Shown: positions 1 through 64,000 of the stretch, in pieces
How positions within the stretch are numbered: the stretch's first letter is position 1
Layout: each line of letters begins with the position of its first letter
NCBI GenBank assembly: GCA_019637355.1
Contig: JAHBVT010000001.1
Coordinates: 1,829,192 to 1,893,191, forward strand
Length of the DNA stretch: 64,000 bases
DNA from: Gemmatimonadaceae bacterium
GTDB lineage: Bacteria > Gemmatimonadota > Gemmatimonadetes > Gemmatimonadales > Gemmatimonadaceae
Reading direction: 5' to 3'
Notes under the pieces: generated by a model
The model's input: the letters and a program-made list of their open reading frames with translations, nothing else
Databases searched by the model: none
Told to the model about the DNA's origin: nothing
Made by a program: the position numbers and the translations under genes

Positions 1-59
1 CGCCATAGTAATGTTAGCGGCATTGGGTCCGAAGTGCGCCCCCTCCGGAATTGCCGATT

Positions 60-470
60 ATGTCCAGCCCGTTCCCGCGCGGCACCCGCATCTCCCACCT
101 CGGCATCGCCGTCGAGTCACTCGAAGGCATCCTGCCGTTCTACCGCGACATCCTTGGGATGCCCGAGGTCCCGCTGGACGACGCCGACGGCGCACGCATC
201 GCTGCCGTTGCCGCCGGTGACGCACTCGTGGAACTGCTGGAGCCGGAGAAATCCGACTCCCCCATCGGGAAGTTCCTCGCCAAGCGTGGGCCCGGCATCC
301 ATCACATTTGTTTCGCGGTGGACGATCTCGACGGAATGCTCGCGCGCTGCAAGGCTCACGGCATCCAGCTCATCGACGAGACGCCGCGCATCGGGGCCGA
401 AGGCAAGCGCATCGCCTTCCTGCACCCCAAGTCCACCGCCGGCGTGCTGGTCGAGCTCTCCGAATACTGA
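60..470 (+). CDS. mce: Methylmalonyl-CoA epimerase (VOC family)
   Basis: Converts (S)- to (R)-methylmalonyl-CoA in propionate and odd-chain catabolism, in the cytoplasm. The 136-residue protein is one glyoxalase/VOC fold of two beta-alpha-beta3 halves. Expected metal ligands are visible: His13 in SHLGIAV, the His pair in GPGIHHICFAV and the glutamate in VLVELSEY at the C-terminus. I chose ATG at 60 over TTG at 51 because the protein already starts shortly before the first strand; no clear Shine-Dalgarno decides it. The gene ends at a strong hairpin facing a convergent lipoprotein gene. The mutase is not in view, so any operon partner must lie upstream of the window. Confidence 0.9.
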   Translation: MSSPFPRGTRISHLGIAVESLEGILPFYRDILGMPEVPLDDADGARIAAVAAGDALVELLEPEKSDSPIGKFLAKRGPGIHHICFAVDDLDGMLARCKAHGIQLIDETPRIGAEGKRIAFLHPKSTAGVLVELSEY

Positions 471-504
471 GACGGGGGTGCCGCCCGTCGGCGGCACCCC
501 CGTC
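471..504. terminator. Bidirectional hairpin between convergent genes
   Basis: A perfect 15-bp stem (471-485 with 490-504) closes a 4-base loop, starting directly after the epimerase stop codon and ending 21 bases before the convergent lipoprotein stop. There is no T-run on either side, so it may be a terminator or an RNA-end stabilising structure. Confidence 0.7.
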
Positions 505-525
505 TGGACAGCGCGTTCCGACGCC

Positions 526-984
526 TCAGGGCACCGGACGCGTCACCGGCTCGGCATTGCAGATCTCGCGGGCCGGACGCAGGTCGATGTCCTCCACGAA
601 CCAGCGACCGCTGCGGGAGTTCTTCACCGTCGTAAAGGGAATCGTCGCGCTGCGGCTACCACGCACCGTCTCCACCCGGTGGATCACGCGGCCCGCCTCT
701 CCCAACTGGGCCGCGCCGATGCGAGATTCATCGTGGCGCACGTGGCAGACGATGATCAGCAAGCGGCGCTCCAGCTCGGCCCGATCCACGCGGTCCCGCG
801 TCAGCGACTCCTCGTTCCCCCACACCATCGACATCGCCTGCAGGTCCTGTCGGCGCGACGCTTCCACAAACAGCATCACGGCCTCGGTCGACGTCGCGCC
901 CCCGGCAGTATTGGACGCCACCGCACGGGGACGGCACCCCAGGCTGCCCAGCACGAGTACCAACGCGATTCCCAGACGTCTCAC
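526..984 (-). CDS. Small lipoprotein of unknown function
   Basis: The 152-residue product starts with a hydrophobic segment ending in a lipobox (LGSLGC), so it should be lipidated at Cys17 and anchored in the membrane. The rest is a single small domain. Its helix-rich start (a residue run around VEASRRQD) followed by strands recalls NTF2/SnoaL-like folds, but no motif proves this. GTG start at 984; the upstream region of about 38 bp is shared with divergent pdxJ. No function can be assigned. Confidence 0.7.
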
Positions 985-1022
985 GGCTTCAGCTCCCGAT
1001 CTCGAGTAAGGTTCCGGTCCTA

Positions 1023-1748
1023 ATGGTCCGACAACGGCTCTACATCAACATCGATCACGTCGCGACGCTGCGGCAGGCCCGACGGGCGGCATACCCCGAT
1101 CCGGTCGCCGCGGCCCGCGTCTGCGAGGACGCCGGCGCCGATGGCATCACCGTGCACCTGCGTGAGGACCGTCGACATATCCAAGACGCAGATGTCGAGG
1201 CGCTCGCAACGGCGGCCCGCAGCCCCGTCAACCTGGAGATGGCCGCCACCACCGAGATGACCGCCATCGCCCTGCGCCTGAACCCGCATCAGGTCACCCT
1301 CGTCCCCGAGAAGCGCGAGGAGATCACCACCGAAGGCGGGCTGGACCTCTTCGCCGACCCCGCGCGCCTCGAGGCCACGCTCGCCGCACTCAGCACCGCC
1401 GGCATCCGCGCTTCGCTCTTCATTGACCCCGATCCGCGGCAGATCGCTCGCGCCGCCGAGCTCAAGGTGCCCGCCATCGAGCTGCACACCGGCCGCTACT
1501 GCCACCATCCGGAGGACCCGCAGCACCTCGCGGCCCTGCGTGCGGCAGCAACGCAGGCCGCGGGTCTCAGGCTCGCCGTGCACGCCGGCCACGGCCTCAC
1601 GCTCGACAACGTCGGGCCGGTGGCCGCGATCCCCGAATGCGAGGAACTCAACATCGGCCACGCCATCGTCAGCCACGCCGTGTTCGTCGGGCTGGCCGAG
1701 GCCGTGCGCGCGATGCGTCGCGCGATGGACGCGGCGCGCCCCCGTTGA
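1023..1748 (+). CDS. pdxJ: Pyridoxine 5'-phosphate synthase
   Basis: Catalyses ring closure of 3-amino-2-oxopropyl phosphate with 1-deoxy-D-xylulose 5-phosphate in DXP-dependent vitamin B6 synthesis (cytoplasm). At 241 residues the length is normal for the family. Diagnostic segments include [15 protein letters not shown] at the N-terminus, [14 protein letters not shown] around residue 40, the glutamate-containing NLEMAAT, and the phosphate-binding HAGHGL and ELNIGHAI near the C-terminus of a TIM barrel. ATG start at 1023. It reads towards the Hpt-like gene 49 bp downstream. Confidence 0.97.
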
Positions 1749-1797
1749 CCCGCACCCACCCCTCGGCGCACCTTACCCGCCACTATATGGAGACGCG

Positions 1798-3312
1798 ATG
1801 ACCGGCGGGTTGCTCGACTTCTTCACCCTCGAGGCCAGCGAGTACGTCGAACAGCTCGACGGGCTCGTCTCGCGCGCGACGGCAGCTCCGCCGGACGGCG
1901 AGAGCTTCGTGCGCGCCGTACGGGCGCTGCGCGGCAGCGCGACGATGGCCAAGGTCACCGGCATCGCCAACCTGGCGCAGGCACTCGAACGCCTCGCCCG
2001 GCAGGTCGGCGCCGGCCAGCTCGCCTGGGACGCTGCCTCGCGGGGCGTGGCCATCAGCGCCATCGACGACACCAAGATCCTCATCCGCGGCGTGCGCAAC
2101 TGGAGCGCCGCCGAGGACGCGCGCGTCGCGCAACGTGTCGCCGAGCTGGACCAGATCGCCCCACCGACCGCCGCGGCTGCACCCGCCGCAGTGGCCCCGG
2201 ACTTCCTCGCCGGCGCCACCGCCGATGCCGCCGCCGCGCTGCTCGAGTACGCCGAGACGCCCGGCGCGCGCGAGCACTTTGACCGCGTGATGGACAAGGT
2301 GCGCGCCCTCCGCGGCGTCGCCGCCCTCAACGACCTGCCACCGCTCGGCGAAGTCGTCGACGCCGTAGACGCCGCCGCCAAGCCGATCGAACTCGGACGC
2401 GAGGATGCCACCGCCGAGCGCCGTCGCCTCTTCCGCACCGCCGCCCGCGTGCTGCTCGAGGGCGGCGATGCCGTGCGGCAGGGCCACGCGCCGCCGACCG
2501 ACTCGCCCGCCCTGCAGGAGTTCACGCTCGCCGCCGCCGCGCTCAGCGGCGGTTCGGCGGACGGCGACGACGTCGTGCCCATCGCGGCGCTCCTGATGGA
2601 TTCACCCGACGCGGTGCAGGCGGCGGGCAACCCGCCGACGACTGCGGCGCAGCGCTTCCGCCTTGAGGTCGTGAGCCAGGCCGAACACCTGCGGCGCCTC
2701 GTGCACGAAGGCCGCCGCGCCGCGGACGCCGCCACGCGCGAACGACTCGGCCGCGAGATGCGCAACGCGGTGCGCAACCTGGCCCGCGCCGCGCAGAGCT
2801 TCGCCGCGGTCGAGATCGCCAACTGCTTCCTCGCCGCCGAGCGCGGTGCCGCTGCGCTGGAACAGCCGGCCCTCGACGTGCTCGAGCGTGCCGCGATGCT
2901 GCTGAGCGCCGCCAACGCCGCGCCCGAGACAATGGCGGCGCAGTTCGTGGATCTCTCCGAGATGCTGAGCCGCGGCGTCACGCCGCTGCGCTCCGCCACC
3001 CCGCCGTCCTCGGCGGCGACCTTCGCGTCGCTCGGCCCGAGCACCGGCGGCGCCCCCTCCGGCGCGGCGCTCAAGTCGCTGCTGTCCCAGGGCCTCAGCG
3101 GGCTCTCGCCCCTGGGCACCGCGACCTTCGCCGAGCCGGTGGTCGGCGAGGAGGACGATGTAATCCCGATCGAGGACCTGCTCTTCCGCGGCAAGGACGC
3201 GCTGGCGCGGGCCATCGAACTCGGGGACGCGCTACGCTCCAGCGGCAACACCCCCGACGCCGCCACTCTCGCCGAGCTCTACGACCTGCTGCAGCTCGCG
3301 GCGGCGGAGTAG
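1798..3312 (+). CDS. Hpt-like protein lacking phospho-acceptor histidines
   Basis: The 504-residue protein begins with a four-helix Hpt-type domain (FFTLEASEYVEQLDGL, then RALRGSA at about residue 41). In true histidine-phosphotransfer domains this motif is HxLKGxA; here the histidine is arginine. A second similar helical block around residues 155-200 also reads VRALRG. Two copies of a short acidic motif (VPIAALLMDSPDAV and IPIEDLLFRGKDAL) lie further on, separated by Ala/Pro-rich linkers. GGAG at 1789-1792 with 5-base spacing supports ATG at 1798. It probably acts as a scaffold or regulator derived from a CheA-like protein rather than as a phosphotransferase; this is inference. Confidence 0.75.
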   Translation: MTGGLLDFFTLEASEYVEQLDGLVSRATAAPPDGESFVRAVRALRGSATMAKVTGIANLAQALERLARQVGAGQLAWDAASRGVAISAIDDTKILIRGVRNWSAAEDARVAQRVAELDQIAPPTAAAAPAAVAPDFLAGATADAAAALLEYAETPGAREHFDRVMDKVRALRGVAALNDLPPLGEVVDAVDAAAKPIELGREDATAERRRLFRTAARVLLEGGDAVRQGHAPPTDSPALQEFTLAAAALSGGSADGDDVVPIAALLMDSPDAVQAAGNPPTTAAQRFRLEVVSQAEHLRRLVHEGRRAADAATRERLGREMRNAVRNLARAAQSFAAVEIANCFLAAERGAAALEQPALDVLERAAMLLSAANAAPETMAAQFVDLSEMLSRGVTPLRSATPPSSAATFASLGPSTGGAPSGAALKSLLSQGLSGLSPLGTATFAEPVVGEEDDVIPIEDLLFRGKDALARAIELGDALRSSGNTPDAATLAELYDLLQLAAAE

Positions 3313-3317
3313 CCACG

Positions 3318-4334
3318 GTGCGCCTCGACTGGCGCGCCGTCCTCGGGATCGCGCTCAGCATCGCCCTGCTCTGGTTCACGCTGCGCGGCGTGCACCTGCG
3401 CGAAGTCTGGGAGATACTCGCGAGTTCCAACCTCGCGCTCTGGATTGCCTGCACCGTCACGGCCACCGCGATCTTTCCGCTGCGCGCTCGGCGCTGGCAG
3501 GCGATTCTCGCGCCGGTGGCCGGCCGCATCCCCTTCGCCCCGCTGTGGCACTCCACCGCCGTGGGGATGATGGTGAACAACGTGTTTCCCGCGCGCGCCG
3601 GTGAGTTGGCTCGCGCCTTCGCCCTCTCGCGCGAACGGCGCGAGGTGCGCTTCACGACGGCGTTCGCGTCGCTGGCCGTCGATCGGCTCTTCGACGGCGT
3701 CGTCGTGCTCGCGCTGATGCTGCTCGCGACGCTCGATTCGCGCTTCCCCGCCGACGCCACGATCCTCGGGGCCACGGCCTGGAGCATCGCCGCCACCGCC
3801 GGCCTCTTCCTCTCGGCTGTCTTCGTCGCACTCGCCGCGCTGGCCTACGCACCTGAGCAGATGCTGCGCCTCGTCGACCGCATCGCCGGTGCCATCGTGC
3901 CACGGCTTGCACCCAAGCTGCGCAGCCTGCTCGAGGGCTTCGCGGGCGGACTCGGCGTGTTCCGCGAACCAATGCTCGCGCTCGAGGTGCTCTGGTGGAC
4001 GCTGCTGCACTGGCTCTGCAACGCGGCGGCGTTCTACCTGGGCTTCCTCGCGCTCGGCCTCGCCGCCCCGATGTCGGCCGCGCTCTTCGTGCAGGGCCTC
4101 ATCGCCATCGGGGTCGCCCTGCCGTCGTCGCCGGGATTCTTCGGCCCCTTCGAGGCCGCGGGCACCGCCGGGCTCGGGCTCTACGGCATCCCCGCCGCCT
4201 CCGCCGTGAGCTGGGCCATTGGCTTCCACCTCCTGAGCTTCGTGCCCATCACCGTGCTCGGCGCCTGGTACTTCACACGGCTCAACCTGCATCTGCGCGA
4301 CATCACCGCCGCGGAGAAGGAGCCCAGGCCGTGA
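3318..4334 (+). CDS. UPF0104/LPG-synthase-type membrane protein
   Basis: A 338-residue integral membrane protein with about eight hydrophobic segments, matching the YbhN/AglD family (lysylphosphatidylglycerol synthase transmembrane region). Family features include FPARAGELARA near residue 93, AVDRLFDG near 118 and the C-terminal GFFGPFEAAG. Members are thought to move or modify lipids or polyprenyl-linked sugars; the substrate here is unknown. The GTG start lies 5 bases after the Hpt-like gene and the end overlaps ispE by 4 bases, so the three are probably co-transcribed. Confidence 0.85.
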   Translation: MRLDWRAVLGIALSIALLWFTLRGVHLREVWEILASSNLALWIACTVTATAIFPLRARRWQAILAPVAGRIPFAPLWHSTAVGMMVNNVFPARAGELARAFALSRERREVRFTTAFASLAVDRLFDGVVVLALMLLATLDSRFPADATILGATAWSIAATAGLFLSAVFVALAALAYAPEQMLRLVDRIAGAIVPRLAPKLRSLLEGFAGGLGVFREPMLALEVLWWTLLHWLCNAAAFYLGFLALGLAAPMSAALFVQGLIAIGVALPSSPGFFGPFEAAGTAGLGLYGIPAASAVSWAIGFHLLSFVPITVLGAWYFTRLNLHLRDITAAEKEPRP

Positions 4335-5206
4335 GCGCCACCGCCGCGAGCGTCGAGGCGCAGGCCAAGCTCAACCTCCGGCTCTGCGTGCTGGCCCGCG
4401 AAGCCAGCGGCTACCATCAGCTGGAGTCGCTGTTCCTGCGCATCGAGCTGGCGGACACAGTCCGCGTCGCCACCGACACCAAGGCGCGCACGCTCTCCTG
4501 CCCCGGCGTGGATCTCGCCCCGGAACAGAATCTCGCGTATCGCGCGGCGATGGCCTTCACCGACGCCGCCGGCTGGCCCACTGGATTCGACATCGCCATC
4601 GAGAAGCGCATTCCCGCCGGCGGCGGACTCGGCGGCGGCAGCGCCGATGCCGGCGCGGTGCTTCGCGCACTCAACACGCTGGCGCCCAAGCCGCTCGGGG
4701 CCGCCACGCTGCAGACGCTGGCCCTGCAGCTCGGTGCCGACGTGCCCTTCCTCACCCTCGATGCGCCATTCGCCGTCGCCTGGGGACGCGGCGAGCGCCT
4801 GCTCGCGCTCAATCCGCTGCCCGGACGCGAGATCCTGCTCGCGCTCCCCGACTTCGGTGTCGAGACCAAGCAGGCCTTCGCCTGGTACGCCGCTGACAAC
4901 GCCGAGCGGCCGCTGACCGCGCCGGCGCCGCTCTCGCTGGATGACCTCGACCGCTGGGACCGCATCGCCGAGCTGGCCGTCAACGACCTCGAGCCGGTGG
5001 TCACGGCGCGACATCCCGTCGTCGGCGACTGCGTGGCGCGGCTGCGCGAGGCCGGCGCGCGCATCGCACGGATGACAGGCAGCGGCTCCACGGCCTTCGG
5101 GATGTTCGACCGCCGCCACAGCCAGTCCCCGCAGATGCCCGCCGGCACGCGCCTCGTGCACACGCGCAGTTCCACCAGCGTCGCTGCGGTGAAGCTGCTG
5201 GACTGA
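4331..5206 (+). CDS. ispE: 4-diphosphocytidyl-2-C-methyl-D-erythritol kinase
   Basis: GHMP-family kinase of the MEP isoprenoid pathway that phosphorylates CDP-ME (cytoplasm). The 291-residue length is normal. The N-terminal AKLNLRLCV strand, the ATP-binding glycine-rich loop IPAGGGLGGGSADAGA at about residue 95, and the C-terminal MTGSGSTAFGMF loop are all present. The GTG start forms a GTGA overlap with the preceding membrane protein, indicating translational coupling. A plausible extra route for coupling is shared isoprenoid-lipid biology, but this is not shown. Confidence 0.95.
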   Translation: MSATAASVEAQAKLNLRLCVLAREASGYHQLESLFLRIELADTVRVATDTKARTLSCPGVDLAPEQNLAYRAAMAFTDAAGWPTGFDIAIEKRIPAGGGLGGGSADAGAVLRALNTLAPKPLGAATLQTLALQLGADVPFLTLDAPFAVAWGRGERLLALNPLPGREILLALPDFGVETKQAFAWYAADNAERPLTAPAPLSLDDLDRWDRIAELAVNDLEPVVTARHPVVGDCVARLREAGARIARMTGSGSTAFGMFDRRHSQSPQMPAGTRLVHTRSSTSVAAVKLLD

Positions 5207-5223
5207 GCGCAGCGCGCGGGGCG

Positions 5224-5254
5224 TTGCTCGCCCCACGCCACGGCCGTTAGTTTG
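5224..5254 (+). promoter_or_regulatory. Promoter of tRNA-Gln
   Basis: TTGCTC (5224-5229), an 18-base spacer and TAGTTTG (5248-5254). The tRNA begins 13 bases after the -10 box, which fits a transcription start a few bases upstream of the mature 5' end. Confidence 0.65.
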
Positions 5255-5267
5255 CCTCTACGCCTGC

Positions 5268-5338
5268 TGCCCCTTCGTCCAATGGCAGGACATCGGTCTT
5301 TGGATCCGAGAATGGTGGTTCGAATCCACCAGGGGCAA
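5268..5338 (+). tRNA. tRNA-Gln (anticodon TTG)
   Basis: A full cloverleaf can be drawn: acceptor stem TGCCCCT/AGGGGCA, D-arm GTCC/GGAC, anticodon loop CTTTGGA with TTG at positions 34-36, T-arm GGTGG-TTCGAAT-CCACC and discriminator A. The last anticodon-stem pair is a T-T mismatch. CCA is not encoded. The convergent rfbC stop codon is only 2 bases away. Confidence 0.95.
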
Positions 5339-5340
5339 TG

Positions 5341-5910
5341 CTACCCTGCGAAGACCCCACCCTGCGGCCCCGCGAGCCATTCGGCCAGCGTCGGGGCCGC
5401 CGCGTCTTTTTGCGAGAGATCACGCGCCGGCAGCGGCCACGGAATCGCCAGCGCCGGATCGTCCCAACGGATGCCGCCTTCTCCGGCCGGCGTGTAGGGC
5501 GCGGAGCAGAGGTACTCCACATCCGTCTCGTCCTCGAGCGCCTGCATCCCGCGCGCGAATCCCGCCGGCGCGCAGACCCAGAGGTCGTCGCCCGGCACGG
5601 ACTCGCGCCACCAGGCCTGCCCGCAGGTCGCCGAGTCGCGGCGGATGTCCACCGCCACCAGCAGCGCGCGTCCGCGGGCGACGCGCATACACTTGGCCAT
5701 CGGCGGCTCCCACTGGAAGTGCAGGCCTCGCACCACGCCGGCCGCCGAGCGCAGCAGGTTCACCTGCGCCACGTCGGCCATCAAGCCGGCCGCGGCGAAG
5801 TCCGCGGCGCGGAAGAGCTCGCGCACCGAGCCGCGCGCATCGCGGTGCACGCGCGGGCGCGCCAGCACAAGGCCGGACAGCGGCGTGGGTTCGATCTCGA
5901 GTCGATTCAT
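5341..5910 (-). CDS. rfbC: dTDP-4-dehydrorhamnose 3,5-epimerase
   Basis: Third step of dTDP-L-rhamnose synthesis: double epimerisation of dTDP-4-keto-6-deoxyglucose. The 189-residue cupin shows the catalytic histidine in VVRGLHFQ, the substrate-contacting DDLWVCAPAGFARG and the conserved YTP/WDDP end. ATG at 5910 overlaps the rfbD stop by 4 bases. It is the last gene of the rfbA-rfbB-rfbD-rfbC operon; rhamnose made here would feed surface polysaccharide synthesis. Confidence 0.93.
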   Translation of the reverse strand: MNRLEIEPTPLSGLVLARPRVHRDARGSVRELFRAADFAAAGLMADVAQVNLLRSAAGVVRGLHFQWEPPMAKCMRVARGRALLVAVDIRRDSATCGQAWWRESVPGDDLWVCAPAGFARGMQALEDETDVEYLCSAPYTPAGEGGIRWDDPALAIPWPLPARDLSQKDAAAPTLAEWLAGPQGGVFAG

Positions 5911-6758
5911 CGGGCGGATGCCATCAACGTATCGAGGTAGGCGTCCAATGCCACGTCCCAGCGGCGGCGAGTAAGGCCCAACGCCTGCTCGAGCTTGGAG
6001 CAATCGAGCACGGAGTACGAAGGCCGCTGCGCCGCCGCGGCCCACTCCGCGCTGCTCACGGGCGTCACGCCGTCGGGCATTCCGGCACGCGCGTACACGC
6101 GCTGCGCGACCTCGGCCCAGCTCGTCTCGCCGGCGTTCGTCGCGTGGAACAGCCCCGTCGCGCCACGGCCCATCAGCGCCCAAGTCCAGCTCGCGAGATC
6201 GTCCGCGTGCGTTGGCGCACCGCGTTGGTCGGCCACCACGCGCGACGCCTGCCCCGCCCGCGCGCGTTCCCACATCCGCCGCGGAAAGCAGCGCGGACCG
6301 TCGCCGAAGATCCAACTCGGTCGCAGCACCAAGGCCCCGATGTCGGCCCCCAGCAGCGCCGCGTCGCCGTCGGCCTTGCTCGCGCCATACACCGAGAGCG
6401 GCGCCGGCTGGTCGTCCTCGCGCCAAGCTGTGCTGCGCGCGCCGCCAAAGACGTAGTCGCTGCTGAAGTGAACCACGCGCGCGCCGTGCTCGCGCGCCAA
6501 GCGGGCGAGCGCCTGCGGCAACTCGGTGTTCAGCGCCCGCGCGCGAACCGGCTCGCGTTCGGCCGCATCGGTCGCCGTGTAGCCAACGGCGTTCAGGATC
6601 CACGCCGGCTTCGCGGCGGCCACTGCCTGTGCCAGCGCCGCGGCGTCAGTCACGTCGAGCGCCGCGTGCGACGGCGCCTCCACCTGCGCCGCAGCCGGCG
6701 CCGCGCGGCGTAGCGCGCTGCCGACCAGCCCGCTGCCGCCGAGGAGCAGGACCTTCAC
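5907..6758 (-). CDS. rfbD: dTDP-4-dehydrorhamnose reductase
   Basis: NAD(P)H-dependent reduction that completes dTDP-L-rhamnose. The 283-residue SDR has the N-terminal dinucleotide loop LLLGGSGLVGSAL, FSSDYVFGG, the YGASK catalytic Tyr/Lys motif near residue 127 and the family's RPSWIFG segment. Start and stop both overlap neighbours by 4 bases (ATGA type) within the rfb operon, implying translational coupling. Confidence 0.94.
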   Translation of the reverse strand: MKVLLLGGSGLVGSALRRAAPAAAQVEAPSHAALDVTDAAALAQAVAAAKPAWILNAVGYTATDAAEREPVRARALNTELPQALARLAREHGARVVHFSSDYVFGGARSTAWREDDQPAPLSVYGASKADGDAALLGADIGALVLRPSWIFGDGPRCFPRRMWERARAGQASRVVADQRGAPTHADDLASWTWALMGRGATGLFHATNAGETSWAEVAQRVYARAGMPDGVTPVSSAEWAAAAQRPSYSVLDCSKLEQALGLTRRRWDVALDAYLDTLMASAR

Positions 6759-7840
6759 GCCGGCGGCAGGTACAGCGCCTGCGCCGCGCGCTGCGACTCA
6801 TCCAGCACGCCGCGCCACCACGGCTCGTGATCGCGATACCAGCGCAGCGTCTCCGCCAGTCCGTCCGCGAAGGCCACGCGCGGGCGCCAGCCCGTCGCCG
6901 CGCGCAGGGCGCTGGCGTCCATCGCGTAGCGTCGGTCGTGCGCGGGCCGGTCGCGCACGTGTTGGATCAGACTCGCAGGCTTCCCCAGCGCCGCCAACAC
7001 CGCCTGCACGACCTCGAGATTCGGCCGCTCGCCCTGCGCGCCGATGTTGAACACCCGTCCCTCACCGATGCCCGAGCTCGACACCGCCCACAGCGCCGAC
7101 GCGTGATCGTCCACGTGCAGCCAGTCGCGCACCTGCTGGCCGTCGCCGTATACGGGCAACGGTTGGTCGGCCATCGCGCGCACGATCATCAGCGGGATGA
7201 GCTTCTCGGGAAACTGGAACGGCCCGTAGTTGTTGCTGCAGCGCGTGATGACAGCGTCGAGTCCGTAGGTGCGCGCCCAGGCCTGCACCAACAGATCCGA
7301 CGCCGCCTTGCTCGCCGCATATGGCGAACTCGGCAGCAACGGATGCACTTCGGTGAACGCCGGATCGCCCGCGGCCAGTGAGCCGTACACTTCGTCGGTG
7401 GACACGTGCACGAATCGCCGCGGCCGCCCGGCGTCCTGCGCCGCGCGCAGCGCCTCGAGGATGCGCTGCGTGCCCGTCACGTTGGTGTCCACGAACACCG
7501 ACGGCCCGAGAATCGACCGGTCCACGTGCGTCTCGGCGGCCAGGTGCCACACCGCATCGGCGGGAGGGAGGCTGCGCCCCTGCGCGTCCTGCGCGCGGCC
7601 GCCCAGCACCGACGAGAACACATCACCGTCGCGGATGTCCGCGTGCACGAAGAACAGCCGCCGCTCGTGCCCCTTCCCCGCCAGCGCCAAGCTCTGCGGG
7701 TGCGCGGCGTAGGTCATCGCGTCGTAGGCCACGACCGTGACCTCGGGGCGCTCGCGCAGCAACCAGGCCACCGTGTTGGTGCCGATGAATCCCGCCGCTC
7801 CGGTGACGAGGATCGTCTGCGGCGCCGGCGACGCACTCAC
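6755..7840 (-). CDS. rfbB: dTDP-glucose 4,6-dehydratase
   Basis: Second step of dTDP-rhamnose synthesis, an extended SDR with bound NAD. The 361-residue protein has [10 protein letters not shown] near residue 12, [11 protein letters not shown] near 90, STDEVYG, the YAASK catalytic motif and RCSNNYGP, all typical. The GTG at 7840 is chosen because it makes a GTGA overlap with the rfbA stop and places the dinucleotide loop at the usual distance; upstream in-frame sequence is the body of rfbA in another frame. Confidence 0.95.
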
Positions 7841-8718
7841 GGAGCCTCCGTCGCCACGCGTCGCAGGTAGTCGCCGTACTCGCTGCTGCCCAGCGGCTCG
7901 GCCAGCGCGCGCAGTTGCTCCGACGAGATGAAGCCCATTCGGTACGCGACTTCCTCGGGGCAGCCGATCTTCATCCCCTGCCGCGTCTCGATCGCCTCCA
8001 CGAAGCGCGCCGCCTCCTGCATCGCCGCCACCGTGCCGGTGTCGAGCCAAGCCATCCCGCGGTTGAGCAGCTCGAGGCGCAGCGCGCCCTGCGCCAGGTA
8101 CGCGGCGTTCACGTCCGTGATCTCATACTCAGCGCGCGGCGACTTCTTGAGCGCGCGCGCGATGTCGAGCACGCGATTGTCGTAGCAGTACAGCCCGGTC
8201 ACCGCGATCGAGGACTTCGGCTTGGCGGGCTTCTCTTCCAGCGAGACGATGCGTCCGTCGGCGCCGACCTCGGCCACCCCGTAACGCTCCGGGTCGCGCA
8301 CCTTGTAGCCGAACACCGTCGCTCCGCCCTCGGCCGCCACCCGCGCCGTCACCGCGCGCAGCTGGTGCCCCAGCCCGGCGCCGAAGAACAGATTGTCGCC
8401 CAGCACCAGCGAGACCGGGTCGCGGCCGACGAAGTCGCGGCCGATGACGAAGGCTTGAGCCAGGCCCTCGGGCTCCGGCTGCAGCGCGTACGAGAGCTGC
8501 ATCCCCCAGCCCGACCCATCGCCCAGCAGGGCCTCGAACATCGGGAGGTCGCGGGGAGTGGAGATCACCAGCACCTCGCGGATCCCCGCCAGCATCAGCA
8601 CCGTGAGGGGATAGTAGACGAGGGGCTTGTCGTAGAGCGGCAGGAGCTGCTTGGAGACCACCCGCGTCATCGGCGCGAGGCGGGTCCCGGAGCCCCCGGC
8701 GAGGAGGATGCCTTTCAT
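7837..8718 (-). CDS. rfbA: Glucose-1-phosphate thymidylyltransferase
   Basis: First and usually feedback-regulated step, dTTP plus glucose-1-phosphate to dTDP-glucose. The 293-residue nucleotidyltransferase opens with [12 protein letters not shown] (signature glycine loop), then [19 protein letters not shown] and EEKP. ATG at 8718 puts the signature at residue 5 as in homologues; a longer frame upstream adds only low-complexity sequence. It is the first gene of the rfbABDC operon, divergent from prs. Confidence 0.95.
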
Positions 8719-8752
8719 CGTGGCGGGAAGTGTAACTCCCCACCCCGACCCC

Positions 8753-8785
8753 CTGCCATTCAAGGCCGGTCGGCGGTAGCTTTCG
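8753..8785 (+). promoter_or_regulatory. Probable prs promoter
   Basis: CTGCCA (8753-8758), an 18-base spacer and TAGCTTTCG (8777-8785). The -35 is weak but the -10 and its extension are identical to those ahead of the SPOR-domain lipoprotein gene at 26196. It predicts a leader of about 65 bases. Confidence 0.5.
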
Positions 8786-8854
8786 AGGCTGTTCGGGAGC
8801 CCCTGCTCAGGCTCGCTATCTCCAGTCCCTTCCGCCTCTTACACCTCTCCGCCG

Positions 8855-9808
8855 ATGGACGGACTCGCAGTCCCCGTACACGGCTTTCGCATCCTGACGG
8901 GCAACGCCAATCGCCCGCTGGCCGAAAGCATCGCGAAGACGCTCGACGTGGACCTGTGCAAGGCCACGGTGTCGCGCTTTGCGGACGGTGAGGTCTTCGT
9001 GCGGTTGGACGAGAACGTGCGCGGCGCGGACGTGTTCATCGTCCAGCCGACCAGCACGCCGGCCGAGAGTATTATGGAGCTCCTGCTCCTGGTGGACGCC
9101 GCCAAGCGCGCCTCCGCCGCCCGCATCACCTGCGTGATGCCCTACTACGGCTACGCCCGGCAGGACCGCAAGGACCAGCCCCGCGTGGCCATCGGCGCCA
9201 AGCTGATGGCGAATATGATCGCCCGCGCCGGCGCCGACCGCATCCTCGGGCTGGATTTCCACTTCCATCAGCTCCAGGGCTTCTTCGACATCCCCGTCGA
9301 CCACCTCTACGCCGCGCCCGTCTTCACCGCACACTACCGGAAGAAGGGCCTCGTCGATCCGGTGGTCGTGGCGCCTGACGTCGGCTCGGCCAAGATGGCC
9401 CGCGGCTTCGCCAAGCGCCTCAACGCCTCGCTGGCCATCATCGACAAGCGTCGCCCCGTGGCCAACGTGGCCGAGGTCGTGAACGTCGTCGGTGAAGTCG
9501 AGGGCAAGGACTGCTTGCTGGCCGACGATATGATTGACACCGCCGGCACCGTGTCCGAGGCCGCCAAGGCCCTCAAGGACCTCGGCGCCCGCAACATTTA
9601 CGTGTGCGCGACGCACGCGCTGCTCTCCGGCCCCGCCGTCGAGCGGCTCAGCAACGCGCCGATCACCGAGGTCGCCATCACGGACTCCATCTTGCTGCCC
9701 GAGTCCAAGCGCTTCCCCACGCTGACGATCCTGTCGGTGGGTGAGCTGATGGCGAAGGCGATTCGGTTCACGCACAGCGATCAGAGTGTGTCGTCACTCT
9801 TTGAATGA
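8855..9808 (+). CDS. prs: Ribose-phosphate pyrophosphokinase
   Basis: Makes PRPP from ribose 5-phosphate and ATP for nucleotide, His and Trp synthesis. The 317-residue type I enzyme shows FADGEVFVRL, the ATP-binding YYGYARQDRK near residue 95, HFHQLQGFFDIP, and the PRPP loop LLADDMIDTAGT near 225. The end FTHSDQSVSSLFE matches the hexameric class I enzymes. Followed directly by a repeat-rich region. Confidence 0.96.
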   Translation: MDGLAVPVHGFRILTGNANRPLAESIAKTLDVDLCKATVSRFADGEVFVRLDENVRGADVFIVQPTSTPAESIMELLLLVDAAKRASAARITCVMPYYGYARQDRKDQPRVAIGAKLMANMIARAGADRILGLDFHFHQLQGFFDIPVDHLYAAPVFTAHYRKKGLVDPVVVAPDVGSAKMARGFAKRLNASLAIIDKRRPVANVAEVVNVVGEVEGKDCLLADDMIDTAGTVSEAAKALKDLGARNIYVCATHALLSGPAVERLSNAPITEVAITDSILLPESKRFPTLTILSVGELMAKAIRFTHSDQSVSSLFE

Positions 9809-9957
9809 AGACTTGAGACGTGAGACTTGAGACGTGAGACTTGAGATGTGAGACGGGGACTTGGGACGTGGGAGCGTCCCGCCGCCGTCTGTTGGTGCAG
9901 GACCCATTCGTTAGGCTCGAGACCTCTCACGTCCCACGTCTCAAGTCTCACGTCCGG
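9809..9957. repeat. Tandem/inverted repeat, family A (GAGACTTGAGACGT), without a gene inside
   Basis: Three near-perfect copies of a 14-base unit (GAGACTTGAGACGT-like) run directly after the prs stop, degenerate into related units to about 9870, and return as an inverted block at 9919-9957. The arms can pair over more than 20 bases. The approximately 50 bases between the arms hold no gene. The same family brackets the gene at 13494. Confidence 0.85.
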
Positions 9958-10031
9958 GAACCCAGGTCGACGCTGGTCCGGATTCGCCGGGAAACCACGT
10001 AGCGACCGAAACTTTCGCAGGAATCGTCCCA

Positions 10032-10685
10032 ATGGCTACCGCCAATCTCTCCGCCAAGTCCCGCTCCACCACCGGCAAGGGTGTCGCCCGCAAGCTGCGC
10101 GCCGCCGGTGAAGTCCCCGCCGTCATCTACGGGCACGCCCGTGCGCCGCAGCCGCTGGCGCTCAACGCCCACGAGCTCGCGCTGCTCCTCGAGAAGGTGC
10201 CCTACCAGAGCACCGTCATCGAGCTCACCCTCGACGGCGGCAATGCCCGCACGCTGATCCGCGAGATCCAGCGCCATCCGTTCAAGAAGCAGATCCTCCA
10301 CGTCGACTTCCAGGAACTGGTCGCCGGCGAGAAGGTCCACGTGAAGGTTCCGGTCCACCTCGTCGGCACCGCCGACGGCGTGCGCAACGGCGGCGGCCTG
10401 ATCGACCACATCCTCCACGAGGTGGAGATTATGGTCGACCCCTCCGACATCCCGGGCCATCTCGATGTCGACATCACGTCGCTGACCATCGGCCACTCGA
10501 TCCACGCCGGCGAGATCGTGCTGCCGGCCGGCATCGAGCTGCTCACGGACGAGGACGCCACGATCTGCGTCTGCGCCGCGCCGAAGGTTGCCGAGGAAGT
10601 GGCGGCCCCGGCCGCGGCTGATGCGCCGGCCGAGCCGGAGCTCATCCGCAAGGCCAAGGCCGACGAGGCCGAAGAGGCCAAGTAA
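10032..10685 (+). CDS. rplY: Large ribosomal subunit protein bL25 (long, CTC form)
   Basis: Binds 5S rRNA in the 50S subunit. At 217 residues it is the long CTC type: an N-terminal L25 domain (KSRSTTGKGVARKLRAAGEVPAV, then GHARAPQPLALN) to about residue 95, a C-terminal TL5-type beta domain with GVRNGGGLIDHILHEVE, then an Ala/Glu-rich charged tail. pth follows after 30 bases, a widely conserved gene order. Confidence 0.94.
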   Translation: MATANLSAKSRSTTGKGVARKLRAAGEVPAVIYGHARAPQPLALNAHELALLLEKVPYQSTVIELTLDGGNARTLIREIQRHPFKKQILHVDFQELVAGEKVHVKVPVHLVGTADGVRNGGGLIDHILHEVEIMVDPSDIPGHLDVDITSLTIGHSIHAGEIVLPAGIELLTDEDATICVCAAPKVAEEVAAPAAADAPAEPELIRKAKADEAEEAK

Positions 10686-10715
10686 GCCGAACCCGCCCGC
10701 GATCGCGTCCCGGCG

Positions 10716-11288
10716 ATGAAGGTCATCCTCGGGCTCGGGAATCCCGGGCGGGAGTACGCCGGTACACGCCACAACGTCGGCTGGTGGGTCGTCGACCACC
10801 TCGCCGACGTGTGGCAGTTGGATCCCTGGCGCAAGGACGGCGAGGCGATGACCGCCTCGGGCACGGTGGGGCGCGTGAAGGTCCGGCTCGTGAAGCCGCA
10901 GACCTTTATGAACCTCTCCGGCCAGGTCCTCAGGCCCTGGCAGCGGCGCCCCTTCTGGGCCGCGGCCACCGACCTGATGGTCGTCGTGGACGAAGTGCAG
11001 TTGGAGACCGGCACCTATCGGTTCCGGGCCCGCGGCTCCAGTGGCGGGCATAACGGGCTCAAGAGCATCGAGCAGCAGCTCAAGAGCCAGGAGTACGCGC
11101 GGCTGCGGGTGGGCGTGGGCCCCACCGACCCGCAACGGCGCATCGGCGACCTCGCCGAGTATGTGTTGGATCAGTTCGGGAAGGCAGACGCGGAGCAGGT
11201 CCGCACGCTGCTGCCGACCTTCGAGGAGGCCCTGCGCCTCTGGACCACCGATGGCATCGAACGCACGATGAACGCGTTCAACCGTTAG
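10716..11288 (+). CDS. pth: Peptidyl-tRNA hydrolase
   Basis: Recycles peptidyl-tRNA dropped from ribosomes. The 190-residue protein opens with [20 protein letters not shown], where His19 is the catalytic base; FMNLSG, the catalytic Asp in VVVDEVQL and GGHNGLKS follow at the usual spacing. It forms a pair with rplY upstream; hppA begins 29 bases downstream. Confidence 0.96.
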
Positions 11289-11317
11289 GCGTCACCCACC
11301 TTCACACCACTCCCCCA

Positions 11318-13378
<2,061 letters not shown>

Positions 13379-13432
13379 GACGTGAGACTTGAGACGTGAG
13401 ACGTGAGACTTGAGACGTGAGACTTGAGAGGG
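13379..13432. repeat. Family A repeat, left arm beside the four-helix-bundle gene
   Basis: Five tandem units of the GTGAGACTTGAGAC type, head to tail, beginning directly at the hppA stop codon. The last 24 bases or so are the exact reverse complement of the block at 13965-13996 on the other side of the next gene. Confidence 0.85.
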
Positions 13433-13493
13433 GGCGGCCAGTGCGGCTGCCCCCTCTCTCGTTCTCGCTCATCTTCTCTCTGCTTCGATTCGC

Positions 13494-13895
13494 TCAGCTG
13501 CGTGCTGCGGTCCTGCGCTTGGAGGGCGATGTTGAGGAGATTCGCTCGCGCACCCTGCGACCGAGGGCGTTCAGCATGGCTTGGATCTCACCGAGCCGCG
13601 CTTCAAGCACCGCGAAGGTCTTGAGGTCGATCGCCCCCAAGTCTTTGGCCAGCAGAAGGTGGTATTCGGCCTCTCTGGCGGAGGCGAGCGCGATGGTGAG
13701 GTGTCTGTTGAACTGCGCCTGCGAACCGAGGCCTGCGCCCTCGACGATGTTGGCTGGGATGGAGGAAATCGCCCGCCTCAGTTGATGCGCGAGTCCTGGA
13801 AACCGGCGCACCATCTGACCCTCGGTAATCGGGTACACGAGGAGCGTGAGAGCGTGCGCCTTCTCCCACACAGCGAGTCTGCGGAAGGGATGCAT
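13494..13895 (-). CDS. Four-helix-bundle protein (S23/23S rRNA IVP family)
   Basis: 133 residues; family hallmarks are the N-terminal [18 protein letters not shown], the central [21 protein letters not shown] stretch (written in two parts, [12 protein letters not shown] and SQAQFN) and the [15 protein letters not shown] helix near residue 90. Relatives are encoded in 23S rRNA intervening sequences, and the diversity-generating-retroelement accessory protein Avd has the same fold. The biochemical role is unknown, with nucleic-acid binding the usual suggestion. The gene lies alone and antiparallel between two inverted family A repeats. Confidence 0.85.
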
Positions 13896-13964
13896 AGGAG
13901 AACACTGTGCTCCGAGGGCGTCACCGGAGCGTCATTCCCTCGCAGGCGATTACCTTTCGTGGCG

Positions 13965-13996
13965 CCTCTCAGGTCTCAAGTCTCACGTCTCAAGTC
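13965..13996. repeat. Family A repeat, right arm beside the four-helix-bundle gene
   Basis: Inverted counterpart of 13379-13432, pairing over about 24 bases. It ends 3 bases before the ychF start codon, so any ychF promoter or ribosome-binding site must overlap it. Confidence 0.85.
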
Positions 13997-13999
13997 CTA

Positions 14000-15100
14000 A
14001 TGCTCTCTCTCGGAATCGTCGGCCTCCCCAACGTCGGCAAAAGCAGCCTCTTCAACGCCCTCACCGCCGCCAAGGCCGAAGCCGCAAACTATCCCTTCTG
14101 CACCATCGACCCCAACGTCGGCGTCGTGAACGTCCCCGACCCGCGCCTGGAGCGGCTGGCGGAGATCGTGAAGCCGGAGCGTACGGTGCCGGCCGCGGTG
14201 CAGTTCGTGGACATCGCCGGCCTCGTGAAGGGCGCGAGCACGGGCGAAGGCCGCGGCAATGCCTTCCTCTCGAACATCCGCGAGACGGACGCGATCGTGC
14301 ACGTCGTGCGCTGCTTCGACGACGAGGACGTGATCCACGTGGACGGCTCGGTGGACCCGGTGCGCGACCGCGCGACGATCGAGTTCGAACTCGCACTGGC
14401 GGACCTCGCGGTGGTGGAGAAGCGGCTCGACAAAGCCAAGCGCGCCGCCAAGACGGGCGACAAGGACGCGGCCGCCGAAGTTTCGTCGCTGGAGAAGGCG
14501 CACAAGCCGCTGGCCGACGGGCAGGCGCTCTGGCACGTCTCGCTCACGCCGGAAGACCGCGAGCGCCTGAAGGGCCTGCAGCTGCTCACGCTCAAGCCGA
14601 TCCTCTACGCCGCCAACGTCACCGACGGCGAGCTCACCGGCGCCGAGGGCGCGCACGTGACGGCGCTGCGCGCCGCGATCGCCGCCGACCACGAGCCGGC
14701 GCAGGTGGTGACCTTCTCGGCCAAGATCGAGATGGAACTCGCCGAGCTGCCACCGGCCGACAAGCAGGAGTTCCTCGCCTCACTCGGCATCGAGAGCGCC
14801 GGCCTCGACCGGTTGATCCGCGGCGGCTACTCCCTGCTCGGCCTGCAGACCTACTTCACGGCGGGCGAGAAGGAAGTGCGTGCCTGGACGATCAAGCAGG
14901 GCGACACGGCGCCGAAGGCGGCGGGTGTGATCCACACGGACTTCGAGAAGGGCTTCATCCGCGCCGAGACGGTGAGCTTCGCGGACTTCGTGGCGCACGG
15001 CGGCTGGAAGGGCGCGCGCGAGAAGGGCGTGGCCCGTGCGGAAGGAAAGGAATACGTGATGCAGGACGGCGATGTCGTACTCTTCCGCTTCAACGTGTGA
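14000..15100 (+). CDS. ychF: Redox-regulated ATPase YchF (OLA1 family)
   Basis: Obg-related P-loop protein that hydrolyses ATP rather than GTP and associates with ribosomes. The 366 residues carry Walker A GLPNVGKSS near residue 8, switch I FCTIDPNVG, Walker B VDIAGLVKGAS, and the altered specificity motif (ANVTDGE instead of NKxD). The C-terminal TGS domain (QTYFTAGEKEVRAWTI to the end) is complete. The ATG at 14000 directly follows the right arm of a repeat. Confidence 0.96.
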   Translation: MLSLGIVGLPNVGKSSLFNALTAAKAEAANYPFCTIDPNVGVVNVPDPRLERLAEIVKPERTVPAAVQFVDIAGLVKGASTGEGRGNAFLSNIRETDAIVHVVRCFDDEDVIHVDGSVDPVRDRATIEFELALADLAVVEKRLDKAKRAAKTGDKDAAAEVSSLEKAHKPLADGQALWHVSLTPEDRERLKGLQLLTLKPILYAANVTDGELTGAEGAHVTALRAAIAADHEPAQVVTFSAKIEMELAELPPADKQEFLASLGIESAGLDRLIRGGYSLLGLQTYFTAGEKEVRAWTIKQGDTAPKAAGVIHTDFEKGFIRAETVSFADFVAHGGWKGAREKGVARAEGKEYVMQDGDVVLFRFNV

Positions 15101-15106
15101 GTACTG

Positions 15107-15165
15107 GACGGATGACGGATGACGGATGCAAACTGCACCCTATGCATCCGTCATCCGCCCTCCGT
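15107..15165. repeat. Family B repeat (GGATGACGGA type) overlapping a start codon
   Basis: Three tandem GACGGAT units and an inverted block pair as a perfect 15-bp stem (15116-15130 with 15143-15157) around a 12-base loop. The ATG of the downstream TPR gene lies at 15142, at the edge of the right arm, so the first codons of that gene are repeat-derived. Confidence 0.85.
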
Positions 15166-16011
15166 CCCATCCTCGTAGCGACCGCACTCGCCGCCTCGAG
15201 CACCCTCGCCCTCGCCCAGCGCACTCCCTCCCCCGGCTCGCTCGACGCCGCGCGCGCCGCGGCCCAGCGGACGCCCGGCGACCTGGATGCCACCATCTGG
15301 CTCGGGCGCTTCATCGGCTACACCGGCGACTTCGAGCAGGCGGTGCGCATCTACACCGAGGCGCTGGCGACGCGGCCCGACGAGCCCTGGCTGCTGCGGC
15401 ACCGCGGGCATCGCTACATCTCGATGCGGCAGTTCGACGCGGCGATCGGCGACCTCAGGCGCGCCTACGACCTGACCGTCGGCAAGGCGGACGTGGTGGA
15501 ACCGGACGGGCAGCCGAACCCGCGCGGCATCCCGACGAGTTCGCTGCAGTCCAACATCCGCTACCACCTCGCCCTCGCGCACTTCCTGCGCTACGAGTTC
15601 GCCGAGGCGGCGCGGTATTGGGAGGAGGACGCCCGCGTCGCGCGCAACCTCGACCACCGCGTGGCCGCGACGTATTGGTGGGTGCTCTCACTCGCGCGCC
15701 AGCGTGATTCGGAGGCCGTGCAGGCGGCGCTCGCGCCCATCCGCGCGGATTGGGAGATCATCGAGAACGGCAGCTATCACCGCCTGCTGCTGTGGATGAA
15801 GGGCGAGATGACGGACGCGGAGCTGCGCGCGACGATGACGACGCCGCTGGAGCGGCAGACCATCGGCAACGGGATGGCGCAGTGGAACCAGGCGCGGGGG
15901 CGGCGGCAGTCGGCGGAGGACCTGGTGCGTGAAGTGCTGGCGACGGGCCCCTCGGCGAGCTTCGGCTATCTCGGCGCCGAAGCGCTGGGGCGCGAGCTGG
16001 GCATTAGATAG
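15142..16011 (+). CDS. Secreted TPR-repeat protein
   Basis: 289 residues with an N-terminal signal peptide (ATALAASSTLALAQ) preceded by a short HPSSALRP leader encoded by repeat DNA. Helical tetratricopeptide-like units follow, for example DLDATIWLGRFIGYTGDFEQA and PWLLRHRGHRYISMRQFDAA, then AHFLRYEFAEAARYWEED. It probably acts as a periplasmic protein-interaction module; no enzymatic motif is seen. The gene stands alone, bracketed by two family B repeats at 15107-15165 and 16014-16098. Confidence 0.75.
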   Translation: MHPSSALRPILVATALAASSTLALAQRTPSPGSLDAARAAAQRTPGDLDATIWLGRFIGYTGDFEQAVRIYTEALATRPDEPWLLRHRGHRYISMRQFDAAIGDLRRAYDLTVGKADVVEPDGQPNPRGIPTSSLQSNIRYHLALAHFLRYEFAEAARYWEEDARVARNLDHRVAATYWWVLSLARQRDSEAVQAALAPIRADWEIIENGSYHRLLLWMKGEMTDAELRATMTTPLERQTIGNGMAQWNQARGRRQSAEDLVREVLATGPSASFGYLGAEALGRELGIR

Positions 16012-16013
16012 GG

Positions 16014-16098
16014 GACGGATGACGGAGGACGGATGCTGGACCATCCGTGTAGCATCCGTCCTCCGTCATCCGTCATCCGTCCTCCGTCATCCGTCATC
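16014..16098. repeat. Family B repeat, perfect 24-bp hairpin plus tandem tail
   Basis: Positions 16014-16037 pair perfectly with 16051-16074 over 24 bp around a 13-base loop, and further inverted units continue to 16098. It begins 3 bases after the TPR stop codon. No T-run follows, so it is not a standard intrinsic terminator. Confidence 0.9.
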
Positions 16099-16210
16099 AA
16101 ACACGTGCATCCGAGGCCCAAACGTGTTAAGTTGCTTGGGTTGACGTGCCTCGCGCGCCCGTTCGTCGGCCTGATGGCGCCTCGCGCCGTGTGACGGCCC
16201 ATCCTGTCGT

Positions 16211-17077
16211 GTGCCCCCATTGCGGCGCGCGGCCAAGATCGCCTCTCCACCTGGCTCTCGCGCCTCGGCGCGGAAGTCGCCGCCACGGGAGATTGCACGT
16301 CTGGAACCGACGCTGGCATCCCACCACGTCGCACCGGCCCCACGCCGGCGCGACATCCGCGTCCTCGGCACGGACCTCGACGGGACCTTTCTCGCCGGAA
16401 GCGACCGCGCCCGCAACGCCCTGATCGCGCATTTCCGCGACCACCCCGAACGGCGCCTGCTCTACGTGACGGGCCGTTCGGCGGCGAGCGTGCGCGCGCT
16501 CATCGCCGACGGCCTGCTGCCGCAGCCGGACGCGATGATCTGCGACGTCGGCGCCTTCGTCGTCACCGACGACGCGCCTGACGTGGCCGCCGAGCTGCTG
16601 GCCGAGATCCACGCCGCCTGGGGCGACTCGGGGGCACAGGCGCGCGCCGCATTGGCCGGACTCGCGGGCCTCAGGCTGCAGGAGGACTTCGGGCCGTACC
16701 GCGTCTCGTACTACTGCAACGATCCACGCATCGCGGCCGAGGCCGCCGCGCGCCTGGCCGACCTCGACTGCGACGTGCTCGCCTCCGGCGGCTGCTACCT
16801 CGACGTGCTCCCGCGCGGCATCAACAAGGGCACGACGCTCCGCCGCCTCGTGGCCGAGTGGGGCGCGCCGGGTGAGGCCGTACTCGCCGCCGGCGACAGC
16901 GCCAACGACCTCTCGATGTTCCACGCCGGCGTCTGCGCCGTCGCGGTCGGCAACTCCGACGCCGACTTGCTAGCCCAGATGCCGGCTGGCGATCACCTGC
17001 TGCGCGCCGATGGGCCCGGCTGCGACGGAATCCTCGAGGCCCTGGACGCCTTTGGCGTGGAGCTCCCCCGTGTCTGA
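16211..17077 (+). CDS. HAD-family sugar phosphatase, probable glucosylglycerol-phosphate phosphatase
   Basis: A Cof/sucrose-phosphatase-type HAD hydrolase. Motif I is DLDGTF near residue 55, motif II TGRS, and motif IV GDSANDLSMF near 238; INKGTTLRRL supplies the lysine. Related HAD domains are fused to glucosylglycerol-phosphate synthase in some bacteria, and here the next gene encodes that synthase with an 8-base overlap, so dephosphorylation of glucosylglycerol phosphate is the likely role. Trehalose- or sucrose-phosphate phosphatase are alternatives. The start is uncertain: GTG at 16211 gives a long basic N-terminal stretch of about 48 residues before the fold. Confidence 0.8.
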   Translation: MPPLRRAAKIASPPGSRASARKSPPREIARLEPTLASHHVAPAPRRRDIRVLGTDLDGTFLAGSDRARNALIAHFRDHPERRLLYVTGRSAASVRALIADGLLPQPDAMICDVGAFVVTDDAPDVAAELLAEIHAAWGDSGAQARAALAGLAGLRLQEDFGPYRVSYYCNDPRIAAEAAARLADLDCDVLASGGCYLDVLPRGINKGTTLRRLVAEWGAPGEAVLAAGDSANDLSMFHAGVCAVAVGNSDADLLAQMPAGDHLLRADGPGCDGILEALDAFGVELPRV

Positions 17078-18572
17078 ACTTGTCGTCGTCTACCATCGCC
17101 AGCCCTTCGAACGCGCCATCGTCGACGGCGTGGAGACGCTGCGCAGTCACCGCAGTCCCAACGGCATCGTGCCGACGCTGCGCGGCTTCTTCCAGCACTT
17201 CGACCGCGGCACCTGGCTGGCGTGGACGGAGGTCGAAGCGGCCAAGGCGGGACGCATCGTCTCGCGCGAAGCCATCGCCTTCAGCGGCGAGGCCTACGAT
17301 GTGGCGCAACTCGGCCTCACGCGCGAGCAGGTCACTTCGTTCTACAAGGTCACGTCCAAGGCGGCCCTGTGGCCGATCCTGCACAGCTTCGTGGATCGCT
17401 TTGACTACGACGCCGCCGACTGGGCGACCTTCCGCGAGGTGAACGAGCGCTTCGCCGAGGCCACCTGCGAGGTGGCGGAGCCAGGCGCCGTCGTCTGGCT
17501 GCACGACTACAACCTGTGGCTCGCGCCCAAGCTCATCCGCGCGCGGCGCCCGGACCTGCGCCTCGCGTTCTTCCACCACACGCCCTTCCCGGGCAGCGAC
17601 GTCTTCGGCGTGCTCCCCTGGCGCACCGAGATCACCGAGAGCCTGCTCAGCTGCGACCGGGTGGGCTTCCACGTGCCGCGCTACACCGAGAACTTCGCGA
17701 CCGTCGCGCGGGCCTTCGCCGGCGCGCGCGTGACCAAGCGCCAACCCGTCGCCGACCGGCTGCAGCCGGACGGCTGGGCGCTGCAGGAGACCTCCGTGGT
17801 CACCGAGCTGGAGTGGAACGGTCGCCGCATCCACGTGGACACGGTGCCGCTGGGCGTGAACGTGGACCGCATCACCGAGACCGTCGCGCAGGACGTCACG
17901 CAGCGGCGCGCCCGGGAGATCCGCGCCGGCTCGGGCGTCGAGACGCTGTGCTTCGCCGTCAGCCGTGCGGATTACACCAAGGGCACCGTCGAGCTGCTCG
18001 ACGCCTTCGCGCGGTTGCTGGAGCGCCGCCCCGCGCTCATCGGCCACATCAAGCTCCACGTCGTCTGCGTGCCGCCGGCCCCGGGCATCCGCGTGTACGA
18101 CGAGATCCAATCGGCCATCGAGCAGCGCGTCGGCAACATCAACGGCCGCTTCGCCACGCTCGACTGGGCGCCGGTGGTGCTCTTCGCGCAGCCCCTGCCC
18201 TTCGACGAACTGATGGCCTGGTACCTCGCCAGCGACATCTGCCTCGTGACGGCCCTGCGCGACGGACTCAACCTCGTCGCCAAGGAATTCATCGCCACCA
18301 AGCAGGGCCAGGACGGCCGGCTCGTGCTGTCGGAGTTCGCCGGCGCGGCCGTCGAGCTCGACGCGGCGGTGCTCACGCACCCCTACTCGGCGCGTTCGAT
18401 GGACCGCGCGCTGGACGAGGCGCTGGACCTCTCGCCGGAAGACGAGCGGGCCCGCGCCGCACGGCTCTGGGACGTCACCCGCACGCACGACCTCGCGTGG
18501 TGGACGCGCGAGATGCTCGGCCGCCTCGGCATCGCCGACGATGCCGCGGCGACCAAGGCGCCCGCGGCCTAG
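17070..18572 (+). CDS. ggpS: Glucosylglycerol-phosphate synthase (GT20)
   Basis: Transfers glucose from ADP-glucose to glycerol 3-phosphate, making the precursor of the compatible solute glucosylglycerol. The protein is 500 residues, like cyanobacterial GgpS. It opens with ELVVVYHRQPFER and SPNGIVPTLRGFF, which are GgpS rather than OtsA features; HDYNLWLAP, FFHHTPFPGSDVF, and SRADYTKG with ALRDGLNLVAKEF supply the GT20 donor and acceptor sites. The GTG start overlaps the phosphatase end by 8 bases. Its stop overlaps the convergent transporter stop. Trehalose-phosphate synthase is the main alternative. Confidence 0.85.
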   Translation: MSELVVVYHRQPFERAIVDGVETLRSHRSPNGIVPTLRGFFQHFDRGTWLAWTEVEAAKAGRIVSREAIAFSGEAYDVAQLGLTREQVTSFYKVTSKAALWPILHSFVDRFDYDAADWATFREVNERFAEATCEVAEPGAVVWLHDYNLWLAPKLIRARRPDLRLAFFHHTPFPGSDVFGVLPWRTEITESLLSCDRVGFHVPRYTENFATVARAFAGARVTKRQPVADRLQPDGWALQETSVVTELEWNGRRIHVDTVPLGVNVDRITETVAQDVTQRRAREIRAGSGVETLCFAVSRADYTKGTVELLDAFARLLERRPALIGHIKLHVVCVPPAPGIRVYDEIQSAIEQRVGNINGRFATLDWAPVVLFAQPLPFDELMAWYLASDICLVTALRDGLNLVAKEFIATKQGQDGRLVLSEFAGAAVELDAAVLTHPYSARSMDRALDEALDLSPEDERARAARLWDVTRTHDLAWWTREMLGRLGIADDAAATKAPAA

Positions 18573-20119
18573 AAGAACACGAGGACCGTCGCGACGACGG
18601 CCGCCGCCACGACCGACGCCCACACGCGGTAGTCGCGCCGCCACGGCGTACCGGGCGCCACCCGCGCGAGGGCCGGCGACCACAGCGTCACGTGGCCGGC
18701 CTCCGGCGTCTCACCGCCGCGCCGGGAGGCGGCCACGAGGGCGACGCTGCTCACGACGGCCAAGAGGAAGGCGTTCACCGTGAAGTGCAGCGGCCAGGCG
18801 CCGACGCGCGTGGCCACGAAGAGGGCGAGGCCCACCGCGTGGCCGGCGAGCAACGCCGGCATCGCCGCCTGGCGCGTCGCGCCGCGCCAGAGCACCCCGC
18901 CGATGAACACCACCGCCACCGGCGGCACCACGTAGGAGAACACCTCCTGCAGGTACGCGAAGATGCCCGGGAAGCGCGCGATCATCGGCGCCCAGGCGAT
19001 CGCGAACACCATAAAGCCCAGCGTCGTCAACCGCGCGACGCGCAGCAGTCGCGCCGGCGGAAGCCCCCGCTCGTGCAGGGCCGCGAGGTCGTACACGACG
19101 ATGGCCGAAGCCGCGTTGAGCGCCGAGTCGATCGTCGACATAATCGCCGCCATCACCGCGGCGATCACCAGGCCGCGCAGGCCCACCGGCAGGAGGTCCC
19201 GCGCCAGCGTCGGGAACACAGCATCGGCGCGCTCGAGGCCGGGCACGATGCCCAGCGCCATCGCACCCGGCAGGACCATAATGAACAGCGGCAGCACCTT
19301 GAGTCCCGCCGCCAACACCGCACCCCAGCGCGCGTGGTCCACCGAGCGCGCCGCGAGGAAGCGCTGCGTGATGTACTGGTTGGTGGTCCAGTAGTAGAGC
19401 CCGAGCACCGGCAGGCCGAGCAACAGGCCGGGCCACGGCAGGTTGGGGTCGTTGGCGGGGAGCACCAAGTGCAGGTGGTCGTCCGGCACCGCGGCCCGCA
19501 CCGCCGACCACGAGAAGTCATAGTGCCCGAAGGCGGCCCAGGTAATCATCAGCGAGCCGACCAAGAGCACGCCCGCCTGCAGCGCATCGGTGAGCATCAC
19601 CGCCTTGAGGCCGCCGGCGGCCGTGTACAGCCCGGCGAAGAGTCCCAGCGCGATGAGCGTCGGCCACAGCGGCAGCTGCGGCAGGAACACCGTCAGCACC
19701 AGCGCGCCGGCGTAGAGGCTGCCGGCGGTGTCCACCACCACCGAGAGAAAGACCATCACGCCGGCCACGTAGAGGCGGGCGCGGCGTCCGAAGCGCTGCT
19801 CCACGTAGTCCGGCAGCGTCAGGATGCGGGCGCGCAGGTACACCGGCACCAGCACCACGGCGGCGAAGAGCAGCACCAGCGCCGCCATCCATTCGTAGCT
19901 CGCCACCGCGATGCCGGAGGCGTAGGCGGCGCCGGCGAGGCCGATCAGCGTGGTGCTGGAGATGTTGGACGCGAACAGCGAGGTCCCGACGACCCCGAAG
20001 CCGAGCCCGCGTCCAGCAAGAAAGAGCGATTCCGCGTCCTGGGTGCCGCGACCGACTCGCAAGCCAATCCACGCCACCACCACGAGATAGAGGACGGGGA
20101 GCACGAGGTCCCAGTGCAT
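18569..20119 (-). CDS. Sodium:solute symporter (SSS/SGLT family)
   Basis: A 516-residue inner-membrane transporter with about 13-14 membrane helices. SSS features include FLAGRGLGFGVVGTSLFASNIS near residue 30 (shown as FLAGRGLGF and SLFASNISS), the GGLKAVMLTDALQAG helix and the sodium-site region IMSTIDSALNAAS. The substrate cannot be read; SGLT-like members carry sugars. ATG at 20119 places the first helix at residue 6, and upstream in-frame codons look untranslated. Tail-to-tail overlap of 4 bases with ggpS makes uptake of an osmolyte or its sugar precursor an attractive but unproven role. Confidence 0.85.
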   Translation of the reverse strand: MHWDLVLPVLYLVVVAWIGLRVGRGTQDAESLFLAGRGLGFGVVGTSLFASNISSTTLIGLAGAAYASGIAVASYEWMAALVLLFAAVVLVPVYLRARILTLPDYVEQRFGRRARLYVAGVMVFLSVVVDTAGSLYAGALVLTVFLPQLPLWPTLIALGLFAGLYTAAGGLKAVMLTDALQAGVLLVGSLMITWAAFGHYDFSWSAVRAAVPDDHLHLVLPANDPNLPWPGLLLGLPVLGLYYWTTNQYITQRFLAARSVDHARWGAVLAAGLKVLPLFIMVLPGAMALGIVPGLERADAVFPTLARDLLPVGLRGLVIAAVMAAIMSTIDSALNAASAIVVYDLAALHERGLPPARLLRVARLTTLGFMVFAIAWAPMIARFPGIFAYLQEVFSYVVPPVAVVFIGGVLWRGATRQAAMPALLAGHAVGLALFVATRVGAWPLHFTVNAFLLAVVSSVALVAASRRGGETPEAGHVTLWSPALARVAPGTPWRRDYRVWASVVAAAVVATVLVFF

Positions 20120-20198
20120 CTCAGTGTCCGGGGTGAGGGGGTAGGCAGAGGGTAACCCCTGACGCGCCTGATAGGAACCCTTTCGCCGAACCTCACCC

Positions 20199-20231
20199 TT
20201 GACCCTAAGCTGTGTCCCCACTTAGGTTTCG
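20199..20231 (+). promoter_or_regulatory. Promoter of the rpsF operon
   Basis: TTGACC (20199-20204), an 18-base spacer and TAGGTTTCG (20223-20231). It predicts a leader of about 90 bases before rpsF, long enough for ribosomal-protein autoregulation. Confidence 0.7.
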
Positions 20232-20326
20232 AGGCTGTCCAATCACATCGCGGGCCCTTCGCCCGCCCCTCCGCCTGTGTCGGCAACCCACGGGTGGCGG
20301 AAACGACCAAAGGGAGGATTGCCACA

Positions 20327-20692
20327 TTGTCTCGTGAATACGAGGCGGTGTACATCTTCGATTCTGCACTCGAAGACACCGCCATTGCCGAAAAGATCGA
20401 GAAGCATCACGGTCTGCTCGGCCTCGCTGCGCCTGCGACCCTCGATCACTGGGGCCGCCGCCAACTCGCCTACAAGATCAAGAACAAGGAAGCCGGCTAC
20501 TACGTCGTCGCCCGCTTCTCCGCCGAGGGCAAGGTCCTGCCCGAGTTCGAGCGCGCGCTCAAGCTCGACGAAGGCGTGATCCGCTATCTCATTTCGGTGC
20601 ACGAGCACGAGCTCGGCGCCCCGCCGATGACCGAAGAACAGCTCGCCGCGCGCCGGGAGCGCGATGGCGACGATGACGACGACGAGGAATAG
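20327..20692 (+). CDS. rpsF: Small ribosomal subunit protein bS6
   Basis: bS6 forms a heterodimer with bS18 on the 30S platform. The start is TTG at 20327, because AGGGAGG at 20311-20317 sits 9 bases upstream and the protein then opens SREYEAVYIFDSAL, as bS6 should; an upstream GTG at 20294 would bury the ribosome-binding site in the gene. The 121 residues include HWGRRQLAYKIKNKEAGYYV and a C-terminal acidic tail of Asp and Glu. Confidence 0.95.
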   Translation: MSREYEAVYIFDSALEDTAIAEKIEKHHGLLGLAAPATLDHWGRRQLAYKIKNKEAGYYVVARFSAEGKVLPEFERALKLDEGVIRYLISVHEHELGAPPMTEEQLAARRERDGDDDDDEE

Positions 20693-20695
20693 CCA

Positions 20696-20923
20696 ATGCG
20701 CCGCAATCGTAAGGTCTGCCCGGTCACCGAGGCCGGCATTCGCTTCATCGACTACAAGGACGAGCGCTTCCTCTCCCGCTTCGTGACGGACACCGGGAAG
20801 ATCCTCCCGAGCCGCCTCAGCGGAGTGGACGCCCGTCACCAGCGCCAGCTGGCCAAGGCCATCAAGAAGGCCCGCTACCTGGCCCTGTTGCCGTACTCGC
20901 GCAGCCAGTCGGCGCAGCAGTAA
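20696..20923 (+). CDS. rpsR: Small ribosomal subunit protein bS18
   Basis: 75 residues, with the typical [19 protein letters not shown], then [23 protein letters not shown] and a short tail. It starts 3 bases after rpsF. A lone Cys8 (KVCPVT) is what remains of the zinc-site region seen in C+ paralogues. No ssb gene separates bS6 and bS18 here, unlike in many Proteobacteria and Firmicutes. Confidence 0.97.
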
Positions 20924-20934
20924 GCCGACCGGCC

Positions 20935-21963
20935 GTGACGCAGGAGGAGGGCGCGGCACCGCCGCGCGAGCAAGGCTGGCGGGGCCCACTCCTCGCCTTC
21001 CTCGCCCTGCTGTTCCTACCGGGAGCGCCGCCGTTCGCGCTGCTGTTGCCGGTGGACCAGATCCTGCTTCTGCTGGCCCCCACGCTCGCCTTGGGCGCGG
21101 TGGTCGGATGGAGACGCGGGGGACGGTTGTCCCTCGCACTCGCCTGGACGGTGTTTGCCGCCTGGGTGCTGTGGGCGCCGGGAGCACAGACGCCGTTCGC
21201 GCTGATGGCGCGGGGGTGGGGCGTGATCCTGGCGGCGAGTTTCGCGGCGGTGCAGACGTTGGAGGTGGACTGGACCTTCCTCCCGCGGGCGCTGACGGCG
21301 ATCCTCGCGGCGCTGGTGCTGGGCACGATGGCGGTCGTGATGACCGATGGCGGCCTGGCGGCGGCGAGTGAGGTGCTGACGGAGGAGTTCGCGCGACGTG
21401 GCGAGGAGATGCTCGCCGCCTGGCGCGAGTTCACCTCGCAGCCGCAGTGGCAGGAGCTGGTGAAGGAAAACGCCAGTGCCGACCAACTCGCGCTGCAGGT
21501 GGAGCGGCAGTTCACCGCGCTTCCCCCGGTGGCAGTGCGGTTGGCCCCGGCGCTGCTGGCGCTGGAGTCGTTGATGGTCCTCGCGCTGGGATGGGCGCTG
21601 TACCATCGCTTTGGACGGGTGCGGCTGGGACCGCCGCTCGCCGCCCTGCGGGACCTGCGGTTTCACGACGCCTTCGTCTGGGGGCTGATTGGGGGGCTGC
21701 TGGTGCTGGTGGTCCCGATGCCGGCGGCCGTCACGGCGCTCGGCCTCAACGCGCTCGTGTTCTTCAGTGCCTTGTTCGCGCTTCGCGGGCTCGGCGTGAT
21801 GGTGTGGTTCTTGGCTCCAGGCCGATGGATGGCCATCGTCTGGTCCCTCGTGTTGGTGATGTTCTGGAGTGTCATCGCAGCGGTCGCCCTCGTCATCGGC
21901 GTGGGAGACATCTGGCTCGACTGGCGACGCCGGCCGCGGCCGCAATCCCAACGTTCGGAGTAG
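20935..21963 (+). CDS. DUF2232-type multi-pass membrane protein
   Basis: A 342-residue protein with about eight hydrophobic helices and one soluble loop (residues about 150-200, rich in Glu and Gln). Its place between rpsR and rplI matches YybS/DUF2232 proteins, which occupy the same slot in several phyla; the C-terminal helices with VWGLIGGLLVLV fit too. Function is unknown. GTG start, 11 bases after rpsR; rplI begins 2 bases after its stop. Confidence 0.7.
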   Translation: MTQEEGAAPPREQGWRGPLLAFLALLFLPGAPPFALLLPVDQILLLLAPTLALGAVVGWRRGGRLSLALAWTVFAAWVLWAPGAQTPFALMARGWGVILAASFAAVQTLEVDWTFLPRALTAILAALVLGTMAVVMTDGGLAAASEVLTEEFARRGEEMLAAWREFTSQPQWQELVKENASADQLALQVERQFTALPPVAVRLAPALLALESLMVLALGWALYHRFGRVRLGPPLAALRDLRFHDAFVWGLIGGLLVLVVPMPAAVTALGLNALVFFSALFALRGLGVMVWFLAPGRWMAIVWSLVLVMFWSVIAAVALVIGVGDIWLDWRRRPRPQSQRSE

Positions 21964-21965
21964 AT

Positions 21966-22412
21966 ATGGAAGTCATTCTTCGTCAGGCGGTGGACAACCT
22001 CGGGCATCCCGGGGACATCGTCGAAGTCTCGTCCGGCTACGCCCGCAACTTCCTGTTGCCGCGTGGCATCGCCTACGAGGCGACCGCCGGCAACAAGAAG
22101 CGCATCGCCCAGGAGAAGGAGCGCCTGGAGGCGGCCGAGAACGCCCGCCGCGACGCGGCCTCGGCCATCGCCAAGCGCCTCGAGGAAGTCTCGCTCACCT
22201 TCTCTGCCAAGGTCGGCGAGGAAGGCACGCTCTTCGGCTCCGTCACCTCGGCCGACATCCAGCACCAGCTGGAGGCCCAGGGCTTCAAGGAAGTCGAGAA
22301 GCGGATGATCGACCTGCACGAGCCGATCAAGGCGCTCGGCGTCTACAAGGTGGCCATCCGCCTGCACGCCGACGTGAAGCCCGAGATCAAGGTCTGGGTC
22401 ATCAAGGGCTGA
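21966..22412 (+). CDS. rplI: Large ribosomal subunit protein bL9
   Basis: Two-domain 50S protein that limits frameshifting. The 148 residues include the N-terminal MEVILRQAVDNLGHPGDIV and GYARNFLLPRGIAYEAT, a long connecting helix, and a C-terminal domain with GSVTSADIQ. The ribosome-binding GGAG lies in the last codons of the preceding gene. A strong terminator follows, so this is the end of the rpsF operon. Confidence 0.97.
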   Translation: MEVILRQAVDNLGHPGDIVEVSSGYARNFLLPRGIAYEATAGNKKRIAQEKERLEAAENARRDAASAIAKRLEEVSLTFSAKVGEEGTLFGSVTSADIQHQLEAQGFKEVEKRMIDLHEPIKALGVYKVAIRLHADVKPEIKVWVIKG

Positions 22413-22439
22413 GCGCCCGCGCCACACGGCGTCACACGG

Positions 22440-22468
22440 GGGGCGGACCGTTCGCGGTCCGCCCCTTT
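22440..22468 (+). terminator. Intrinsic terminator after rplI
   Basis: An 11-bp GC stem (22440-22450 with 22455-22465) closes a stable TTCG tetraloop and is followed by TTT. Confidence 0.85.
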
Positions 22469-22534
22469 CGCGTGCCGCTGGGCGGCCGGCCGGCCCGCTC
22501 GCCGGACAGCGGGAACCTTTCCTCCGCCCGCGGG

Positions 22535-22566
22535 TTCGCAGACACAATGCCGGTGCTACCTTTCGG
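22535..22566 (+). promoter_or_regulatory. Probable rsfS promoter
   Basis: TTCGCA (22535-22540), a 16-base spacer and TACCTTTCGG (22557-22566). The ATG at 22568 lies 4 bases after the TTT of the -10 box, which would make the rsfS mRNA leaderless. Confidence 0.55.
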
Positions 22567-22567
22567 A

Positions 22568-22927
22568 ATGCCCCCAGCCGCACCCGACACGATGACCGCC
22601 GCCCGCCGCGCCGCCGAGATCCTGCTCGACAACAAGGCCCAGGACGTGGTCCTGCTGGACCTGCGTCCGGTCTCGGATATGACCGACTTCTTCATCGTCG
22701 CCAGCGGCACCTCGGACACCCACGTGCGCGCCACCGCCGGCCACGTCGTGGACACGCTCAAGAAGGAAGGCCTGCGCGTGCACTCGGTCGAGGGCCTCGA
22801 ACAAGGCCGCTGGGTGCTCCTGGACTATGTGGACTTCGTCGTGCACGTCTTCCATCCGACGCTGCGCGCCTTCTACCAGCTCGAACGGCTCTGGGGGGAT
22901 GCCCCGGCCGTGCCCGTCTCCGCCTGA
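22568..22927 (+). CDS. rsfS: Ribosomal silencing factor RsfS
   Basis: Binds uL14 and blocks subunit joining when nutrients are scarce. The 119-residue product carries the family core: NKAQDVVLLDLRPVSDMTDFF, ASGTSDTHVRATAGHVVD and DYVDFVVHVFHPTLRAFYQLE. Three in-frame ATGs exist (22547, 22568, 22592). I prefer 22568 because of its distance from the -10 box; 22592 would give 111 residues and also fits the family. The downstream gene starts 8 bases later. Confidence 0.9.
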   Translation: MPPAAPDTMTAARRAAEILLDNKAQDVVLLDLRPVSDMTDFFIVASGTSDTHVRATAGHVVDTLKKEGLRVHSVEGLEQGRWVLLDYVDFVVHVFHPTLRAFYQLERLWGDAPAVPVSA

Positions 22928-22935
22928 GGCCGACG

Positions 22936-25900
22936 ATGCGTCGCTGGCTCCTCTCCGCCGCCCTGCTGCTCCTCGCCGCTCCCCTGGTGACGCCGGCGCT
23001 CGACTCGCAGGGGATGTACTTCGGCCAGAACCAGGTGCAGTACCGCAAGCTGCGCTGGCAGGTGCTGCGCACGGCGCACTTCGACGTGCACTACTACCCG
23101 GAGCTCGCCGACGTCGCCGAGTACACGGGCCAGATGGCCGAGCGCTCCTACGAGCGCCTGCGCCGCGTGTTCAACCACCAGTTCCGCGAGCGCAAGCCGA
23201 TCATCATCTACGGCTCGCGCAACGAGTTCGCGCAGAACAACGTCATCGGCGATCCGGGCGAAGGCACGCTCGGCGTCACCGATGCGCTGCGCCAGCGGAA
23301 TATGTTCTTCTTCGTCGGCGATATGGGGCAGTCGGAGCACACGCTGACGCACGAGATGGTGCACGTGTTCCAGTTCGACATCTTCGCCCGCGGCCGCGCC
23401 GGCTCGGGCCTGCAGGCGCTGGCGCAGGTGCAGCCCCCGCTGTGGTTCATGGAGGGGATGGCCGAGTACCTCACCAACGGCCCCGGCCACAAGGCCACCG
23501 CCGCGGTGATGCGCGACGCCGCGCTCAACGGCAACATCCCCAGCGTCGAGCAGATGACGCGGCGGCCGGACCTGTTCTTCCCCTATCGCTTCGGCGAGTC
23601 GTTCTGGGAGTACGTGGCCGGCCGCTGGGGCGACGAGATCGTCGGCGAGATTATGAACGCCGCCGTCTCGCTGGGCATCGACCGCGCCTTCCGCCGCTAC
23701 ACCGGCACCGACCTCGAGGACCTCGGCGAGGAGTGGAAGGAAGAGATCCAGCGGAAGTACCTGCCGCAGGTGGCCGAGCTGACGCGCCCGCGGCGCTTCG
23801 CCCAGCCGATGCTCAACCAGCGCCGCACCGGCGGCCTCGTGCCGGTGTACGTCGCGCCCTCACTTTCGCCGGACGGCCGGCAGATCGCCTTCATCTCGCT
23901 GGGCTCGCTGCTGCGCGCCGAGGTCTTCCTCGACCTTTACATCGCCGACGCCAACACCGGCGAGCGCAAGGCGCGGCTCACCAAGAGCACGCTGAACCCG
24001 GAGATGGAGGAGCTGCGCTTCCTCTACTCGCAGGGCGCGTTCTCGCCGGACGGGCGCTACTTCGCGTTCACCGCCCAGCGCAAGGGCAAGGACGTGCTGT
24101 ACATCCACGACGTGCGGCGCAACCGCACGCACCGGCGCATCGAGGCGGCGTCGCTGGTGGCGATGTTCAGCCCGACCTGGTCGCCGGACGGTCGGCGGCT
24201 GGTCTTCAGCGGCCTCGCCAGCGGCACCACCGACCTGTATATGGTCGACGTGGACGGCCGCAACCTGCGCCGGCTGACCGAGGACGTCTACGGCGACCTC
24301 CAGCCGCACTGGTCGCCGGACGGGCGCTACATCGCCTTCGCCAGCGAGCGCGGCCCGCAGTCCGACCTCGGCTCGCTGCGCTTCGGCGAATGGCAGATCA
24401 ACCTGCTGGACCTCGAGAACAACCAGGTGCAGGTGCTGCCGAACCAGGACGGGAAGAACCTCAACCCGCAGTGGTCGCCGGACGGCAAGGCGGTGGCGTT
24501 CATCTCGGACCGCACCGGCATCGCGCAGCTGTTCCTGTATGAGATCGAGTCGCAGCAGCACTACCAGCTCACGAACTTCGTCGGCGGCGTCTCGTCGCTG
24601 ACGGAGCACAGCCCGGCGATCACCTGGGCCCAGCAGGCGGACAAGCTGGCCTTCGTGTACCAGGACAACGGGCAGTTCGCGATCTGGAGCGTGACGGACC
24701 CGCGGGCGCTCAAGCGCGACCCCTTCGTGACGGCGACGACAATCATCGCCGCGGACGCCGATTCGGCGACGCGGGCGCGGCAGGCGCAGGCGGTGGCGGT
24801 CGCGGCGGCGCAGGCCGAAGCCGACAGCATCGCGGCGCGCGCCGCCCGCTCCACGGCGCCGACGCGCCGGCAGTCGGTGTACCTCAGCGCCGGCGGCTGG
24901 CGGCCCGGCAACGCGATGGTCAGCGGCGTCACCGGCGGCGTGTCGATCGCCGCGCTCAACGACTCGGCCGCGCTGGCCCTGCCCGACCCTGAAGGCTTCC
25001 GGAAGGCGCGCTACACCAGCAAGCTGAGCCCCGAGTACGTGGCGCGGCCGCAGGTGGGCTACGCGCAGGACAACTTCGGCCGCGGCGTGTTCGGCGGCAC
25101 CGCCATCGTGCTCGCGGACCTCGTCGGCAACCGACGGCTGATGCTCGCCGGCGGCGTGAACGGCCGCGTGTCCGAGGCGCAGATCTTCGCGATGTACAGC
25201 GACTACAGCGCGCGCACGCAGTGGTCGGCCGCCGCGCAGCAGACGCCGTTCTTCTTCCTCACCGGCTTCAACCAGGAGCAGACGCCGGGTGGCGTGGTGC
25301 AGGAACAGGTCATCGCGCGCTTCATCGCCCGCTCGGTGATGGCCAACGCCTCGTACCCGCTCAACCGCTTCACGCGCTTCGAGTACGGCGCGCAGTTCAA
25401 CAACATCGACCGCTCCCTGATGTACGTGCGGTCGTTCTTCGACCCCTTCTCGGGCTTCTCCAGCGGCTTCGTCATCGACCGCATCGAGAACGCGCCGTCG
25501 CTCAACTACGTCGCGCCCTACGTGGCCTTCGTCTCCGACAACGCGCTGATGGGTGCCACCGGCGGCATCTACGGCCGGCGCTGGCGCTTCCAGGTGGAAC
25601 AGACGCAGGGCACGGTGAAGTGGACCACCTACTCGGCCGACTATCGCCGCTACGACGCCCTGCTCTTCAACTACCTCACCTTCGCGACGCGCTTCGCCGC
25701 CAACGTGAGCGTGGGCCCGGACGAAGAAGAGTTCCCCAAGTTCATCGGCCGGCCGGACTTCCTGCGCGGCTACGACCGCGAGCAGTTCGCGGGCAACGTC
25801 TGCGAGACCTCGGCCTCAGACCCCAGCGAGTGCGGCGCCGTGCAGTTGCTCGGCAGCCGCGTGTTCTACACCAACGCCGAGCTGCGCTTCCCGCTGGTGC

Positions 25901-26181
25901 GCCAGTTCACGCTCGGGCTGCTGCCGGTGTCCCTGCCGCCGGTGGACGGCTTGTTCTTCTTCGATATGGGCGCCTCCTGGTCGGCCGACCAGCGCCTGCA
26001 CCCCAGGCGCCCGGACGACTACGACTTCACGCGGCAGCGCTACCCGCTCAAGAGCTACGGCTTCGGCATCCGGCTGAACCTCTTCAACATCGCACTCATC
26101 CGCTGGGACTACTCGGTGCCCCTCGACGGCCCCAACCGCGGCAACGGCTACTGGTTCTGGACGCTGGGGCAGTCGTTCTGA
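22936..26181 (+). CDS. Peptidase-MA / beta-propeller / outer-membrane barrel fusion
   Basis: A 1081-residue exported protein with a signal peptide ending near residue 22. Residues 35-280 form a gluzincin-type peptidase: THEMVHVFQFD gives His139, Glu140 and His143, and MEGMAEYL supplies the third zinc ligand near residue 173. Residues about 290-600 are a TolB-like propeller with repeated SPDGRxxAF blades. Residues about 690-1081 are beta-rich and end WFWTLGQSF, with a terminal Phe typical of outer-membrane barrels. The combination suggests a surface or periplasmic protease tethered by its own barrel. The substrate is unknown. Confidence 0.8.
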   Translation: MRRWLLSAALLLLAAPLVTPALDSQGMYFGQNQVQYRKLRWQVLRTAHFDVHYYPELADVAEYTGQMAERSYERLRRVFNHQFRERKPIIIYGSRNEFAQNNVIGDPGEGTLGVTDALRQRNMFFFVGDMGQSEHTLTHEMVHVFQFDIFARGRAGSGLQALAQVQPPLWFMEGMAEYLTNGPGHKATAAVMRDAALNGNIPSVEQMTRRPDLFFPYRFGESFWEYVAGRWGDEIVGEIMNAAVSLGIDRAFRRYTGTDLEDLGEEWKEEIQRKYLPQVAELTRPRRFAQPMLNQRRTGGLVPVYVAPSLSPDGRQIAFISLGSLLRAEVFLDLYIADANTGERKARLTKSTLNPEMEELRFLYSQGAFSPDGRYFAFTAQRKGKDVLYIHDVRRNRTHRRIEAASLVAMFSPTWSPDGRRLVFSGLASGTTDLYMVDVDGRNLRRLTEDVYGDLQPHWSPDGRYIAFASERGPQSDLGSLRFGEWQINLLDLENNQVQVLPNQDGKNLNPQWSPDGKAVAFISDRTGIAQLFLYEIESQQHYQLTNFVGGVSSLTEHSPAITWAQQADKLAFVYQDNGQFAIWSVTDPRALKRDPFVTATTIIAADADSATRARQAQAVAVAAAQAEADSIAARAARSTAPTRRQSVYLSAGGWRPGNAMVSGVTGGVSIAALNDSAALALPDPEGFRKARYTSKLSPEYVARPQVGYAQDNFGRGVFGGTAIVLADLVGNRRLMLAGGVNGRVSEAQIFAMYSDYSARTQWSAAAQQTPFFFLTGFNQEQTPGGVVQEQVIARFIARSVMANASYPLNRFTRFEYGAQFNNIDRSLMYVRSFFDPFSGFSSGFVIDRIENAPSLNYVAPYVAFVSDNALMGATGGIYGRRWRFQVEQTQGTVKWTTYSADYRRYDALLFNYLTFATRFAANVSVGPDEEEFPKFIGRPDFLRGYDREQFAGNVCETSASDPSECGAVQLLGSRVFYTNAELRFPLVRQFTLGLLPVSLPPVDGLFFFDMGASWSADQRLHPRRPDDYDFTRQRYPLKSYGFGIRLNLFNIALIRWDYSVPLDGPNRGNGYWFWTLGQSF

Positions 26182-26195
26182 GCGCCGCCGCCGAC

Positions 26196-26204
26196 TAGCT
26201 TTCG
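26196..26204 (+). promoter_or_regulatory. -10 box of the SPOR lipoprotein gene
   Basis: TAGCTTTCG, identical to the box ahead of prs, with the GTG start codon 5 bases after its TTT, predicting a leaderless transcript. No good -35 is visible at the right distance. Confidence 0.5.
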
Positions 26205-26207
26205 CGT

Positions 26208-27722
26208 GTGACCACGCGCTCCCGATTCCTGCTGCTCTGCACGGCCGCCGCCACGATCGCCTGTGGTGACGGCCGTGTGTCGTCCGGCGGCTCGTTTTCG
26301 TCCACCGGCCTCGACGCCGTGCTGCTCCGCGTCCCCCGCAGCGGCGGCATCGCCCGCGCACATCGCGTCGGCAGCGACAGCGTGCTCTTCTCCGCACGCG
26401 ACCGCGCGCCGGCGCTCGACGGCATCCTCGACTTCGACGACTTCCTCGGCGTCGTGCTGCTGCGCGACGCCAACAGCCGCATCCTGAACCTCGACCTGCG
26501 CCTCGGCACGGTCACGATCCCCGGCGAGGAGCGCCTGCGCGGCACCGTCGTGGCCGAGGGCGCCGCCGCCTACGGACTCGACGCGCAGGGCCGCATCATC
26601 CGCGTGACGCCGTCGGTCACCTGGACCTGGCCGGTGCCCGGCGGCGCGACGTCGCTGGTCCCCACGCCCGACGGCTCGCTGATCGTGCTGCGCACCGATG
26701 GGGATGGTACCGAGTGGCGCCGCGTCATCCCGCCGGAGACGCGCGTGCTCGACTCCGCCCGCACCGCCCCGGTGCGGCTCGTCGAGCGCACACAGGCCGG
26801 CGACCGCGTCTGGGCCGTCACCAACGGCACGCTCATCTCGCTGCGCACCCGCGATCTCGGCCAGGCCTTTGAGATGTCCCTGCGCGACTCGGTCGTGGCA
26901 CTGGCGCTCACGCCCAGCGGCGACCGCGTGTTCCTCGCTACCGACCAGCGCCGGCTGCGCGTCGTGGACCGCTACGCCGAGTCCGAGCGCAGCGCCATCG
27001 ACCTGCCCGCACCCGTCAGCGCCCTGCGGATGGATCCCGACGGCCACTACCTGCTCGCCAAGGCGGCGAAGTCGGATTCAGTCTTCGTCATCTCGATCGG
27101 TACCTCGCGCGTGGTCAGCACCATCGCCAGCGCCTGGCGCGACGACCTGCCCTTCGTCACGCCCGCCGGCCGCATCCTCGTGGCCCGCGATCGCGACGTG
27201 GTGCTGGTGGACGCCGAGTCCTCGCGCGATCGTCAACGCTACGCTGGCGGCGCAGCCGACCAGTGGACGCTGGTGCGCTGGAACGGCTTCCGGCCGCGCG
27301 CCGTGGGCCTCGACCGGCCGGTGGAGTTCGAGGAGTACGCGCAGGACTCCGCCCGCGCCGACAGCGCCTTGGCGGCGATGATCCGCGGGCGCTACGGCGA
27401 CATCACCGACATCGCGCGCGCGGCACCGCTGCCCGCGCAGTCGGCACCGACGCCAGCACAGCCCCAGCGCCCCGCTGCGGCGGGCGCCACCGGCCGCGGC
27501 ACCTGGAACGTGTCCTTCGCCACGCTGCTCACCGCCGAGCGCGCCCAGGCCCTCGCCGACAGCATCATCGTGGACGGCCGCCGCGCCCGCGTGGTGCCCG
27601 GCCAGCGCGACGGCGTGCCCGTCTGGCGCGTGCTCCTCGGCCCCTTCGACACACGCCAGGCCGCCGAGCGCGCGGGGATGGCCTCGCGCCTCTCGTACTG
27701 GGTCTTCGAGGGCGCGCCGTGA
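26208..27722 (+). CDS. Lipoprotein with beta-propeller and SPOR domain
   Basis: 504 residues. The N-terminus (FLLLCTAAATIACGDG) carries a lipobox with Cys19. The body is beta-strand rich with repeating units such as SLVPTPDGSLIVLRTD and ALTPSGDRVFLATD, typical of a WD40/YVTN-like propeller. The last 75 residues (TWNVSFATLLTAERAQALAD onward, ending GPFDTRQAAERA and YWVFEGAP) form a SPOR domain, which binds denuded peptidoglycan at division sites. It overlaps the next SPOR gene by 4 bases (GTGA). A role at the septum is inferred from the SPOR domain. Confidence 0.8.
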   Translation: MTTRSRFLLLCTAAATIACGDGRVSSGGSFSSTGLDAVLLRVPRSGGIARAHRVGSDSVLFSARDRAPALDGILDFDDFLGVVLLRDANSRILNLDLRLGTVTIPGEERLRGTVVAEGAAAYGLDAQGRIIRVTPSVTWTWPVPGGATSLVPTPDGSLIVLRTDGDGTEWRRVIPPETRVLDSARTAPVRLVERTQAGDRVWAVTNGTLISLRTRDLGQAFEMSLRDSVVALALTPSGDRVFLATDQRRLRVVDRYAESERSAIDLPAPVSALRMDPDGHYLLAKAAKSDSVFVISIGTSRVVSTIASAWRDDLPFVTPAGRILVARDRDVVLVDAESSRDRQRYAGGAADQWTLVRWNGFRPRAVGLDRPVEFEEYAQDSARADSALAAMIRGRYGDITDIARAAPLPAQSAPTPAQPQRPAAAGATGRGTWNVSFATLLTAERAQALADSIIVDGRRARVVPGQRDGVPVWRVLLGPFDTRQAAERAGMASRLSYWVFEGAP

Positions 27723-29041
27723 CGCCAAGCCCCGTTCCGTCCGCGGTCTGGACGGAGGAGGGGCGGCGCACGGCTCCCGCACTGGCCGACATCGCCGCAG
27801 CGCTGGTCATCGGCAGGGACCCCGAGGCGGCAGCCGCCGTCGCGCTGGGCATTGCCGCTGGCTGCGCCCACGAACGCCGTGTGGCCGTCGCCGACCTCGT
27901 GGGTGGCCTCCCCGCCCTGACGCCACTCGACGACCAGCCCGGCCTCCTCGAGTGCCTCCGCGACGGTGAACCCGTCTCGGGCATCGGGCAGCCCTGGGGC
28001 GAGGTGGAGGGCGTGTACCTGCTCCCTTCCGGCCGCGGCCCCATCGCCGAGCGCTGGGTGTTCGAGAGCGCCCGCTGGGAGCGACTCGTGGCCGGCTTCC
28101 GCGAGGTGGACGCGCTGCTCCTGCTCGTGGCGCCCGCGGCCGCGCCGGGGCTCTCCGAGCTGGTGGAGCGGGTGGACGGCGTCATCGCCGTGGACCTGCC
28201 GCCAGCCGAGGTCCGGGCCTGGCCGATTATTGCGACGGTGGACCACCCCGAGCCGGAGCTGCCGCCGATCGCGGTGACGCCGCGGCCCGGTGCGCAGGCG
28301 GCCGTGCCGGGCGCGCGGAACGGCGGACGCCGAGGCGGACGCCGCATTGGGCGCTGGGTCGTGGGTGGGCTGGCCCTCGTGATCGCGGCGACTGTCGCGT
28401 GGATGCGGGGGCCGGGCGCGTCTGGCACCGCCGGCGACGCGTCCGGCGACGCGGCGGTGGCCGAAGACTCGCTCGCGGGAGCCGCCGCCCCCGCAACCCC
28501 GCCCTCCGCCCCCGCCGCCCGCGAAGTGCGCCTCGGCCCGCCCGTCAACCCCGGCGACTCAGTTTCCGCTCGAAGATGGAGCGTCGAACTCGTAGCGGCG
28601 AATACCCCTGAGGGTGCAAATTCCCGACTGGTCTGGGAGGGCGATCCGCTGCCCGTGCCGACCATCGCGCCGGTGGTCCTGCGCGCGGGGTCGGCACCGT
28701 GGTACCGGGTGGTGGTGGGAGCGTGGGAATCCCGCGCCGACGCCGAGCGCTGGCTGCAGACGCAGCGCGCGCTCGGACTGATTCGCCCCGCGATGGGCCG
28801 CGTGCTGGAGACGCCGTTCGCGTTGCAGCTGGCAGCAGGGCCGCTGGACGAGGTCGAGACACGCAGGGCCGAATGGACAGGTGGGGAGGTACAGCCGTAC
28901 CTCCTCCGGCAGGACGACGGACACGCCCGCGTGTTGGTGGGCGCCTTTGAGACGGCGAGCCAGGCGCTCTGGTTTGCCGCGACGTTGCGGGAACGCGGCC
29001 TCGAGCCGCAGCTCGCGTATCGAACCGGGAGAACGTTCTAA
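27719..29041 (+). CDS. Membrane-anchored SPOR-domain protein with degenerate ATPase-like N-terminus
   Basis: 440 residues. The N-terminal 190 look like an exopolysaccharide-type or ParA-like fold without a P-loop (VALGIAAGCAHERRVAVADL, then LLLLVAPAAAPGLSELVERV). A single membrane helix follows (VVGGLALVIAATVAWM, near residue 210), then an Ala/Pro-rich linker, and two SPOR-like repeats (WYRVVVGAWESRADAERWLQ near 325 and ARVLVGAFETASQALWFAAT near 410). This layout places the SPOR repeats in the periplasm. It is the middle gene between the SPOR lipoprotein and smc, whose start follows its stop without a gap. Confidence 0.75.
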   Translation: MTPSPVPSAVWTEEGRRTAPALADIAAALVIGRDPEAAAAVALGIAAGCAHERRVAVADLVGGLPALTPLDDQPGLLECLRDGEPVSGIGQPWGEVEGVYLLPSGRGPIAERWVFESARWERLVAGFREVDALLLLVAPAAAPGLSELVERVDGVIAVDLPPAEVRAWPIIATVDHPEPELPPIAVTPRPGAQAAVPGARNGGRRGGRRIGRWVVGGLALVIAATVAWMRGPGASGTAGDASGDAAVAEDSLAGAAAPATPPSAPAAREVRLGPPVNPGDSVSARRWSVELVAANTPEGANSRLVWEGDPLPVPTIAPVVLRAGSAPWYRVVVGAWESRADAERWLQTQRALGLIRPAMGRVLETPFALQLAAGPLDEVETRRAEWTGGEVQPYLLRQDDGHARVLVGAFETASQALWFAATLRERGLEPQLAYRTGRTF

Positions 29042-32000
29042 GTGCGGTTGACCAAGCTCGAGTTGCACGGCTTCAAGTCGTTTGCGGATCCGGTGTACCT
29101 GACCTTCGAGGCAGGTGCCACGGCCATCGTCGGCCCCAATGGCTGCGGCAAGTCCAACGTGTCCGATGCCGTGCGCTGGGTGCTCGGCGAGCAGCGCGCC
29201 CGCCTGCTCCGCGGCGGCAAGATGGAAGACGTGATCTTCCAGGGCTCCTCCGCCCGCCGCGCCACCAACGTCGCCGAGGTCTCGTTGCACTTCGAGAACT
29301 CCGACGGGATGCTGCCGGTGCCGTTCCAGGAAGTCGTCATCACGCGGCGCCTCTCGCGCAGCGGCGAGAGCGAGTACTTCTTGAACCGCGCGCCCTGCCG
29401 CCTGCGCGACATCCACGACCTCGTGCGCGGCACCGGACTCGGCGCCGATTCCGGCGTGGTGATCGAGAGCAAGATGATCGACGCCCTGCTCTCCGACCGC
29501 CCCGACGACCGTCGCGAGCTCTTCGAGGAAGCCGCCGGCGTCGGCCTGTACCGCGACCGCCGCCGCACCACCGAACGCCAGCTCGAGGCCACCAGCGCCG
29601 ACCTCATCCGCATCGACGACCTCACGTCCGAGGTGCAGACGCAGGTGCGCTCGCTGCTGCGCCAGCGCAACAAGGCGGAGAAGCACGCCGGCATCAGCAC
29701 GCGCCGCTTTGCGGTGGAGCTCACGCTGGCCTCGCGCGAGATGGCCTCGTGGCAGCAGGAACTCACCGACCTCGACGCCCGCCTCGGCGGTCTGCGCGAG
29801 GCCCTGCCTGCACGCCAGCAGGCCGTGCGCGACGCCGAAGTCGCCCGCGACCTCGCCCAGGCGGCCCGCGCCGCCGCCGAGACCGCGCGCCACGAGCGCG
29901 CCGCCGTCGCCGCGCAGGCGCGGCAGTCGGTGCTCGAGCTGCAGCAGGAACTCGCCGTCGCCGAAGAACGCCACCGCAACGCGCTCACGCGCCGCGAACG
30001 CGCGTTGCAGGAACGCTCCGAGGGCGCAGCCTTCGGCGATCGCCTGCAGGCCGAGTCCGAGGCCGCGCAGGCCGAGGAAGCGCAGTGCGCGCAGTCGCTG
30101 CACGATGCGCTCGAACTGCTCCGCACCAAGGTCACCGCCGAAGAAGAAGCCCGCGGTGCCGTCGCCACCGCGCGGCAGCACACCGACGCGGCCGACAAGG
30201 TCACGCGCGAGCTGCGCGATGCCGCCCGCCGCCTGGAACTCGAACGCGAGAACGCCGAGCGCGAACTTGCCGACGTGGCCCAGCGCTCCGCCGCGCTGGT
30301 GGCCGAGCACGAGGCGCTGTCGTCGCGGTTGAGCTTGGCCGAACGCGAACTCGCCGGCGCCGACGAACAACTGACGATGGCCCGCGAGGCCGCCGCGCAG
30401 GCCGAGGCCGCGCTGGAGCAGTCGCGCGCCGCCGCCCGTGAGGCCCGCGACCGCGAAGCCGCCGCCCGCGCCGACGTGCGTCGCGTCGAAGAAGAACACA
30501 CCGCCCTGCAGGGCCGCCTCGCCGCGCTCGAAGGCCTCGAGCGCGAGCGCGTGGGCCTCGCACCGGCCGCCGCCAAGCTGCTGCGCGAGCGCGAGCGCTT
30601 CGGCAACGATGCCGTGCTCGGTCCGCTCTCGGACTTCATCGGCGCCGATGCGGCCGTGGCCGCGCAGATCGAGCGCTATCTGGGCCCCACCGTACACGCC
30701 GTCGTCGTGCGCGACCGCGCGGCCGCCGACGCCGTGCGCGCCTGGCACGCCGAGCAGAACCCCGGCGCGCTGCTGCTCCTGCCGCTCGACGCCCTGCAGT
30801 CCGGCGGCGAGGGCAGCGACCCCAGCGAACTCGCCGCGCGCGTGCGCGCCGAAGGCGCCGGTGGCAACTGGGTGCGCGCCCTGCTCGGCAAGGTGCGCGC
30901 CACCGCCGACGGCAATGGCTTCATTGACTCGCGTGGCGCCGTCTGGCTGCCCGCGCGAGACGCCGGCAGCGCCGGGCCGCTCACGCGCCGCGCCGAACTC
31001 GAAGAACTCCGTGCCTCCCTGGCCACGGTGGACGCCCGCCGCGCCGAGGTGCAGCAGCGCGCACAGGCCGTGCACGACGACGTGGTCCAGGCCGAAGCCG
31101 CCGCCGCGCACGCCGCCGATGCCGCAGCCGCCGCGCAGCAGTCGCTGGCGCAGGCCTCACAGCTGCGCTCCGAGCGCGACCGCGTGCGTGAGCGCGCCGC
31201 CCGCGAACTCGCCGATGCCGTCGCGCTGCAGGAGCGCCTCGCCGGCCGCCACACCGAACTCGGCGACCGCGTCAACGCGTCGTTGGCCAGCCAGGACGAG
31301 ATCGTCCAGAAGCTCGTGGACGCCGACGAGGCCGCTAGCTCAGCTCGTGGCCTGCTCGGCACCGCCGAGCGTGCGCAGGACGAAGCCCGCGAAGCCCGCG
31401 CCGCGCAGCAGGTGGCGCACGCGCAGGCCGAGGCGCGCCGTCAGGTGGCCACCGAACGCCGCGAGCGCCTTGAGCGCGAGCGTGCCGCCGCGGCTGACCG
31501 CCTCGTGGCGCTGGAGCGTGAGATGCAGGCGCTGGCCGAGCAGGACGGGCAGCTCGAGCAGCAGATGGGCGTGTGGCAGCAGGAGCTCGAGGCGCGTCGT
31601 GCGTCGCAGGTGGAGGCCGACCAGGCCCTCGCCGGCGCCGAGCAGGCCGTGCGCGAGACGGAATCGGAGTTGCAGGCCGCCGTCGCCGCGCTCGACGCCG
31701 CGCGCGTGGACGCCGCCGGCGCCAACGACACGCTGCACGCCGCCGAGCTGCGCCACACCGAGCTCGCCGGCAAGCGCACCGCCATCCGCGAGCGCCTCGA
31801 AGCCGAGTGGCGTCGCCCGCTCGACGAGCTCTTCGCCACCTACGAGCCCGTCGAAGCCGACGACGACGCCCTGCGCATCGAGGCCGAGGACCTGCGCAAG
31901 CAGCTCGAGACCCTCGGCCCGGTGAACCCGCTGGCTATCGAGGAGCACGAGGAGGAGACCAAGCGCCTCGAGTTCCTCACCACGCAGCGCGCCGACCTCG

Positions 32001-32566
32001 TGGAGGCCCAGCAGAAGCTGACGCAGGCGATCAAGGAGATCGACGTCACGGCGCGGGACTTGTTCCTCGCGACCTTCGCGCAGGTGCGGGCGCACTTCCG
32101 CGAAATCTTTATGACGCTCTTCGGCGGCGGCGAGTGCGACCTGCGCTTGGAAGATCCGGAGCGGCCGCTGGACTGCGACATCGAGATCCACGCCAGCCCG
32201 CGCGGCAAGCGCACCCAGCGCATCCACCTGCTCTCGAGCGGGGAACGCGCGTTGGTGGCGCTGTCTTTGTTGTTCGGCATCTTCCTGACGAAGCCCAGCC
32301 CCTTCTGCTTGCTGGACGAAGTGGACGCGCCGCTGGACGACCAGAACATCGGGCGCTTCGTGCGGATGCTGAACGAGTTCAAGAAGAAGACGCAGTTCAT
32401 CGTGATCACGCACAATCCGCGCACGACGACCGAGGCGGCCGATGCCGTCTACGGCGTGACGATGCAGGAGCCCGGTGTGTCGTCGCTGGTCTCCGTGCGG
32501 ATGCGCGGCGGGCCGGCGGTGGACGCGACCGAGGCGGAACCGGCGGGCGCCGCGAGCCCCGCGTAA
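29042..32566 (+). CDS. smc: Chromosome segregation protein SMC
   Basis: The condensin core ATPase. At 1174 residues the length is normal. Walker A is GPNGCGKSN (residues 33-41); two Ala/Glu/Arg-rich coiled coils flank a hinge (about 500-660, with [19 protein letters not shown]). The C-terminal head has the signature [11 protein letters not shown] near residue 1064 (Ser replaces the second Gly of LSGGE) and Walker [14 protein letters not shown]. The GTG start lies directly after the SPOR gene stop, linking segregation and division genes in one unit. Confidence 0.97.
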
Positions 32567-32579
32567 AGGAAACGAGCAG

Positions 32580-33602
32580 ATGCTGGTGGTGATGAAGCAG
32601 GGCGCGACGCCCGAACAGATCGAGGCGGTGTGCCAGTGGATCCGCGAGCGCGGCTACACGCCGCAGCCGATGCCGGGCGCCCAGCGCACCGCCGTCGGCC
32701 TCGTGGGCAACGACGGACGCGTGGACGGTTCGCCGCTGGAGGACTTCCCCGGCGTCGCCGAGATCATCTACGTCTCCAATCCGTACAAGCAGGTCTCGCG
32801 CGAGTGGAAGGCCGAGACGACGATCGTCGAGATCGCGCCGGGCGTGCGCTTCGGCGCCAACGAGGTGCCGATTATCGCCGGGCCCTGCTCGGTGGAGAAC
32901 GAGCAGCAGATCCTCACCGCCGCTCGGCAGGTGAAGGCCGCCGGTGCCGTGGCCCTGCGCGGCGGCGCCTTCAAGCCGCGTTCGTCGCCGTACTCCTTCC
33001 AGGGACTCGGCCTCGAGGGCCTCAAGCTGCTCGCCAAGGCCAAGCAGGAGACCGGCCTGCCCATCGTGACCGAAGCGATGGACGAAGAAGGCGCCGAGCT
33101 GGTCGCCGAGTACGCCGATATGATCCAGATCGGCGCGCGCAATATGCAGAACTACTCCCTGCTCAAGGTCGCCGGCAAGCTCAAGAAGCCCGTGCTGCTC
33201 AAGCGCGGGATGGCGGCGACGATCCAGGACCTGCTGCTCAGCGCCGAGTACCTGTTGGCTGAGGGCAACACGAATGTGGTGCTCTGCGAGCGCGGGTTGC
33301 GTTCGTTCGATACGACATCGCGCAACCTGTTCGACCTCACGGCGATTCCGGTCGTGCAGCAGCTCTCGCACCTGCCGATCGTCGCGGATCCGTCGCACGG
33401 TACCGGACGGCGAGATAAGGTCCTCGCGATGTCGCGCGCCGCGGTGGCCGCTGGCGCCGACGGTATCCTGATCGAAGTGCATCCGCAGCCCGAGAAGGCG
33501 ATGAGCGACGGGGCGCAGTCGCAGACGCCGGAGCAATTCGGGGAGACTGTGGGGCAGCTCAGGCGCGTGGCGGAGGCGGTGGGGCGGAGGATAGCCGGGT
33601 AA
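32580..33602 (+). CDS. aroF: 3-deoxy-7-phosphoheptulonate synthase (type I-beta with regulatory domain)
   Basis: First step of the shikimate pathway, from PEP and erythrose 4-phosphate. The 340 residues begin with a ferredoxin-like regulatory domain ([20 protein letters not shown], to about residue 70) as in Thermotoga-type enzymes, which usually confers aromatic amino acid feedback. The barrel shows [33 protein letters not shown] and [10 protein letters not shown] metal- and PEP-binding segments. AAAGGA lies just upstream of ATG 32580. It follows smc by 13 bases. Confidence 0.95.
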
Positions 33603-33607
33603 CGGCT

Positions 33608-33738
33608 TTCACCACAGAGAGCACAGAGGGCACAGAGAACAACCACTGCAAGTACTTGGGGGTCCGCACCGAACTATCGGTGCGGACCCCCAAAAAGCAG
33701 TTGCAGTTCTCTGTGTCCTCTGTGTCCTCTGTGGTGAA
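33608..33738. repeat. Family C nested hairpin element (CACAGAG units)
   Basis: Outer arms built from CACAGAG tandem units (33608-33640 and 33708-33738) pair with each other. Inside, a perfect 17-bp GC-rich stem (33656-33672 with 33677-33693) closes a 4-base loop. The whole 131-bp element can fold into one long cruciform or RNA hairpin between aroF and the nucleotidyltransferase gene. There is no U-tract next to the inner stem. Confidence 0.85.
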
Positions 33739-33804
33739 CCGCAGTTCGGCTTACGCGCGCACAAAATTGATGGACTCGGCCCACCCCAAGCCGTAAATTA
33801 CGGG

Positions 33805-34398
33805 ATGACCGAGCGTAAGGACATTTGGGTGAAGGTGTTCAAGCTCGGCGACCCCGAGGCGGATATGCCGCCGCGTGGCCGCAATCACGACGAGCGCCTG
33901 CGGATGGTCCGCGAGCTCAGCGCGATGGGCTACCGCTGCGAGCTGAGCCCCGACTTTCGCGATATCGTCGCCGCGTTCCTGGACGAGGACGTGCAGTTCT
34001 TGCTCGTCGGCGCGCACGCACTCGCCATTCACGGCGTGCCGCGCGCCACCGGGGACCTCGACCTCTTCGTGGCGCGCACCGACGAGAACGCCACACGCGT
34101 CTGGCGTGCACTCGTCAAGTTCGGCGCACCGCTGGAGGCGCTCAAGATCGAGCGGGGTGACCTGCTCAAGTCGCACGCCGTGTTCCAGATCGGCCAGCCA
34201 CCAAACCGCATTGATGTGATGACCGGCATCAGCGGCGTGGAGTTCGACGAAGCCTGGGCGCAGCGCGTCGTCGGCAACTTCGAAGGCCGCGAAGTCGGCT
34301 TCCTCTCCCGCGAGCACCTCATCAAGAACAAGTCGTCCACCGGACGGAACAAGGACCGCGGCGATCTGGATATGCTCGGCCCGCCGCTCGAAGACTGA
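33805..34398 (+). CDS. Nucleotidyltransferase-like protein (DUF6036-type)
   Basis: 197 residues. The core LLVGAHALAIHGVPRATGDLDLFV (parts near residues 71-94) has the GAxAL and DxD pattern of a Pol-beta-type nucleotidyltransferase, as in AbiEii/MenT-like toxins. The C-terminal LSREHLIKNKSSTGRNKDRGDLD is the K/R-rich region typical of this family. It could be the toxin half of a toxin-antitoxin module, but no antitoxin gene is adjacent. A TAAATTA box ends 4 bases before the ATG, so the mRNA may be leaderless. It sits alone after the family C repeat. Confidence 0.75.
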   Translation: MTERKDIWVKVFKLGDPEADMPPRGRNHDERLRMVRELSAMGYRCELSPDFRDIVAAFLDEDVQFLLVGAHALAIHGVPRATGDLDLFVARTDENATRVWRALVKFGAPLEALKIERGDLLKSHAVFQIGQPPNRIDVMTGISGVEFDEAWAQRVVGNFEGREVGFLSREHLIKNKSSTGRNKDRGDLDMLGPPLED

Positions 34399-34419
34399 GC
34401 GACGCCGCCGCGGCTCGCG

Positions 34420-35973
34420 CTACTCCGTCGCGAACACGTCCATCGGCGCGCGCGACTTCCTGAGCAGCTCCGCCGCCCGCACGACGACTGCGTCCTCACG
34501 CACCTGCCGCCGCTGTGCGTAGGGCACGCCCCAGCCCTGGCGCGCGATCTCGTTCCCGAAGTTGCGGTTCACGAAGGCCGTCGCGCCCTCGAAGGCGCCG
34601 GCGCTGACGCGCAGGCCCATCGCCCGTGCCCGCGCGAGCACCCGGGCGCGCCACTCCGGGCGCACCGTGAACGTCGAGTCGCGCACCAGGCCCGCCTGCA
34701 CCAGCGCCCGCGCCTCCATCGTCAGCGCCTCGCGCCAGCGCGGCACGTCGGCCCCGAGCTCGGCCAGCAGGCGGCGCTCGCCCAGGTCCGGCAGGCTGTC
34801 GCCGGCGATGATGTCCGGCACGATGCCACCGCCGCCGTACACCCTCCGCCCCGAGGCCGTGCGGAACACCGGGCGCGCCGTGTCCGCGTCGGCCAGGCGC
34901 ACTTCGTCCTCAGGCGCCATCTCCAGGTTGCGGCCCAGCGGCGTGAACCAGCGCGACTGCGTCAGCGAGATCGCCGCGCCGTTGCTCAGCTCGTACACCG
35001 CCTGCGCGCTGCCCTTGCCGTAGGTCACGCGGCCGAGGAGGACGGCGCGGTCGTGGTCCTGCAGCGCACCAGCGACGATCTCCGCCGCGCTGGCCGTGAA
35101 GCCATTCACCAGCACCGCGATCGGCATCCCCGCCCAGCGCTCGGCGGTCGAGTCCACATACACACGGTTGGCGTCGGCGATGCGGCCGCGCGTGGTCACG
35201 ATCTGCCGGCCCGGCGGCAGGAAGAGATCCGCCACGCCGATGCCCTGCTCCAGCAGCCCGCCCGGGTTGCCGCGCATATCGATCACCAGCGAGCGCGCGC
35301 CCGCGGCACGCAGCGAATCCACCGTCGAGATCAGCTCCGCCTCGGTGGAGTCGCTGAAGGTCGTCACCGCCACGTAGCCCACGCCGCCGTCGAGCAGCAC
35401 CGAGCGCGTGACCGCACGCACACGGATGTCCGCGCGCTCCAGCGTCACCGGGATGCGCGTGCCCTGCCCGCGCTCCACCACCAGCGCCACCGTGCTGCCC
35501 AGCGGACCGCGCAGCGCGTTGCGCGCTTCCGTCACCGTCCAGCCGCGCATCGACTTGCCATCCAGCTCTACGAGCCGGTCGCCCGTCTGCAGGCCGGCGC
35601 GTTCGCCCGGCGAGCCCGGCCGCGGCTGCGCCACCGTGATCCAGCCATCGAGCACGTCCACCTGCAGGCCCACGCCGCGGTAGGCATTCGACGCCGAGAG
35701 GCGCAGGCGCTCGTAGCGTTCCGGCGTGAGGTAGGCCGAGTTCGGGTCGCCCAGTTGGTCCAGCATCCCGGCGATCGCGCCCTGCCAGAGCTTCTCGTCG
35801 TCCACCGGCTCCACGTACGAGTCGCGCACCCGCTGCATCACGACGTCCAGCAGCGCCGCGCCTTCCTGCGAGCGGCGGGCCTCGCGGTCCAATGCGCGGC
35901 CGAGCAGCCAGGCGCCCGCCACCAGTGCGGCGGCGATGAGGGCCATCGGCGGGAGGACGCGGAAGCGGTTCAC
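34420..35973 (-). CDS. S41 carboxyl-terminal processing peptidase
   Basis: A 517-residue CtpA-type protease with an N-terminal signal anchor (residues 8-26). A PDZ domain spans about 85-170 (GVGLQVDVLDG, then GLQTGDRLVELDG). The protease core holds SLVIDMRGNPGGLL, the nucleophile Ser295 in GFTASAAEI and Lys320 in TYGKGSAQ, 25 residues apart as usual for the Ser-Lys dyad. A C-terminal helical extension follows. It processes or degrades periplasmic proteins. It lies 73 bases downstream of tmk and is probably part of the prmC-ylbF-tmk run. Confidence 0.92.
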   Translation of the reverse strand: MNRFRVLPPMALIAAALVAGAWLLGRALDREARRSQEGAALLDVVMQRVRDSYVEPVDDEKLWQGAIAGMLDQLGDPNSAYLTPERYERLRLSASNAYRGVGLQVDVLDGWITVAQPRPGSPGERAGLQTGDRLVELDGKSMRGWTVTEARNALRGPLGSTVALVVERGQGTRIPVTLERADIRVRAVTRSVLLDGGVGYVAVTTFSDSTEAELISTVDSLRAAGARSLVIDMRGNPGGLLEQGIGVADLFLPPGRQIVTTRGRIADANRVYVDSTAERWAGMPIAVLVNGFTASAAEIVAGALQDHDRAVLLGRVTYGKGSAQAVYELSNGAAISLTQSRWFTPLGRNLEMAPEDEVRLADADTARPVFRTASGRRVYGGGGIVPDIIAGDSLPDLGERRLLAELGADVPRWREALTMEARALVQAGLVRDSTFTVRPEWRARVLARARAMGLRVSAGAFEGATAFVNRNFGNEIARQGWGVPYAQRRQVREDAVVVRAAELLRKSRAPMDVFATE

Positions 35974-36046
35974 GAGCGGCCCCTACGGCGGCTGGTGCGG
36001 ACTGGCTTCACATGCGCGATTCCGCCGGAGCGGTTGTTGACTGGCT

Positions 36047-36715
36047 TCACGCGCGCGCCCCCGCGCGTTGCAGCACTGCCGGGCAGTGCTCGGCGATTGC
36101 ATCGCGCACCCGTTGCTCCACGATTTCTGGCGTGCCGGCTGCGTCTACCGCGACAATCTTGCCGCACTCCGGATGCGCCCGCTGCCACGTCGGCTCGGCG
36201 AACTGGTCGAAGGCCGCCGCGACGCGGTCGTGGAATCCCCGCTCCGCGCGTTCGAAGCGGTCCGCCTCGCCCCGCTTGTCCGCGCGGGCGAGGCCTTCCG
36301 AGACTGGCAGCCGCAGCAGCACCGTGAGGTCCGGCACCAGGCCCTGCGTGGCCAGCTCGTTCGCCGCGCGCAGCTCCCGCGAGGGCAGGCCGCGGCCGTG
36401 GATCTGGTAGGCGTAGGTCGAGAGCAGGAAGCGGTCCAGCAGGATGTGCTGTCCGGCGTCCAGGGCCGGCTTCACCACCGTGTGCACCAGTTGGGCGCGC
36501 GAGGCCACGAACAGCGTCGCCTCCGCGGCCGGTGCCAGCGGCAGGTCCGAGTGCAGCAGGATGTCGCGGATGCGGTCGCCCACCGGCGTGCCGCCCGGCT
36601 CGCGGTGGACCGCGTGGTTCACGCCGTCCGCCGTGAGGCGCGCCGAGAGACGCTGGAGCTGGGTCGACTTCCCCGCCCCCTCGCCGCCTTCGAAGACGAC
36701 CAGCCGGCCGCGCAC
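36047..36715 (-). CDS. tmk: Thymidylate kinase
   Basis: Phosphorylates dTMP to dTDP. The 222 residues open VRGRLVVFEGGEGAGKSTQ with the P-loop; REPGGTPVGDRIRD, LLDRFLLSTYAYQ and the LID arginines follow. GTG at 36715 is chosen because it leaves 11 bases after ylbF and puts the P-loop at residue 9; longer frames would run back through ylbF. It links nucleotide synthesis with a translation-factor methylase in one operon. Confidence 0.92.
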   Translation of the reverse strand: MRGRLVVFEGGEGAGKSTQLQRLSARLTADGVNHAVHREPGGTPVGDRIRDILLHSDLPLAPAAEATLFVASRAQLVHTVVKPALDAGQHILLDRFLLSTYAYQIHGRGLPSRELRAANELATQGLVPDLTVLLRLPVSEGLARADKRGEADRFERAERGFHDRVAAAFDQFAEPTWQRAHPECGKIVAVDAAGTPEIVEQRVRDAIAEHCPAVLQRAGARA

Positions 36716-36726
36716 GTGTGTGGAGC

Positions 36727-37080
36727 TCAGCCCAGCGTGATGATCGGACTCGCGGCGCCCTTCTTGATGCCCTCGAGCATCCACTGGTTCACTTGCTGCA
36801 TCACTTTGTCGAAGTTCTCGTTGGCCGCGATGAAGCGCTGGTAGAGCATATTCGACTGGACCGTGGAGAGCAGCTGGTCCAGCTCCTGCTCCATCGCCGG
36901 CGTCGGGGAGGAGCCCGCCTGGATCAGCGCTTCCGCGTCGCGGCGCAGCGTCTCCATCCGTTGGAGGGCCGCGACCACGTCTTTGTCCTCATTGAGGGCT
37001 TCGTTGGCGCGCTTGACCGCCTGGTACTCATTGCTCTGGCCGATCAGCCGGCCCAGTTCTACGGCTTTGTCGCTCAGCAT
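36727..37080 (-). CDS. YlbF/YmcA-family protein
   Basis: 117 residues, almost entirely helical (SDKAVELGRLIGQSNEYQAV, then ALQRMETLRRDAEALIQAG). It matches the Com_YlbF fold, whose Bacillus members help RNase Y act on mRNA. Nothing shows the same role here. It starts 5 bases after the prmC stop and precedes tmk by 11 bases. Confidence 0.8.
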   Translation of the reverse strand: MLSDKAVELGRLIGQSNEYQAVKRANEALNEDKDVVAALQRMETLRRDAEALIQAGSSPTPAMEQELDQLLSTVQSNMLYQRFIAANENFDKVMQQVNQWMLEGIKKGAASPIITLG

Positions 37081-37085
37081 CAGGT

Positions 37086-37946
37086 CTATCGCTCCTTGCG
37101 CCGGGCCAGCACGAAGCGCGGGCGTCCGGTCAGGTCGAGTCTGTGTTCGACGTCCGTGAATCGGGCGTCCGCTCGGACCGCCTCCACTGCCAGGTCGCAG
37201 CGTCGGCTGTCCACTTCCATTGCGAGCAATCCGCCCGGGAGCAGGATGTCTCCCGCCTGGCGGATGAGCTCGTTGATGACCGCCATCCCGTCGTCGTCGG
37301 CGAAGAGGGCCAGGTGCGGCTCCCAGTCGCGGACGTTGGCGGGCAGGTCGGCCGCTTCAGCCCGTGAAATATAGGGGGGGTTGGAGACCACGGCTTCAAC
37401 CGTTTGACCCTGGACTGGGTCCAGCAGGTTGCCGAGTCGGAAGTCCAGTTTGGGGCGGTGGTCCTCGGGGATGGCGCTGAGGTTCTCTTGGGCTATTGCC
37501 AGGGCCTTTTCTGAGATGTCGGTGGCTAATACCCGCTCGAAGGTGGACTCGGCGGCGAGGGCCAGGGCGATGGCGCCTGATCCCGTTCCGACGTCGACGA
37601 CGGTGCCCTTGCCGCCTCGCTGGGCGGCGATGACCAGATCGACGAGGAGCTCGGTTTCTGGGCGCGGGATGAGGGTGTCTTGGGTGACCCTCAGGGTCAG
37701 TTGGCGAAAGGGGGCTTTGCCGACGGCGTATTGGAGGGGCATCCCCTGTTTCAGCTTCGCTGCCGCCTGTTGGATGGCTTCGACTTGGGACTCGGAGAGC
37801 TCGAAGTCGGGGTTGGCGGAGGGCCAGAATTTCGGCTTGTCGAGGACCCAGGCGATGAGGTCGCGGGCGGTGGCCCGGGCGGGGGGGATGCCGGGGGGGA
37901 CTAGGGCGGTGGCGAGGGAGGTGAGGAGGGGGGCTAAGGTGGGCAT
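37086..37946 (-). CDS. prmC: Peptide chain release factor N5-glutamine methyltransferase
   Basis: Methylates the GGQ glutamine of release factors. The 286 residues have an N-terminal helical bundle, then the SAM-binding VVDVGTGSGAIALALA near residue 117, and the catalytic NPPYI motif near 186. ATG at 37946 lies 6 bases after a TATCTTC box. The target release factor prfA is encoded near 59-60 kb. Codon use in this gene is less GC-biased than its neighbours in places (runs of G in third positions). Confidence 0.92.
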   Translation of the reverse strand: MPTLAPLLTSLATALVPPGIPPARATARDLIAWVLDKPKFWPSANPDFELSESQVEAIQQAAAKLKQGMPLQYAVGKAPFRQLTLRVTQDTLIPRPETELLVDLVIAAQRGGKGTVVDVGTGSGAIALALAAESTFERVLATDISEKALAIAQENLSAIPEDHRPKLDFRLGNLLDPVQGQTVEAVVSNPPYISRAEAADLPANVRDWEPHLALFADDDGMAVINELIRQAGDILLPGGLLAMEVDSRRCDLAVEAVRADARFTDVEHRLDLTGRPRFVLARRKER

Positions 37947-37952
37947 TGGGGG

Positions 37953-37959
37953 GAAGATA
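37953..37959 (-). promoter_or_regulatory. -10 box of the prmC operon
   Basis: TATCTTC on the minus strand, ending 6 bases before the prmC ATG. It fits the TAnnTTT pattern seen at other genes in the window. No convincing -35 is present at 16-18 bases. Confidence 0.4.
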
Positions 37960-38176
37960 CGCGAGTGCCGCGAGGACAAGCGACTCGCCGGTCTAGGCAG
38001 TCTTGGGGGCCTAGCCGAGGCTGATTGGTCTTGCGAGGCGCTCTGCGGAGGGTGAGTGTTGCGCGGGCCGCGCGCGCTTCTCTGCAGCCTAATCCACGTT
38101 AAGCGGACGAAGTGGTTCTTCGCGTAGGCAGCCGAGCCCGGACACCGTTGCACTCCTCACACAATCTCCTAGGCCA

Positions 38177-38647
38177 ATGCGACTCATTATCGCGTATCTC
38201 ACCGTATTCCTCGCCGCCCTGTTGTATGCGGTGTACGCCGATCTGGCCGAGCTCCTTCCCGCTTGGCTGAGCTCGCAGGCGAGCGCCTTCCGGTGCGTGA
38301 TTGCCGGTGGTTTCGGCGGCCTACTGTATTTGACGCGAGCCATATACATCAATCGCGCCGTCAAGAAGCAGTGGGACTCCTCGTGGCACGTCTGGTACTA
38401 TCTCCGCCCCGCCGCTTCACTGATGTCCGGGGGCGTCGCCTATCTCTTCCTTTCCGCGGGACTCTTGGTACTCGGTGCCGAAGCGCGAAGTGAAGGCGGT
38501 TCACTTGGCTTCACCGCGCTCGCGTTCATCGCCGGACTCAATGTTGATCGATTCATTGAGAAGGTTGAAGATCTCGCTCAAGCCGCTTGGGGCATCAAAA
38601 AGTCGCGCTCCTCATCGGACAGCACGAGCTCCCGCGAGTCGCAATGA
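38177..38647 (+). CDS. Small membrane protein paired with MBL-fold protein
   Basis: 156 residues with three or four hydrophobic helices (LIIAYLTVFLAALLYAVYA; CVIAGGFGGLLYL; VAYLFLSAGLLVLGA; LGFTALAFIAGL) and a short charged tail. No known family is recognised. Its ATG-stop junction (ATGA) overlaps the next gene, which encodes an MBL-fold hydrolase, so the two form a tight pair. First gene of the lower-GC island; the membrane protein may anchor or be the effector of the hydrolase. Confidence 0.7.
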   Translation: MRLIIAYLTVFLAALLYAVYADLAELLPAWLSSQASAFRCVIAGGFGGLLYLTRAIYINRAVKKQWDSSWHVWYYLRPAASLMSGGVAYLFLSAGLLVLGAEARSEGGSLGFTALAFIAGLNVDRFIEKVEDLAQAAWGIKKSRSSSDSTSSRESQ

Positions 38648-39642
38648 GTGCCGTGCATCTTCTCAACGTCGGCCCTGGCGACTGCACCGTTATTCAGCAT
38701 GCCAGTGGACGCGTGTCATTGCTAGATATTTGCTGTGCCAACGCTCAGCGCACCCACGCGCGCGTCAGCATGGCCAAGATCTTCGAATCAGTTGCGGCTG
38801 GCGGCAACTTTCGCATGTGCGACTCGAAGGAGCAGCCGCTCGACTACCTGCAACGATTGGGGGTGTCACGGATCTGGCGCTTCATCCTGTCTCATCCCGA
38901 CATGGATCACATGGATGGTTTAGCGGCTTTGCTTGACAACATTAGCGTGCAGCATTTCTGGGATTCTGGTGTCAGGCGGGCCGCGCCAGATTTCGCTCCT
39001 GGCTCTCCTTACCTCCAGGCCGACTGGGACGCTTACGAGGCGCTGATTTCTGGTTCGGGCAGTAGCATGGGCGCGCCGGTACAAACATTGGAGGTACTTG
39101 CTGGGAACCGCTTTTCTTTCGCGAACGAGCCCCCAGACTCGCACGATGGCATTTACATTCTTGCACCCGACAAGAGCCTGCGGGATCAGGCGAGCGCGTC
39201 CGAAGACGTGAATGATGGCTCCTACGCTTTGCTCTATCGGAGCAACGGTGGACGCATCGTGCTGCCAGGAGATGCGTACGATGACACGTGGCGTCACGTC
39301 ATCGACACTTACCGAACCGACGTGGCAGGGTGTGCCTTTCTTCTCGCACCACATCATGGTCGAGACTCCGCACGCTCATACGAGTATTTGGACGTCCTTC
39401 GCCCCGCTCTCACACTTATCGGCTGCGCCCCATCAGAGCACATTAACTACCACGCTTGGTACGATCGCGGCCTTGACTTCATCACGTCTAATCAGGCTGG
39501 CAACGTCGTTCTGCACACGGACAACGGACGCCTCAACGTCTTCATCGAGAATCGCAAGTTTGCCGCCAAGTACGTTGACGTAGACTCGACTCCAAAAGAC
39601 GCTCTCGGGCACTATTTCATCGGCAGTATTTCGGATAGATAG
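38644..39642 (+). CDS. MBL-fold hydrolase (ComEC/Rec2-like)
   Basis: 332 residues. LNVGPGDCTVIQ at the start and the metal motif SHPDMDHMDG (His84, Asp86, Asp88, His89), followed by IVLPGDAYDD and LLAPHHGRDS, are those of ComEC-type metallo-beta-lactamase domains found as stand-alone proteins in defence and competence contexts. The substrate is unknown; nucleic acid or a nucleotide is plausible. It overlaps the membrane-protein gene by 4 bases and is followed after 22 bases by an attC-like site. Confidence 0.85.
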   Translation: MSAVHLLNVGPGDCTVIQHASGRVSLLDICCANAQRTHARVSMAKIFESVAAGGNFRMCDSKEQPLDYLQRLGVSRIWRFILSHPDMDHMDGLAALLDNISVQHFWDSGVRRAAPDFAPGSPYLQADWDAYEALISGSGSSMGAPVQTLEVLAGNRFSFANEPPDSHDGIYILAPDKSLRDQASASEDVNDGSYALLYRSNGGRIVLPGDAYDDTWRHVIDTYRTDVAGCAFLLAPHHGRDSARSYEYLDVLRPALTLIGCAPSEHINYHAWYDRGLDFITSNQAGNVVLHTDNGRLNVFIENRKFAAKYVDVDSTPKDALGHYFIGSISDR

Positions 39643-39663
39643 CTGGCCGGTTTTGCGCGCCGC

Positions 39664-39760
39664 CGCTTAACGAAGCTTGCTGCCGACGAGCGCAGGTGCG
39701 GTAGCGGTTGTGGGGCCTCGCCTTCATCTTCTGTAAGGTTTGGCGAGGCCCCACAACCGC
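39664..39760 (+). repeat. Left part of an attC-like hairpin with a 19-bp apical stem
   Basis: GCTTAAC (39665-39671, an RYYYAAC core), GCTTGCTGC (39675-39683), CGAGCGC (39687-39693) and then a perfect 19-bp inverted repeat (39704-39722 with 39742-39760). The partner arms GCGCTCG, CAGC..AAGC and GTTACGC occur 1.4 kb away at 41193-41220, beyond the IS110-family element. Confidence 0.55.
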
Positions 39761-39781
39761 ATCTTTCTGTGAAGCGGCGGC

Positions 39782-40027
39782 CCGCGTCAAGCCCCAGGTG
39801 CGTTGACGCTGTTGCACGACTCAGTTGTGCCTGCGCTGCTCGAGGTGCTGCTCATCCTTCTGTTCGCGCTCGCTCGTGAGGCCCGAGGCCTCGGCGCATT
39901 GGGGTCTGCGAAGGAATGGTGGCGCCAACTATGGGGCGGCTCTCACCTGCGGCCATAAAATGCGTCGCGCTCACCACTCCCGATTCAGTCATCTCGATCC
40001 CACGCAGGTCCTGCCCTTACCCAGCGA
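39782..40027 (-). ncRNA. Possible guide (bridge/seek) RNA region of the IS
   Basis: 246 bases without a gene lie between the IS left end and the transposase stop. IS1111-type elements encode a target-choosing RNA downstream of the transposase, and this stretch is in the right place. I see no decisive stem pattern, so this rests on position and family knowledge. Confidence 0.3.
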
Positions 40028-41071
40028 TCATGCGGCGGACGCCGGCACGGGCTGCGGCGTCCGCAGGTGGCCCGCGTCGTACGCCCGCTGGTCCCGCCAC
40101 ATCGCATAGAGGATGCCCGCGAGCCGCCGCGCCAGCGCGACCGCCGCGATCTTCGTGCCGCGGCGATGCAGGATGCGCTGCGCCCACGCCCGCAACACCG
40201 CGGTGTCGCTTGACTTGGAGCGGAGGATGCGCCACGCCGCCTCGACCAGGAGATAGCGCGCGCGCCGGTTGCCCGCCTTCGTGATGTGGCCGAGTCGCCG
40301 CTTCTCGCCCGAGCTCCGCTCCCCGGGCACCAACCCGAGGAAGGCCTCGAACTGGTGCGCCGACGGGAACCGGCCGATGTCATCCGCGATCGCGACGATG
40401 CCGCTGGACGTCACCGGCCCGACGGCGGGGGCCGTCTGCAGCAGCGCGACGATCGGGTCCGTCCGCCCGAGCGCCGCGATGCGCGCGTCGGCGGCCGCGA
40501 TCTGCACGTTCAGCGGCGCGAGGATCGCGACCAGCGGCGCGAGCTCGGCCGCCAGCTCCGGCGAGAGCGGGAGCGCGGTGAGTCGTTCGACAAACCACGC
40601 GGCCGTGCTGTTCGGCACGCGCAGGCCGTCGCGGCGCACGAGGGCCTTGGCGAGCGCGATGCACCGCGTGCGCGTCCGGACGAGCGCCTCGCGCACGGCA
40701 AGCTCGGCCCGCACGTGCCGCCGCGCCGCCGAGACGCGGTGCGCCGGACGATAGGCGCCGAGCCGGAGCGCGTCAGCCAGGGTCCGCGCATCGCGCTTGT
40801 CCGTCTTCACCCGGCGGCTGCGCGTGGCGTACATCGGCGCGAAGTTCGGGTCGGCGACGACGACCGCATGCCCGAGGGACTCGAGGTGGCACGCGACCCA
40901 CTCGCTCTCGGTCGACGCCTCGACGAGGATGCGTGCGGGCGGACGCGCGCCCAGCACCGCGGTGAAGCGGTCGCGGCTCGTGACGATGCGTCGTTCGGTG
41001 ACGCCGCCCTGCCCGTCGAGGATGCAGAGCTGGCTCTCGCGCTTGTGGAGATCGATGCCTATCATATCCAT
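40028..41071 (-). CDS. IS110-family transposase (DEDD recombinase)
   Basis: 347 residues. The N-terminal RuvC-like domain starts MDMIGIDLHK, with ILVEASTESEW and KTDKRDARTLADALRLG supplying further acidic residues. The C-terminal transposase_20 domain includes LLQTAPAVGPVTSSGIVAI, FPSAHQFEAFLGLVPGE and the serine-containing SGEKRRLGHITKAGNRRARY. ATG at 41071 starts directly at the conserved first strand; about 120 bases then separate it from the element end. The gene is GC-rich compared with the island around it. Confidence 0.93.
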   Translation of the reverse strand: MDMIGIDLHKRESQLCILDGQGGVTERRIVTSRDRFTAVLGARPPARILVEASTESEWVACHLESLGHAVVVADPNFAPMYATRSRRVKTDKRDARTLADALRLGAYRPAHRVSAARRHVRAELAVREALVRTRTRCIALAKALVRRDGLRVPNSTAAWFVERLTALPLSPELAAELAPLVAILAPLNVQIAAADARIAALGRTDPIVALLQTAPAVGPVTSSGIVAIADDIGRFPSAHQFEAFLGLVPGERSSGEKRRLGHITKAGNRRARYLLVEAAWRILRSKSSDTAVLRAWAQRILHRRGTKIAAVALARRLAGILYAMWRDQRAYDAGHLRTPQPVPASAA

Positions 41072-41192
41072 GGCGGCTGGCCTCCGCAGTGTGCCCCGTC
41101 GCGAGACGGCGAGCACGGTAGATGGTATGGGGCAGAACCTTGCACCCGTGGATGGGCGGAGGTCCAGCCGCCGCTTCATACCAACTATGGGA

Positions 41193-41220
41193 GCGCTCGC
41201 AGCAGAAGCGCACGTTACGC
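41193..41220 (+). repeat. Right part of the attC-like hairpin
   Basis: GCGCTCG (41193-41199) pairs with 39687-39693; CAGC-AG-AAGC (41200-41209) pairs with GCTTGCTG with a two-base bulge, like the extrahelical bases of integron attC sites; GTTACGC (41214-41220) matches the complement of GCTTAAC at 6 of 7 positions. A gene starts 36 bases later. Confidence 0.55.
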
Positions 41221-41255
41221 AGAGCCATCCGACTTCACACCGAGGGACGTGGTCG

Positions 41256-41828
41256 ATGACGACGCTCATTGCTCGCAGATTTGTCCGCGACAGCACCGAC
41301 TACCGAAGCGTCGTCGAGCTCGACGATGCTGCCCTCGTCGATGATGAGCTCACGTTTGCAGTGGCATGCGCGTTCCGCTCGCGCCCAAACGGAGACTGGA
41401 TTGAGCGCGCCGTGCAAGGCACCCTGAACGCAGACCTCGAGGCCATCGACGTTAGCCTTGATGGGAGATTGATCGCTCGTGTACCACTCGCCCTACCTCT
41501 TCCCGACAGTCAGGACTTTCACGGCAACGACGTTGATCTCGCGCATGCAGACGGCGCCGTGGACGAGCACCTGGACGTGTCCGCAGTTGAGGAGTTCATC
41601 GGGCACATTCCGACCGATCCCATTGTCGGCTGCCTTGTGAAGGGCGCCGTCAGTACCACGATTGGACAGACGATTCGATGCTGGCACCGAACGAAGCCGC
41701 GCGCGCCCGTCTCGGCAAGGTCACACGTAAGGAGCGTTGGTGCTTGCCTCGCGGAGTATGGCATCCGGATGGCGCTGACTTTCGTCTACCGTGCCGGGCG
41801 CTGCGTTGCGTTCGGAGGTGCACGCTAG
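41256..41828 (+). CDS. Hypothetical protein, possible gene cassette
   Basis: 190 residues, no family recognised. The first 130 residues look like a real protein (acidic, with VSLDGRLIARVPLALPLP and a hydrophobic IPTDPIVGCLVKGAVSTTIG). The last 50 are rich in Arg, Ser and Cys; another frame from about 41678 (MLAPNEAARARLGKVTRKER) looks more protein-like there, so a frameshift near 41670 is possible. It starts 36 bases after the attC-like right arm. Confidence 0.45.
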   Translation: MTTLIARRFVRDSTDYRSVVELDDAALVDDELTFAVACAFRSRPNGDWIERAVQGTLNADLEAIDVSLDGRLIARVPLALPLPDSQDFHGNDVDLAHADGAVDEHLDVSAVEEFIGHIPTDPIVGCLVKGAVSTTIGQTIRCWHRTKPRAPVSARSHVRSVGACLAEYGIRMALTFVYRAGRCVAFGGAR

Positions 41829-42194
41829 GTACGCACACGGCGTCCATAGGGTTCGTCTCCGGCCAGGGCATCGGCCCGCCTCGCAGAACAAGGGGTGTCG
41901 ATGCGGTTTAGGAGGAGTATTACCCACGTTACAGACGCTATAGCTTCCTAATGTCCCTGACTGCACGGCATCCGCGATATCTCGATCACACAGGCGTGCC
42001 GCCCTCGGCTTCACCCATGTGTTGGTTCCTCTTCGTTGGCGCGTCGCTCCGGAAGGAGTGTGATGCACACTGCGGAAAGCTCGCCGCGCCGATCCATCGA
42101 GGCTGGCGGTGGGGTCGCTGCGTTACATCGGAATCGAAAGACTCACGCACTCCGGGCTCAACGACACAGTCGTGGCCCAATAGTAGGCCGCAAC
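41829..42194. other. Intergenic stretch between convergent genes
   Basis: 366 bases between the tails of the cassette-like gene and the JAB gene. I see no convincing gene, RNA or terminator here. A few GTTAC strings occur without partner arms. Confidence 0.5.
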
Positions 42195-42782
42195 CTACAC
42201 GTCACCAAGCAGAAGATCGAGATACGGCCCGTCCACGAGCCACCTGATGGGACGCTGTGTGAGCCCGTGATCCTGGAACAGAAAGCCATTCACTCCTAGG
42301 TACATCTCGGTTGGCCGCCGGCCTCGCCGTTGGACCGGCTCGGTTCCGACGATGAGTACGACTGGCTGTGGGGTATTCGCCTCGCCGCTTGCAGCCAGCG
42401 CTCTGTATGTCGACGCATCCGTTGGGCTCGGATGGGGGTCAGGTTCTGGGTGGCTGTGCCACTCCCCCAGGAAGTCGACGCAACCCTCGCTCGCCGAAGC
42501 GTGACGGTCTAGAAACGCCTGGCAGAACTCCCGATCACGGTTGAACGAATGTCGCGTGTGACGAGATTTCGGCCCGGGACCGCTTGCCGCTGTAACCACA
42601 AACGCATCGAGCCGAGAGTCCGAGAAGCCGACGAGAACCCCGCCGGTCTCTACTCCCGCCTTGCGCGCGACCTCAGTCTCGAACGTATGCCTCACGGATT
42701 CAAGTACGTAGAGGCGCGCAGCGAAAGGGGTCGGCGCGCTACGCCGGCTACTTCGACGGAATGGCAGCCAATGCACTGTCAT
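42195..42782 (-). CDS. JAB/JAMM-family metalloprotease (Cap3-like deconjugase)
   Basis: 195 residues. The catalytic set of an active MPN+ domain is complete: Glu45 in VETGGVLVG, then GEWHSHPEP with His109 and His111, and Asp122 after exactly ten intervening residues. Family members remove ubiquitin or ubiquitin-like proteins; in bacterial operons with E1/E2 proteins they process or strip the modifier. ATG at 42782 overlaps the E2-E1 stop by 35 bases; a GTG at 42815 would add 11 residues. Last gene of the five-gene minus-strand operon. Confidence 0.88.
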   Translation of the reverse strand: MTVHWLPFRRSSRRSAPTPFAARLYVLESVRHTFETEVARKAGVETGGVLVGFSDSRLDAFVVTAASGPGPKSRHTRHSFNRDREFCQAFLDRHASASEGCVDFLGEWHSHPEPDPHPSPTDASTYRALAASGEANTPQPVVLIVGTEPVQRRGRRPTEMYLGVNGFLFQDHGLTQRPIRWLVDGPYLDLLLGDV

Positions 42783-44757
42783 ACTCCGCCTGGTCTTCCT
42801 CCGAGAGCCCGCCACCCATCGCTTCGCCAGAACACACTGGGCACTCCGGATGCGGCCGGAACCCTCGTCGATCGATCGTCAACGGTGGAACCGGATACTT
42901 CGGATCAACGTCGCAGATCCGGTTGCCAGCGAAGACCCAGTGACTCTGATCATCCTCCAGCCGATCATGCACGACGTCGAGAGCCATCTCCACCACGATG
43001 TGCGCCGCCAGCGCGTTGGAATTGCCCGCACCTGGAAAGGCGGGGGTTGTGCAGCTCGCCTCGTAGAATGGCTCGCTGGTGCCAGCAGGCTGTCCGACAT
43101 ATCCCCACTCGCGCCTTCCATCGAGCTGCTCCTTCTCGAACAGACCGTTGCAGTACAAGCATGCCGTACGACCTGCGCGGTAGACAAATGCGCGAAGCAC
43201 CTGTGCTTCGCCCATCAGCCAGGCGTGCAGAACAGGGATCGCACGTGGCGCACGACGCGCCAGGTCATCGATGTGCGAGTCCGCCGCTTTGATCGCCACG
43301 GTCGCGATCACGAGCGCCGGCACGGTTGATGGATCAAGAATCATTCGATCGAAAGAGCCATCAGCCTGCCTAGTACCCAACTGCGGTGACACTGCAACGT
43401 GGGGGTTCGTCTCCATCAGGACCTGACGAATCGCCCGCACCTTGGCCTTCCCGATATCGGGGAACCGGGCCTCATGCCTGATCACGTTGCCGGGTGACAC
43501 CGAATCGGGATCAACCAGAACAACGTTTCCGGCCCCCATGGCCGCGAGGCTACGAGCCACCGTCGACCCGAGTGCCCCGACGCCAACGATCACGATTCTG
43601 GCTTCCGCTAGCGCTCTCGCCTGCTCGTTCGATGCGTATCGATTGCCAACTCGCCGCCGTAGATCCTCGGGGCGAACGAAATAGGACGGCACGCCCCGAA
43701 GCTCCACCTTCGACCAGAACTCGTGGCCAAGGAGCTTCGGGTTTCTGCGAACGTCCTTCCCCAACCTTGGCCACTCAAGGCTCACGACCAACCATTCGTA
43801 ATCCGGACCGTGATCGCTCGCACCGCGGCGGCAACGTTTGAACTCGAGGACGATCGGAAGAAAACCTCGCTGGCGAGCATGCTTGTCGAGCACCTGGCCG
43901 GCCATGGCTCTCCACTGCTCTCGCTTGATGTCGAGGTGTGTATCCAAAACCTCCTCGAAGCCAGCCAAATCGTGGAAGGGCGTCGGTTCCGCCTCGATGC
44001 GAAACCAAAGTGCCTCGACGTTACCAAACCTGTTCGCATTGACGGTGTTCTGATCGAGCCGGAGTGATCGCCAGAACTTCGTATTCTCGTCGCGAACCAC
44101 TGTTTCAGAGGTCTTGCCCCCCTTCCACCGCCGTTGCCCCGCGATTGCCAGACTCGGCTTCTCATCTGAATGCTTGTCCCATTCCAGCACGAGCGTGCCG
44201 TGCGAAGGCCCCCCGTGCTCAAGAGCATGACCGGGGATCAGGACCGTCCGAACAAATGCCGCTTCCGGTTCCAGATACGCCAGAAGTTCACCAGCGGGCA
44301 CCTCGTTGGCGAAGACCCCACTGACGTAGCCGCGAAACCAGTCCTCAGCACCCTCGATCGCCCGCTCGATGCCGTGACCAACAACCCAGGGTTCGAGCTC
44401 CTCCTGCATATAGCAAAGTTCTCCCGAAGGACCCGCCTGGTGCCGTTGGCGGCGAATCGCGACGTCAGATGGGCGAACCGCCAGCTTGTCAAACGGATAT
44501 GAGGGCGGATACGCGATCTCGACGTCAAATCCGTGCCAGGCAACTGGCCCCCCGGGTGCAGCCGCCTCCACGCGAATACGTCCGGACACGACAAGCTGGA
44601 CTGGCCCGTGGTCCTCCCATCGGCGAAACCGCGGCTGGAATCCCCTCCTGACCGCCAACCTATGCTCTCGCAAGAACACGCCGGGCAAGCGGGTCCACCA
44701 CGGCGCCGGAGTCGGTTCCGTGGCCGGGGCGGCACCGTTGGTGCCTGGTGCAGTCAC
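42748..44757 (-). CDS. E2-E1 fusion protein (ThiF/Cap2-like ubiquitin-type activation and transfer)
   Basis: 669 residues. Residues about 20-150 form an E2-like domain (VEIAYPPSYPFDKLAVRP, with the candidate catalytic Cys115 in SGELCYM). Residues about 160-375 are a linker region of unknown fold. From 387 the E1/ThiF domain begins: VIVGVGALGSTVARSL, LVDPDSVSPGNVIRHE with Asp416, a zinc knuckle formed by CLYC (533-536) and CPVC (639-642), and the candidate E1 cysteine Cys569 in EASCTTPAF. The domain order is that of CBASS Cap2. It should adenylate a small modifier and pass it to a target. MBL gene 18 bases upstream, JAB overlapping downstream. Confidence 0.9.
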   Translation of the reverse strand: MTAPGTNGAAPATEPTPAPWWTRLPGVFLREHRLAVRRGFQPRFRRWEDHGPVQLVVSGRIRVEAAAPGGPVAWHGFDVEIAYPPSYPFDKLAVRPSDVAIRRQRHQAGPSGELCYMQEELEPWVVGHGIERAIEGAEDWFRGYVSGVFANEVPAGELLAYLEPEAAFVRTVLIPGHALEHGGPSHGTLVLEWDKHSDEKPSLAIAGQRRWKGGKTSETVVRDENTKFWRSLRLDQNTVNANRFGNVEALWFRIEAEPTPFHDLAGFEEVLDTHLDIKREQWRAMAGQVLDKHARQRGFLPIVLEFKRCRRGASDHGPDYEWLVVSLEWPRLGKDVRRNPKLLGHEFWSKVELRGVPSYFVRPEDLRRRVGNRYASNEQARALAEARIVIVGVGALGSTVARSLAAMGAGNVVLVDPDSVSPGNVIRHEARFPDIGKAKVRAIRQVLMETNPHVAVSPQLGTRQADGSFDRMILDPSTVPALVIATVAIKAADSHIDDLARRAPRAIPVLHAWLMGEAQVLRAFVYRAGRTACLYCNGLFEKEQLDGRREWGYVGQPAGTSEPFYEASCTTPAFPGAGNSNALAAHIVVEMALDVVHDRLEDDQSHWVFAGNRICDVDPKYPVPPLTIDRRGFRPHPECPVCSGEAMGGGLSEEDQAEYDSALAAIPSK

Positions 44758-44775
44758 CGCGCGTGAGTAGTCGGC

Positions 44776-45804
44776 CTACGCGGTTGGGCTCTTGTCGCCC
44801 AATCGCGTACGAGACACGATTGAAGCCGCAGCCGCCTTCGCCTGCCCACCCTTACCTCCCGAACCCTTCTCCTTGTCCGGGCCAGGCAGTTCGTACTTCG
44901 ACTGAAAGACCGCATCGTCCATGGACCACGTCATCTTGCCGGCTTCGTCGATCGTAAGAACGACGGTCAGGTGCTTATCGGTCCTAAACGTGTTGGCCTC
45001 GGTCACGTGCTTCTTGTACAGCCTGAGTGCGTCGGCGTGGGGGTGACCGTGGCTGTTGTCGGCGCCAACGGAAATCACGAGGTGAGAGGGCGACATTGCC
45101 TCCATGTGCTCCTCCCACGACTCATCCTCTTCCTTCTTCTTCTTGAAGAACGTTCGCGACCCGTGGTGGCTGACCTGGAGGACGTCCACGCCCAAGAGGC
45201 CATCGCGATCGTAGTGCTTTGTGATGCTCTCCCAAGCACCCTTGTTTGTATCGCCGGTGATCATGACGCTCTTGCCGCCGAAGGAGACCTTCATCGCGAT
45301 GCACTCGTTGTGGATCGCCTCGCGTTTTTCCTCTGACGCCTTGTCCTTGTCGAGCTTGACGTAGGAGCTGGGTCGGAAGATGTGAAAGCTTGCCCCGTCG
45401 ATCTCGGCGAACGCATCGGCGCATGCGCACACCTTCTTCGCCTTGTCTCCGAGATCCTTGATCAGCCCCTGGAGCTCATCATAGTTCGGGTTTTCACCCT
45501 TCTCGCAGTCGAGCTCGTGTCCCGAGTGCCACATTTCGTCGATCTCGAAATCCTTCCGGAGATCGGCCACGCCGCAGATGTGGTCGTCGTGCGGGTGGGT
45601 GTTCACGAAATAGGCCAGCCTGCCTTTCTTTCCGCTCTTCGCGGGAAGCGTGTCGGAGAGGTAGTCGATGACGTTGATGCCTTTGTTCTTCCGATCGAGG
45701 TTGATGTCGACGACCATATGCTTGCCATTCGGCAGCACGATGTGCGTGCAATCACCCTGGCCGACGTTGAGGAACTTGAACTTGATCTCTTTCTTGGCGC
45801 TCAT
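44776..45804 (-). CDS. MBL-fold hydrolase (ComEC-type)
   Basis: 342 residues. KFLNVGQGDCTHIVLPNGK starts the fold; NTHPHDDHICG gives His70, His72, Asp74 and His75; SVMITGDTN and LQVSHHGSRTF complete a two-metal site. A Lys/Gly-rich tail ends the protein. GGGGAGG just upstream supports ATG at 45804. The sequence differs clearly from the other ComEC-type MBL protein at 38644. Its place between the LRAT-like gene and the E2-E1 gene makes it a core part of the operon; the substrate is unknown. Confidence 0.88.
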   Translation of the reverse strand: MSAKKEIKFKFLNVGQGDCTHIVLPNGKHMVVDINLDRKNKGINVIDYLSDTLPAKSGKKGRLAYFVNTHPHDDHICGVADLRKDFEIDEMWHSGHELDCEKGENPNYDELQGLIKDLGDKAKKVCACADAFAEIDGASFHIFRPSSYVKLDKDKASEEKREAIHNECIAMKVSFGGKSVMITGDTNKGAWESITKHYDRDGLLGVDVLQVSHHGSRTFFKKKKEEDESWEEHMEAMSPSHLVISVGADNSHGHPHADALRLYKKHVTEANTFRTDKHLTVVLTIDEAGKMTWSMDDAVFQSKYELPGPDKEKGSGGKGGQAKAAAASIVSRTRLGDKSPTA

Positions 45805-45853
45805 GCGAACCTCCCCTACGAATTTGGGGGTTGAGGTTGGGAGAAATCGGCGG

Positions 45854-46276
45854 TCAGTCACCGGCAAGCAGCCATGCGAGGCCTACAACCGCCGCGGCGA
45901 CACCGGAGGCCTTCGCCAGTTGCGGACTTCGTCGGACACCCGTGGCAACATGAGCCACGAAGTGCTCGCAGTTGTTTCCGAACAGGTTGTAGCGCGGGGT
46001 CCGCAGAGCCTCGACGAGCCGCCGTCGCGCGCTCACCAAGTCGTGAATTCGACCGACCGACTCCCAAGGACCTGTTTGCGAAAGGGGCTGTGCCTGTAAA
46101 CCGCTCGGAGGCTGATGGATGATCATCGGCTCCGCGCCGGGCGGCAACTGAAGACCGAGCATGTTGCCCACGTCGAGGATACCGAAGTGGAAGACGCCCT
46201 TGTCACGTCGAAACTGACGGACGACGAAGAGCCCAAGAGACGCGGCGGGTCGTGGTGCGTACGACACAGTTCTCAC
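45854..46276 (-). CDS. LRAT-like papain-fold protein with membrane tail
   Basis: 140 residues. His30 in VFHFGIL and Cys103 in NNCEHFV match the His and Cys of the LRAT/NlpC-P60 circularly permuted papain fold; NCEHF is the LRAT-type signature. A hydrophobic helix near the C-terminus (GVAAAVVGLAWLLAG) would anchor it to the membrane, as in LRAT proteins. Possible reactions are acyl transfer, phospholipid hydrolysis or thiol peptidase action. The GTG start overlaps the DUF2188 stop (GTGA). Confidence 0.75.
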   Translation of the reverse strand: MRTVSYAPRPAASLGLFVVRQFRRDKGVFHFGILDVGNMLGLQLPPGAEPMIIHQPPSGLQAQPLSQTGPWESVGRIHDLVSARRRLVEALRTPRYNLFGNNCEHFVAHVATGVRRSPQLAKASGVAAAVVGLAWLLAGD

Positions 46277-46500
46277 CCCTTGGGCGGGAATTTGTCGGGC
46301 CCGTAGCTGTTCTTCTCCCGGATCTGCCCGTTGCGCCCGTGGATGAAGTGCTCCGACTTCTGGTCTCGCGCAATCGAGCGGCCGGAGCGAGCGGCGGCGT
46401 CCTGGGTCCGGTGGGTCACTCCTGTCGGCTTACCGCCGACGCGGTTCACCCACCCGTTCCCAGCCGGATTCGGCGTCGTGTGAACGTCCTTCTTGGCCAT
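46273..46500 (-). CDS. DUF2188 small protein, first gene of the E2-E1 operon
   Basis: 75 residues: NGWVNRVGGKPTGVTHRTQ, then the helix QDAAARSGRSIARDQKSE, HFIHGRNGQIREKNSYG and the end PDKFPPKG, all typical of DUF2188. A strong AGGAGG-containing site precedes ATG 46500. Function is unknown. It is compact, beta-alpha in character and ends in glycine, so it deserves testing as a conjugated modifier or a substrate of the operon's E1, but the PPKG end is common in DUF2188 proteins generally. Confidence 0.85.
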   Translation of the reverse strand: MAKKDVHTTPNPAGNGWVNRVGGKPTGVTHRTQDAAARSGRSIARDQKSEHFIHGRNGQIREKNSYGPDKFPPKG

Positions 46501-46823
46501 AACCCTCCCTCCTGCGTTAGAGAAGCGCAGTCCGGATCGGGAGGGTCCTTCAGTCGCTGATCGGCGCTGAGTACACGCCGGTAAGTGCTTCGGTCGGTCC
46601 GGTCCGAGGAGCTGCTGCCTCGGTTGTGTTTCCCTCCACGCCTCGACGGTGGCGGGGGAGTAAATATAATTCATTCGCGAGTCTAGGCAAGCCCTATTCT
46701 GCCGAGGGAGTTGCCCGGCGCGTGCTTGGAAACAAGTTTCCCATATCGGCCTCCGAGCTGGACAACAATGTGATGTGGCAGTCCGTCCGCAACACCTCTC
46801 GACCTGGCCCCCCCCCTTTCAGC
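46501..46823. other. Divergent regulatory region
   Basis: 323 bases between the DUF2188 operon and the divergent membrane-protein gene. It holds the operon promoter at 46662-46690 and about 155 bases of leader without a gene. The right side may encode part of a longer N-terminus of the membrane protein, because its frame is open from 46626. Confidence 0.6.
46662..46690 (-). promoter_or_regulatory. Promoter of the DUF2188-LRAT-MBL-E2E1-JAB operon
   Basis: On the minus strand TTGCCT (46690-46685), a 16-base spacer and TATATTT (46668-46662). This AT-rich patch stands out from its surroundings. Confidence 0.6.
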
Positions 46824-47513
46824 ATGATCGACCGCTACGACCGCGTCGCACGCGTTTATCCGGCAATTCTGAGCTCGCTGCCGCTGCTCCTGCTCAACTA
46901 CTTCCTTTTGCGGCTCCACCTCGGCCCGCTCCTCGACGATTTCGCAAAGGCGAAGTGGCCAGGTGGTATCGCAATCACAGTGGTCGCGATGTATCTCCTC
47001 GCGCAGGCCGCTCGGATCGTTGGCAAGGAGTTGTTCGAGGATACGGTTTTCGAGAACGAGACTCGGATGCCAACCACTGAGCTTCTCCTGCACGGCAATT
47101 CAGGCCTGTCAGCCGAACACCGCGCGCAGATTCATGTACGCCTCGCGCACGACTTCGACCTACACCCTTTCGGGCCTGATCGCGAGCGATTGGACGAACT
47201 CGGCGCTCGGAGGATATTGGTCGACTGCGTCCGCCAGATGCGAAGAAAAGTCGGCAACGGGCGTCTCCTCCTGAAGCACAACAGTGAGTACGGGTTCATT
47301 CGCAATCTGGCAGGTGGCGCGCTCCTCGCCTCCGTGATTAGTCTGGTCGACCTTGCTCTCTTCGGCTCTGTGTGGCCCAACACGCTCGCCTATTCGCTCT
47401 CGTTGGCGCTTGCGGTGTCCTACGTCATCGTTATGGCTTCTGCCCGGCCGCTGATGCGCCGGCTGGGGCATCGCTACGCTCTCGTGCTAATGCAGGAGTA
47501 CCTCGGAACCTGA
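46824..47513 (+). CDS. Four-helix membrane protein divergent from the E2-E1 operon
   Basis: 229 residues, no named family. Two membrane helices near the start (YPAILSSLPLLLLNYFLLRL; GGIAITVVAMYLLAQAAR), a soluble region of about 100 residues with LLLHGNSGLSAEHRAQI and RRILVDCVRQMRRKVGNGR, then two more helices near the C-terminus. ATG at 46824 begins a compact N-terminus; longer starts at 46773 or 46626 are open but look less natural. Because it sits head-to-head with the conjugation operon, it could be a membrane-disrupting effector. Confidence 0.65.
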   Translation: MIDRYDRVARVYPAILSSLPLLLLNYFLLRLHLGPLLDDFAKAKWPGGIAITVVAMYLLAQAARIVGKELFEDTVFENETRMPTTELLLHGNSGLSAEHRAQIHVRLAHDFDLHPFGPDRERLDELGARRILVDCVRQMRRKVGNGRLLLKHNSEYGFIRNLAGGALLASVISLVDLALFGSVWPNTLAYSLSLALAVSYVIVMASARPLMRRLGHRYALVLMQEYLGT

Positions 47514-47926
47514 GGGGCCAAGCGAAATCGCACGACCGGAGGCCCTTCGCGGCACCTGATGGCCCTTAGCGCGTCCACGACACGCCGATCGCCACCGCTC
47601 CCGGCTGGAGCGCAATCGCCACGGTGACGCCCGTCCACCAGAGCAGTCAGCCCCACCGCCACGGACGTCGCAGCACCGACGCCTCAATCCAGCGCGCGTT
47701 CGGATTGATCGGCAAGCAAGACGGGAGGGAGGAGCCCCCTCTTCGATGCGGTTAGCATCCCAGCCGGTGTGCTCCGGCCCTTCGGTTCTCACGTCTCTCG
47801 TCCGAACGCTCCGTGCGCCACTGATACCCCGGAGAGCCACGTCTTCTGAAGGTCGGTAAGGCCGTCATCCGAGCGTGGCCTCGGTCGAACGCGCGTTGGA
47901 GTTGACGTGACCGAGTGCCTGCATGG
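47514..47926. other. Gene-free stretch before the IS3 remnant
   Basis: 413 bases with no credible gene; probably debris from the element whose remnant follows. Confidence 0.4.
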
Positions 47927-48091
47927 GAGTGCTTCAATGCGCAGGTCAAGGTCGAGCGATTCCGGCTCGAGTACCATGCGGAGCACGTTCACAGCAGCCT
48001 GGGCGGCTTGACGTCGGCCGAGTACGTGGCTCGATTCACCCTGTCGGCTCCGGCCGAGCTCACCCGACTGTCAGCTAGAGACTTGACCTAA
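47927..48091 (+). pseudogene. IS3-family transposase remnant (OrfB C-terminus)
   Basis: 54 codons and a stop. ECFNAQVKVERFRLEYH followed by HVHSSLGGLTSAEYVARF matches the end of IS3-type integrase-core transposases, where EC(L/F)N and (P/H)HSSLGGLTPAEY are conserved. The start and rest of the gene and any inverted repeats are missing. Confidence 0.8.
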
Positions 48092-48184
48092 CCTACGGTA
48101 GGGCGCGCTCATCGTCGCTGTGCTGCTACGAGCCTGCCCGCCGGCGACACAGTTGTGGGATGCCCTCGCCACTAGGAGAACCTG

Positions 48185-48577
48185 ATGCCCATTCTTTCTC
48201 GCCTCACCGTCGCCGTTATCCTCGGCCTCTCGCTCGGAGTCAGCCGAGACCTCGAAGCGCAGCGCCGCTGTGTCAAGGGCAAGCCGTGCGGGAACACCTG
48301 CATCGCGCAGAACAGGACCTGCCACGTGAGCACACCGTCGGCGACCCCGTCTCCGTCACCGGCTCCTCGCACAGCGCCTGCAGCGCCGCCCGCTCGTACC
48401 GATAGTCAAGCGCCCGCGACGACCGGCCCGTGGGTCGCATCGCGCCGCGGATCGACGTATTACCGAAGCGGATGCACCGGCGGCAATCAGCTTGCGGCGC
48501 AGAACCGGATCTACTTCCGGACCGAGGAAGAGGCCCGTGCGGCCGGCTATCGGCGCTCAACACAGCGAGGTTGCTGA
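48185..48577 (+). CDS. Secreted cysteine-containing protein with Ada-zinc-like end
   Basis: 130 residues with a signal peptide (SRLTVAVILGLSLGVSRDLEA). After it come CVKGKPCGNTCIAQNRTC, a four-cysteine motif common in small secreted proteins, a Pro/Ala/Ser linker, and VASRRGSTYYRSGC with YFRTEEEARAAGYR, which resembles the metal-binding Ada N-terminal fold. Role unknown. AGGAGA precedes the ATG. Its stop overlaps the next start (TGATG), so it heads a four-gene plus-strand group. Confidence 0.75.
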   Translation: MPILSRLTVAVILGLSLGVSRDLEAQRRCVKGKPCGNTCIAQNRTCHVSTPSATPSPSPAPRTAPAAPPARTDSQAPATTGPWVASRRGSTYYRSGCTGGNQLAAQNRIYFRTEEEARAAGYRRSTQRGC

Positions 48578-48810
48578 TGGGTATGCAAACCTACATCGAC
48601 CGCGACCGCGACTCTGGCATCCGTGCATATCAGCTAGGGCCTGGCTGGATCCACGTGCAATTCAAGGATGGAAGCGTGTATGAGTGGACCGACCGAAGCT
48701 GCGGGCACAGCAACATCGCGATGATGCATCGGCTCGCTGTCGCAGGCGACGGGCTGAATCGGTTCATCAACTTACACGTGAAGAAGACCTACAGCCGGAA
48801 GGTACGGTGA
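48577..48810 (+). CDS. KTSC-like small protein
   Basis: 77 residues. IRAYQLGPGWIHVQFKDGSVY followed by GDGLNRFINLHVKKTYSRK has the beta-rich shape and spacing of the KTSC domain (a lysyl-tRNA-synthetase-associated domain). The start codon shares bases with the previous stop. Confidence 0.65.
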   Translation: MGMQTYIDRDRDSGIRAYQLGPGWIHVQFKDGSVYEWTDRSCGHSNIAMMHRLAVAGDGLNRFINLHVKKTYSRKVR

Positions 48811-48826
48811 CACGGAACTCAATGCC

Positions 48827-49333
48827 TTGGCGACGGCCACAGTGAATCACAACCCCCTCGCGGAAATGCTCGGAGCCGCCGCGACCTTCATACACCCCTG
48901 TCCTCGCAGCCTGGGCAGCGTGGTTCGGCACGAGACGCGCCGAACCACGTATCGATGGCAAAAGGCGCTGCAGCACCGTACGTGCTGGTACCGACGCATG
49001 CTTCACCACCTCGTTGAGTTCAAGAGTGCGGTGGCGAAGTACCCAACACGTCGAGCACCAAGCGACCACGAGCAGGAGCACTATTCCCGCGCAGTGCATC
49101 GCCTCATCCACTACTCCGGACTCTCGGCGCTGTATGCGGGACCGCCGACCCATGCAGCGGTCTGGGACCTGCGCTTCGCCTTGGAAGAGATCGAGGGACT
49201 GAAGCAGCTCATCGAGCCGGCAACTGAGCTTGAAGCGGCACTCAATGTCACTCAGCGCGCAATCGACCACGTATGCGGCGAGGGGCGCGCGCTCATCGGT
49301 ATCCCCTCGCTGCCATCGAGTGCTACCGAATGA
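48827..49333 (+). CDS. Hypothetical protein
   Basis: Up to 168 residues, helical (WDLRFALEEIEGLKQLIEPA near the C-terminus), with no family recognised. The start is unclear: TTG at 48827 and GTG at 48842 are options, neither with a good ribosome-binding site. The end overlaps the next gene by 4 bases, which supports expression as part of the group. Confidence 0.5.
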   Translation: MATATVNHNPLAEMLGAAATFIHPCPRSLGSVVRHETRRTTYRWQKALQHRTCWYRRMLHHLVEFKSAVAKYPTRRAPSDHEQEHYSRAVHRLIHYSGLSALYAGPPTHAAVWDLRFALEEIEGLKQLIEPATELEAALNVTQRAIDHVCGEGRALIGIPSLPSSATE

Positions 49334-49920
49334 GCCTGAGCAACCTGCTATCCGGCATTCTCGGCGCTGTGCTTGGATCCCTCGCTTCGTTCTGCGCGGT
49401 ACTCCTCGACCACAAGTTGCGCGCGCGGTCAGAACAGAAGCGTACGCTCAACAGCATTCTGCGGGAGATCGGGATAGTGCGGCGATCGCTGGAGCGCTGG
49501 ATCGAGAAGCGACAGGGGGGCGTGAGCTGGAAGGAGGGCTGCCCCGCCGGCGTCCGTCCGTACCTGCAAGTCGCCGAACGGCTGCCGGTCGAAGTCTCGG
49601 AACTGCCGACTGCGGTGGGCCGGCAGATCGAAGCCGTTGAGCTCAAGCTGACAATCTTCTGCGCGGCGTGCACCGAGGAGTTTGAGCGGCGCCTAACGAC
49701 AGAGAATCCGCTCGCGCACATCGCCGAGAACGAAGCCGGCATCCAGCGGGTGGTGCGGCTCGGAGAGCACGCCGTGGCCGCGATCCGACTCGCCGAGAAG
49801 ACGTGCACCGAGCAGTGGGATGCGTGGCAGGTCCCGTTCTACAAGCGGCCAATCAGCCTTCGCGCAGAGGTGTCGAACTACCAAGGCCCGCGACGGCTGC
49901 CCGGGTACGACAATGACTGA
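49330..49920 (+). CDS. Hypothetical membrane-anchored helical protein
   Basis: 196 residues: an N-terminal hydrophobic helix (LLSGILGAVLGSLASFCAVLL) followed by a helical, charged cytoplasmic part (RTLNSILREIGIVRRSLERW; EAVELKLTIFCAACTEEFERR). No family recognised. ATG overlaps the previous stop (ATGA). Last of the four-gene group. Confidence 0.6.
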   Translation: MSLSNLLSGILGAVLGSLASFCAVLLDHKLRARSEQKRTLNSILREIGIVRRSLERWIEKRQGGVSWKEGCPAGVRPYLQVAERLPVEVSELPTAVGRQIEAVELKLTIFCAACTEEFERRLTTENPLAHIAENEAGIQRVVRLGEHAVAAIRLAEKTCTEQWDAWQVPFYKRPISLRAEVSNYQGPRRLPGYDND

Positions 49921-49956
49921 GCGAGGACCGTCGAGACCGCCGCTCGGACACGGAAA

Positions 49957-50119
49957 ATGAAGATCAGCCGCATAGAAGCAGAGCGCCATCTCACGAAGGT
50001 CATCGATGAGTACTTGCTGCGAGACCTAGCTCGCATGAACGAGAAGGATGGGCGAGGAGCTTGTGGGCCACCTGCCCCACAACGGGCCGCGTCGGGCATG
50101 CGCGCTCCGGGACCGGTGA
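49957..50119 (+). pseudogene. Short, probably frameshifted reading frame
   Basis: MKISRIEAERHLTKVIDEYL and LRDLARMNEKDG read as a natural helical protein up to about 50050. After that the natural-looking frame is the one starting at 50048 (EELVGHLPHN, stop at 50119). Either a small gene with a frameshift or two tiny genes; no family recognised. Confidence 0.35.
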
Positions 50120-50209
50120 GCAACGAGCATACGTCCGGCTCGGGCGCGGCCCGCCACCGTTCCGTTGCGCGGCGAGCCCGCTGGGCGCAACGTTCGCGAC
50201 GAGGCACCG

Positions 50210-50295
50210 GCGTAACGAGGCTTGCTGCAGACTGGCGTCCACGGAGGTGCGCTGGGCGCGCTTCTCGTTGCAGCGCCCGTAGCAGAAGCTGACGC
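50210..50295 (+). repeat. attC-like site before the nuclease gene
   Basis: GCGTAAC (50210-50216) and GCTTGCTGC (50220-50228) pair, with a G-T wobble and the same two-base AG bulge, with GTAGC-AG-AAGC (50279-50289). The right core is poor (CTGACGC instead of GTTACGC). The next gene starts about 24 bases later. Confidence 0.45.
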
Positions 50296-50318
50296 TTCTT
50301 TGACTCCTTGGCATCGAC

Positions 50319-50873
50319 ATGAAACCACTCTTCACCCTTCACGCCGGCGAGTACCTCGTGGGCTCACACATCGAGTCCACATTTCGCCGCGTCAACCTCT
50401 GGATCCCCGCCCGGGACACCGGCGTCGACCTGCTGGTCACCGATCGCCACAACCAGAAGACGCTCTCGCTTCAGGTGAAATTCTCCAAGGACTTCCTCGT
50501 CACGCACGCCGAGCCGGAGCTTCAGGGCCACCTGCAAGCGGTGGGCTGGTGGAGTCTCAACCGAGAGAAGCTCGCTGCCTCAAAGGCCGAGTTCTGGGTG
50601 CTGGTCCTCCAAGGCTTCGCTCACCAGTCCACTGACTGCGTTGTCATCCCGAGAGCGGCGCTGCTCCGATTCCTGACGCGGCTCCACGGGAAGACGGGGA
50701 ACATCATTCAGACCTACATCACGGTCACTGCAGACGGGCGCTGCTACGAGAGCAGAGGTCTATCCAAGCGCGAGAGGCTCGGTATCGCTTCGAAGGTTTC
50801 GCCCATTCCAAAGGCACGCGACCTAACGCCGTGGCTCAACGACTGGACCCCCGTCAAGCGCCTGAACCGCTGA
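50319..50873 (+). CDS. Probable PD-(D/E)XK nuclease-like protein
   Basis: 184 residues. GEYLVGSHIESTFRRV with a helix-borne glutamate, DTGVDLLVTD (Asp) and TLSLQVKFSKDF (QxK) follow the order of a PD-(D/E)XK nuclease core with Gln in place of the second acid. C-terminal half unknown. It sits alone after an attC-like site, which suggests a gene cassette. Last gene of the low-GC island. Confidence 0.6.
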   Translation: MKPLFTLHAGEYLVGSHIESTFRRVNLWIPARDTGVDLLVTDRHNQKTLSLQVKFSKDFLVTHAEPELQGHLQAVGWWSLNREKLAASKAEFWVLVLQGFAHQSTDCVVIPRAALLRFLTRLHGKTGNIIQTYITVTADGRCYESRGLSKRERLGIASKVSPIPKARDLTPWLNDWTPVKRLNR

Positions 50874-50906
50874 GGCTCGCTGCCGGAATCCGCCGCGCCA
50901 ACAACT

Positions 50907-51530
50907 ATGCCCCCAGTTCAAGTAGAGACCTCTCGCATCCGCCCCTTCCCCACCCCCCAAGCCTTCCAAACCTGGCTCTCCACCCACCACGCCTCCGCCC
51001 CAGAACTCTGGCTCCGCATCTATAAAAAGGACTCCGGCGTCCAAACCATCACCTACGCCGAAGCCCTCGACATCGCCCTCTGCTACGGCTGGATCGACGG
51101 CATCCGCAAGTCCTACGACGCCACCTCCTTCCTCCAACGCTTCACCCCGCGCCGCCCCAAGAGCGTCTGGAGCCAGGTCAACCGCGATCACATCGCGCGC
51201 CTTATCAAGGAGAAGCGGATGACCCCGCACGGCCTGAAGCAGGTCGAGGCCGCCAAGCAGGACGGCCGTTGGGACGCCGCCTACGCGCCCATCCGCGCGG
51301 CCACGCCGGGCAGCCTCCCCAAGGACCTGCGCGCCGCCATCAAGGCCAACGCCAAGGCCGAGCGCAGCTTCAAGACGCTCACCAAGATGAACATCTTCGC
51401 CCTCGCCTACCGCACCAACGCGATGCGCACGCCCGCCGGCCGCGAGCGCAAGATCGCCGCCCTGGTCGCAATGCTCGCCCGCGGCGAGACGATCACGCCG
51501 CAAGCCAAGCCGGCCGCCAAGAAGAAGTAG
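50907..51530 (+). CDS. YdeI/OmpD-associated family protein
   Basis: 207 residues. ELWLRIYKKDSGVQTITYAEA, ALCYGWIDGIRKSYDATSF and FTPRRPKSVWSQVNRDHI are diagnostic; the C-terminal half repeats helices ending in a Lys/Ala tail. Members are cytoplasmic proteins of uncertain function, some linked to peptide or bacteriocin resistance. The GC content returns to the genome norm from here. Confidence 0.88.
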   Translation: MPPVQVETSRIRPFPTPQAFQTWLSTHHASAPELWLRIYKKDSGVQTITYAEALDIALCYGWIDGIRKSYDATSFLQRFTPRRPKSVWSQVNRDHIARLIKEKRMTPHGLKQVEAAKQDGRWDAAYAPIRAATPGSLPKDLRAAIKANAKAERSFKTLTKMNIFALAYRTNAMRTPAGRERKIAALVAMLARGETITPQAKPAAKKK

Positions 51531-51558
51531 TCCGTCACGCAAGCAAGTCGGAGGTGGA

Positions 51559-52020
51559 ATGGAGATCAGAATCGCCGGAACGCTTGTCGGCACCGACGCG
51601 GTAACCCACAACGCCGGGTCGCCGGGGTTCGGCCGCTATGATTCCGACACGATCGAAGTGTCGCCCTATTCGATTGCGTTCAGCGCGCAGGAGATCATCG
51701 AGGCGCTCGCGCTGCCCTACGACCAAGCCTGTCGGGAACTGAAGGAAGACGAGCGAGCCTACGGCGACACGTCGGACTTCACGGCGATCGGATACTGCGG
51801 GCTACCCGACGCGATCGCCAAACACCCCGATGCGCTGGCCGAGATCATCCGAGTGTATCTCCTCGAAGCGCTCTTCGAACACATCCTGCCCCCACGGAAG
51901 GGCTGGAAGTTCGTGCTCAACAGCGTCGATCGCATCGACGTCACGCCCGCCACGATCCTGCTCACCGGGCGCTGCTTCAGGCACATCGCCGGACCCGGCC
52001 TGCGGATGACCGGCACCTGA
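51559..52020 (+). CDS. Hypothetical protein
   Basis: 153 residues, acidic, alpha-beta in character (FSAQEIIEALALPYDQACREL; GWKFVLNSVDRIDVTPATILL). GGAGGTGGA shortly upstream supports ATG 51559. No family recognised, no signal peptide or membrane segment. Confidence 0.6.
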   Translation: MEIRIAGTLVGTDAVTHNAGSPGFGRYDSDTIEVSPYSIAFSAQEIIEALALPYDQACRELKEDERAYGDTSDFTAIGYCGLPDAIAKHPDALAEIIRVYLLEALFEHILPPRKGWKFVLNSVDRIDVTPATILLTGRCFRHIAGPGLRMTGT

Positions 52021-52090
52021 TGCGCCGAGCCCGCTAGCAACGTCGGGCTGGGCCCAGCATCTCCCGCTCCAGGCGCCGGACTGGCCGACC

Positions 52091-52120
52091 TTGACATATT
52101 CCCATATGGGAATAGTTTTC
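52091..52120 (+). promoter_or_regulatory. arsR-family operon promoter with palindromic operator
   Basis: TTGACA (52091-52096), a 16-base spacer and TAGTTTTC (52113-52120). The spacer is almost entirely a perfect 16-bp palindrome, ATTCCCATATGGGAAT (52098-52113). The GTG start follows the -10 TTT by 6 bases. A dimeric repressor bound here would block RNA polymerase, so autoregulation by the ArsR-type protein is likely. Confidence 0.8.
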
Positions 52121-52125
52121 CGCCC

Positions 52126-52458
52126 GTGCCACGCGCCGCCACCACCTCCGACGCCTTCAACGCCATCGCCGAGCCTCGGCGGCGCGCGATCCTCGACTTC
52201 CTCGCCGAGGATGAGCGCCCGGTCACGGACATCATCAAGCGCCTGCGCCTCGCCCAGCCCTCGGTCTCCAAGCACCTCGGCGTCCTGCGCCGCGTCGGCC
52301 TGGTCTCGCAGCGCCGCCACGGACGGCAGATCCTCTACCGCACGAATCCCGCGCAGCTCAAGGCGATCCACGACTGGACCCGCCGCTTCGAACGCTTCTG
52401 GACCACACAGCTCGACCGCATCAAGGACCGCGCCGAACGGCGCGCCGCCACGCCCTGA
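52126..52458 (+). CDS. ArsR-family transcriptional regulator
   Basis: 110 residues, a winged helix-turn-helix with FNAIAEPRRRAILDFLAEDE, the recognition helix LAQPSVSKHLGVLRRVGLV and the wing RRHGRQILYRTN. No metal-binding cysteines are seen, and the pairing with an SRPBCC gene is the arrangement of the SdpR-like regulators. Probably represses its own operon through the palindrome just upstream. GTG start, leaderless if the promoter call is right. Confidence 0.9.
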   Translation: MPRAATTSDAFNAIAEPRRRAILDFLAEDERPVTDIIKRLRLAQPSVSKHLGVLRRVGLVSQRRHGRQILYRTNPAQLKAIHDWTRRFERFWTTQLDRIKDRAERRAATP

Positions 52459-52476
52459 CCACGAGGAACGCTCCCG

Positions 52477-52929
52477 ATGTCACCGCTGCCCACCGCACTG
52501 GATGAAATGACGCTGGACTTCGCAAAGGAGACCCGCGTCCGCGCCTCACTCGACGACACCTTCGCCGCGCTCCTCGAGGAACTCGGCCCGGAGATGCTCG
52601 GAATGGCCGATGCGCCGATGCCGATGGTCCTCGAGGCCTTCCCCGGCGGCCGCTGGATGCGCGACCTCGGCGACGGCAACGGACACTGCTGGGGCAACGT
52701 CCAGGCCATCCGCCGGCCCACGCTGCTCGAGATCGCCGGCCCGATGATGATGTCCTTCGCGGTGGCCTCGAACCTCCAGTACCGCCTGCGCAGCGAGGGC
52801 GACGAGACGGTCCTCACCCTGCGCCACACGGCGCTGGGCCTGTTCCCGGAAGGCTACCGCGAGAACATCACCACCGGCTGGACGGCCATCTCCGAACGCG
52901 TGCAGCGCCGCTTCGCCGCCCGCAGCTGA
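52477..52929 (+). CDS. SRPBCC (AHSA1-type) domain protein
   Basis: 150 residues. KETRVRASLDDTFAALLEEL starts the fold, with FPGGRWMRDLGDGNGHCWG and YRENITTGWTAISERVQRRF at the C-terminal helix. Such proteins bind hydrophobic ligands in a deep pocket. It is the second gene of the ArsR-SRPBCC-DinB operon, 18 bases after the regulator. Confidence 0.85.
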   Translation: MSPLPTALDEMTLDFAKETRVRASLDDTFAALLEELGPEMLGMADAPMPMVLEAFPGGRWMRDLGDGNGHCWGNVQAIRRPTLLEIAGPMMMSFAVASNLQYRLRSEGDETVLTLRHTALGLFPEGYRENITTGWTAISERVQRRFAARS

Positions 52930-52954
52930 CTCACCTCACACCGATTCCCGATCA

Positions 52955-53452
52955 ATGTCCCTCGCCGCACAGCTGGTCCAGGAGCTCGAGCAGGAAGCCG
53001 CCGTCACCCGCCGCGTCCTCGAGCGCGTCCCCAAAGACAAGTTCGACTGGGCGCCCGCCCCCAAGACGCGCACGCTCGGCCAACTCGCGATGCACATCGC
53101 CACCAACCCGGGCAGCACGATGGCCCTGGCCGCCGCGAACCCGTCGCATATGCCGGAGATGACGGACGCCACGCCACACTCACGCGCCCAGTTGCTGGCC
53201 GCGCTCGACGAAAGCGTCCTCGCCGCCAAGACCCTCCTCGCCCCGATGACGGACGCGCAGGTCACGGAGCGCTGGACGGTGCTGGCTGGGGGCAAGGAGG
53301 TCCTCGCGATGCCGCGCAACGCGTTCCTGCGCGCGGTGTTCCTGAACCACTGGTACCATCACCGCGGGCAACTCACGACGTACCTGCGGCTGCTGGGTGA
53401 GACGGTGCCGGCGATCTATGGGCCGAGTGCGGATGAGAATCCGTTTGCGTAG
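52955..53452 (+). CDS. DinB-family protein
   Basis: 165 residues, a four-helix bundle with the three metal histidines: LGQLAMHIATNPG near residue 48 and NHWYHHRGQLTTYL near 131. DinB proteins include thiol-dependent metalloenzymes; the substrate is unknown. Third gene of the ArsR operon. Its stop lies 28 bases from the convergent esterase end. Confidence 0.9.
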   Translation: MSLAAQLVQELEQEAAVTRRVLERVPKDKFDWAPAPKTRTLGQLAMHIATNPGSTMALAAANPSHMPEMTDATPHSRAQLLAALDESVLAAKTLLAPMTDAQVTERWTVLAGGKEVLAMPRNAFLRAVFLNHWYHHRGQLTTYLRLLGETVPAIYGPSADENPFA

Positions 53453-53480
53453 CTGACGAGTCCGACTGCGCTGCTGGGGG

Positions 53481-54386
53481 CTACTGCCGCGCGAAGAACG
53501 CCCACATCATCGCCGTGGCATCGGGGGTGGACGACACCCGGTCCGCCCCCACCCGTCGGCCGCTGCGCCCACCTGGCCAGGCGTGGCCGCCGTCCACGAC
53601 AGCGTGCAGTTCCACCTCGCGCCCGCGCGGACAGGGCCAGCGGTAGGTGACGACATTCGCCACCGAATCGCGCTGCGGTTCGAGGCCGCAGCCGTTGGCC
53701 CGCGCCCAGTACACCCCCTGCTCCAACGACGGCCGGGCGTCGCGCCGCCAAGCGCCACGCCCCACGCCGCCCGGCGTACCGCCATCGAAGGGGACGCTCT
53801 CGTCCCGCATCCCGTTGAAGATGATGGCGCGCACCGGCGCCGCCGGCGGCGGCTCGTCGCCAAACAGTGTGCCCACCACGGGGGCGATCGCCGCCACCTT
53901 GTCCCCGAGACGGAGCGCGGCCACGTGGCTCATCATCCCGCCGTTCGACATCCCCGTGACGAACACGCGCCGAGGGTCCACGGCCTGAGTGGCGACGAGC
54001 GTGTCAATCAGCGCCCTGAGGAAGCCGACGTCGTCCACCTCGCGCTCCATCGCCGGGCCGCAGCAGTGCCGCGCGTTCCACGTAAGCAGCAGTTCGCGGC
54101 GCTCGCGGCGCGCGCTGCCGTTGGGATACGCCACCACGATCCCCTCGCGCTCCACCAGGGCGGTGAAGCCGGTCATCCGCTCCGCGTTCTCGGCGTTCCC
54201 GCCACCGCCGTGCAGGACGATGACCCGCGGGCGCATCGCGCCCGCGGCCGCCGGCGCGCGCGGGACGCGCACCTCGGCGCTCCGGGTGCGCGCGCCGACA
54301 CGGAGTTCGTAGCGCTGGCTACGCTGCGCGCTCGCAGTATCGGGAACGGCGGCGAGCAGCGCCGCGACAAGCACGAGTGATCGCAT
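53481..54386 (-). CDS. Secreted PHB-depolymerase/feruloyl-esterase-type hydrolase (LpqC family)
   Basis: 301 residues with a signal peptide (LVLVAALLAAVPDTASA). The alpha/beta-hydrolase core has VIVLHGGGGNAENAER, the nucleophile elbow GMSNGGMMSH, an aspartate in FNGMRDESVPFDGG and the C-terminal GGHAWPGG histidine. HCCG supplies a probable disulphide. Acts outside the cytoplasm on esters, possibly plant phenolics or polyhydroxyalkanoate. A start box CAATATT lies 7 bases before the ATG. Confidence 0.88.
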   Translation of the reverse strand: MRSLVLVAALLAAVPDTASAQRSQRYELRVGARTRSAEVRVPRAPAAAGAMRPRVIVLHGGGGNAENAERMTGFTALVEREGIVVAYPNGSARRERRELLLTWNARHCCGPAMEREVDDVGFLRALIDTLVATQAVDPRRVFVTGMSNGGMMSHVAALRLGDKVAAIAPVVGTLFGDEPPPAAPVRAIIFNGMRDESVPFDGGTPGGVGRGAWRRDARPSLEQGVYWARANGCGLEPQRDSVANVVTYRWPCPRGREVELHAVVDGGHAWPGGRSGRRVGADRVSSTPDATAMMWAFFARQ

Positions 54387-54465
54387 TCGAGGAATATTGT
54401 CGCCGCCGACCGTCGCAGTCGAGGAGCCAACGCTGGCCGCCGCGAACCCGTCGTGAATGTCCGCG

Positions 54466-54810
54466 TTAGGCGGACTTCCGCGCGGGACGCTTACGGCCGA
54501 CTGTCGCGAACGCTTCGCCGATCTTCGCGCCCGAGGCCCCTGATACGATTAGGGAGCGCACCAAGAGGTCGAGCGATACCGACCTGTCCGCCGCTTCCAT
54601 CTTCGCCACGCGAGACTGGCTCGACCCCAGCGCCTCGGCAAGCTGCGTCTGGGTCCAGTGGCGCTCGACACGCGTCTCCTTCAGGACGCGGGCCAGTTCG
54701 GCGCGCACCGCGACCAGCGCCGCCTCCTCGTCCGTCAGCCCGAGAAAGTCCTGGGCGGTTCCGACCTTCCAGCCAGCCGCCTCCAGGCGCTGGCGCTTCT
54801 CCTTGCGCAT
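54466..54810 (-). CDS. higA: HigA-type antitoxin (XRE family)
   Basis: 114 residues. An N-terminal segment KRQRLEAAGWKVGTAQDFLG with DEEAALV is followed by the helix-turn-helix WTQTQLAEALGSSQSRVAKME. This is the standard antitoxin of HigB/RelE-type toxins. ATG 54810 is preceded by GGAGGAGCC. The matching toxin gene upstream is broken, so the antitoxin now stands without an active partner. Confidence 0.88.
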   Translation of the reverse strand: MRKEKRQRLEAAGWKVGTAQDFLGLTDEEAALVAVRAELARVLKETRVERHWTQTQLAEALGSSQSRVAKMEAADRSVSLDLLVRSLIVSGASGAKIGEAFATVGRKRPARKSA

Positions 54811-54827
54811 TGGCTCCTCCCGTGGCC

Positions 54828-55065
54828 TCACGCGCTGTCGTAGCGCTTCAGCCGAGCCTTGCAGGTGTCAATCACGTGCTTGGGCGTCTGCCCCGTCTTC
54901 TTCGCGAACACGTCGAGGATCACCACAGCATCCTCGTCCAACCGATACACGATGCGCCACGTCACCGTCTCGTCGACGATGCGGAGCTCGTGGCACCGCG
55001 CCCGAGAAAGGCGGCGTCCTGACCTCGCCGTGCAGCCAGACCAACGGCTTGTCGTGAGGGGACAC
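54828..55065 (-). pseudogene. Decayed HigB/RelE-type toxin
   Basis: The gene opens SPHDKPLVWLHGEVRTPPFS, as HigB toxins of the phage-derived Gp49 type do, then jumps frame near 55010 into RCHELRIVDETVTWRIVYR and ends AKKTGQTPKHVID. The middle, about 35 residues between PPFS and RCHELR, is absent and the frame is shifted. Start GTG 55065 is 6 bases after a TAACCTT box. Confidence 0.8.
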
Positions 55066-55071
55066 TGGCGG

Positions 55072-55101
55072 AAGGTTAATGTCAGGATTGGCATATGTCA
55101 A
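55072..55101 (-). promoter_or_regulatory. Promoter of the higBA remnant
   Basis: TTGACA (55101-55096), a 17-base spacer and TAACCTT (55078-55072) on the minus strand; GTG follows after 6 bases. A textbook promoter that outlived its toxin. Confidence 0.75.
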
Positions 55102-55125
55102 TATCGACATAGCCGCGTAACGACG

Positions 55126-55296
55126 CTTGCGGGCGACGGAGCCGAGCACGAAGGCCGTGACAACATCGTCCCGGAGCGTCACCAGCGCGTCACGCAGCGG
55201 CTCGACGAATGCCACGGTCTTCAGCACGAGCTGATGCAGGTCCGAGAACACCGGCGATCGGGGATTCGACTGGTAGTGCTTCTGGTTTCCGCTCCG
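55126..55296 (-). pseudogene. Fragment of an HTH-nucleotidyltransferase (MNT) gene
   Basis: 57 codons read RSGNQKHYQSNPRSPVFSDL, then QLVLKTVAFVEPLRDALVTL and VVTAFVLGSVARK. This is the junction between an ArsR-type winged helix (the GNxKHYQ wing) and the start of a Pol-beta nucleotidyltransferase (FVLGSVAR). The catalytic aspartates that should follow are lost; the break coincides with GCGTAAC at 55115-55121. Confidence 0.65.
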
Positions 55297-55384
55297 GATC
55301 CACGGCCGACGCGGCGGATAATCTGGGAGGTGCGAAAGCGCTCGTCGGGCTGCCCGAAGAGCAACGCCCGGAACGAGCCGCGGC

Positions 55385-56053
55385 CTACCGCGGCGTCCGC
55401 AGTATCGTGACCACCGCCAGCGCCGGCCCCGGACCCTTCCCCACCCCGGTGTGCCTAAGCAGAATCCGCGTATTCTGCCGCACCCTACACACGATCGTCT
55501 CGCTCGGCCCCCGACGGTCCGGCACGCAGATCAAATCCGCCGCGAGCTCCAGCGGCTGCGGCTCACTAGGCGCCGCCTTCGCGTCCACGGTGATGTGATA
55601 CCAACCCGGCCGCAGCTCCCAGGCGCGCACCTGCCCGCGCGAGAGCCACACCGAATCGCTGAACACGCGCTCGCTCACTGACACGGTGCCGCGCAGCCGC
55701 TGCCCCGGCGCGGCATCGAAGCGCACCGTCGTGAGTCCGACTTCACGCGCCTGCACCGCCCCGCCCACCACGCGCGCGACGCTGGTGTCCTCCACTGAGA
55801 CGGCAACCACGGCGATGGTGTCCACCCGGAGATTGTTCCGCTGCACCACAGCGCGGAACTGATACGCAGGCTCGCCGAGCGTGAGCTCAGCGAAGCCTTC
55901 GAGCAAACGCGCGGCGCGGATGGCCTCAGGCCCCGTCGAAGACGCCGCAGACGCCACGGGGGCGGCCGCCTCAGCGACCGCCCCCGCGCGCGAGGAGCCG
56001 GGCTCCCCGCAAGCCATCACCAACCCTGCGACTGCGACCAGCGCAGCCCTCAC
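55385..56053 (-). CDS. Lipoprotein with Ig-like (Big_2-type) segment
   Basis: 222 residues; VAVAGLVMACGEPG is a lipobox signal with Cys15. The middle part VSVEDTSVARVVGGAVQARE resembles bacterial Ig-like Big_2 repeats; the rest is beta-rich with two cysteines (LICVPD, IVCRVR) that could pair. The GTG start overlaps the flotillin stop (GTGA), so it belongs to the NfeD-flotillin operon. Function unknown. Confidence 0.7.
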   Translation of the reverse strand: MRAALVAVAGLVMACGEPGSSRAGAVAEAAAPVASAASSTGPEAIRAARLLEGFAELTLGEPAYQFRAVVQRNNLRVDTIAVVAVSVEDTSVARVVGGAVQAREVGLTTVRFDAAPGQRLRGTVSVSERVFSDSVWLSRGQVRAWELRPGWYHITVDAKAAPSEPQPLELAADLICVPDRRGPSETIVCRVRQNTRILLRHTGVGKGPGPALAVVTILRTPR

Positions 56054-57372
56054 GCGTCCTCGGCCTTGGCGGGCGCAATCTCCTTGCCACCCTCGGCGCG
56101 CTTAGCCGCGGCCTGCAGCACGGACTGCACGTCGATGCCAAACGCGGAGCCGAGCCCTTCGAGCGTCTTGTACGCCGCGTTCACGCGCTGGTTGGCGGCG
56201 TTGCTGACGCCCTCGCCGGCGCCGCCGTCCATCACCACGAGGCGGTCGATCTCGATGCCCTTCACCGCACCCACGGCGGTCTCGAGCAACGCGGGCAGCT
56301 TCTCCGCCATAAACACGGCGAAGCCCTGGTCGCCGGCCTTTGTGATCTCGCCGTAGAGCATCCGCAGCACTTCGACCTGCGCCTTGCCGTTCTCGAGGAT
56401 TGGCGCGGCGTCGGCGCGGGCGATGAGCTCGGCCGCCTTGCGCTGCGCCTCGGCGGGCTCGACGACGTCGGCGAGCAGCCGGCGCTTCTGCAGTTCGACG
56501 CGCTGGCTCTCGAGGTTCTGCTGCGCCTCGACCTCGGCGCGTTGCGCCTCCACCTGCGCGACGCGCTCGGTGGTCTCGGCCTGCTGGTTGAGCTGGGCCT
56601 GCTTCACGCGCAGCTCGTTGCGCGCGCTGGCGACGGCGATCTCGGCTTCGGCCTTGGCGACTTCGGCCACGCGCATCGCCTCGGCCTGGCGCTGCTTGGT
56701 CTCGGCTTCGTTCTCGGCTTCGGCGATCTGCGCGCTCTTGAGCACCTGCGCCGTCTTGGAACGGCCGACGGCGGCGAGGTAGCCGACTTCGTCCGTCACG
56801 TTCTGGATCTTGAGCGTGTCGAGCTGCAAGCCGAGCTTCTGGAGGTCCTGGTCGGCTTCGTCGAGCAACTGCGCGGCGAACTTCATCCGGTCCTCGTTCA
56901 CTTCCTCGGGCGTCATCGTGGCGAGCACGCCGCGGAGGTTGGCGGAGAGGGTTTCCTTGGCCAGCTCCTCGATCTCCATCACGTTCTTGCCGAGCAGGCG
57001 CTCGACGCCGTTGTTGAACGTGGCCTCGGGCTCGGACGCGACCTTGATGTTGCCGACGGCCTGCACCGAGAGCGGAATGCCGCCCTTGGAGAAGGCGTTC
57101 TGCACGTTGAGCTCGATGGGGATCGTGGACAGCGGCATCCACGAGACGTGCTCGATGATGGGGATGCGCACCGTGCGCCCGCCGATGACGGCGCGGTAGC
57201 CGACGCTGCGCCCGTCGCCGAGCTGCCGGTTACGGCCGGTGATGACGGCGGCCGAGTTGGGCGGCACGAGGACGATGAGCGCCTTGATGGTGAGGACGAG
57301 GGCGAGCAGCGCACCGATGACGACGCCGGCAGCGATGAGCGGACCGATGAACGGACCAATAATCTGTTCCAC
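56050..57372 (-). CDS. Flotillin-like SPFH protein
   Basis: 440 residues. An N-terminal membrane segment (PLIAAGVVIGALLALVLTI) is followed by the SPFH/Band-7 domain (VPPNSAAVITGRNRQLGDGR to about residue 220) and a long Ala/Glu/Gln-rich coiled coil typical of flotillins. These proteins organise membrane microdomains. AGGAG at the right distance supports GTG 57372. It is preceded after 10 bases by an NfeD-type gene, the classical flotillin partner. Confidence 0.9.
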   Translation of the reverse strand: MEQIIGPFIGPLIAAGVVIGALLALVLTIKALIVLVPPNSAAVITGRNRQLGDGRSVGYRAVIGGRTVRIPIIEHVSWMPLSTIPIELNVQNAFSKGGIPLSVQAVGNIKVASEPEATFNNGVERLLGKNVMEIEELAKETLSANLRGVLATMTPEEVNEDRMKFAAQLLDEADQDLQKLGLQLDTLKIQNVTDEVGYLAAVGRSKTAQVLKSAQIAEAENEAETKQRQAEAMRVAEVAKAEAEIAVASARNELRVKQAQLNQQAETTERVAQVEAQRAEVEAQQNLESQRVELQKRRLLADVVEPAEAQRKAAELIARADAAPILENGKAQVEVLRMLYGEITKAGDQGFAVFMAEKLPALLETAVGAVKGIEIDRLVVMDGGAGEGVSNAANQRVNAAYKTLEGLGSAFGIDVQSVLQAAAKRAEGGKEIAPAKAEDA

Positions 57373-57382
57373 GTGCGGACTC

Positions 57383-57934
57383 CTATTCGGGGGAAGCGGG
57401 GAGAGAGTCCTGCGATCCATTGTCGTACGGCGTCACGAGTGCGGTGCCGCGCTGCATCTCGACGACGATGACCTGCTGCCAACTGCGCGGCTCGCCCTGG
57501 GCGGGGTCGAAGGGCCGCGCGAGGAGTTCGAAGCTACGGTCGGCGCGGCTCACCAGCACCTTGCCCACGCCGCTCTCGCCGAAGGGCAGCACCACGCGCC
57601 CGGTGAGCCCGATGAACGTATCGTCGCTGCCGCGGTCGCCGGACTCGGTGCGCTTGAGGTAGCGGAAGGTGGCGTGCACGATCGCCGAGACGACGACACC
57701 GGCGCCCGCGGCGACGAGGGCCACGAGCGGTGCGGTGATGCCGTGCCAGGTGAGCGTGAGCGCCGCCCCGACACCGCCGAAGACGAAGGCGAAGTAGCTG
57801 ACGCCGCGCAGCGAGAGCCAGCGCAGGGCCTCGACGTCGGCGACGCTGGTGGCGTCGGCGTCGGCGTCCCCACCGAGCAGGGAGAAGGCGAGCAGGCCCA
57901 CGCCGAGGATCAGGGAGAAGACGTAGAGGGTCAT
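57383..57934 (-). CDS. NfeD-like membrane protein
   Basis: 183 residues with three hydrophobic helices (YVFSLILGVGLLAFSLLG; SYFAFVFGGVGAALTLTW; LVALVAAGAGVVVSAIV) followed by an OB-fold-like beta domain (GLTGRVVLPFGESGVGKVLV). YuaF/NfeD1b proteins of this shape work with flotillins in membrane-fluidity control. First gene of the NfeD-flotillin-lipoprotein operon. Confidence 0.82.
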   Translation of the reverse strand: MTLYVFSLILGVGLLAFSLLGGDADADATSVADVEALRWLSLRGVSYFAFVFGGVGAALTLTWHGITAPLVALVAAGAGVVVSAIVHATFRYLKRTESGDRGSDDTFIGLTGRVVLPFGESGVGKVLVSRADRSFELLARPFDPAQGEPRSWQQVIVVEMQRGTALVTPYDNGSQDSLPASPE

Positions 57935-58010
57935 CACGGCGGGTGACTCCGGAGGGGGACGGTTTACGGCTGCCTGTATTCTACGTCGGGTGCAGCGGGG
58001 GGTGTCAGGT

Positions 58011-58040
58011 TTGGCGGGGTGGTCAGAACTCGCTAGGTTC
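58011..58040 (+). promoter_or_regulatory. Promoter of a small gene
   Basis: TTGGCG (58011-58016), a 17-base spacer and TAGGTTC (58034-58040), with an ATG 5 bases later. The layout matches the other leaderless starts in the window. Confidence 0.55.
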
Positions 58041-58045
58041 TTGCA

Positions 58046-58267
58046 ATGCCCAAGAAGCACGCCCTCCCCGACGCATCGTCGAATCTGGCCGAGCCGCGGC
58101 GCCAAGCGCGCGGGGGGACACGCCAGCAGTCCACCGCTGAGCGGCACGCTGAGATGGAGCGTGCAGGACACGTCCACCCGGTTGAGGCCACCCCGAGCGG
58201 GACGCGATTCCCCTTGGGTGTCAGGCGGCCCGGGGCCCTCAAGCGCTTCCTTGAGGGGCGCGGCTGA
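58046..58267 (+). CDS. Small basic protein of unknown function
   Basis: 73 residues, hydrophilic and basic, with no family, membrane helix or motif recognised. The case for it being real is the well-placed promoter ending 5 bases before its ATG. The composition alone would not distinguish it from chance in GC-rich DNA. Confidence 0.4.
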   Translation: MPKKHALPDASSNLAEPRRQARGGTRQQSTAERHAEMERAGHVHPVEATPSGTRFPLGVRRPGALKRFLEGRG

Positions 58268-58395
58268 GCGTCGCGACGCCCGTAGCGAGAGAGAGCCTGT
58301 AGCAACGGATGATGCTGGCCGCGTGATGCCGATGGCACCGATGCGGACGCAGCTCCCGAGGTTCCCCGGCACGAAATCGATGAAATCGACCGTGC

Positions 58396-58424
58396 TTGCG
58401 TAAACCTAACTGATAGGTTACAAT
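58396..58424 (+). promoter_or_regulatory. Promoter and inverted-repeat operator of DUF4160-DUF2442
   Basis: TTGCGT (58396-58401), a 17-base spacer and TACAAT (58419-58424). AACCTA (58403-58408) and TAGGTT (58414-58419) form an inverted repeat in the spacer, a likely autorepressor site. The GTG start follows by 3 bases. Confidence 0.6.
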
Positions 58425-58427
58425 ATC

Positions 58428-58679
58428 GTGCCGACCGTGCTTCGTGCGAACGGATTTCGTGTCGCCATCTTTCCACCTGGGCGCGAGCACGGGCCGCCGC
58501 ACGTGCACGTGTTTGTAGGAGGCGGCGAGGCCAAGATCCTCATTCCATTGATGGGTGAGGACCCGTTGGTGCGGTACGTGAGAGGGATGCGCGAAGATCT
58601 GGCGTGGGAGGCCTGTCGGTTGATCGCGCGTCACGACGAGTTTCTGCTTGCCAAGTGGAGAGAGTTGCACGATGCGTGA
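58428..58679 (+). CDS. DUF4160 protein
   Basis: 83 residues. The family core is GFRVAIFPPGREHGPPHVHVF followed by GGEAKILIPL and a C-terminal helix (IARHDEFLLAKWRELH). DUF4160 genes are usually paired with DUF2442 genes, as here with an 8-base overlap; the pair has been suggested to behave like a toxin-antitoxin module but I cannot show that. Confidence 0.88.
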   Translation: MPTVLRANGFRVAIFPPGREHGPPHVHVFVGGGEAKILIPLMGEDPLVRYVRGMREDLAWEACRLIARHDEFLLAKWRELHDA

Positions 58680-59121
58680 CTCCTACAAGATCACCCCCGA
58701 GTTTCGTGCGCAGCTACGAGCAGCGCGCCGTTTCGATGCCGCCGAGCGTGCCGCTGGCCGCCGCGCGGTCAGCGCGTCATACGATCACGAGACTGGCCGC
58801 ATTATGCTCGAACTGAGCAACGGCTCGGTGTTCGGCTTCGTTGCCTCGCGGTTCCCGACGCTCGCGGCGCTCTCGACCGAGGAACTTGCGAACGTCACCG
58901 TCAGTCCCGGTGGCACTGGACTGTTCTGGAATGACGACGTCGACCTCTCCGTCGCGGGGCTCCTCCTCGACGCGGTCGACCAGAGGGACAAGCGCTCCGA
59001 GCTCGCGAGGATGGCAGGGAGCACACGCAGCGCCGCAAAAGCCGCGGCCGCGCGCAAGAACGGAAAGAAAGGCGGCCGGCCGCGAAAGCGGCCGGCCGTA
59101 GCACGGGCAAAGTCGAAGTAG
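58672..59121 (+). CDS. DUF2442 protein
   Basis: 149 residues. RRAVSASYDHETGRIMLELSN and LFWNDDVDLSVAGLLLDAV are the DUF2442 core (a beta domain followed by a LeuAla-rich helix); the tail is strongly basic (KNGKKGGRPRKRPAVARAK), suitable for DNA binding. It may bind the inverted repeat in the promoter. Confidence 0.85.
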   Translation: MRDSYKITPEFRAQLRAARRFDAAERAAGRRAVSASYDHETGRIMLELSNGSVFGFVASRFPTLAALSTEELANVTVSPGGTGLFWNDDVDLSVAGLLLDAVDQRDKRSELARMAGSTRSAAKAAAARKNGKKGGRPRKRPAVARAKSK

Positions 59122-59160
59122 CGGTCCCAGCATTCCTTCAGCCGCCGCCGCGCTCTTCAA

Positions 59161-60233
<1,073 letters not shown>

Positions 60234-60237
<4 letters not shown>

Positions 60238-60440
60238 GCGGTCGCCTTCCCGTACTTCTGACGGAAGCGCTCAACACGGCCAGCCGTGTCGATGAGCTTC
60301 TGCTTGCCGGTGAAGAACGGGTGGCAGGCCGCGCAGATGTCGGTATGGATCTCCGCGATGGTGGAGCGCGTCTGGAACGTGTTGCCGCAGGCGCAGCTCA
60401 CCTTGGCGGTGGCGTAGGTCGGGTGGATTTCGGGCTTCAT
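60234..60440 (-). CDS. rpmE: Large ribosomal subunit protein bL31 (zinc type)
   Basis: 68 residues. [20 protein letters not shown] begins the protein; CAC (residues 16 and 18) and CAACHPFF (residues about 37-40) form the zinc site of the C+ form. The rest, [20 protein letters not shown], is typical. Its stop overlaps the prfA start. The promoter lies at 60474-60504. Confidence 0.96.
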
Positions 60441-60473
60441 CGTTGCCTCAGGTACGGTTTGGAGCGAGCCAAG

Positions 60474-60504
60474 AAGAATAGCGGCCCTAGGGGGTAAAAT
60501 GCAA
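60474..60504 (-). promoter_or_regulatory. Promoter of rpmE-prfA
   Basis: Minus strand TTGCAT (60504-60499), an 18-base spacer and TATTCTT (60480-60474). Confidence 0.6.
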
Positions 60505-60524
60505 GGTGACAAGGGTTTGAACGT

Positions 60525-60554
60525 TTGACAGCGCCCCCCGCGGGGGGTAGCTTC
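60525..60554 (+). promoter_or_regulatory. Promoter of the Crp-family gene
   Basis: TTGACA (60525-60530), a 17-base spacer and TAGCTTC (60548-60554). The spacer includes a 14-bp perfect palindrome, six C, GC, six G (60534-60547), which may be an operator. Confidence 0.75.
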
Positions 60555-60598
60555 GCGACGGACAGCATTCTTATTACAGCAACACTCCCACCCGCTCT

Positions 60599-61270
60599 AT
60601 GAACACGGCCGATTTTCTCGCTTCGGTTCCGCTCTTCAGGTCCCTCGGGCCCGAGGTCGCCGCATTCGCCCAACTGGCCCGCGAAAAGAGCTATCCCAAG
60701 GGCTCGGTGATCCTCTTCGAGGACGACCCGGGCGACTCGCTGTTCGTGGTGCGCGACGGCCGAGTGAAGGTCGTGCTCGTGGCCGAGGACGGCCGCGAGG
60801 TGATCCTGGGCATCCTGGGCGTGGGGGAGCACTTCGGCGAACTGGCCTTGATCGACGACCAGCCCCGCTCGGCCCACGTGGTGGCGATGGAAGACTCGAC
60901 GCTGCTGGTGCTGCGCCGCGACGACTTCCGCCGCCGGGTGGAGCAGAGCCCGCAGGTGGCCTGGGCGCTGCTGCTCGAGCTCTCGCGCCGCCTGCGCCGC
61001 GCCGACGAAAAAATCGGCTCGCTGGTGCTGCTGGACGTGCCGGGCCGCATCGCCCGGGTGATCCTGGACGCCGCCGACGAGGCGGGCGGAGAGGTGATCG
61101 AGAAGCCGCTCACGCACCAGACCATCGCGCACGTAATCGGGGCCAGCCGCGAGACGGTGTCGCGCGCGATGCGTGAGTTCGTGGAGAGCGGCTGGATCAG
61201 CACCGAGAAGCGCCGCATCCGGATCACCGACCGAGGGGCGCTGGAGAAGCGCTCGCAGCAGCGCCTGTGA
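60599..61270 (+). CDS. Crp/Fnr-family transcriptional regulator
   Basis: 223 residues. An N-terminal cyclic-nucleotide-binding beta-roll has the phosphate-binding cassette FGELALIDDQPRSAHVVA, very close to the cAMP-type consensus (glutamate and arginine both present). A long dimerisation helix leads to a Crp-type winged helix with the recognition helix GASRETVSRAMREF. No Fnr-type cysteines are visible. It is therefore likely to bind cAMP or cGMP. A Crp-like palindrome lies 5 bases after its stop. Confidence 0.92.
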   Translation: MNTADFLASVPLFRSLGPEVAAFAQLAREKSYPKGSVILFEDDPGDSLFVVRDGRVKVVLVAEDGREVILGILGVGEHFGELALIDDQPRSAHVVAMEDSTLLVLRRDDFRRRVEQSPQVAWALLLELSRRLRRADEKIGSLVLLDVPGRIARVILDAADEAGGEVIEKPLTHQTIAHVIGASRETVSRAMREFVESGWISTEKRRIRITDRGALEKRSQQRL

Positions 61271-61275
61271 GGCCC

Positions 61276-61291
61276 TGTGACATTGGTCACG
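61276..61291 (+). promoter_or_regulatory. Crp-type operator
   Basis: TGTGACATTGGTCACG matches the Crp consensus TGTGA-N6-TCACA except for the last base. It sits between the Crp-family gene and the MBL gene whose start is 73 bases further. Confidence 0.65.
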
Positions 61292-61364
61292 GGGGGGGCG
61301 TGACGCCTTTCCTTCACCTTGGGCCTAGCGAAGAGGCAGATTTGAGCGTGACTCGGGGGACGCG

Positions 61365-62240
61365 ATGAGCTTGCGGGTGCGATTCTGGGGCACTCGCGGG
61401 TCGATTCCGACCCCTGGGGCCCAGACCGTGCGCTACGGGGGCAACACCCCCTGCGTAGAGGTCCGGACCGATGAAGGCTGGTTGATCATCCTGGACGCCG
61501 GGACGGGCATCCGGGAGCTGGGGCGGGACCTGCTGGGGCGGTCGAACGGCGCGCCGATCAAGGGGGACATCTTCCTGACGCACGCGCACTGGGACCACAT
61601 CCAGGGGATTCCCTTCTTCGCGCCGATTTTCGGTCGAGGCAACCACTTCACGATCTGGGGTTCGGAATCGCTGGAGCGCAGCTTCGACAAAGTGTTGCGG
61701 GACCAGATGTCGCCCGTCGTCTTTCCGGTGAGCTTCGAGGAGCTGGACGCGACGATCGATTTCAAGGGACTGCCGGAAGGCTCCCCCACGGCTGGGCGGG
61801 GGTATGAGGTGACGGCCTTTGCGGTGCAGCACCCGGGCGGGGCGTTGGGTTACCGGTTCACTGAAACCGGAGGCTCGGGGGCCGCGCTGGTGTATGTGTC
61901 GGACAGTGAGCTTGCACCGCACCCGCGGTACGACTCGCCGGCCGATTGGCGGGATCGGATGGTGGCGTTCGTGCGCGGGGCGGCAGTCCTGATCCACGAC
62001 ACGACCTACACCACCGAGGAGTACGACCACCACCGCGGTTGGGGGCACTCGACCTACGCGGAGGCGGTGCAGTTGGCGCTGGATGCCGGGGTGCAGACCT
62101 TGGTGCTCTTTCACCACGAGCCCCGGCGGACGGATGACCAGCTCGACCAGCAACTGGCCGTGTGCCGGAAGCTGGTGCAGGACCGCGGGGCCACGCTGCA
62201 GGTGGTGGCGGCCGCGGAGGGCTTGACCCTGACTCTCTAA
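61365..62240 (+). CDS. MBL-fold hydrolase (RNase Z/phosphodiesterase-like)
   Basis: 291 residues. It opens RVRFWGTRGSIPTPG and RYGGNTPCVEV, a hallmark of the class that includes cyclic-nucleotide phosphodiesterases and RNase Z-like enzymes. The metal motif is LTHAHWDHIQG (His73, His75, Asp77, His78), with VYVSDSE, HDTTYTTEEY and GWGHSTYAEAV adding ligands. It may degrade the cyclic nucleotide sensed by the Crp-family protein upstream; this is inference from context. Confidence 0.85.
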   Translation: MSLRVRFWGTRGSIPTPGAQTVRYGGNTPCVEVRTDEGWLIILDAGTGIRELGRDLLGRSNGAPIKGDIFLTHAHWDHIQGIPFFAPIFGRGNHFTIWGSESLERSFDKVLRDQMSPVVFPVSFEELDATIDFKGLPEGSPTAGRGYEVTAFAVQHPGGALGYRFTETGGSGAALVYVSDSELAPHPRYDSPADWRDRMVAFVRGAAVLIHDTTYTTEEYDHHRGWGHSTYAEAVQLALDAGVQTLVLFHHEPRRTDDQLDQQLAVCRKLVQDRGATLQVVAAAEGLTLTL

Positions 62241-62257
62241 CCTCCCCGGAGGCTGTG

Positions 62258-62971
62258 ATGTTGAAGCAGATCGTGCGTACCACGGCGGTGCTCGCCCTCG
62301 CGGCGATGCCGCTCTTCGCCCAGGAGGACACGCGCCCGACCGTCGCGGTGCTGCCCTTCGTCAATAGCGCCATCGGCGACGCGCAGAACGAGCTGGCCCC
62401 GCTGTCCAAGGGCATCGCCGACCTGCTCATCATCGAGCTGGCGCAGAACACGGGCATCCGCCTCGTGGAGCGCGAGAACATCGAGGCCATCCTGCGCGAG
62501 CAGAACCTGGCCCGCGACGGCCGCGTGGACGACGCGACGGCCGCCCGCATCGGCCGCATCCTCGGTGCCAAGCACATCATCACGGGATCCTTCGTGACCG
62601 ACCGCTCGGGCACGATGGTCGTGACGATCAAGTCCATCGACGTCGAGACCACGCGCATCGCGTGGACGCATATGGACCGCGACCGCACCGACAACTTCCT
62701 CGCGCTGGTGAGCAAGGTGGGCCAGGCGACCAACCGCGGCCTCAACCTGCCGGCCCTCACGCCGGCGGCGCGTCAGTCCAGCGAGGCCCGCAACCAGGCG
62801 CAGGCCCGCGTGCCCTTCCGCGCGGTGATGATGTACTCGCGTGCGATCAGCGCGCAGGACTCGGGCAATCGCCAGGAAGCGCTGACGCTGTTCAACCAGG
62901 TGGTCCGCGAGTTCCCGGACTTCGAGGACGCCAAGACCGCGCTGGGCCGCCTCCAGGGCGCCGGCGGTTGA
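62258..62971 (+). CDS. CsgG/FlgO-like exported protein
   Basis: 237 residues with a signal peptide (TTAVLALAAMPLFAQ). PTVAVLPFVNSAIGD, then KGIADLLIIELAQNTGIRLVE and GRILGAKHIITGSFV follow the CsgG pattern of curli-type outer-membrane assembly proteins, but at this length it lacks the barrel hairpins and resembles periplasmic FlgO-type members. The C-terminal 50 residues form a TPR-like helical pair (NRQEALTLFNQVVREFPDF). GGAGG precedes the ATG. It follows the MBL gene by 17 bases. Confidence 0.8.
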   Translation: MLKQIVRTTAVLALAAMPLFAQEDTRPTVAVLPFVNSAIGDAQNELAPLSKGIADLLIIELAQNTGIRLVERENIEAILREQNLARDGRVDDATAARIGRILGAKHIITGSFVTDRSGTMVVTIKSIDVETTRIAWTHMDRDRTDNFLALVSKVGQATNRGLNLPALTPAARQSSEARNQAQARVPFRAVMMYSRAISAQDSGNRQEALTLFNQVVREFPDFEDAKTALGRLQGAGG

Positions 62972-63010
62972 GTCCTCACTGGCGAGCGTCACCGCTCGCA
63001 GGGTAACCTT

Positions 63011-63045
63011 GAGCCGCCGGCGCCCCCTCGGGGCACCGGCGGCTC
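63011..63045 (+). terminator. Hairpin terminator
   Basis: A 10-bp stem (63011-63020 with 63036-63045), one mismatch, then 5 more pairs (63022-63026 with 63030-63034) around a 3-base loop, followed by TGGTT. A smaller 7-bp hairpin precedes it at 62982-62999. Together they probably end the transcript of the CsgG-like gene. Confidence 0.65.
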
Positions 63046-63067
63046 TGGTTCCTCCCCTCCCCCGCAC

Positions 63068-64000
63068 GTGAACCCACTCGTCCTGCTCCCCGAAGGGCGC
63101 GCCCTGCCCTCGCTGCCCACGCTCGGCGCCGACGCCGGTCTCGAGCTGCGCCGCGTCGCCGTGTTGCCGCAAGTGCACGATCTGCCGGCCGACCGCCCGG
63201 TGGTGGCCTTCGTGGACGCCGCGCTGGCCGCAGGCCGCTCGGCGCTGCTGTCTGCGCTGGCTGAACGCAGCGCGCTGGTGGGCATCGGGGAGGCCGGTGA
63301 GCGTGGCCCGTCAGGTACGTTGGCTGAAGCCGGGCTGATTGGCTGGCTGCCCGCCGATGCCGACACGTCGCTCGGGCGCGCGGTGCTGCAAGGCGCCCTG
63401 CGGCACGCCGCGGCGCTGGTGGCGGCCGCCCGCGCCTCCGAGGCGCAGCAGTCGTCGGCCTCCGACCTGCGCGAGCTCTCACGCGTCGGCGCGGCGCTGG
63501 CCACCGAGCGCGACCTCGACACGCTGCTGGGGATGATCCTGACGCAGGCGCGGCGCCTCTCGGACGCCGACGCCGGTTCGCTGTACCTCGTGGAGAAGGA
63601 CGAGGCCGGCAACCCGGCCACGCTGCGCTTCAAGCTCTCGCAGAACACCACGCTGCCGGAGCTGCCGTTCAGCGAGTTCAGCATCCCGATCGACCACAGC
63701 TCGCTCTCCGGCTACGTGGCGGCCACCGGCGAGCGCCTGATGATCGGCGACGTGTACCTGCTGCCGGAGCACGTGAGCTACCGGCAGAACCGCTCTTTCG
63801 ACGACAAGTTCGGCTACCGCACCAAGTCGATGCTGGTGCTGCCGATGTTCACGCTCAAGGATGAGATCATCGGCGTGCTGCAGTTGATCAACCGCAAGCG
63901 CGACTTCGCGACGGTGCTCTCGTCGGCCGCGGTGGTGGACCGCGAGGTGATCGCCTTCGACGAATACGTGACCGAGGTGGTCTCGGCGTTGGCGGCGCAG
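63068..64000 (+). CDS. GAF-domain signalling protein, cut by window end
   Basis: At least 311 residues in an open frame from GTG 63068 to the last base. The N-terminal 110 residues are Ala-rich and look like a receiver-like or degenerate fold. A GAF domain begins near residue 140 (LRELSRVGAALATERDLDTLL, SDADAGSLYLVEKDE, SIPIDHSSLSGYVAATGERL, SMLVLPMFTLKDEIIGVLQL). The output domain, likely a cyclase, kinase or HD-GYP, lies beyond the window. Confidence 0.85.
   Translation, partial: MNPLVLLPEGRALPSLPTLGADAGLELRRVAVLPQVHDLPADRPVVAFVDAALAAGRSALLSALAERSALVGIGEAGERGPSGTLAEAGLIGWLPADADTSLGRAVLQGALRHAAALVAAARASEAQQSSASDLRELSRVGAALATERDLDTLLGMILTQARRLSDADAGSLYLVEKDEAGNPATLRFKLSQNTTLPELPFSEFSIPIDHSSLSGYVAATGERLMIGDVYLLPEHVSYRQNRSFDDKFGYRTKSMLVLPMFTLKDEIIGVLQLINRKRDFATVLSSAAVVDREVIAFDEYVTEVVSALAAQ

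Follow-up and report, generated by a model that had tools for sequence, protein, structure and literature searches.

Among the architectures of the Omp85 superfamily that carry no POTRA domain, a WD40-Omp85 subfamily, with a TolB-like propeller N-terminal to the barrel, was named in 2014 (Heinz and Lithgow, PMC4104836). The passages of that account dealing with the subfamily give the propeller alone, with no mention of a zinc peptidase, and they describe the subfamilies other than BamA, TamA, and Lipo as conserved at the level of genera or spread by transfer. In the open-licence literature searched, the term WD40-Omp85 is confined to this one paper. Apart from the patatin type, the Omp85 subfamilies that carry an enzyme or a propeller are described as not well characterised (PMC11116518). 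The patatin-Omp85 protein PlpD carries a lipase N-terminal to its barrel together with one POTRA domain, and the parts of the source that deal with its architecture describe no propeller. Its patatin domain, once thought to be translocated by its own barrel, is located exclusively in the periplasm, and PlpD is reported to be periplasmic and dimeric, unlike the Omp85 proteins studied before (PMC11116518). An enzyme acting at the same membrane is BepA, an M48 zinc peptidase that acts on stalled proteins at BAM (PMC13067283, PMC8423444).

In a 64,000-nucleotide stretch of a Gemmatimonadaceae genome (the window), an intact open frame on the plus strand (22936..26181) encodes a single chain of 1081 amino acids plus stop, with full-length relatives elsewhere. 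From the N to the C terminus, the chain consists of a putative Sec-type signal peptide (22936..23010, +; approximately residues 1-25, without Cys, assigned by eye), a zinc-peptidase domain, a TolB-like propeller, a linker, and an Omp85-type barrel. An AlphaFold2 model of the whole chain reached a pLDDT of 85.9 and a pTM of 0.84, with low pLDDT in the signal-peptide region (residues 1-26), where the mean identity between relatives is 32%. A sequence-only reading had proposed that peptidase, propeller, and barrel lie in one chain, and this was borne out by the intact frame, the predicted folds, and the matches to TolB, BamA, and collagenase. Mis-joined frames were ruled out by the full-length relatives in many genomes. 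Judged by sequence comparison, the architecture is not a chance occurrence, since full-length relatives run through several phyla. A BFVD fold search returned no whole-chain match among the 50 matches listed. The protein can be likened by architecture to WD40-Omp85, with a propeller ahead of a barrel and no POTRA match, the 2014 passages on that subfamily mentioning no peptidase, and to PlpD, whose enzyme is a lipase and not a peptidase.

The reading we favour, to which we give about an even chance, is that of a zinc endopeptidase with a housekeeping role in the periplasm, held at the outer membrane by the Omp85 barrel of the same chain. The signal peptide would export the chain and the BamA-like barrel would be folded into the outer membrane, with the propeller and the peptidase hanging into the periplasm; the propeller would dock a partner or substrate protein for cleavage by the gluzincin domain. 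The likeliest clients would be proteins of the cell envelope located at the outer membrane or close to it, either outer-membrane proteins that have misfolded or stalled or precursors that require trimming, and by analogy the effect could be like that of BepA at BAM, without the protein being a BepA homologue.

The zinc-peptidase domain (gluzincin, clan MA type; 23014..23790, +; residues 27-285) carries the predicted zinc-binding and catalytic motif HEMVH (23350..23364, +; residues 139-143) on helix 130-150 of the whole-chain model, which is followed by helix 169-181 with the Glu ligand. This residue, E173, the presumed third zinc ligand, lies in WFMEGMAEY (23443..23469, +; residues 170-178), which aligns with collagenase WWSEGVAEY, and PYRFG (23581..23595, +; residues 216-220) aligns with YRWG of bacterial collagenase. 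The motif and the distal glutamate, both noticed in the sequence-only reading, proved to be strictly conserved: H139, E140, H143, E173, and E177, all nine residues of WFMEGMAEY, and Y217 and G220 are identical in 78/78 sequences of alignment A1 (the window protein and 77 relatives), counts that apply to the nearer members of the family because the 80 loci kept were the best 80 of 132. Three partial loci (L074, L102, and L111) were left out of A1; L061 and L085 were included though cut by contig ends, with alignment A2 omitting L085 and alignment A3 omitting L061. Two Eisenbacteria relatives outside A1, both missed by the EGxA pattern, read MEGMCEY and MEGMSEY, keeping the Glu but not the Ala, and four divergent paralogous frames (L142-L145) also keep HExxH and the Glu. 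For the zinc-site geometry, the model agrees at the level assessed, namely a predicted gluzincin fold with the ligands placed on two helices.

Modelled alone, the peptidase domain reached a pLDDT of 88.5. Its fold matches were collagenase, M30, M1, and M1-like chains (Z 12.6-16.9 among the best 50 listed), and the best Foldseek E was 1.4e-4. Against Pfam PF01752 (Peptidase M9), the window domain scored 17.8 bits, below the curated cut-off of 26, and 77/77 members matched at E <=0.1; against PF01435 (Peptidase M48), the window domain had no match and 4/77 members matched at E <=0.1. The domain thus shares its fold, HExxH plus Glu, and YR(F/W)G with bacterial collagenase (M9) and the M30/M1 gluzincins, but it falls below the M9 cut-off, and the propeller and barrel replace the other parts of a collagenase. 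With BepA it would share the character of a zinc peptidase and outer-membrane protein clients in the periplasm; the peptidase family is a different one, and BepA itself is not known to have a propeller or a barrel. Mean pairwise identity was 59% for the peptidase, 52% for the propeller, 42% for the barrel, and 32% for the linker. A working zinc peptidase is to be expected, given ligands kept in every aligned sequence, the best-conserved domain of the chain, and a motif retained in the paralogues and in a Salinibacter homologue described below. The invariance of HExxH, E173, Y217, and G220 within this most conserved domain also speaks against a catalytically dead scaffold, its peptidase fold kept only as a binding surface, which we regard as highly improbable.

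Bacterial collagenases, which are secreted enzymes, were the best-ranked solved folds for the peptidase domain among the matches listed, as might suit a surface protease, in which the barrel would carry peptidase and propeller across the outer membrane to digest or process outside proteins. The former view of PlpD supposed such a passage for the patatin domain, but that domain is periplasmic (PMC11116518). Moreover, a folded module of approximately 560 residues would need to pass through a narrow barrel, and near-universal retention beside ribosomal-protein-like genes is unlike that of a nutrient enzyme; we consider a surface protease distinctly unlikely.

The six-bladed TolB-like propeller (23791..24705, +; residues 286-590) matched PD40 at E 6.2e-31 and TolB with Z 27.0. 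Six or more SPDG blades had been read from the sequence; a six-bladed propeller fits both the model and the TolB match, but the SPDG motifs number five (residues 311, 370, 416, 460, and 514), the sixth blade being degenerate. Although it shares this propeller with TolB, the protein gave no match to the TolB_N domain in a Pfam scan and scored 142.1 bits against TIGR02800 (TolB), versus a cut-off of 343.15.

A variable linker, mostly of low confidence (24706..24990, +; residues 591-685), leads to the Omp85-type barrel (24991..26178, +; residues 686-1081). POTRA families had no match in the window protein (Pfam scan, E <=1), and the place of POTRA before the barrel is taken by peptidase, propeller, and linker. 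The model has 16 strands, a count that takes 698-712 and 846-868 as one strand each, and residues 699-1081 superimpose on BamA (8xnb_A) with Z 23.8 over 309 aligned residues at an rmsd of 4.0. The predicted structure accordingly gave no refutation of a closed barrel, and the C-terminal Phe of the earlier reading is present, the last residue being F in 69/78 sequences and Y in 8/78, with the 78th row (L061) ending at a contig end. By sequence and predicted fold, the barrel is of the Omp85/BamA type, a point absent from the first reading. Pfam PF01103 matched 53/77 barrel sequences at E <=0.1 (best 1.2e-14) and did not match the window's own. A classical autotransporter was ruled out, the barrel fold matches being BamA and Sam50.

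Loop 6 (25714..25857, +; residues 927-974) contains LRGY (residues 943-946, at 25762-25773) and a cysteine pair, C956/C966, and its residues 953-965 have pLDDT <50. A VRGF/Y-type motif in this loop is described as the best-conserved sequence in the superfamily (PMC6887485), and the BamA of F. johnsoniae also carries the LRGY form (PMC12611786). Across the 78 sequences, R944 is kept in 75, G945 in 78, and Y946 in 69. Both cysteines occur in 70/78 and neither in the remaining 8, which are seven relatives titled outside Gemmatimonadota and L116. E982 (25879..25881, +) and D1010 in FFFDMG (25963..25965, +), each kept in 78/78, align with the Glu of SLEFITP and with FFWDMG in Salmonella BamA, respectively. 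Conservation of the loop-6 motif and invariance of these barrel residues point to a barrel that does more than serve as a passive anchor.

For a passive anchor there would be no obvious need of the LRGY motif, E982, D1010, or the cysteine pair, features that would fit an assembly factor with an editing protease: the barrel would insert or export clients, the propeller would be BamB-like, and the peptidase would clip passing clients. WD40-Omp85 was itself called reminiscent of a BamA-BamB fusion (PMC4104836). The client-handling part of BamA, however, is POTRA, for which no match was found; PlpD, with the same type of barrel, departs as a periplasmic dimer from the Omp85 proteins studied earlier (PMC11116518); conservation is lower in the barrel than in the peptidase; and the genome has other Omp85 frames. 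We hold such an assembly factor to be possible but doubtful. It would amount to BamA-, BamB-, and BepA-like functions in one chain. Its fullest form, a self-contained outer-membrane assembly-and-editing machine in which a POTRA-less barrel opens for clients, the propeller serves as dock, and the zinc peptidase serves as editing protease, as a constitutive branch of outer-membrane biogenesis shared by Gemmatimonadota with two or more other phyla, seems to us unlikely. For the tethered periplasmic endopeptidase, a barrel of 16 strands whose LRGY loop connects strands 11 and 12 would have both its ends on the periplasmic side, in common with other members of Omp85, and a periplasmic peptidase and propeller are favoured by the periplasmic patatin domain that PlpD carries on the same type of barrel (PMC11116518).

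The fusion had been called unusual. As a statement of rarity this did not hold: a survey of Gemmatimonadota found matches in 391/395 sampled genomes, 391 being a count of matches (two candidates scored per genome, matches partly listed) and not of checked full-length proteins. Two of these matches were weak; in a profile search, one genome (G307) gave only a propeller stretch and the other (G338) nothing at E 1e-30. Of the four non-matching genomes, G074 has a barrel-only stretch, in a reading frame that contains a run of N as well, and the other three yielded no match. In two further phyla, 16/16 and 7/7 examined genomes matched (E 1e-60), several only in pieces, counts in which the genomes that first pointed to those phyla (4 and 2) are included. 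Coverage outside the named phyla consisted of the relatives search, a plasmid collection, and the genomes of the two further phyla. Nor is a fusion of propeller and Omp85 barrel in itself new, having been named in 2014 (PMC4104836). Unlike the subfamilies outside BamA, TamA, and Lipo as that paper describes them, the gene occurs across entire sampled phyla. Near-universal retention, together with a fixed gene block, argues for a housekeeping role and, with the intact predicted zinc site, makes it a strong candidate for a core gene of outer-membrane maintenance in Gemmatimonadota. A peptidase would thereby be added to the enzymes carried by Omp85 barrels, and whether the barrel is an anchor or a working gate becomes a directly testable question.

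Within the phylum, the gene occupies a fixed position in a block of ribosomal-protein-like genes, rsfS, the peptidase-propeller-barrel gene, SPOR genes, and an SMC-like gene, for which we found no paper in the open-licence literature searched. The upstream neighbour rsfS (22592..22927, +; start putative; Pfam RsfS E 3.5e-31) ends 8 bases before the gene and was found in 65/66 Gemmatimonadota loci with enough flank. As the earlier reading had noted, SPOR genes adjoin, and Pfam places both downstream. The first (26208..27722, +) has a C-terminal SPOR domain (E 7e-7) and weak propeller-like matches; a possible lipobox was seen by eye. The second (27719..29041, +; start chosen by eye) has two SPOR matches, scored on a longer frame, 27263-29038 (E 5.7e-8, two stretches). 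The block ends with the SMC-like gene (29042..32566, +), named from reading the sequence and present downstream in 41/41 loci with enough flank. A scan of 20100-29100 found no sigma-70-like promoter site, and two terminator-like sites versus 2.6 expected.

The SPOR neighbours and the TolB match (Z 27.0) would be consistent with a division or Tol-Pal factor, the propeller binding Pal-like lipoproteins for septal work with these neighbours. The genome, however, has a separate TolB-like frame, and among loci with enough flank the first SPOR gene was found in 45/55 and the second in 32/54, leaving 10 and 22 in which they were not found. Outside the phylum, neither had a match in 6/6 and 5/5 loci (BLAST 1e-5, at which a diverged SPOR could be missed), and rsfS matched in 0/6. 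A division factor thus appears improbable. Being part of the phylum's gene layout with no match in the loci compared outside it, the SPOR neighbours say little about function, and the different gene setting outside the phylum means that the block may be a legacy of shared ancestry and not a mark of function.

The same genome has six M48 matches, other Omp85 frames, and the TolB-like frame, which spans TolB model positions 41-418 below the cut-off of that model; the peptidase-propeller-barrel protein is therefore no mere substitute for BepA, TolB, or BamA. Among the 20 papers listed for Gemmatimonas envelope proteomics in the open-licence literature searched, none used the word Gemmatimonas. 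On the Salinibacter ruber plasmid pSR116, WP_118831798.1 (633 aa, annotated 'basic secretory protein-like protein') comprises peptidase and propeller with no barrel, shares 36.9% identity over residues 25-581, and keeps HExxH and the Glu. A split arrangement, with the barrel in the next annotated gene, was ruled out there, as that gene matches an S10 serine carboxypeptidase.

The gene at 22936-26181 (+) is a frame coding 1081 residues, and the sequence-only reading had placed a zinc peptidase, a TolB-like propeller and an outer-membrane barrel in this one chain. That observation was right, as seen from the single frame, an AlphaFold2 model, and fold matches to TolB, BamA and collagenase. At the sequence level, Pfam PD40 matched five stretches (E 6.2e-31), and the best sequence matches among solved structures were TolB-type propellers. 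The NCBIfam TolB model matched under its cut-off, the Pfam peptidase matches were sub-threshold, the NCBIfam BamA match was weak (residues 804-1048, E 0.0012), and no POTRA match was found with Pfam.

The full-chain model, computed from an alignment of the protein with 77 relatives (78 sequences), reached a pLDDT of 85.9 and a pTM of 0.84, with confidence below 50 limited to residues 1-26, residues 953-965 and parts of 602-666. Using VIA-align, the propeller (residues 286-568) matched TolB 3iax_A (Z 27.0, 242 aligned, rmsd 2.3), and the barrel (residues 699-1081) matched BamA 8xnb_A (Z 23.8, 309 aligned, rmsd 4.0), followed, among the barrel matches, by further BamA and Sam50 chains. Matches to the peptidase domain modelled alone (pLDDT 88.5) included the collagenase of Grimontia (Z 16.9, with 233 residues aligned at rmsd 3.6), the M30 peptidase lugdulysin (Z 16.6, rmsd 4.5), collagenases of Clostridium (Z about 14-15) and M1 aminopeptidases (Z about 13-14); collagenases also ranked first in Foldseek (E 1.4e-4).

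H139, E140, H143 and the block W170-Y178 were identical in 78/78 aligned sequences, which represent the closer part of the family. A profile alignment (E 0.0018) set this block against WWSEGVAEY in the collagenase of Grimontia, whose YRWG lined up with PYRFG. In collagenases and M1 enzymes, the Glu of EG serves as third zinc ligand. At E up to 0.1, Pfam M9 and BSP were each matched by 77/77 peptidase-domain sequences and Peptidase_MA_2 by 44/77. Four paralogous frames of other phyla retained HExxH and EG(M/I/L)AE, and two further orthologues carried MEGMCEY and MEGMSEY. Judged by mean pairwise identity, the enzyme is the most constrained part of the protein (peptidase 59%, propeller 52%, barrel 42%, linker 32%). 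A distant 1199-residue paralogue (L170:833-4429, -) retains HELVH and MEGVAEY, separated by about 240 additional residues; it also matches part of the propeller and has LRGYD as its barrel motif.

PF01103 was matched by 53/77 barrel sequences (best E 1.2e-14), the protein's own barrel being without a match, and a search with the barrel profile hit two chains of BamA type (at E 5.2e-7 and E 0.0047). In the model, LRGY (residues 943-946) lies in the long loop joining strands 11 and 12, and it is conserved at R944 (75/78), G945 (78/78) and Y946 (69/78). In the alignment with Salmonella BamA, E982 corresponds to the Glu of SLEFITP and D1010 to the Asp of FFWDMG; each is present in 78/78, and in BamA these residues contact the loop-6 Arg. 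The protein's only two cysteines, C956 and C966, are both in loop 6; both occur in 70/78 sequences and neither in the other 8, which include all 7 relatives titled outside Gemmatimonadota. This pair is reminiscent of the disulfide in loop 6 of E. coli BamA. In excerpts of the respective papers, a disulfide near loop 6 of BamA is mentioned (PMC10833450), VRGF is singled out as the best-conserved sequence in the Omp85 superfamily (PMC6887485), and LRGY is present in F. johnsoniae BamA (PMC12611786). Another barrel frame of the same genome (L129:223-2181) has IEGY replacing the LRGY-type motif and, by eye, follows a bactofilin-like part.

In Salinibacter ruber, a 633-residue plasmid-encoded protein (L169:3917-5818; 36.9% identity) comprises peptidase and propeller with intact zinc motifs, and a search of it for a barrel found none; peptidase and propeller can thus stand alone, and the barrel may be an added anchor or gate. 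The next gene on that plasmid is serine carboxypeptidase-like. Both ends of Omp85 barrels lie on the periplasmic side. Together with the patatin domain of PlpD, located exclusively in the periplasm according to the accessible text of PMC11116518, this would place the peptidase and propeller in the periplasm. There, the propeller would dock envelope proteins near the membrane and the peptidase would cleave them, which we consider the likeliest function; BepA, a zinc protease working at an assembly machine, provides a precedent (PMC13067283).

The fusion had also been called unusual, which was not borne out in the sense of rare: the protein forms a conserved family and is no oddity. Of the sampled Gemmatimonadota genomes, 391/395 matched at E up to 1e-20, with 283/286 among the better assemblies; 2 of the 391 matched weakly, and a profile did not bear them out as this protein. 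A contig scan yielded 132 relatives, of which the best 80 were kept; most relatives carried titles naming Gemmatimonadota or a group within it, and 7 of the 80 were titled Latescibacterota, Zixiibacteriota or Eisenbacteria. Profile searches matched 16/16 sampled genomes of the phylum containing Latescibacterota and Zixiibacteriota (including 4 that led there) and 7/7 of that containing Eisenbacteria (including 2 that led there). The 'Metallo' Omp85 subfamily differs from this zinc peptidase protein because it is based on PF00149, a metallophosphoesterase family. Heinz and Lithgow, who based 'Metallo' on PF00149, gave the name WD40-Omp85 to one of their ten subfamilies and likened it to TolB and BamB; the accessible part of their paper makes no mention of a peptidase in WD40-Omp85 (PMC4104836).

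Neighbours were counted as same-strand matches in those loci of the contig scan whose titles name no other phylum and whose flanks were long enough for the gene in question; the names rplI, rpsF, SMC and aroF were assigned by reading sequences rather than by family search. Upstream are rsfS (65/66 loci), whose stop is separated from the start of our gene by 8 bases, and rplI-like (57/57) and rpsF-like (53/53) genes. Downstream are two SPOR genes (first 45/55, second 32/54) and, farther away, SMC-like (41/41) and aroF-like (33/35) genes. The seven loci from outside the phylum gave no match to any of these neighbours (0/3 to 0/6, depending on flank), and an NAD-binding oxidoreductase lay directly downstream in 3 of 4 such loci scanned. 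Elsewhere, the same genome holds a TolB-like frame covering TolB-model positions 41-418 under the cut-off, six M48 matches, and six PF01103 matches, five above the cut-off and none at this locus. The conserved block at 20294-22927 contains ribosomal-protein-like genes, between which sits a membrane-protein frame (20935-21963; DUF2232 by eye) found in 43/54 loci by BLAST. The downstream gene at 26208-27722, with a possible lipobox by eye, pairs a SPOR domain at its C-terminus with weak propeller-like matches around residues 224-317, which is an unusual combination. A 197-residue frame at 33805-34398, nucleotidyltransferase-like by eye (GVPRATGDLDLFV), lies between the aroF-like and ctpA-like genes.

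What the first reader, a model, noticed from the sequence alone, without database searches (positions are those of the whole stretch)
42195..46690. Five-gene operon: DUF2188, LRAT-like, MBL hydrolase, E2-E1 fusion, JAB peptidase
The sequence shows one promoter followed by five tightly packed minus-strand genes that include a complete E2-E1 fusion (candidate Cys115 and Cys569, adenylation loop, zinc knuckle) and an active-looking JAMM peptidase. The Cap2/Cap3 pair is known from type II CBASS, and E1/E2/JAB operons with MBL proteins have been noted by comparative genomics. Here there is no CD-NTase, no SAVED or Cap4-type effector and no recognisable ubiquitin-like gene; instead an LRAT-like enzyme and a DUF2188 protein take part. 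That composition could be a distinct antiphage or stress conjugation system.
Basis: partly seen in the sequence, partly recalled or inferred. Interest (0 to 1): 0.85.

Follow-up and report, generated by a model that had tools for sequence, protein, structure and literature searches.

The report
Ubiquitin-like machinery for a nuclease-like protein
A bacterium carries a small gene set in which a ubiquitin-style enzyme pair probably attaches a nuclease-like enzyme to other proteins through a conserved tail; this resembles a known antiviral system but uses a different protein as the attached part.

Summary
The five genes are real, at the stated coordinates, but are not one conserved five-gene system. 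The conserved core is MBL–[E2-E1]–JAB, present in every independent locus read with a full-length E2-E1 relative (Gemmatimonadota, Bacteroidota, Paenibacillus, one viral-collection contig). LRAT and DUF2188 accompany none of these; they occur as a pair elsewhere in a related genome. A sixth, missed gene probably belongs: a divergent four-TM protein (46824–47513 +) whose few relatives sit in MBL or E2-E1-JAB loci. Key finding: the ComEC-like MBL ends in a conserved tail (window SRTRLGDKSPTA; others TRLDxxPMG, some with 2–4 extra residues), present in 7/7 MBLs beside E2-E1 and in neither of two related MBLs without E1. Best reading: the MBL itself is conjugated through its C-terminus, as the CD-NTase is in type II CBASS, with JAB trimming or deconjugating. 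MBL–E2–E1–JAB operons have been known since 2006 (type 6a); the tail, split JAB, TM partner and DUF2188–LRAT addition make this a new variant. Conjugation, nuclease activity and antiphage function are inferred; no bench data. Prior description of the tail cannot be excluded, since key papers were not held.

The parts
46824..47513 (+). 229-aa protein with four predicted TM segments, divergently transcribed; probable partner of the MBL
   Evidence: Relatives at E<=1e-6 in only 3 of 295 same-class genomes (itself, MBL locus of G091, E2-E1-JAB locus of G067) and in 1 of 72,556 plasmids, the Runella MBL operon (32% identity, E 7e-37); hydropathy
46643..46690 (.). overlapping divergent sigma-70-like promoter sites (TTGCCT-16-TATATT on -, TCGACG-16-TATAAT on +)
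   Evidence: consensus match only
46273..46500 (-). DUF2188 protein (75 aa), ends ...FPPKG; accessory, not part of the conserved core
   Evidence: Pfam E 6.6e-17; PADLOC PDC-S16 E 1.5e-24
45854..46276 (-). LRAT/PLAAT-like protein with NNCEHF motif and C-terminal TM segment; accessory, candidate membrane-lipid effector
   Evidence: Pfam LRAT E 2.5e-5; HRASLS2 chain by sequence E 0.0035; TM 120-138
44776..45804 (-). ComEC-like MBL hydrolase (342 aa), metal-ligand residues intact; probable conjugated protein
   Evidence: ComEC/competence structures E 1e-17 and 2e-15; adjacent to E2-E1 in all full-length loci
44779..44814 (-). C-terminal tail SRTRLGDKSPTA, predicted E2-E1 substrate
42748..44757 (-). 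E2-E1 fusion (669 aa), Cap2-like; E2 Cys115, E1 Cys569, Cys533/536 and 639/642
   Evidence: Pfam ThiF E 1.2e-20; PADLOC E1-E2 E 7e-26; best Foldseek matches 7tqd/7to3 Cap2
42195..42782 (-). JAB/JAMM peptidase, Cap3-like, motif intact
   Evidence: Pfam Prok-JAB E 3.4e-12; PADLOC JAB E 9.7e-26; start codon inferred from the sequence

Best explanation
The conserved unit is a ubiquitin-like conjugation module whose modifier is the ComEC-like MBL protein itself. E1 adenylates the MBL's C-terminal tail (ending TRLGDKSPTA), passes it to Cys569 and then to E2 Cys115, and the MBL is attached to target lysines. JAB trims the tail where residues follow the final Gly and removes the MBL from conjugates. 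The divergent TM protein is its membrane partner. Conjugation probably activates or positions the MBL nuclease, or the MBL/TM pair, during infection or stress, as Cap2 does for the CD-NTase in type II CBASS. DUF2188 and the LRAT-like membrane enzyme form an added accessory pair. Shown here (sequence only): gene order, intact catalytic residues, tail conservation and its co-occurrence with E1, TM association, separability of DUF2188-LRAT. Inferred: conjugation itself, nuclease activity, antiphage role, effector roles of TM and LRAT.
For: Tail motif T-[RQ]-L-(G)-D near the C-terminus in 7/7 MBLs beside E2-E1 (window, L022, L023, Paenibacillus, two Hymenobacter, L046) and absent from two MBLs without E1 (Runella, L045) that branch inside the same family. 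Background: apart from these MBL copies, 2 of about 2,070 ORFs of >=150 aa in the loci carry it in the last 25 residues. In the three Gemmatimonadota copies the last 12 codons show 6-7 synonymous against 1-3 nonsynonymous changes per pair, while the preceding linker is 26-50% identical with indels. The end residue is Ala, or Gly after trimming, the same terminal residues conserved in type II CBASS CD-NTases (PMC10097602). The best structural matches of E2-E1 are Cap2. The MBL's closest solved relatives are ComEC MBL domains. PADLOC lists related MBLs as defence components or candidates (PDC-M48B, LmuA, RTasMBL).
Against: No biochemistry. Only seven tail-bearing loci, in two clades, so fewer independent events. 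Whether Runella and L045 lost tail and E1 together, or never had them, is not resolved by the tree (open forks). Three tails have extra residues after Gly and need processing that is only predicted. The tail could serve recognition or localisation without being conjugated. The E2-E1 model is low confidence (pLDDT 60). No phage-protection data; related Bub operons have not been shown to protect against phage (PMC13373217).
Confidence: 0.66

Rival explanations
1. DUF2188, whose C-terminus is a conserved Gly, is the conjugated modifier and the MBL is an ordinary effector.
For: It ends ...PPKG; 79 of 80 related loci encode a protein ending in Gly; it is the first gene of several E2- or E1-containing immune operons on plasmids.
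Against: Absent from the core loci of both close relatives and the other core loci. The Gly tail is kept in 80 viral-collection loci with no E2-E1, JAB or MBL relative nearby. The model is b-b-b-a-b-b, not the ubiquitin order, and the listed PDB matches are not ubiquitin-like.
Confidence: 0.08
2. The MBL tail is a docking or regulatory peptide for E2-E1 or JAB; the true modifier is encoded elsewhere or is another substrate.
For: The tail tracks the presence of E1 but no thioester has been seen; three tails carry residues after the Gly.
Against: No other small or tailed protein was seen in all seven loci; conservation runs to the final residue in four of them and ends in Gly or Ala; direct parallel with CD-NTase tails.
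Confidence: 0.17
3. All five genes plus TM form one obligate, distinct system with LRAT as effector and DUF2188 as leader.
For: Tight co-directional packing; in Alphaproteobacteria DUF2188 also precedes a phospholipase and then a CD-NTase, the same order as DUF2188-LRAT-MBL.
Against: LRAT and DUF2188 found with none of the other core loci; a DUF2188-LRAT pair occurs without the core.
Confidence: 0.09

Closest known systems
MBL + E2-E1-JAB operons, type 6a of Iyer et al. 2006 (PMC1779556)
   Same: E2, E1, JAB and a neighbouring metallo-beta-lactamase protein; the Hymenobacter, Paenibacillus and L046 loci found here fit it directly
   Different: JAB is a separate, overlapping gene in the window and its two close relatives; DUF2188-LRAT added; a TM partner and the MBL tail are not described in the passages read
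Type II CBASS (CD-NTase, Cap2, Cap3)
   Same: Cap2-like E2-E1 and Cap3-like JAB; candidate target protein with a conserved C-terminal Ala/Gly
   Different: No CD-NTase; a ComEC-like MBL takes its place
[quoted passage not shown]
   Same: Apparently the same class
   Different: Mentioned in one phrase there; no tail, TM or mechanism in the passages read. Related papers by that group were not held, so prior description cannot be excluded
PADLOC candidate PDC-M48 (A + B)
   Same: Related MBL (PDC-M48B, E 9e-11); the Hymenobacter TM protein matches PDC-M48A weakly (E 1.3e-4)
   Different: The window TM protein does not match PDC-M48A; E2-E1-JAB added
Bil (ISG15-like) and Bub systems
   Same: E1/E2/JAB conjugation (from general knowledge and PMC13373217)
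   Different: No ubiquitin-like protein found in this operon

Membership tests
Type II CBASS | CD-NTase in the operon | tested here: not met
   None adjacent; Pfam SMODS absent from own genome and both relatives (does not cover every CD-NTase clade)
Type II CBASS | Cap2-like E2-E1 and Cap3-like JAB | tested here: met
Type II CBASS | Conjugated protein with conserved C-terminal Gly/Ala | tested here: inconclusive
   MBL tail has it; conjugation itself not testable here
Iyer 2006 type 6a operon | MBL gene next to E2 + E1 | tested here: met
   PMC1779556
Iyer 2006 type 6a operon | E2, E1 and JAB in one polypeptide | tested here: not met
   JAB separate in window, L022, L023; fused in L031, L033, L046
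PADLOC PDC-M48 | MBL component B | tested here: met
   E 8.7e-11; no PADLOC cut-off shown
PADLOC PDC-M48 | TM component A | tested here: not met
   No hit for 46824-47513
Bil/Bub conjugation systems | Ubiquitin-like (beta-grasp) protein in the operon | tested here: inconclusive
   None by Pfam; DUF2188 model not in ubiquitin order
Antiphage defence system | Protects a host from phage | not testable with these tools
   needs plaque assays

The most novel reading that the evidence does not exclude
A nuclease effector is itself the protein modifier: E2-E1 covalently plants an active ComEC-like nuclease on phage or host proteins, so conjugation aims the effector directly with no second messenger, and JAB matures and recycles it.
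Probability: 0.3. Interest if true: 0.85.

Novelty: new variant of a known kind. Interest (0 to 1): 0.62.

Why it matters
MBL-E2-E1-JAB operons have been listed since 2006, and the passages read name no modifier for them. A conserved MBL tail that tracks E1 gives a direct, cheap test: remove one residue and look for loss of conjugates. If true, Cap2-type enzymes conjugate more than CD-NTases, and ubiquitin-like transfer in bacteria extends to nuclease-type effectors.

Tried and rejected
DUF2188 as ubiquitin-like modifier: rejected as main reading (tail is family-wide, gene absent from relatives, fold order differs). LRAT as core component: rejected (no plasmid hit; four genome relatives, none with MBL or E2-E1). 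A lost CD-NTase: no trace in relatives or genome. Viral-contig scans with window E2-E1, window DUF2188 and the Hymenobacter/Paenibacillus E2-E1-JAB gave no relatives; the single genome-contig scan returned only the two loci already known. A common TM family for all loci: not supported; window/Runella/L023/L054 and Hymenobacter/L045 are separate by sequence. VIA-align did not list Cap2 among its shown rows and mostly spans the E1 half. No Rfam match, no tRNA near. The 2023 Cap2 paper and the 2025 bacterial ubiquitin-like protein paper were not held.

Full report
What is there. The five minus-strand genes are at the stated coordinates and closely packed. Pfam gives DUF2188 6.6e-17, LRAT 2.5e-5 (only 22 profile positions matched), Lactamase_B 8e-6, ThiF 1.2e-20 and Prok-JAB 3.4e-12. 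A sigma-70-like site precedes DUF2188, overlapping one for the opposite strand. The window lies in a 3.1 Mb assembly whose relatives with this module are Gemmatimonadota.

Full-length E2-E1 relatives in the same phylum are few: 53% identical in G254 and 38% in G091, among 298 genomes. A separate profile search with the MBL in 394 same-class genomes returned the same three genomes. In G254 and G091 the order is MBL-E2E1-JAB, with neither LRAT nor DUF2188 in the 19 kb read. G254 has two partial DUF2188 matches on other contigs. More distant loci keep an MBL directly upstream of E2-E1: Paenibacillus polymyxa plasmids, Hymenobacter swuensis and H. volaticus plasmids (the H. volaticus E2-E1-JAB reads as frame-broken pieces) and one IMG/VR contig (L046). 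In these the JAB is fused to E2-E1, the type 6a arrangement of Iyer et al. 2006 (PMC1779556). In the Gemmatimonadota copies JAB is split off.

LRAT and DUF2188. LRAT relatives occur in 4 other genomes of the 295 searched, none beside MBL or E2-E1 within the stretch read. In one (G143) LRAT lies directly after a DUF2188 gene, as in the window. The pair is therefore separable from the core. DUF2188 itself is common, in 45 of 246 same-class genomes.

The tail. MBL sequences end as follows: window SRTRLGDKSPTA, G254 SKTRLGDKSPTA, G091 SRTRLGDVSKTA, H. swuensis GTRLDDKPMG, H. volaticus GTRLDKQPMGTEHE, P. polymyxa KTQLDRKPMGGQ, L046 ATRLDQRPMGLE. Two MBLs of the same family without an E1 neighbour, Runella and L045, lack the motif. 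In a tree of the domain without tails they branch with the Hymenobacter/Paenibacillus/L046 group (89/95 support for that group of six; inner forks open). Within the three Gemmatimonadota copies, tail identity is 9-13 of 14, domain identity 52-57%, and the linker between them 26-50% with gaps; the last 12 codons show 6-7 synonymous and 1-3 nonsynonymous differences per pair. So selection holds the extreme C-terminus. The motif within the last 25 residues is rare otherwise: 2 other ORFs of about 2,070. Type II CBASS CD-NTases end in conserved Gly or Ala and are conjugated through it by Cap2 (PMC10097602). The parallel suggests that the MBL is the conjugated protein; this step is inference.

Enzymes. 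E2 Cys115, E1 Cys569 and the Cys pairs 533/536 and 639/642 are invariant among relatives. Foldseek ranks Cap2 first, but the model is weak (pLDDT 60.5, pTM 0.52), and VIA-align rows mostly cover the E1 half. The E2 assignment therefore rests on Foldseek, weak Pfam hits in relatives and the conserved Cys. The MBL matches ComEC MBL domains best and keeps the HxHxDH and other ligand residues in all nine sequences. That ComEC MBL domains act as nucleases is from general knowledge, not tested here.

The sixth gene. The divergent 229-aa protein (46824-47513 +) has four hydrophobic segments. Its relatives at E<=1e-6 in 295 genomes are itself, one in the G091 MBL locus, and one beside a 1096-aa E2-E1-JAB-patatin protein in G067. 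Its only plasmid relative is in the Runella MBL operon. In that operon the MBL is followed by an SEC-C protein with a weak UEV-domain match and a GTLCL motif, then by this TM protein. Other MBL loci carry other TM proteins; the Hymenobacter one matches PADLOC PDC-M48A weakly, and the MBLs match PDC-M48B.

DUF2188 in other operons. On plasmids DUF2188 is the first gene of CBASS operons (L042, L044, L146), a multiubiquitin-E2-ThiF operon (L148) and TIR loci (L147, L150), usually beside HTH or HTH + ImmA/IrrE regulators. These were chosen by similarity, not at random; other DUF2188 loci stand alone. Its model resembles AcrIF5 (Z 5.4, rmsd 2.8, 60 aligned) and YegP (Z 4.2, rmsd 3.1, 56 aligned), both modest. 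PMC13373217 reports YegP relatives after CapK-CapS regulators in 57 cases. This hints at a shared role for small proteins of this shape as leaders of damage-induced operons; no test was possible.

Verdict. Not a distinct five-gene system, but a variant of a known and poorly understood class, with a specific testable proposal for its modifier. Prior description of the tail cannot be excluded, because the closest papers were not available.

Noticed in passing
L055-L134 (IMG/VR) and window 46273-46500: 79 of 80 DUF2188 loci end in Gly, mostly GNDPxPPKG, at nearly fixed length, without E2-E1 relatives nearby. Such a conserved free C-terminus is unexplained.
   Followed up: partly
L042, L044, L146, L147, L148, L150: DUF2188 is the first gene of CBASS, TIR and multiubiquitin-E2-ThiF operons on plasmids, usually beside HTH or HTH+ImmA/IrrE regulators.
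   Followed up: partly
window 46273-46500: The DUF2188 model resembles anti-CRISPR AcrIF5 and YegP, at modest scores.
   Followed up: partly
L140:6383-7162: DUF2188 and LRAT genes adjacent without MBL or E2-E1.
   Followed up: partly
L054:5763-9050: Single 1096-aa protein with E2, E1, JAB and patatin phospholipase domains, beside a distant relative of the window's TM protein.
   Followed up: partly
L032:5995-8446: Runella plasmid operon MBL + E2-like SEC-C protein + TM protein without E1, resembling an E2-only version of the system.
   Followed up: partly
window 38587-39642: A second ComEC-like MBL gene about 2.5 kb beyond JAB, past an IS110 transposase, without the tail.
   Followed up: no
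window 39704-39760: Perfect 19-nt inverted repeat with a 19-nt spacer.
   Followed up: no
window 49273-49920: 215-aa protein with a weak PADLOC CARF-HEPN match (E 0.0067).
   Followed up: no
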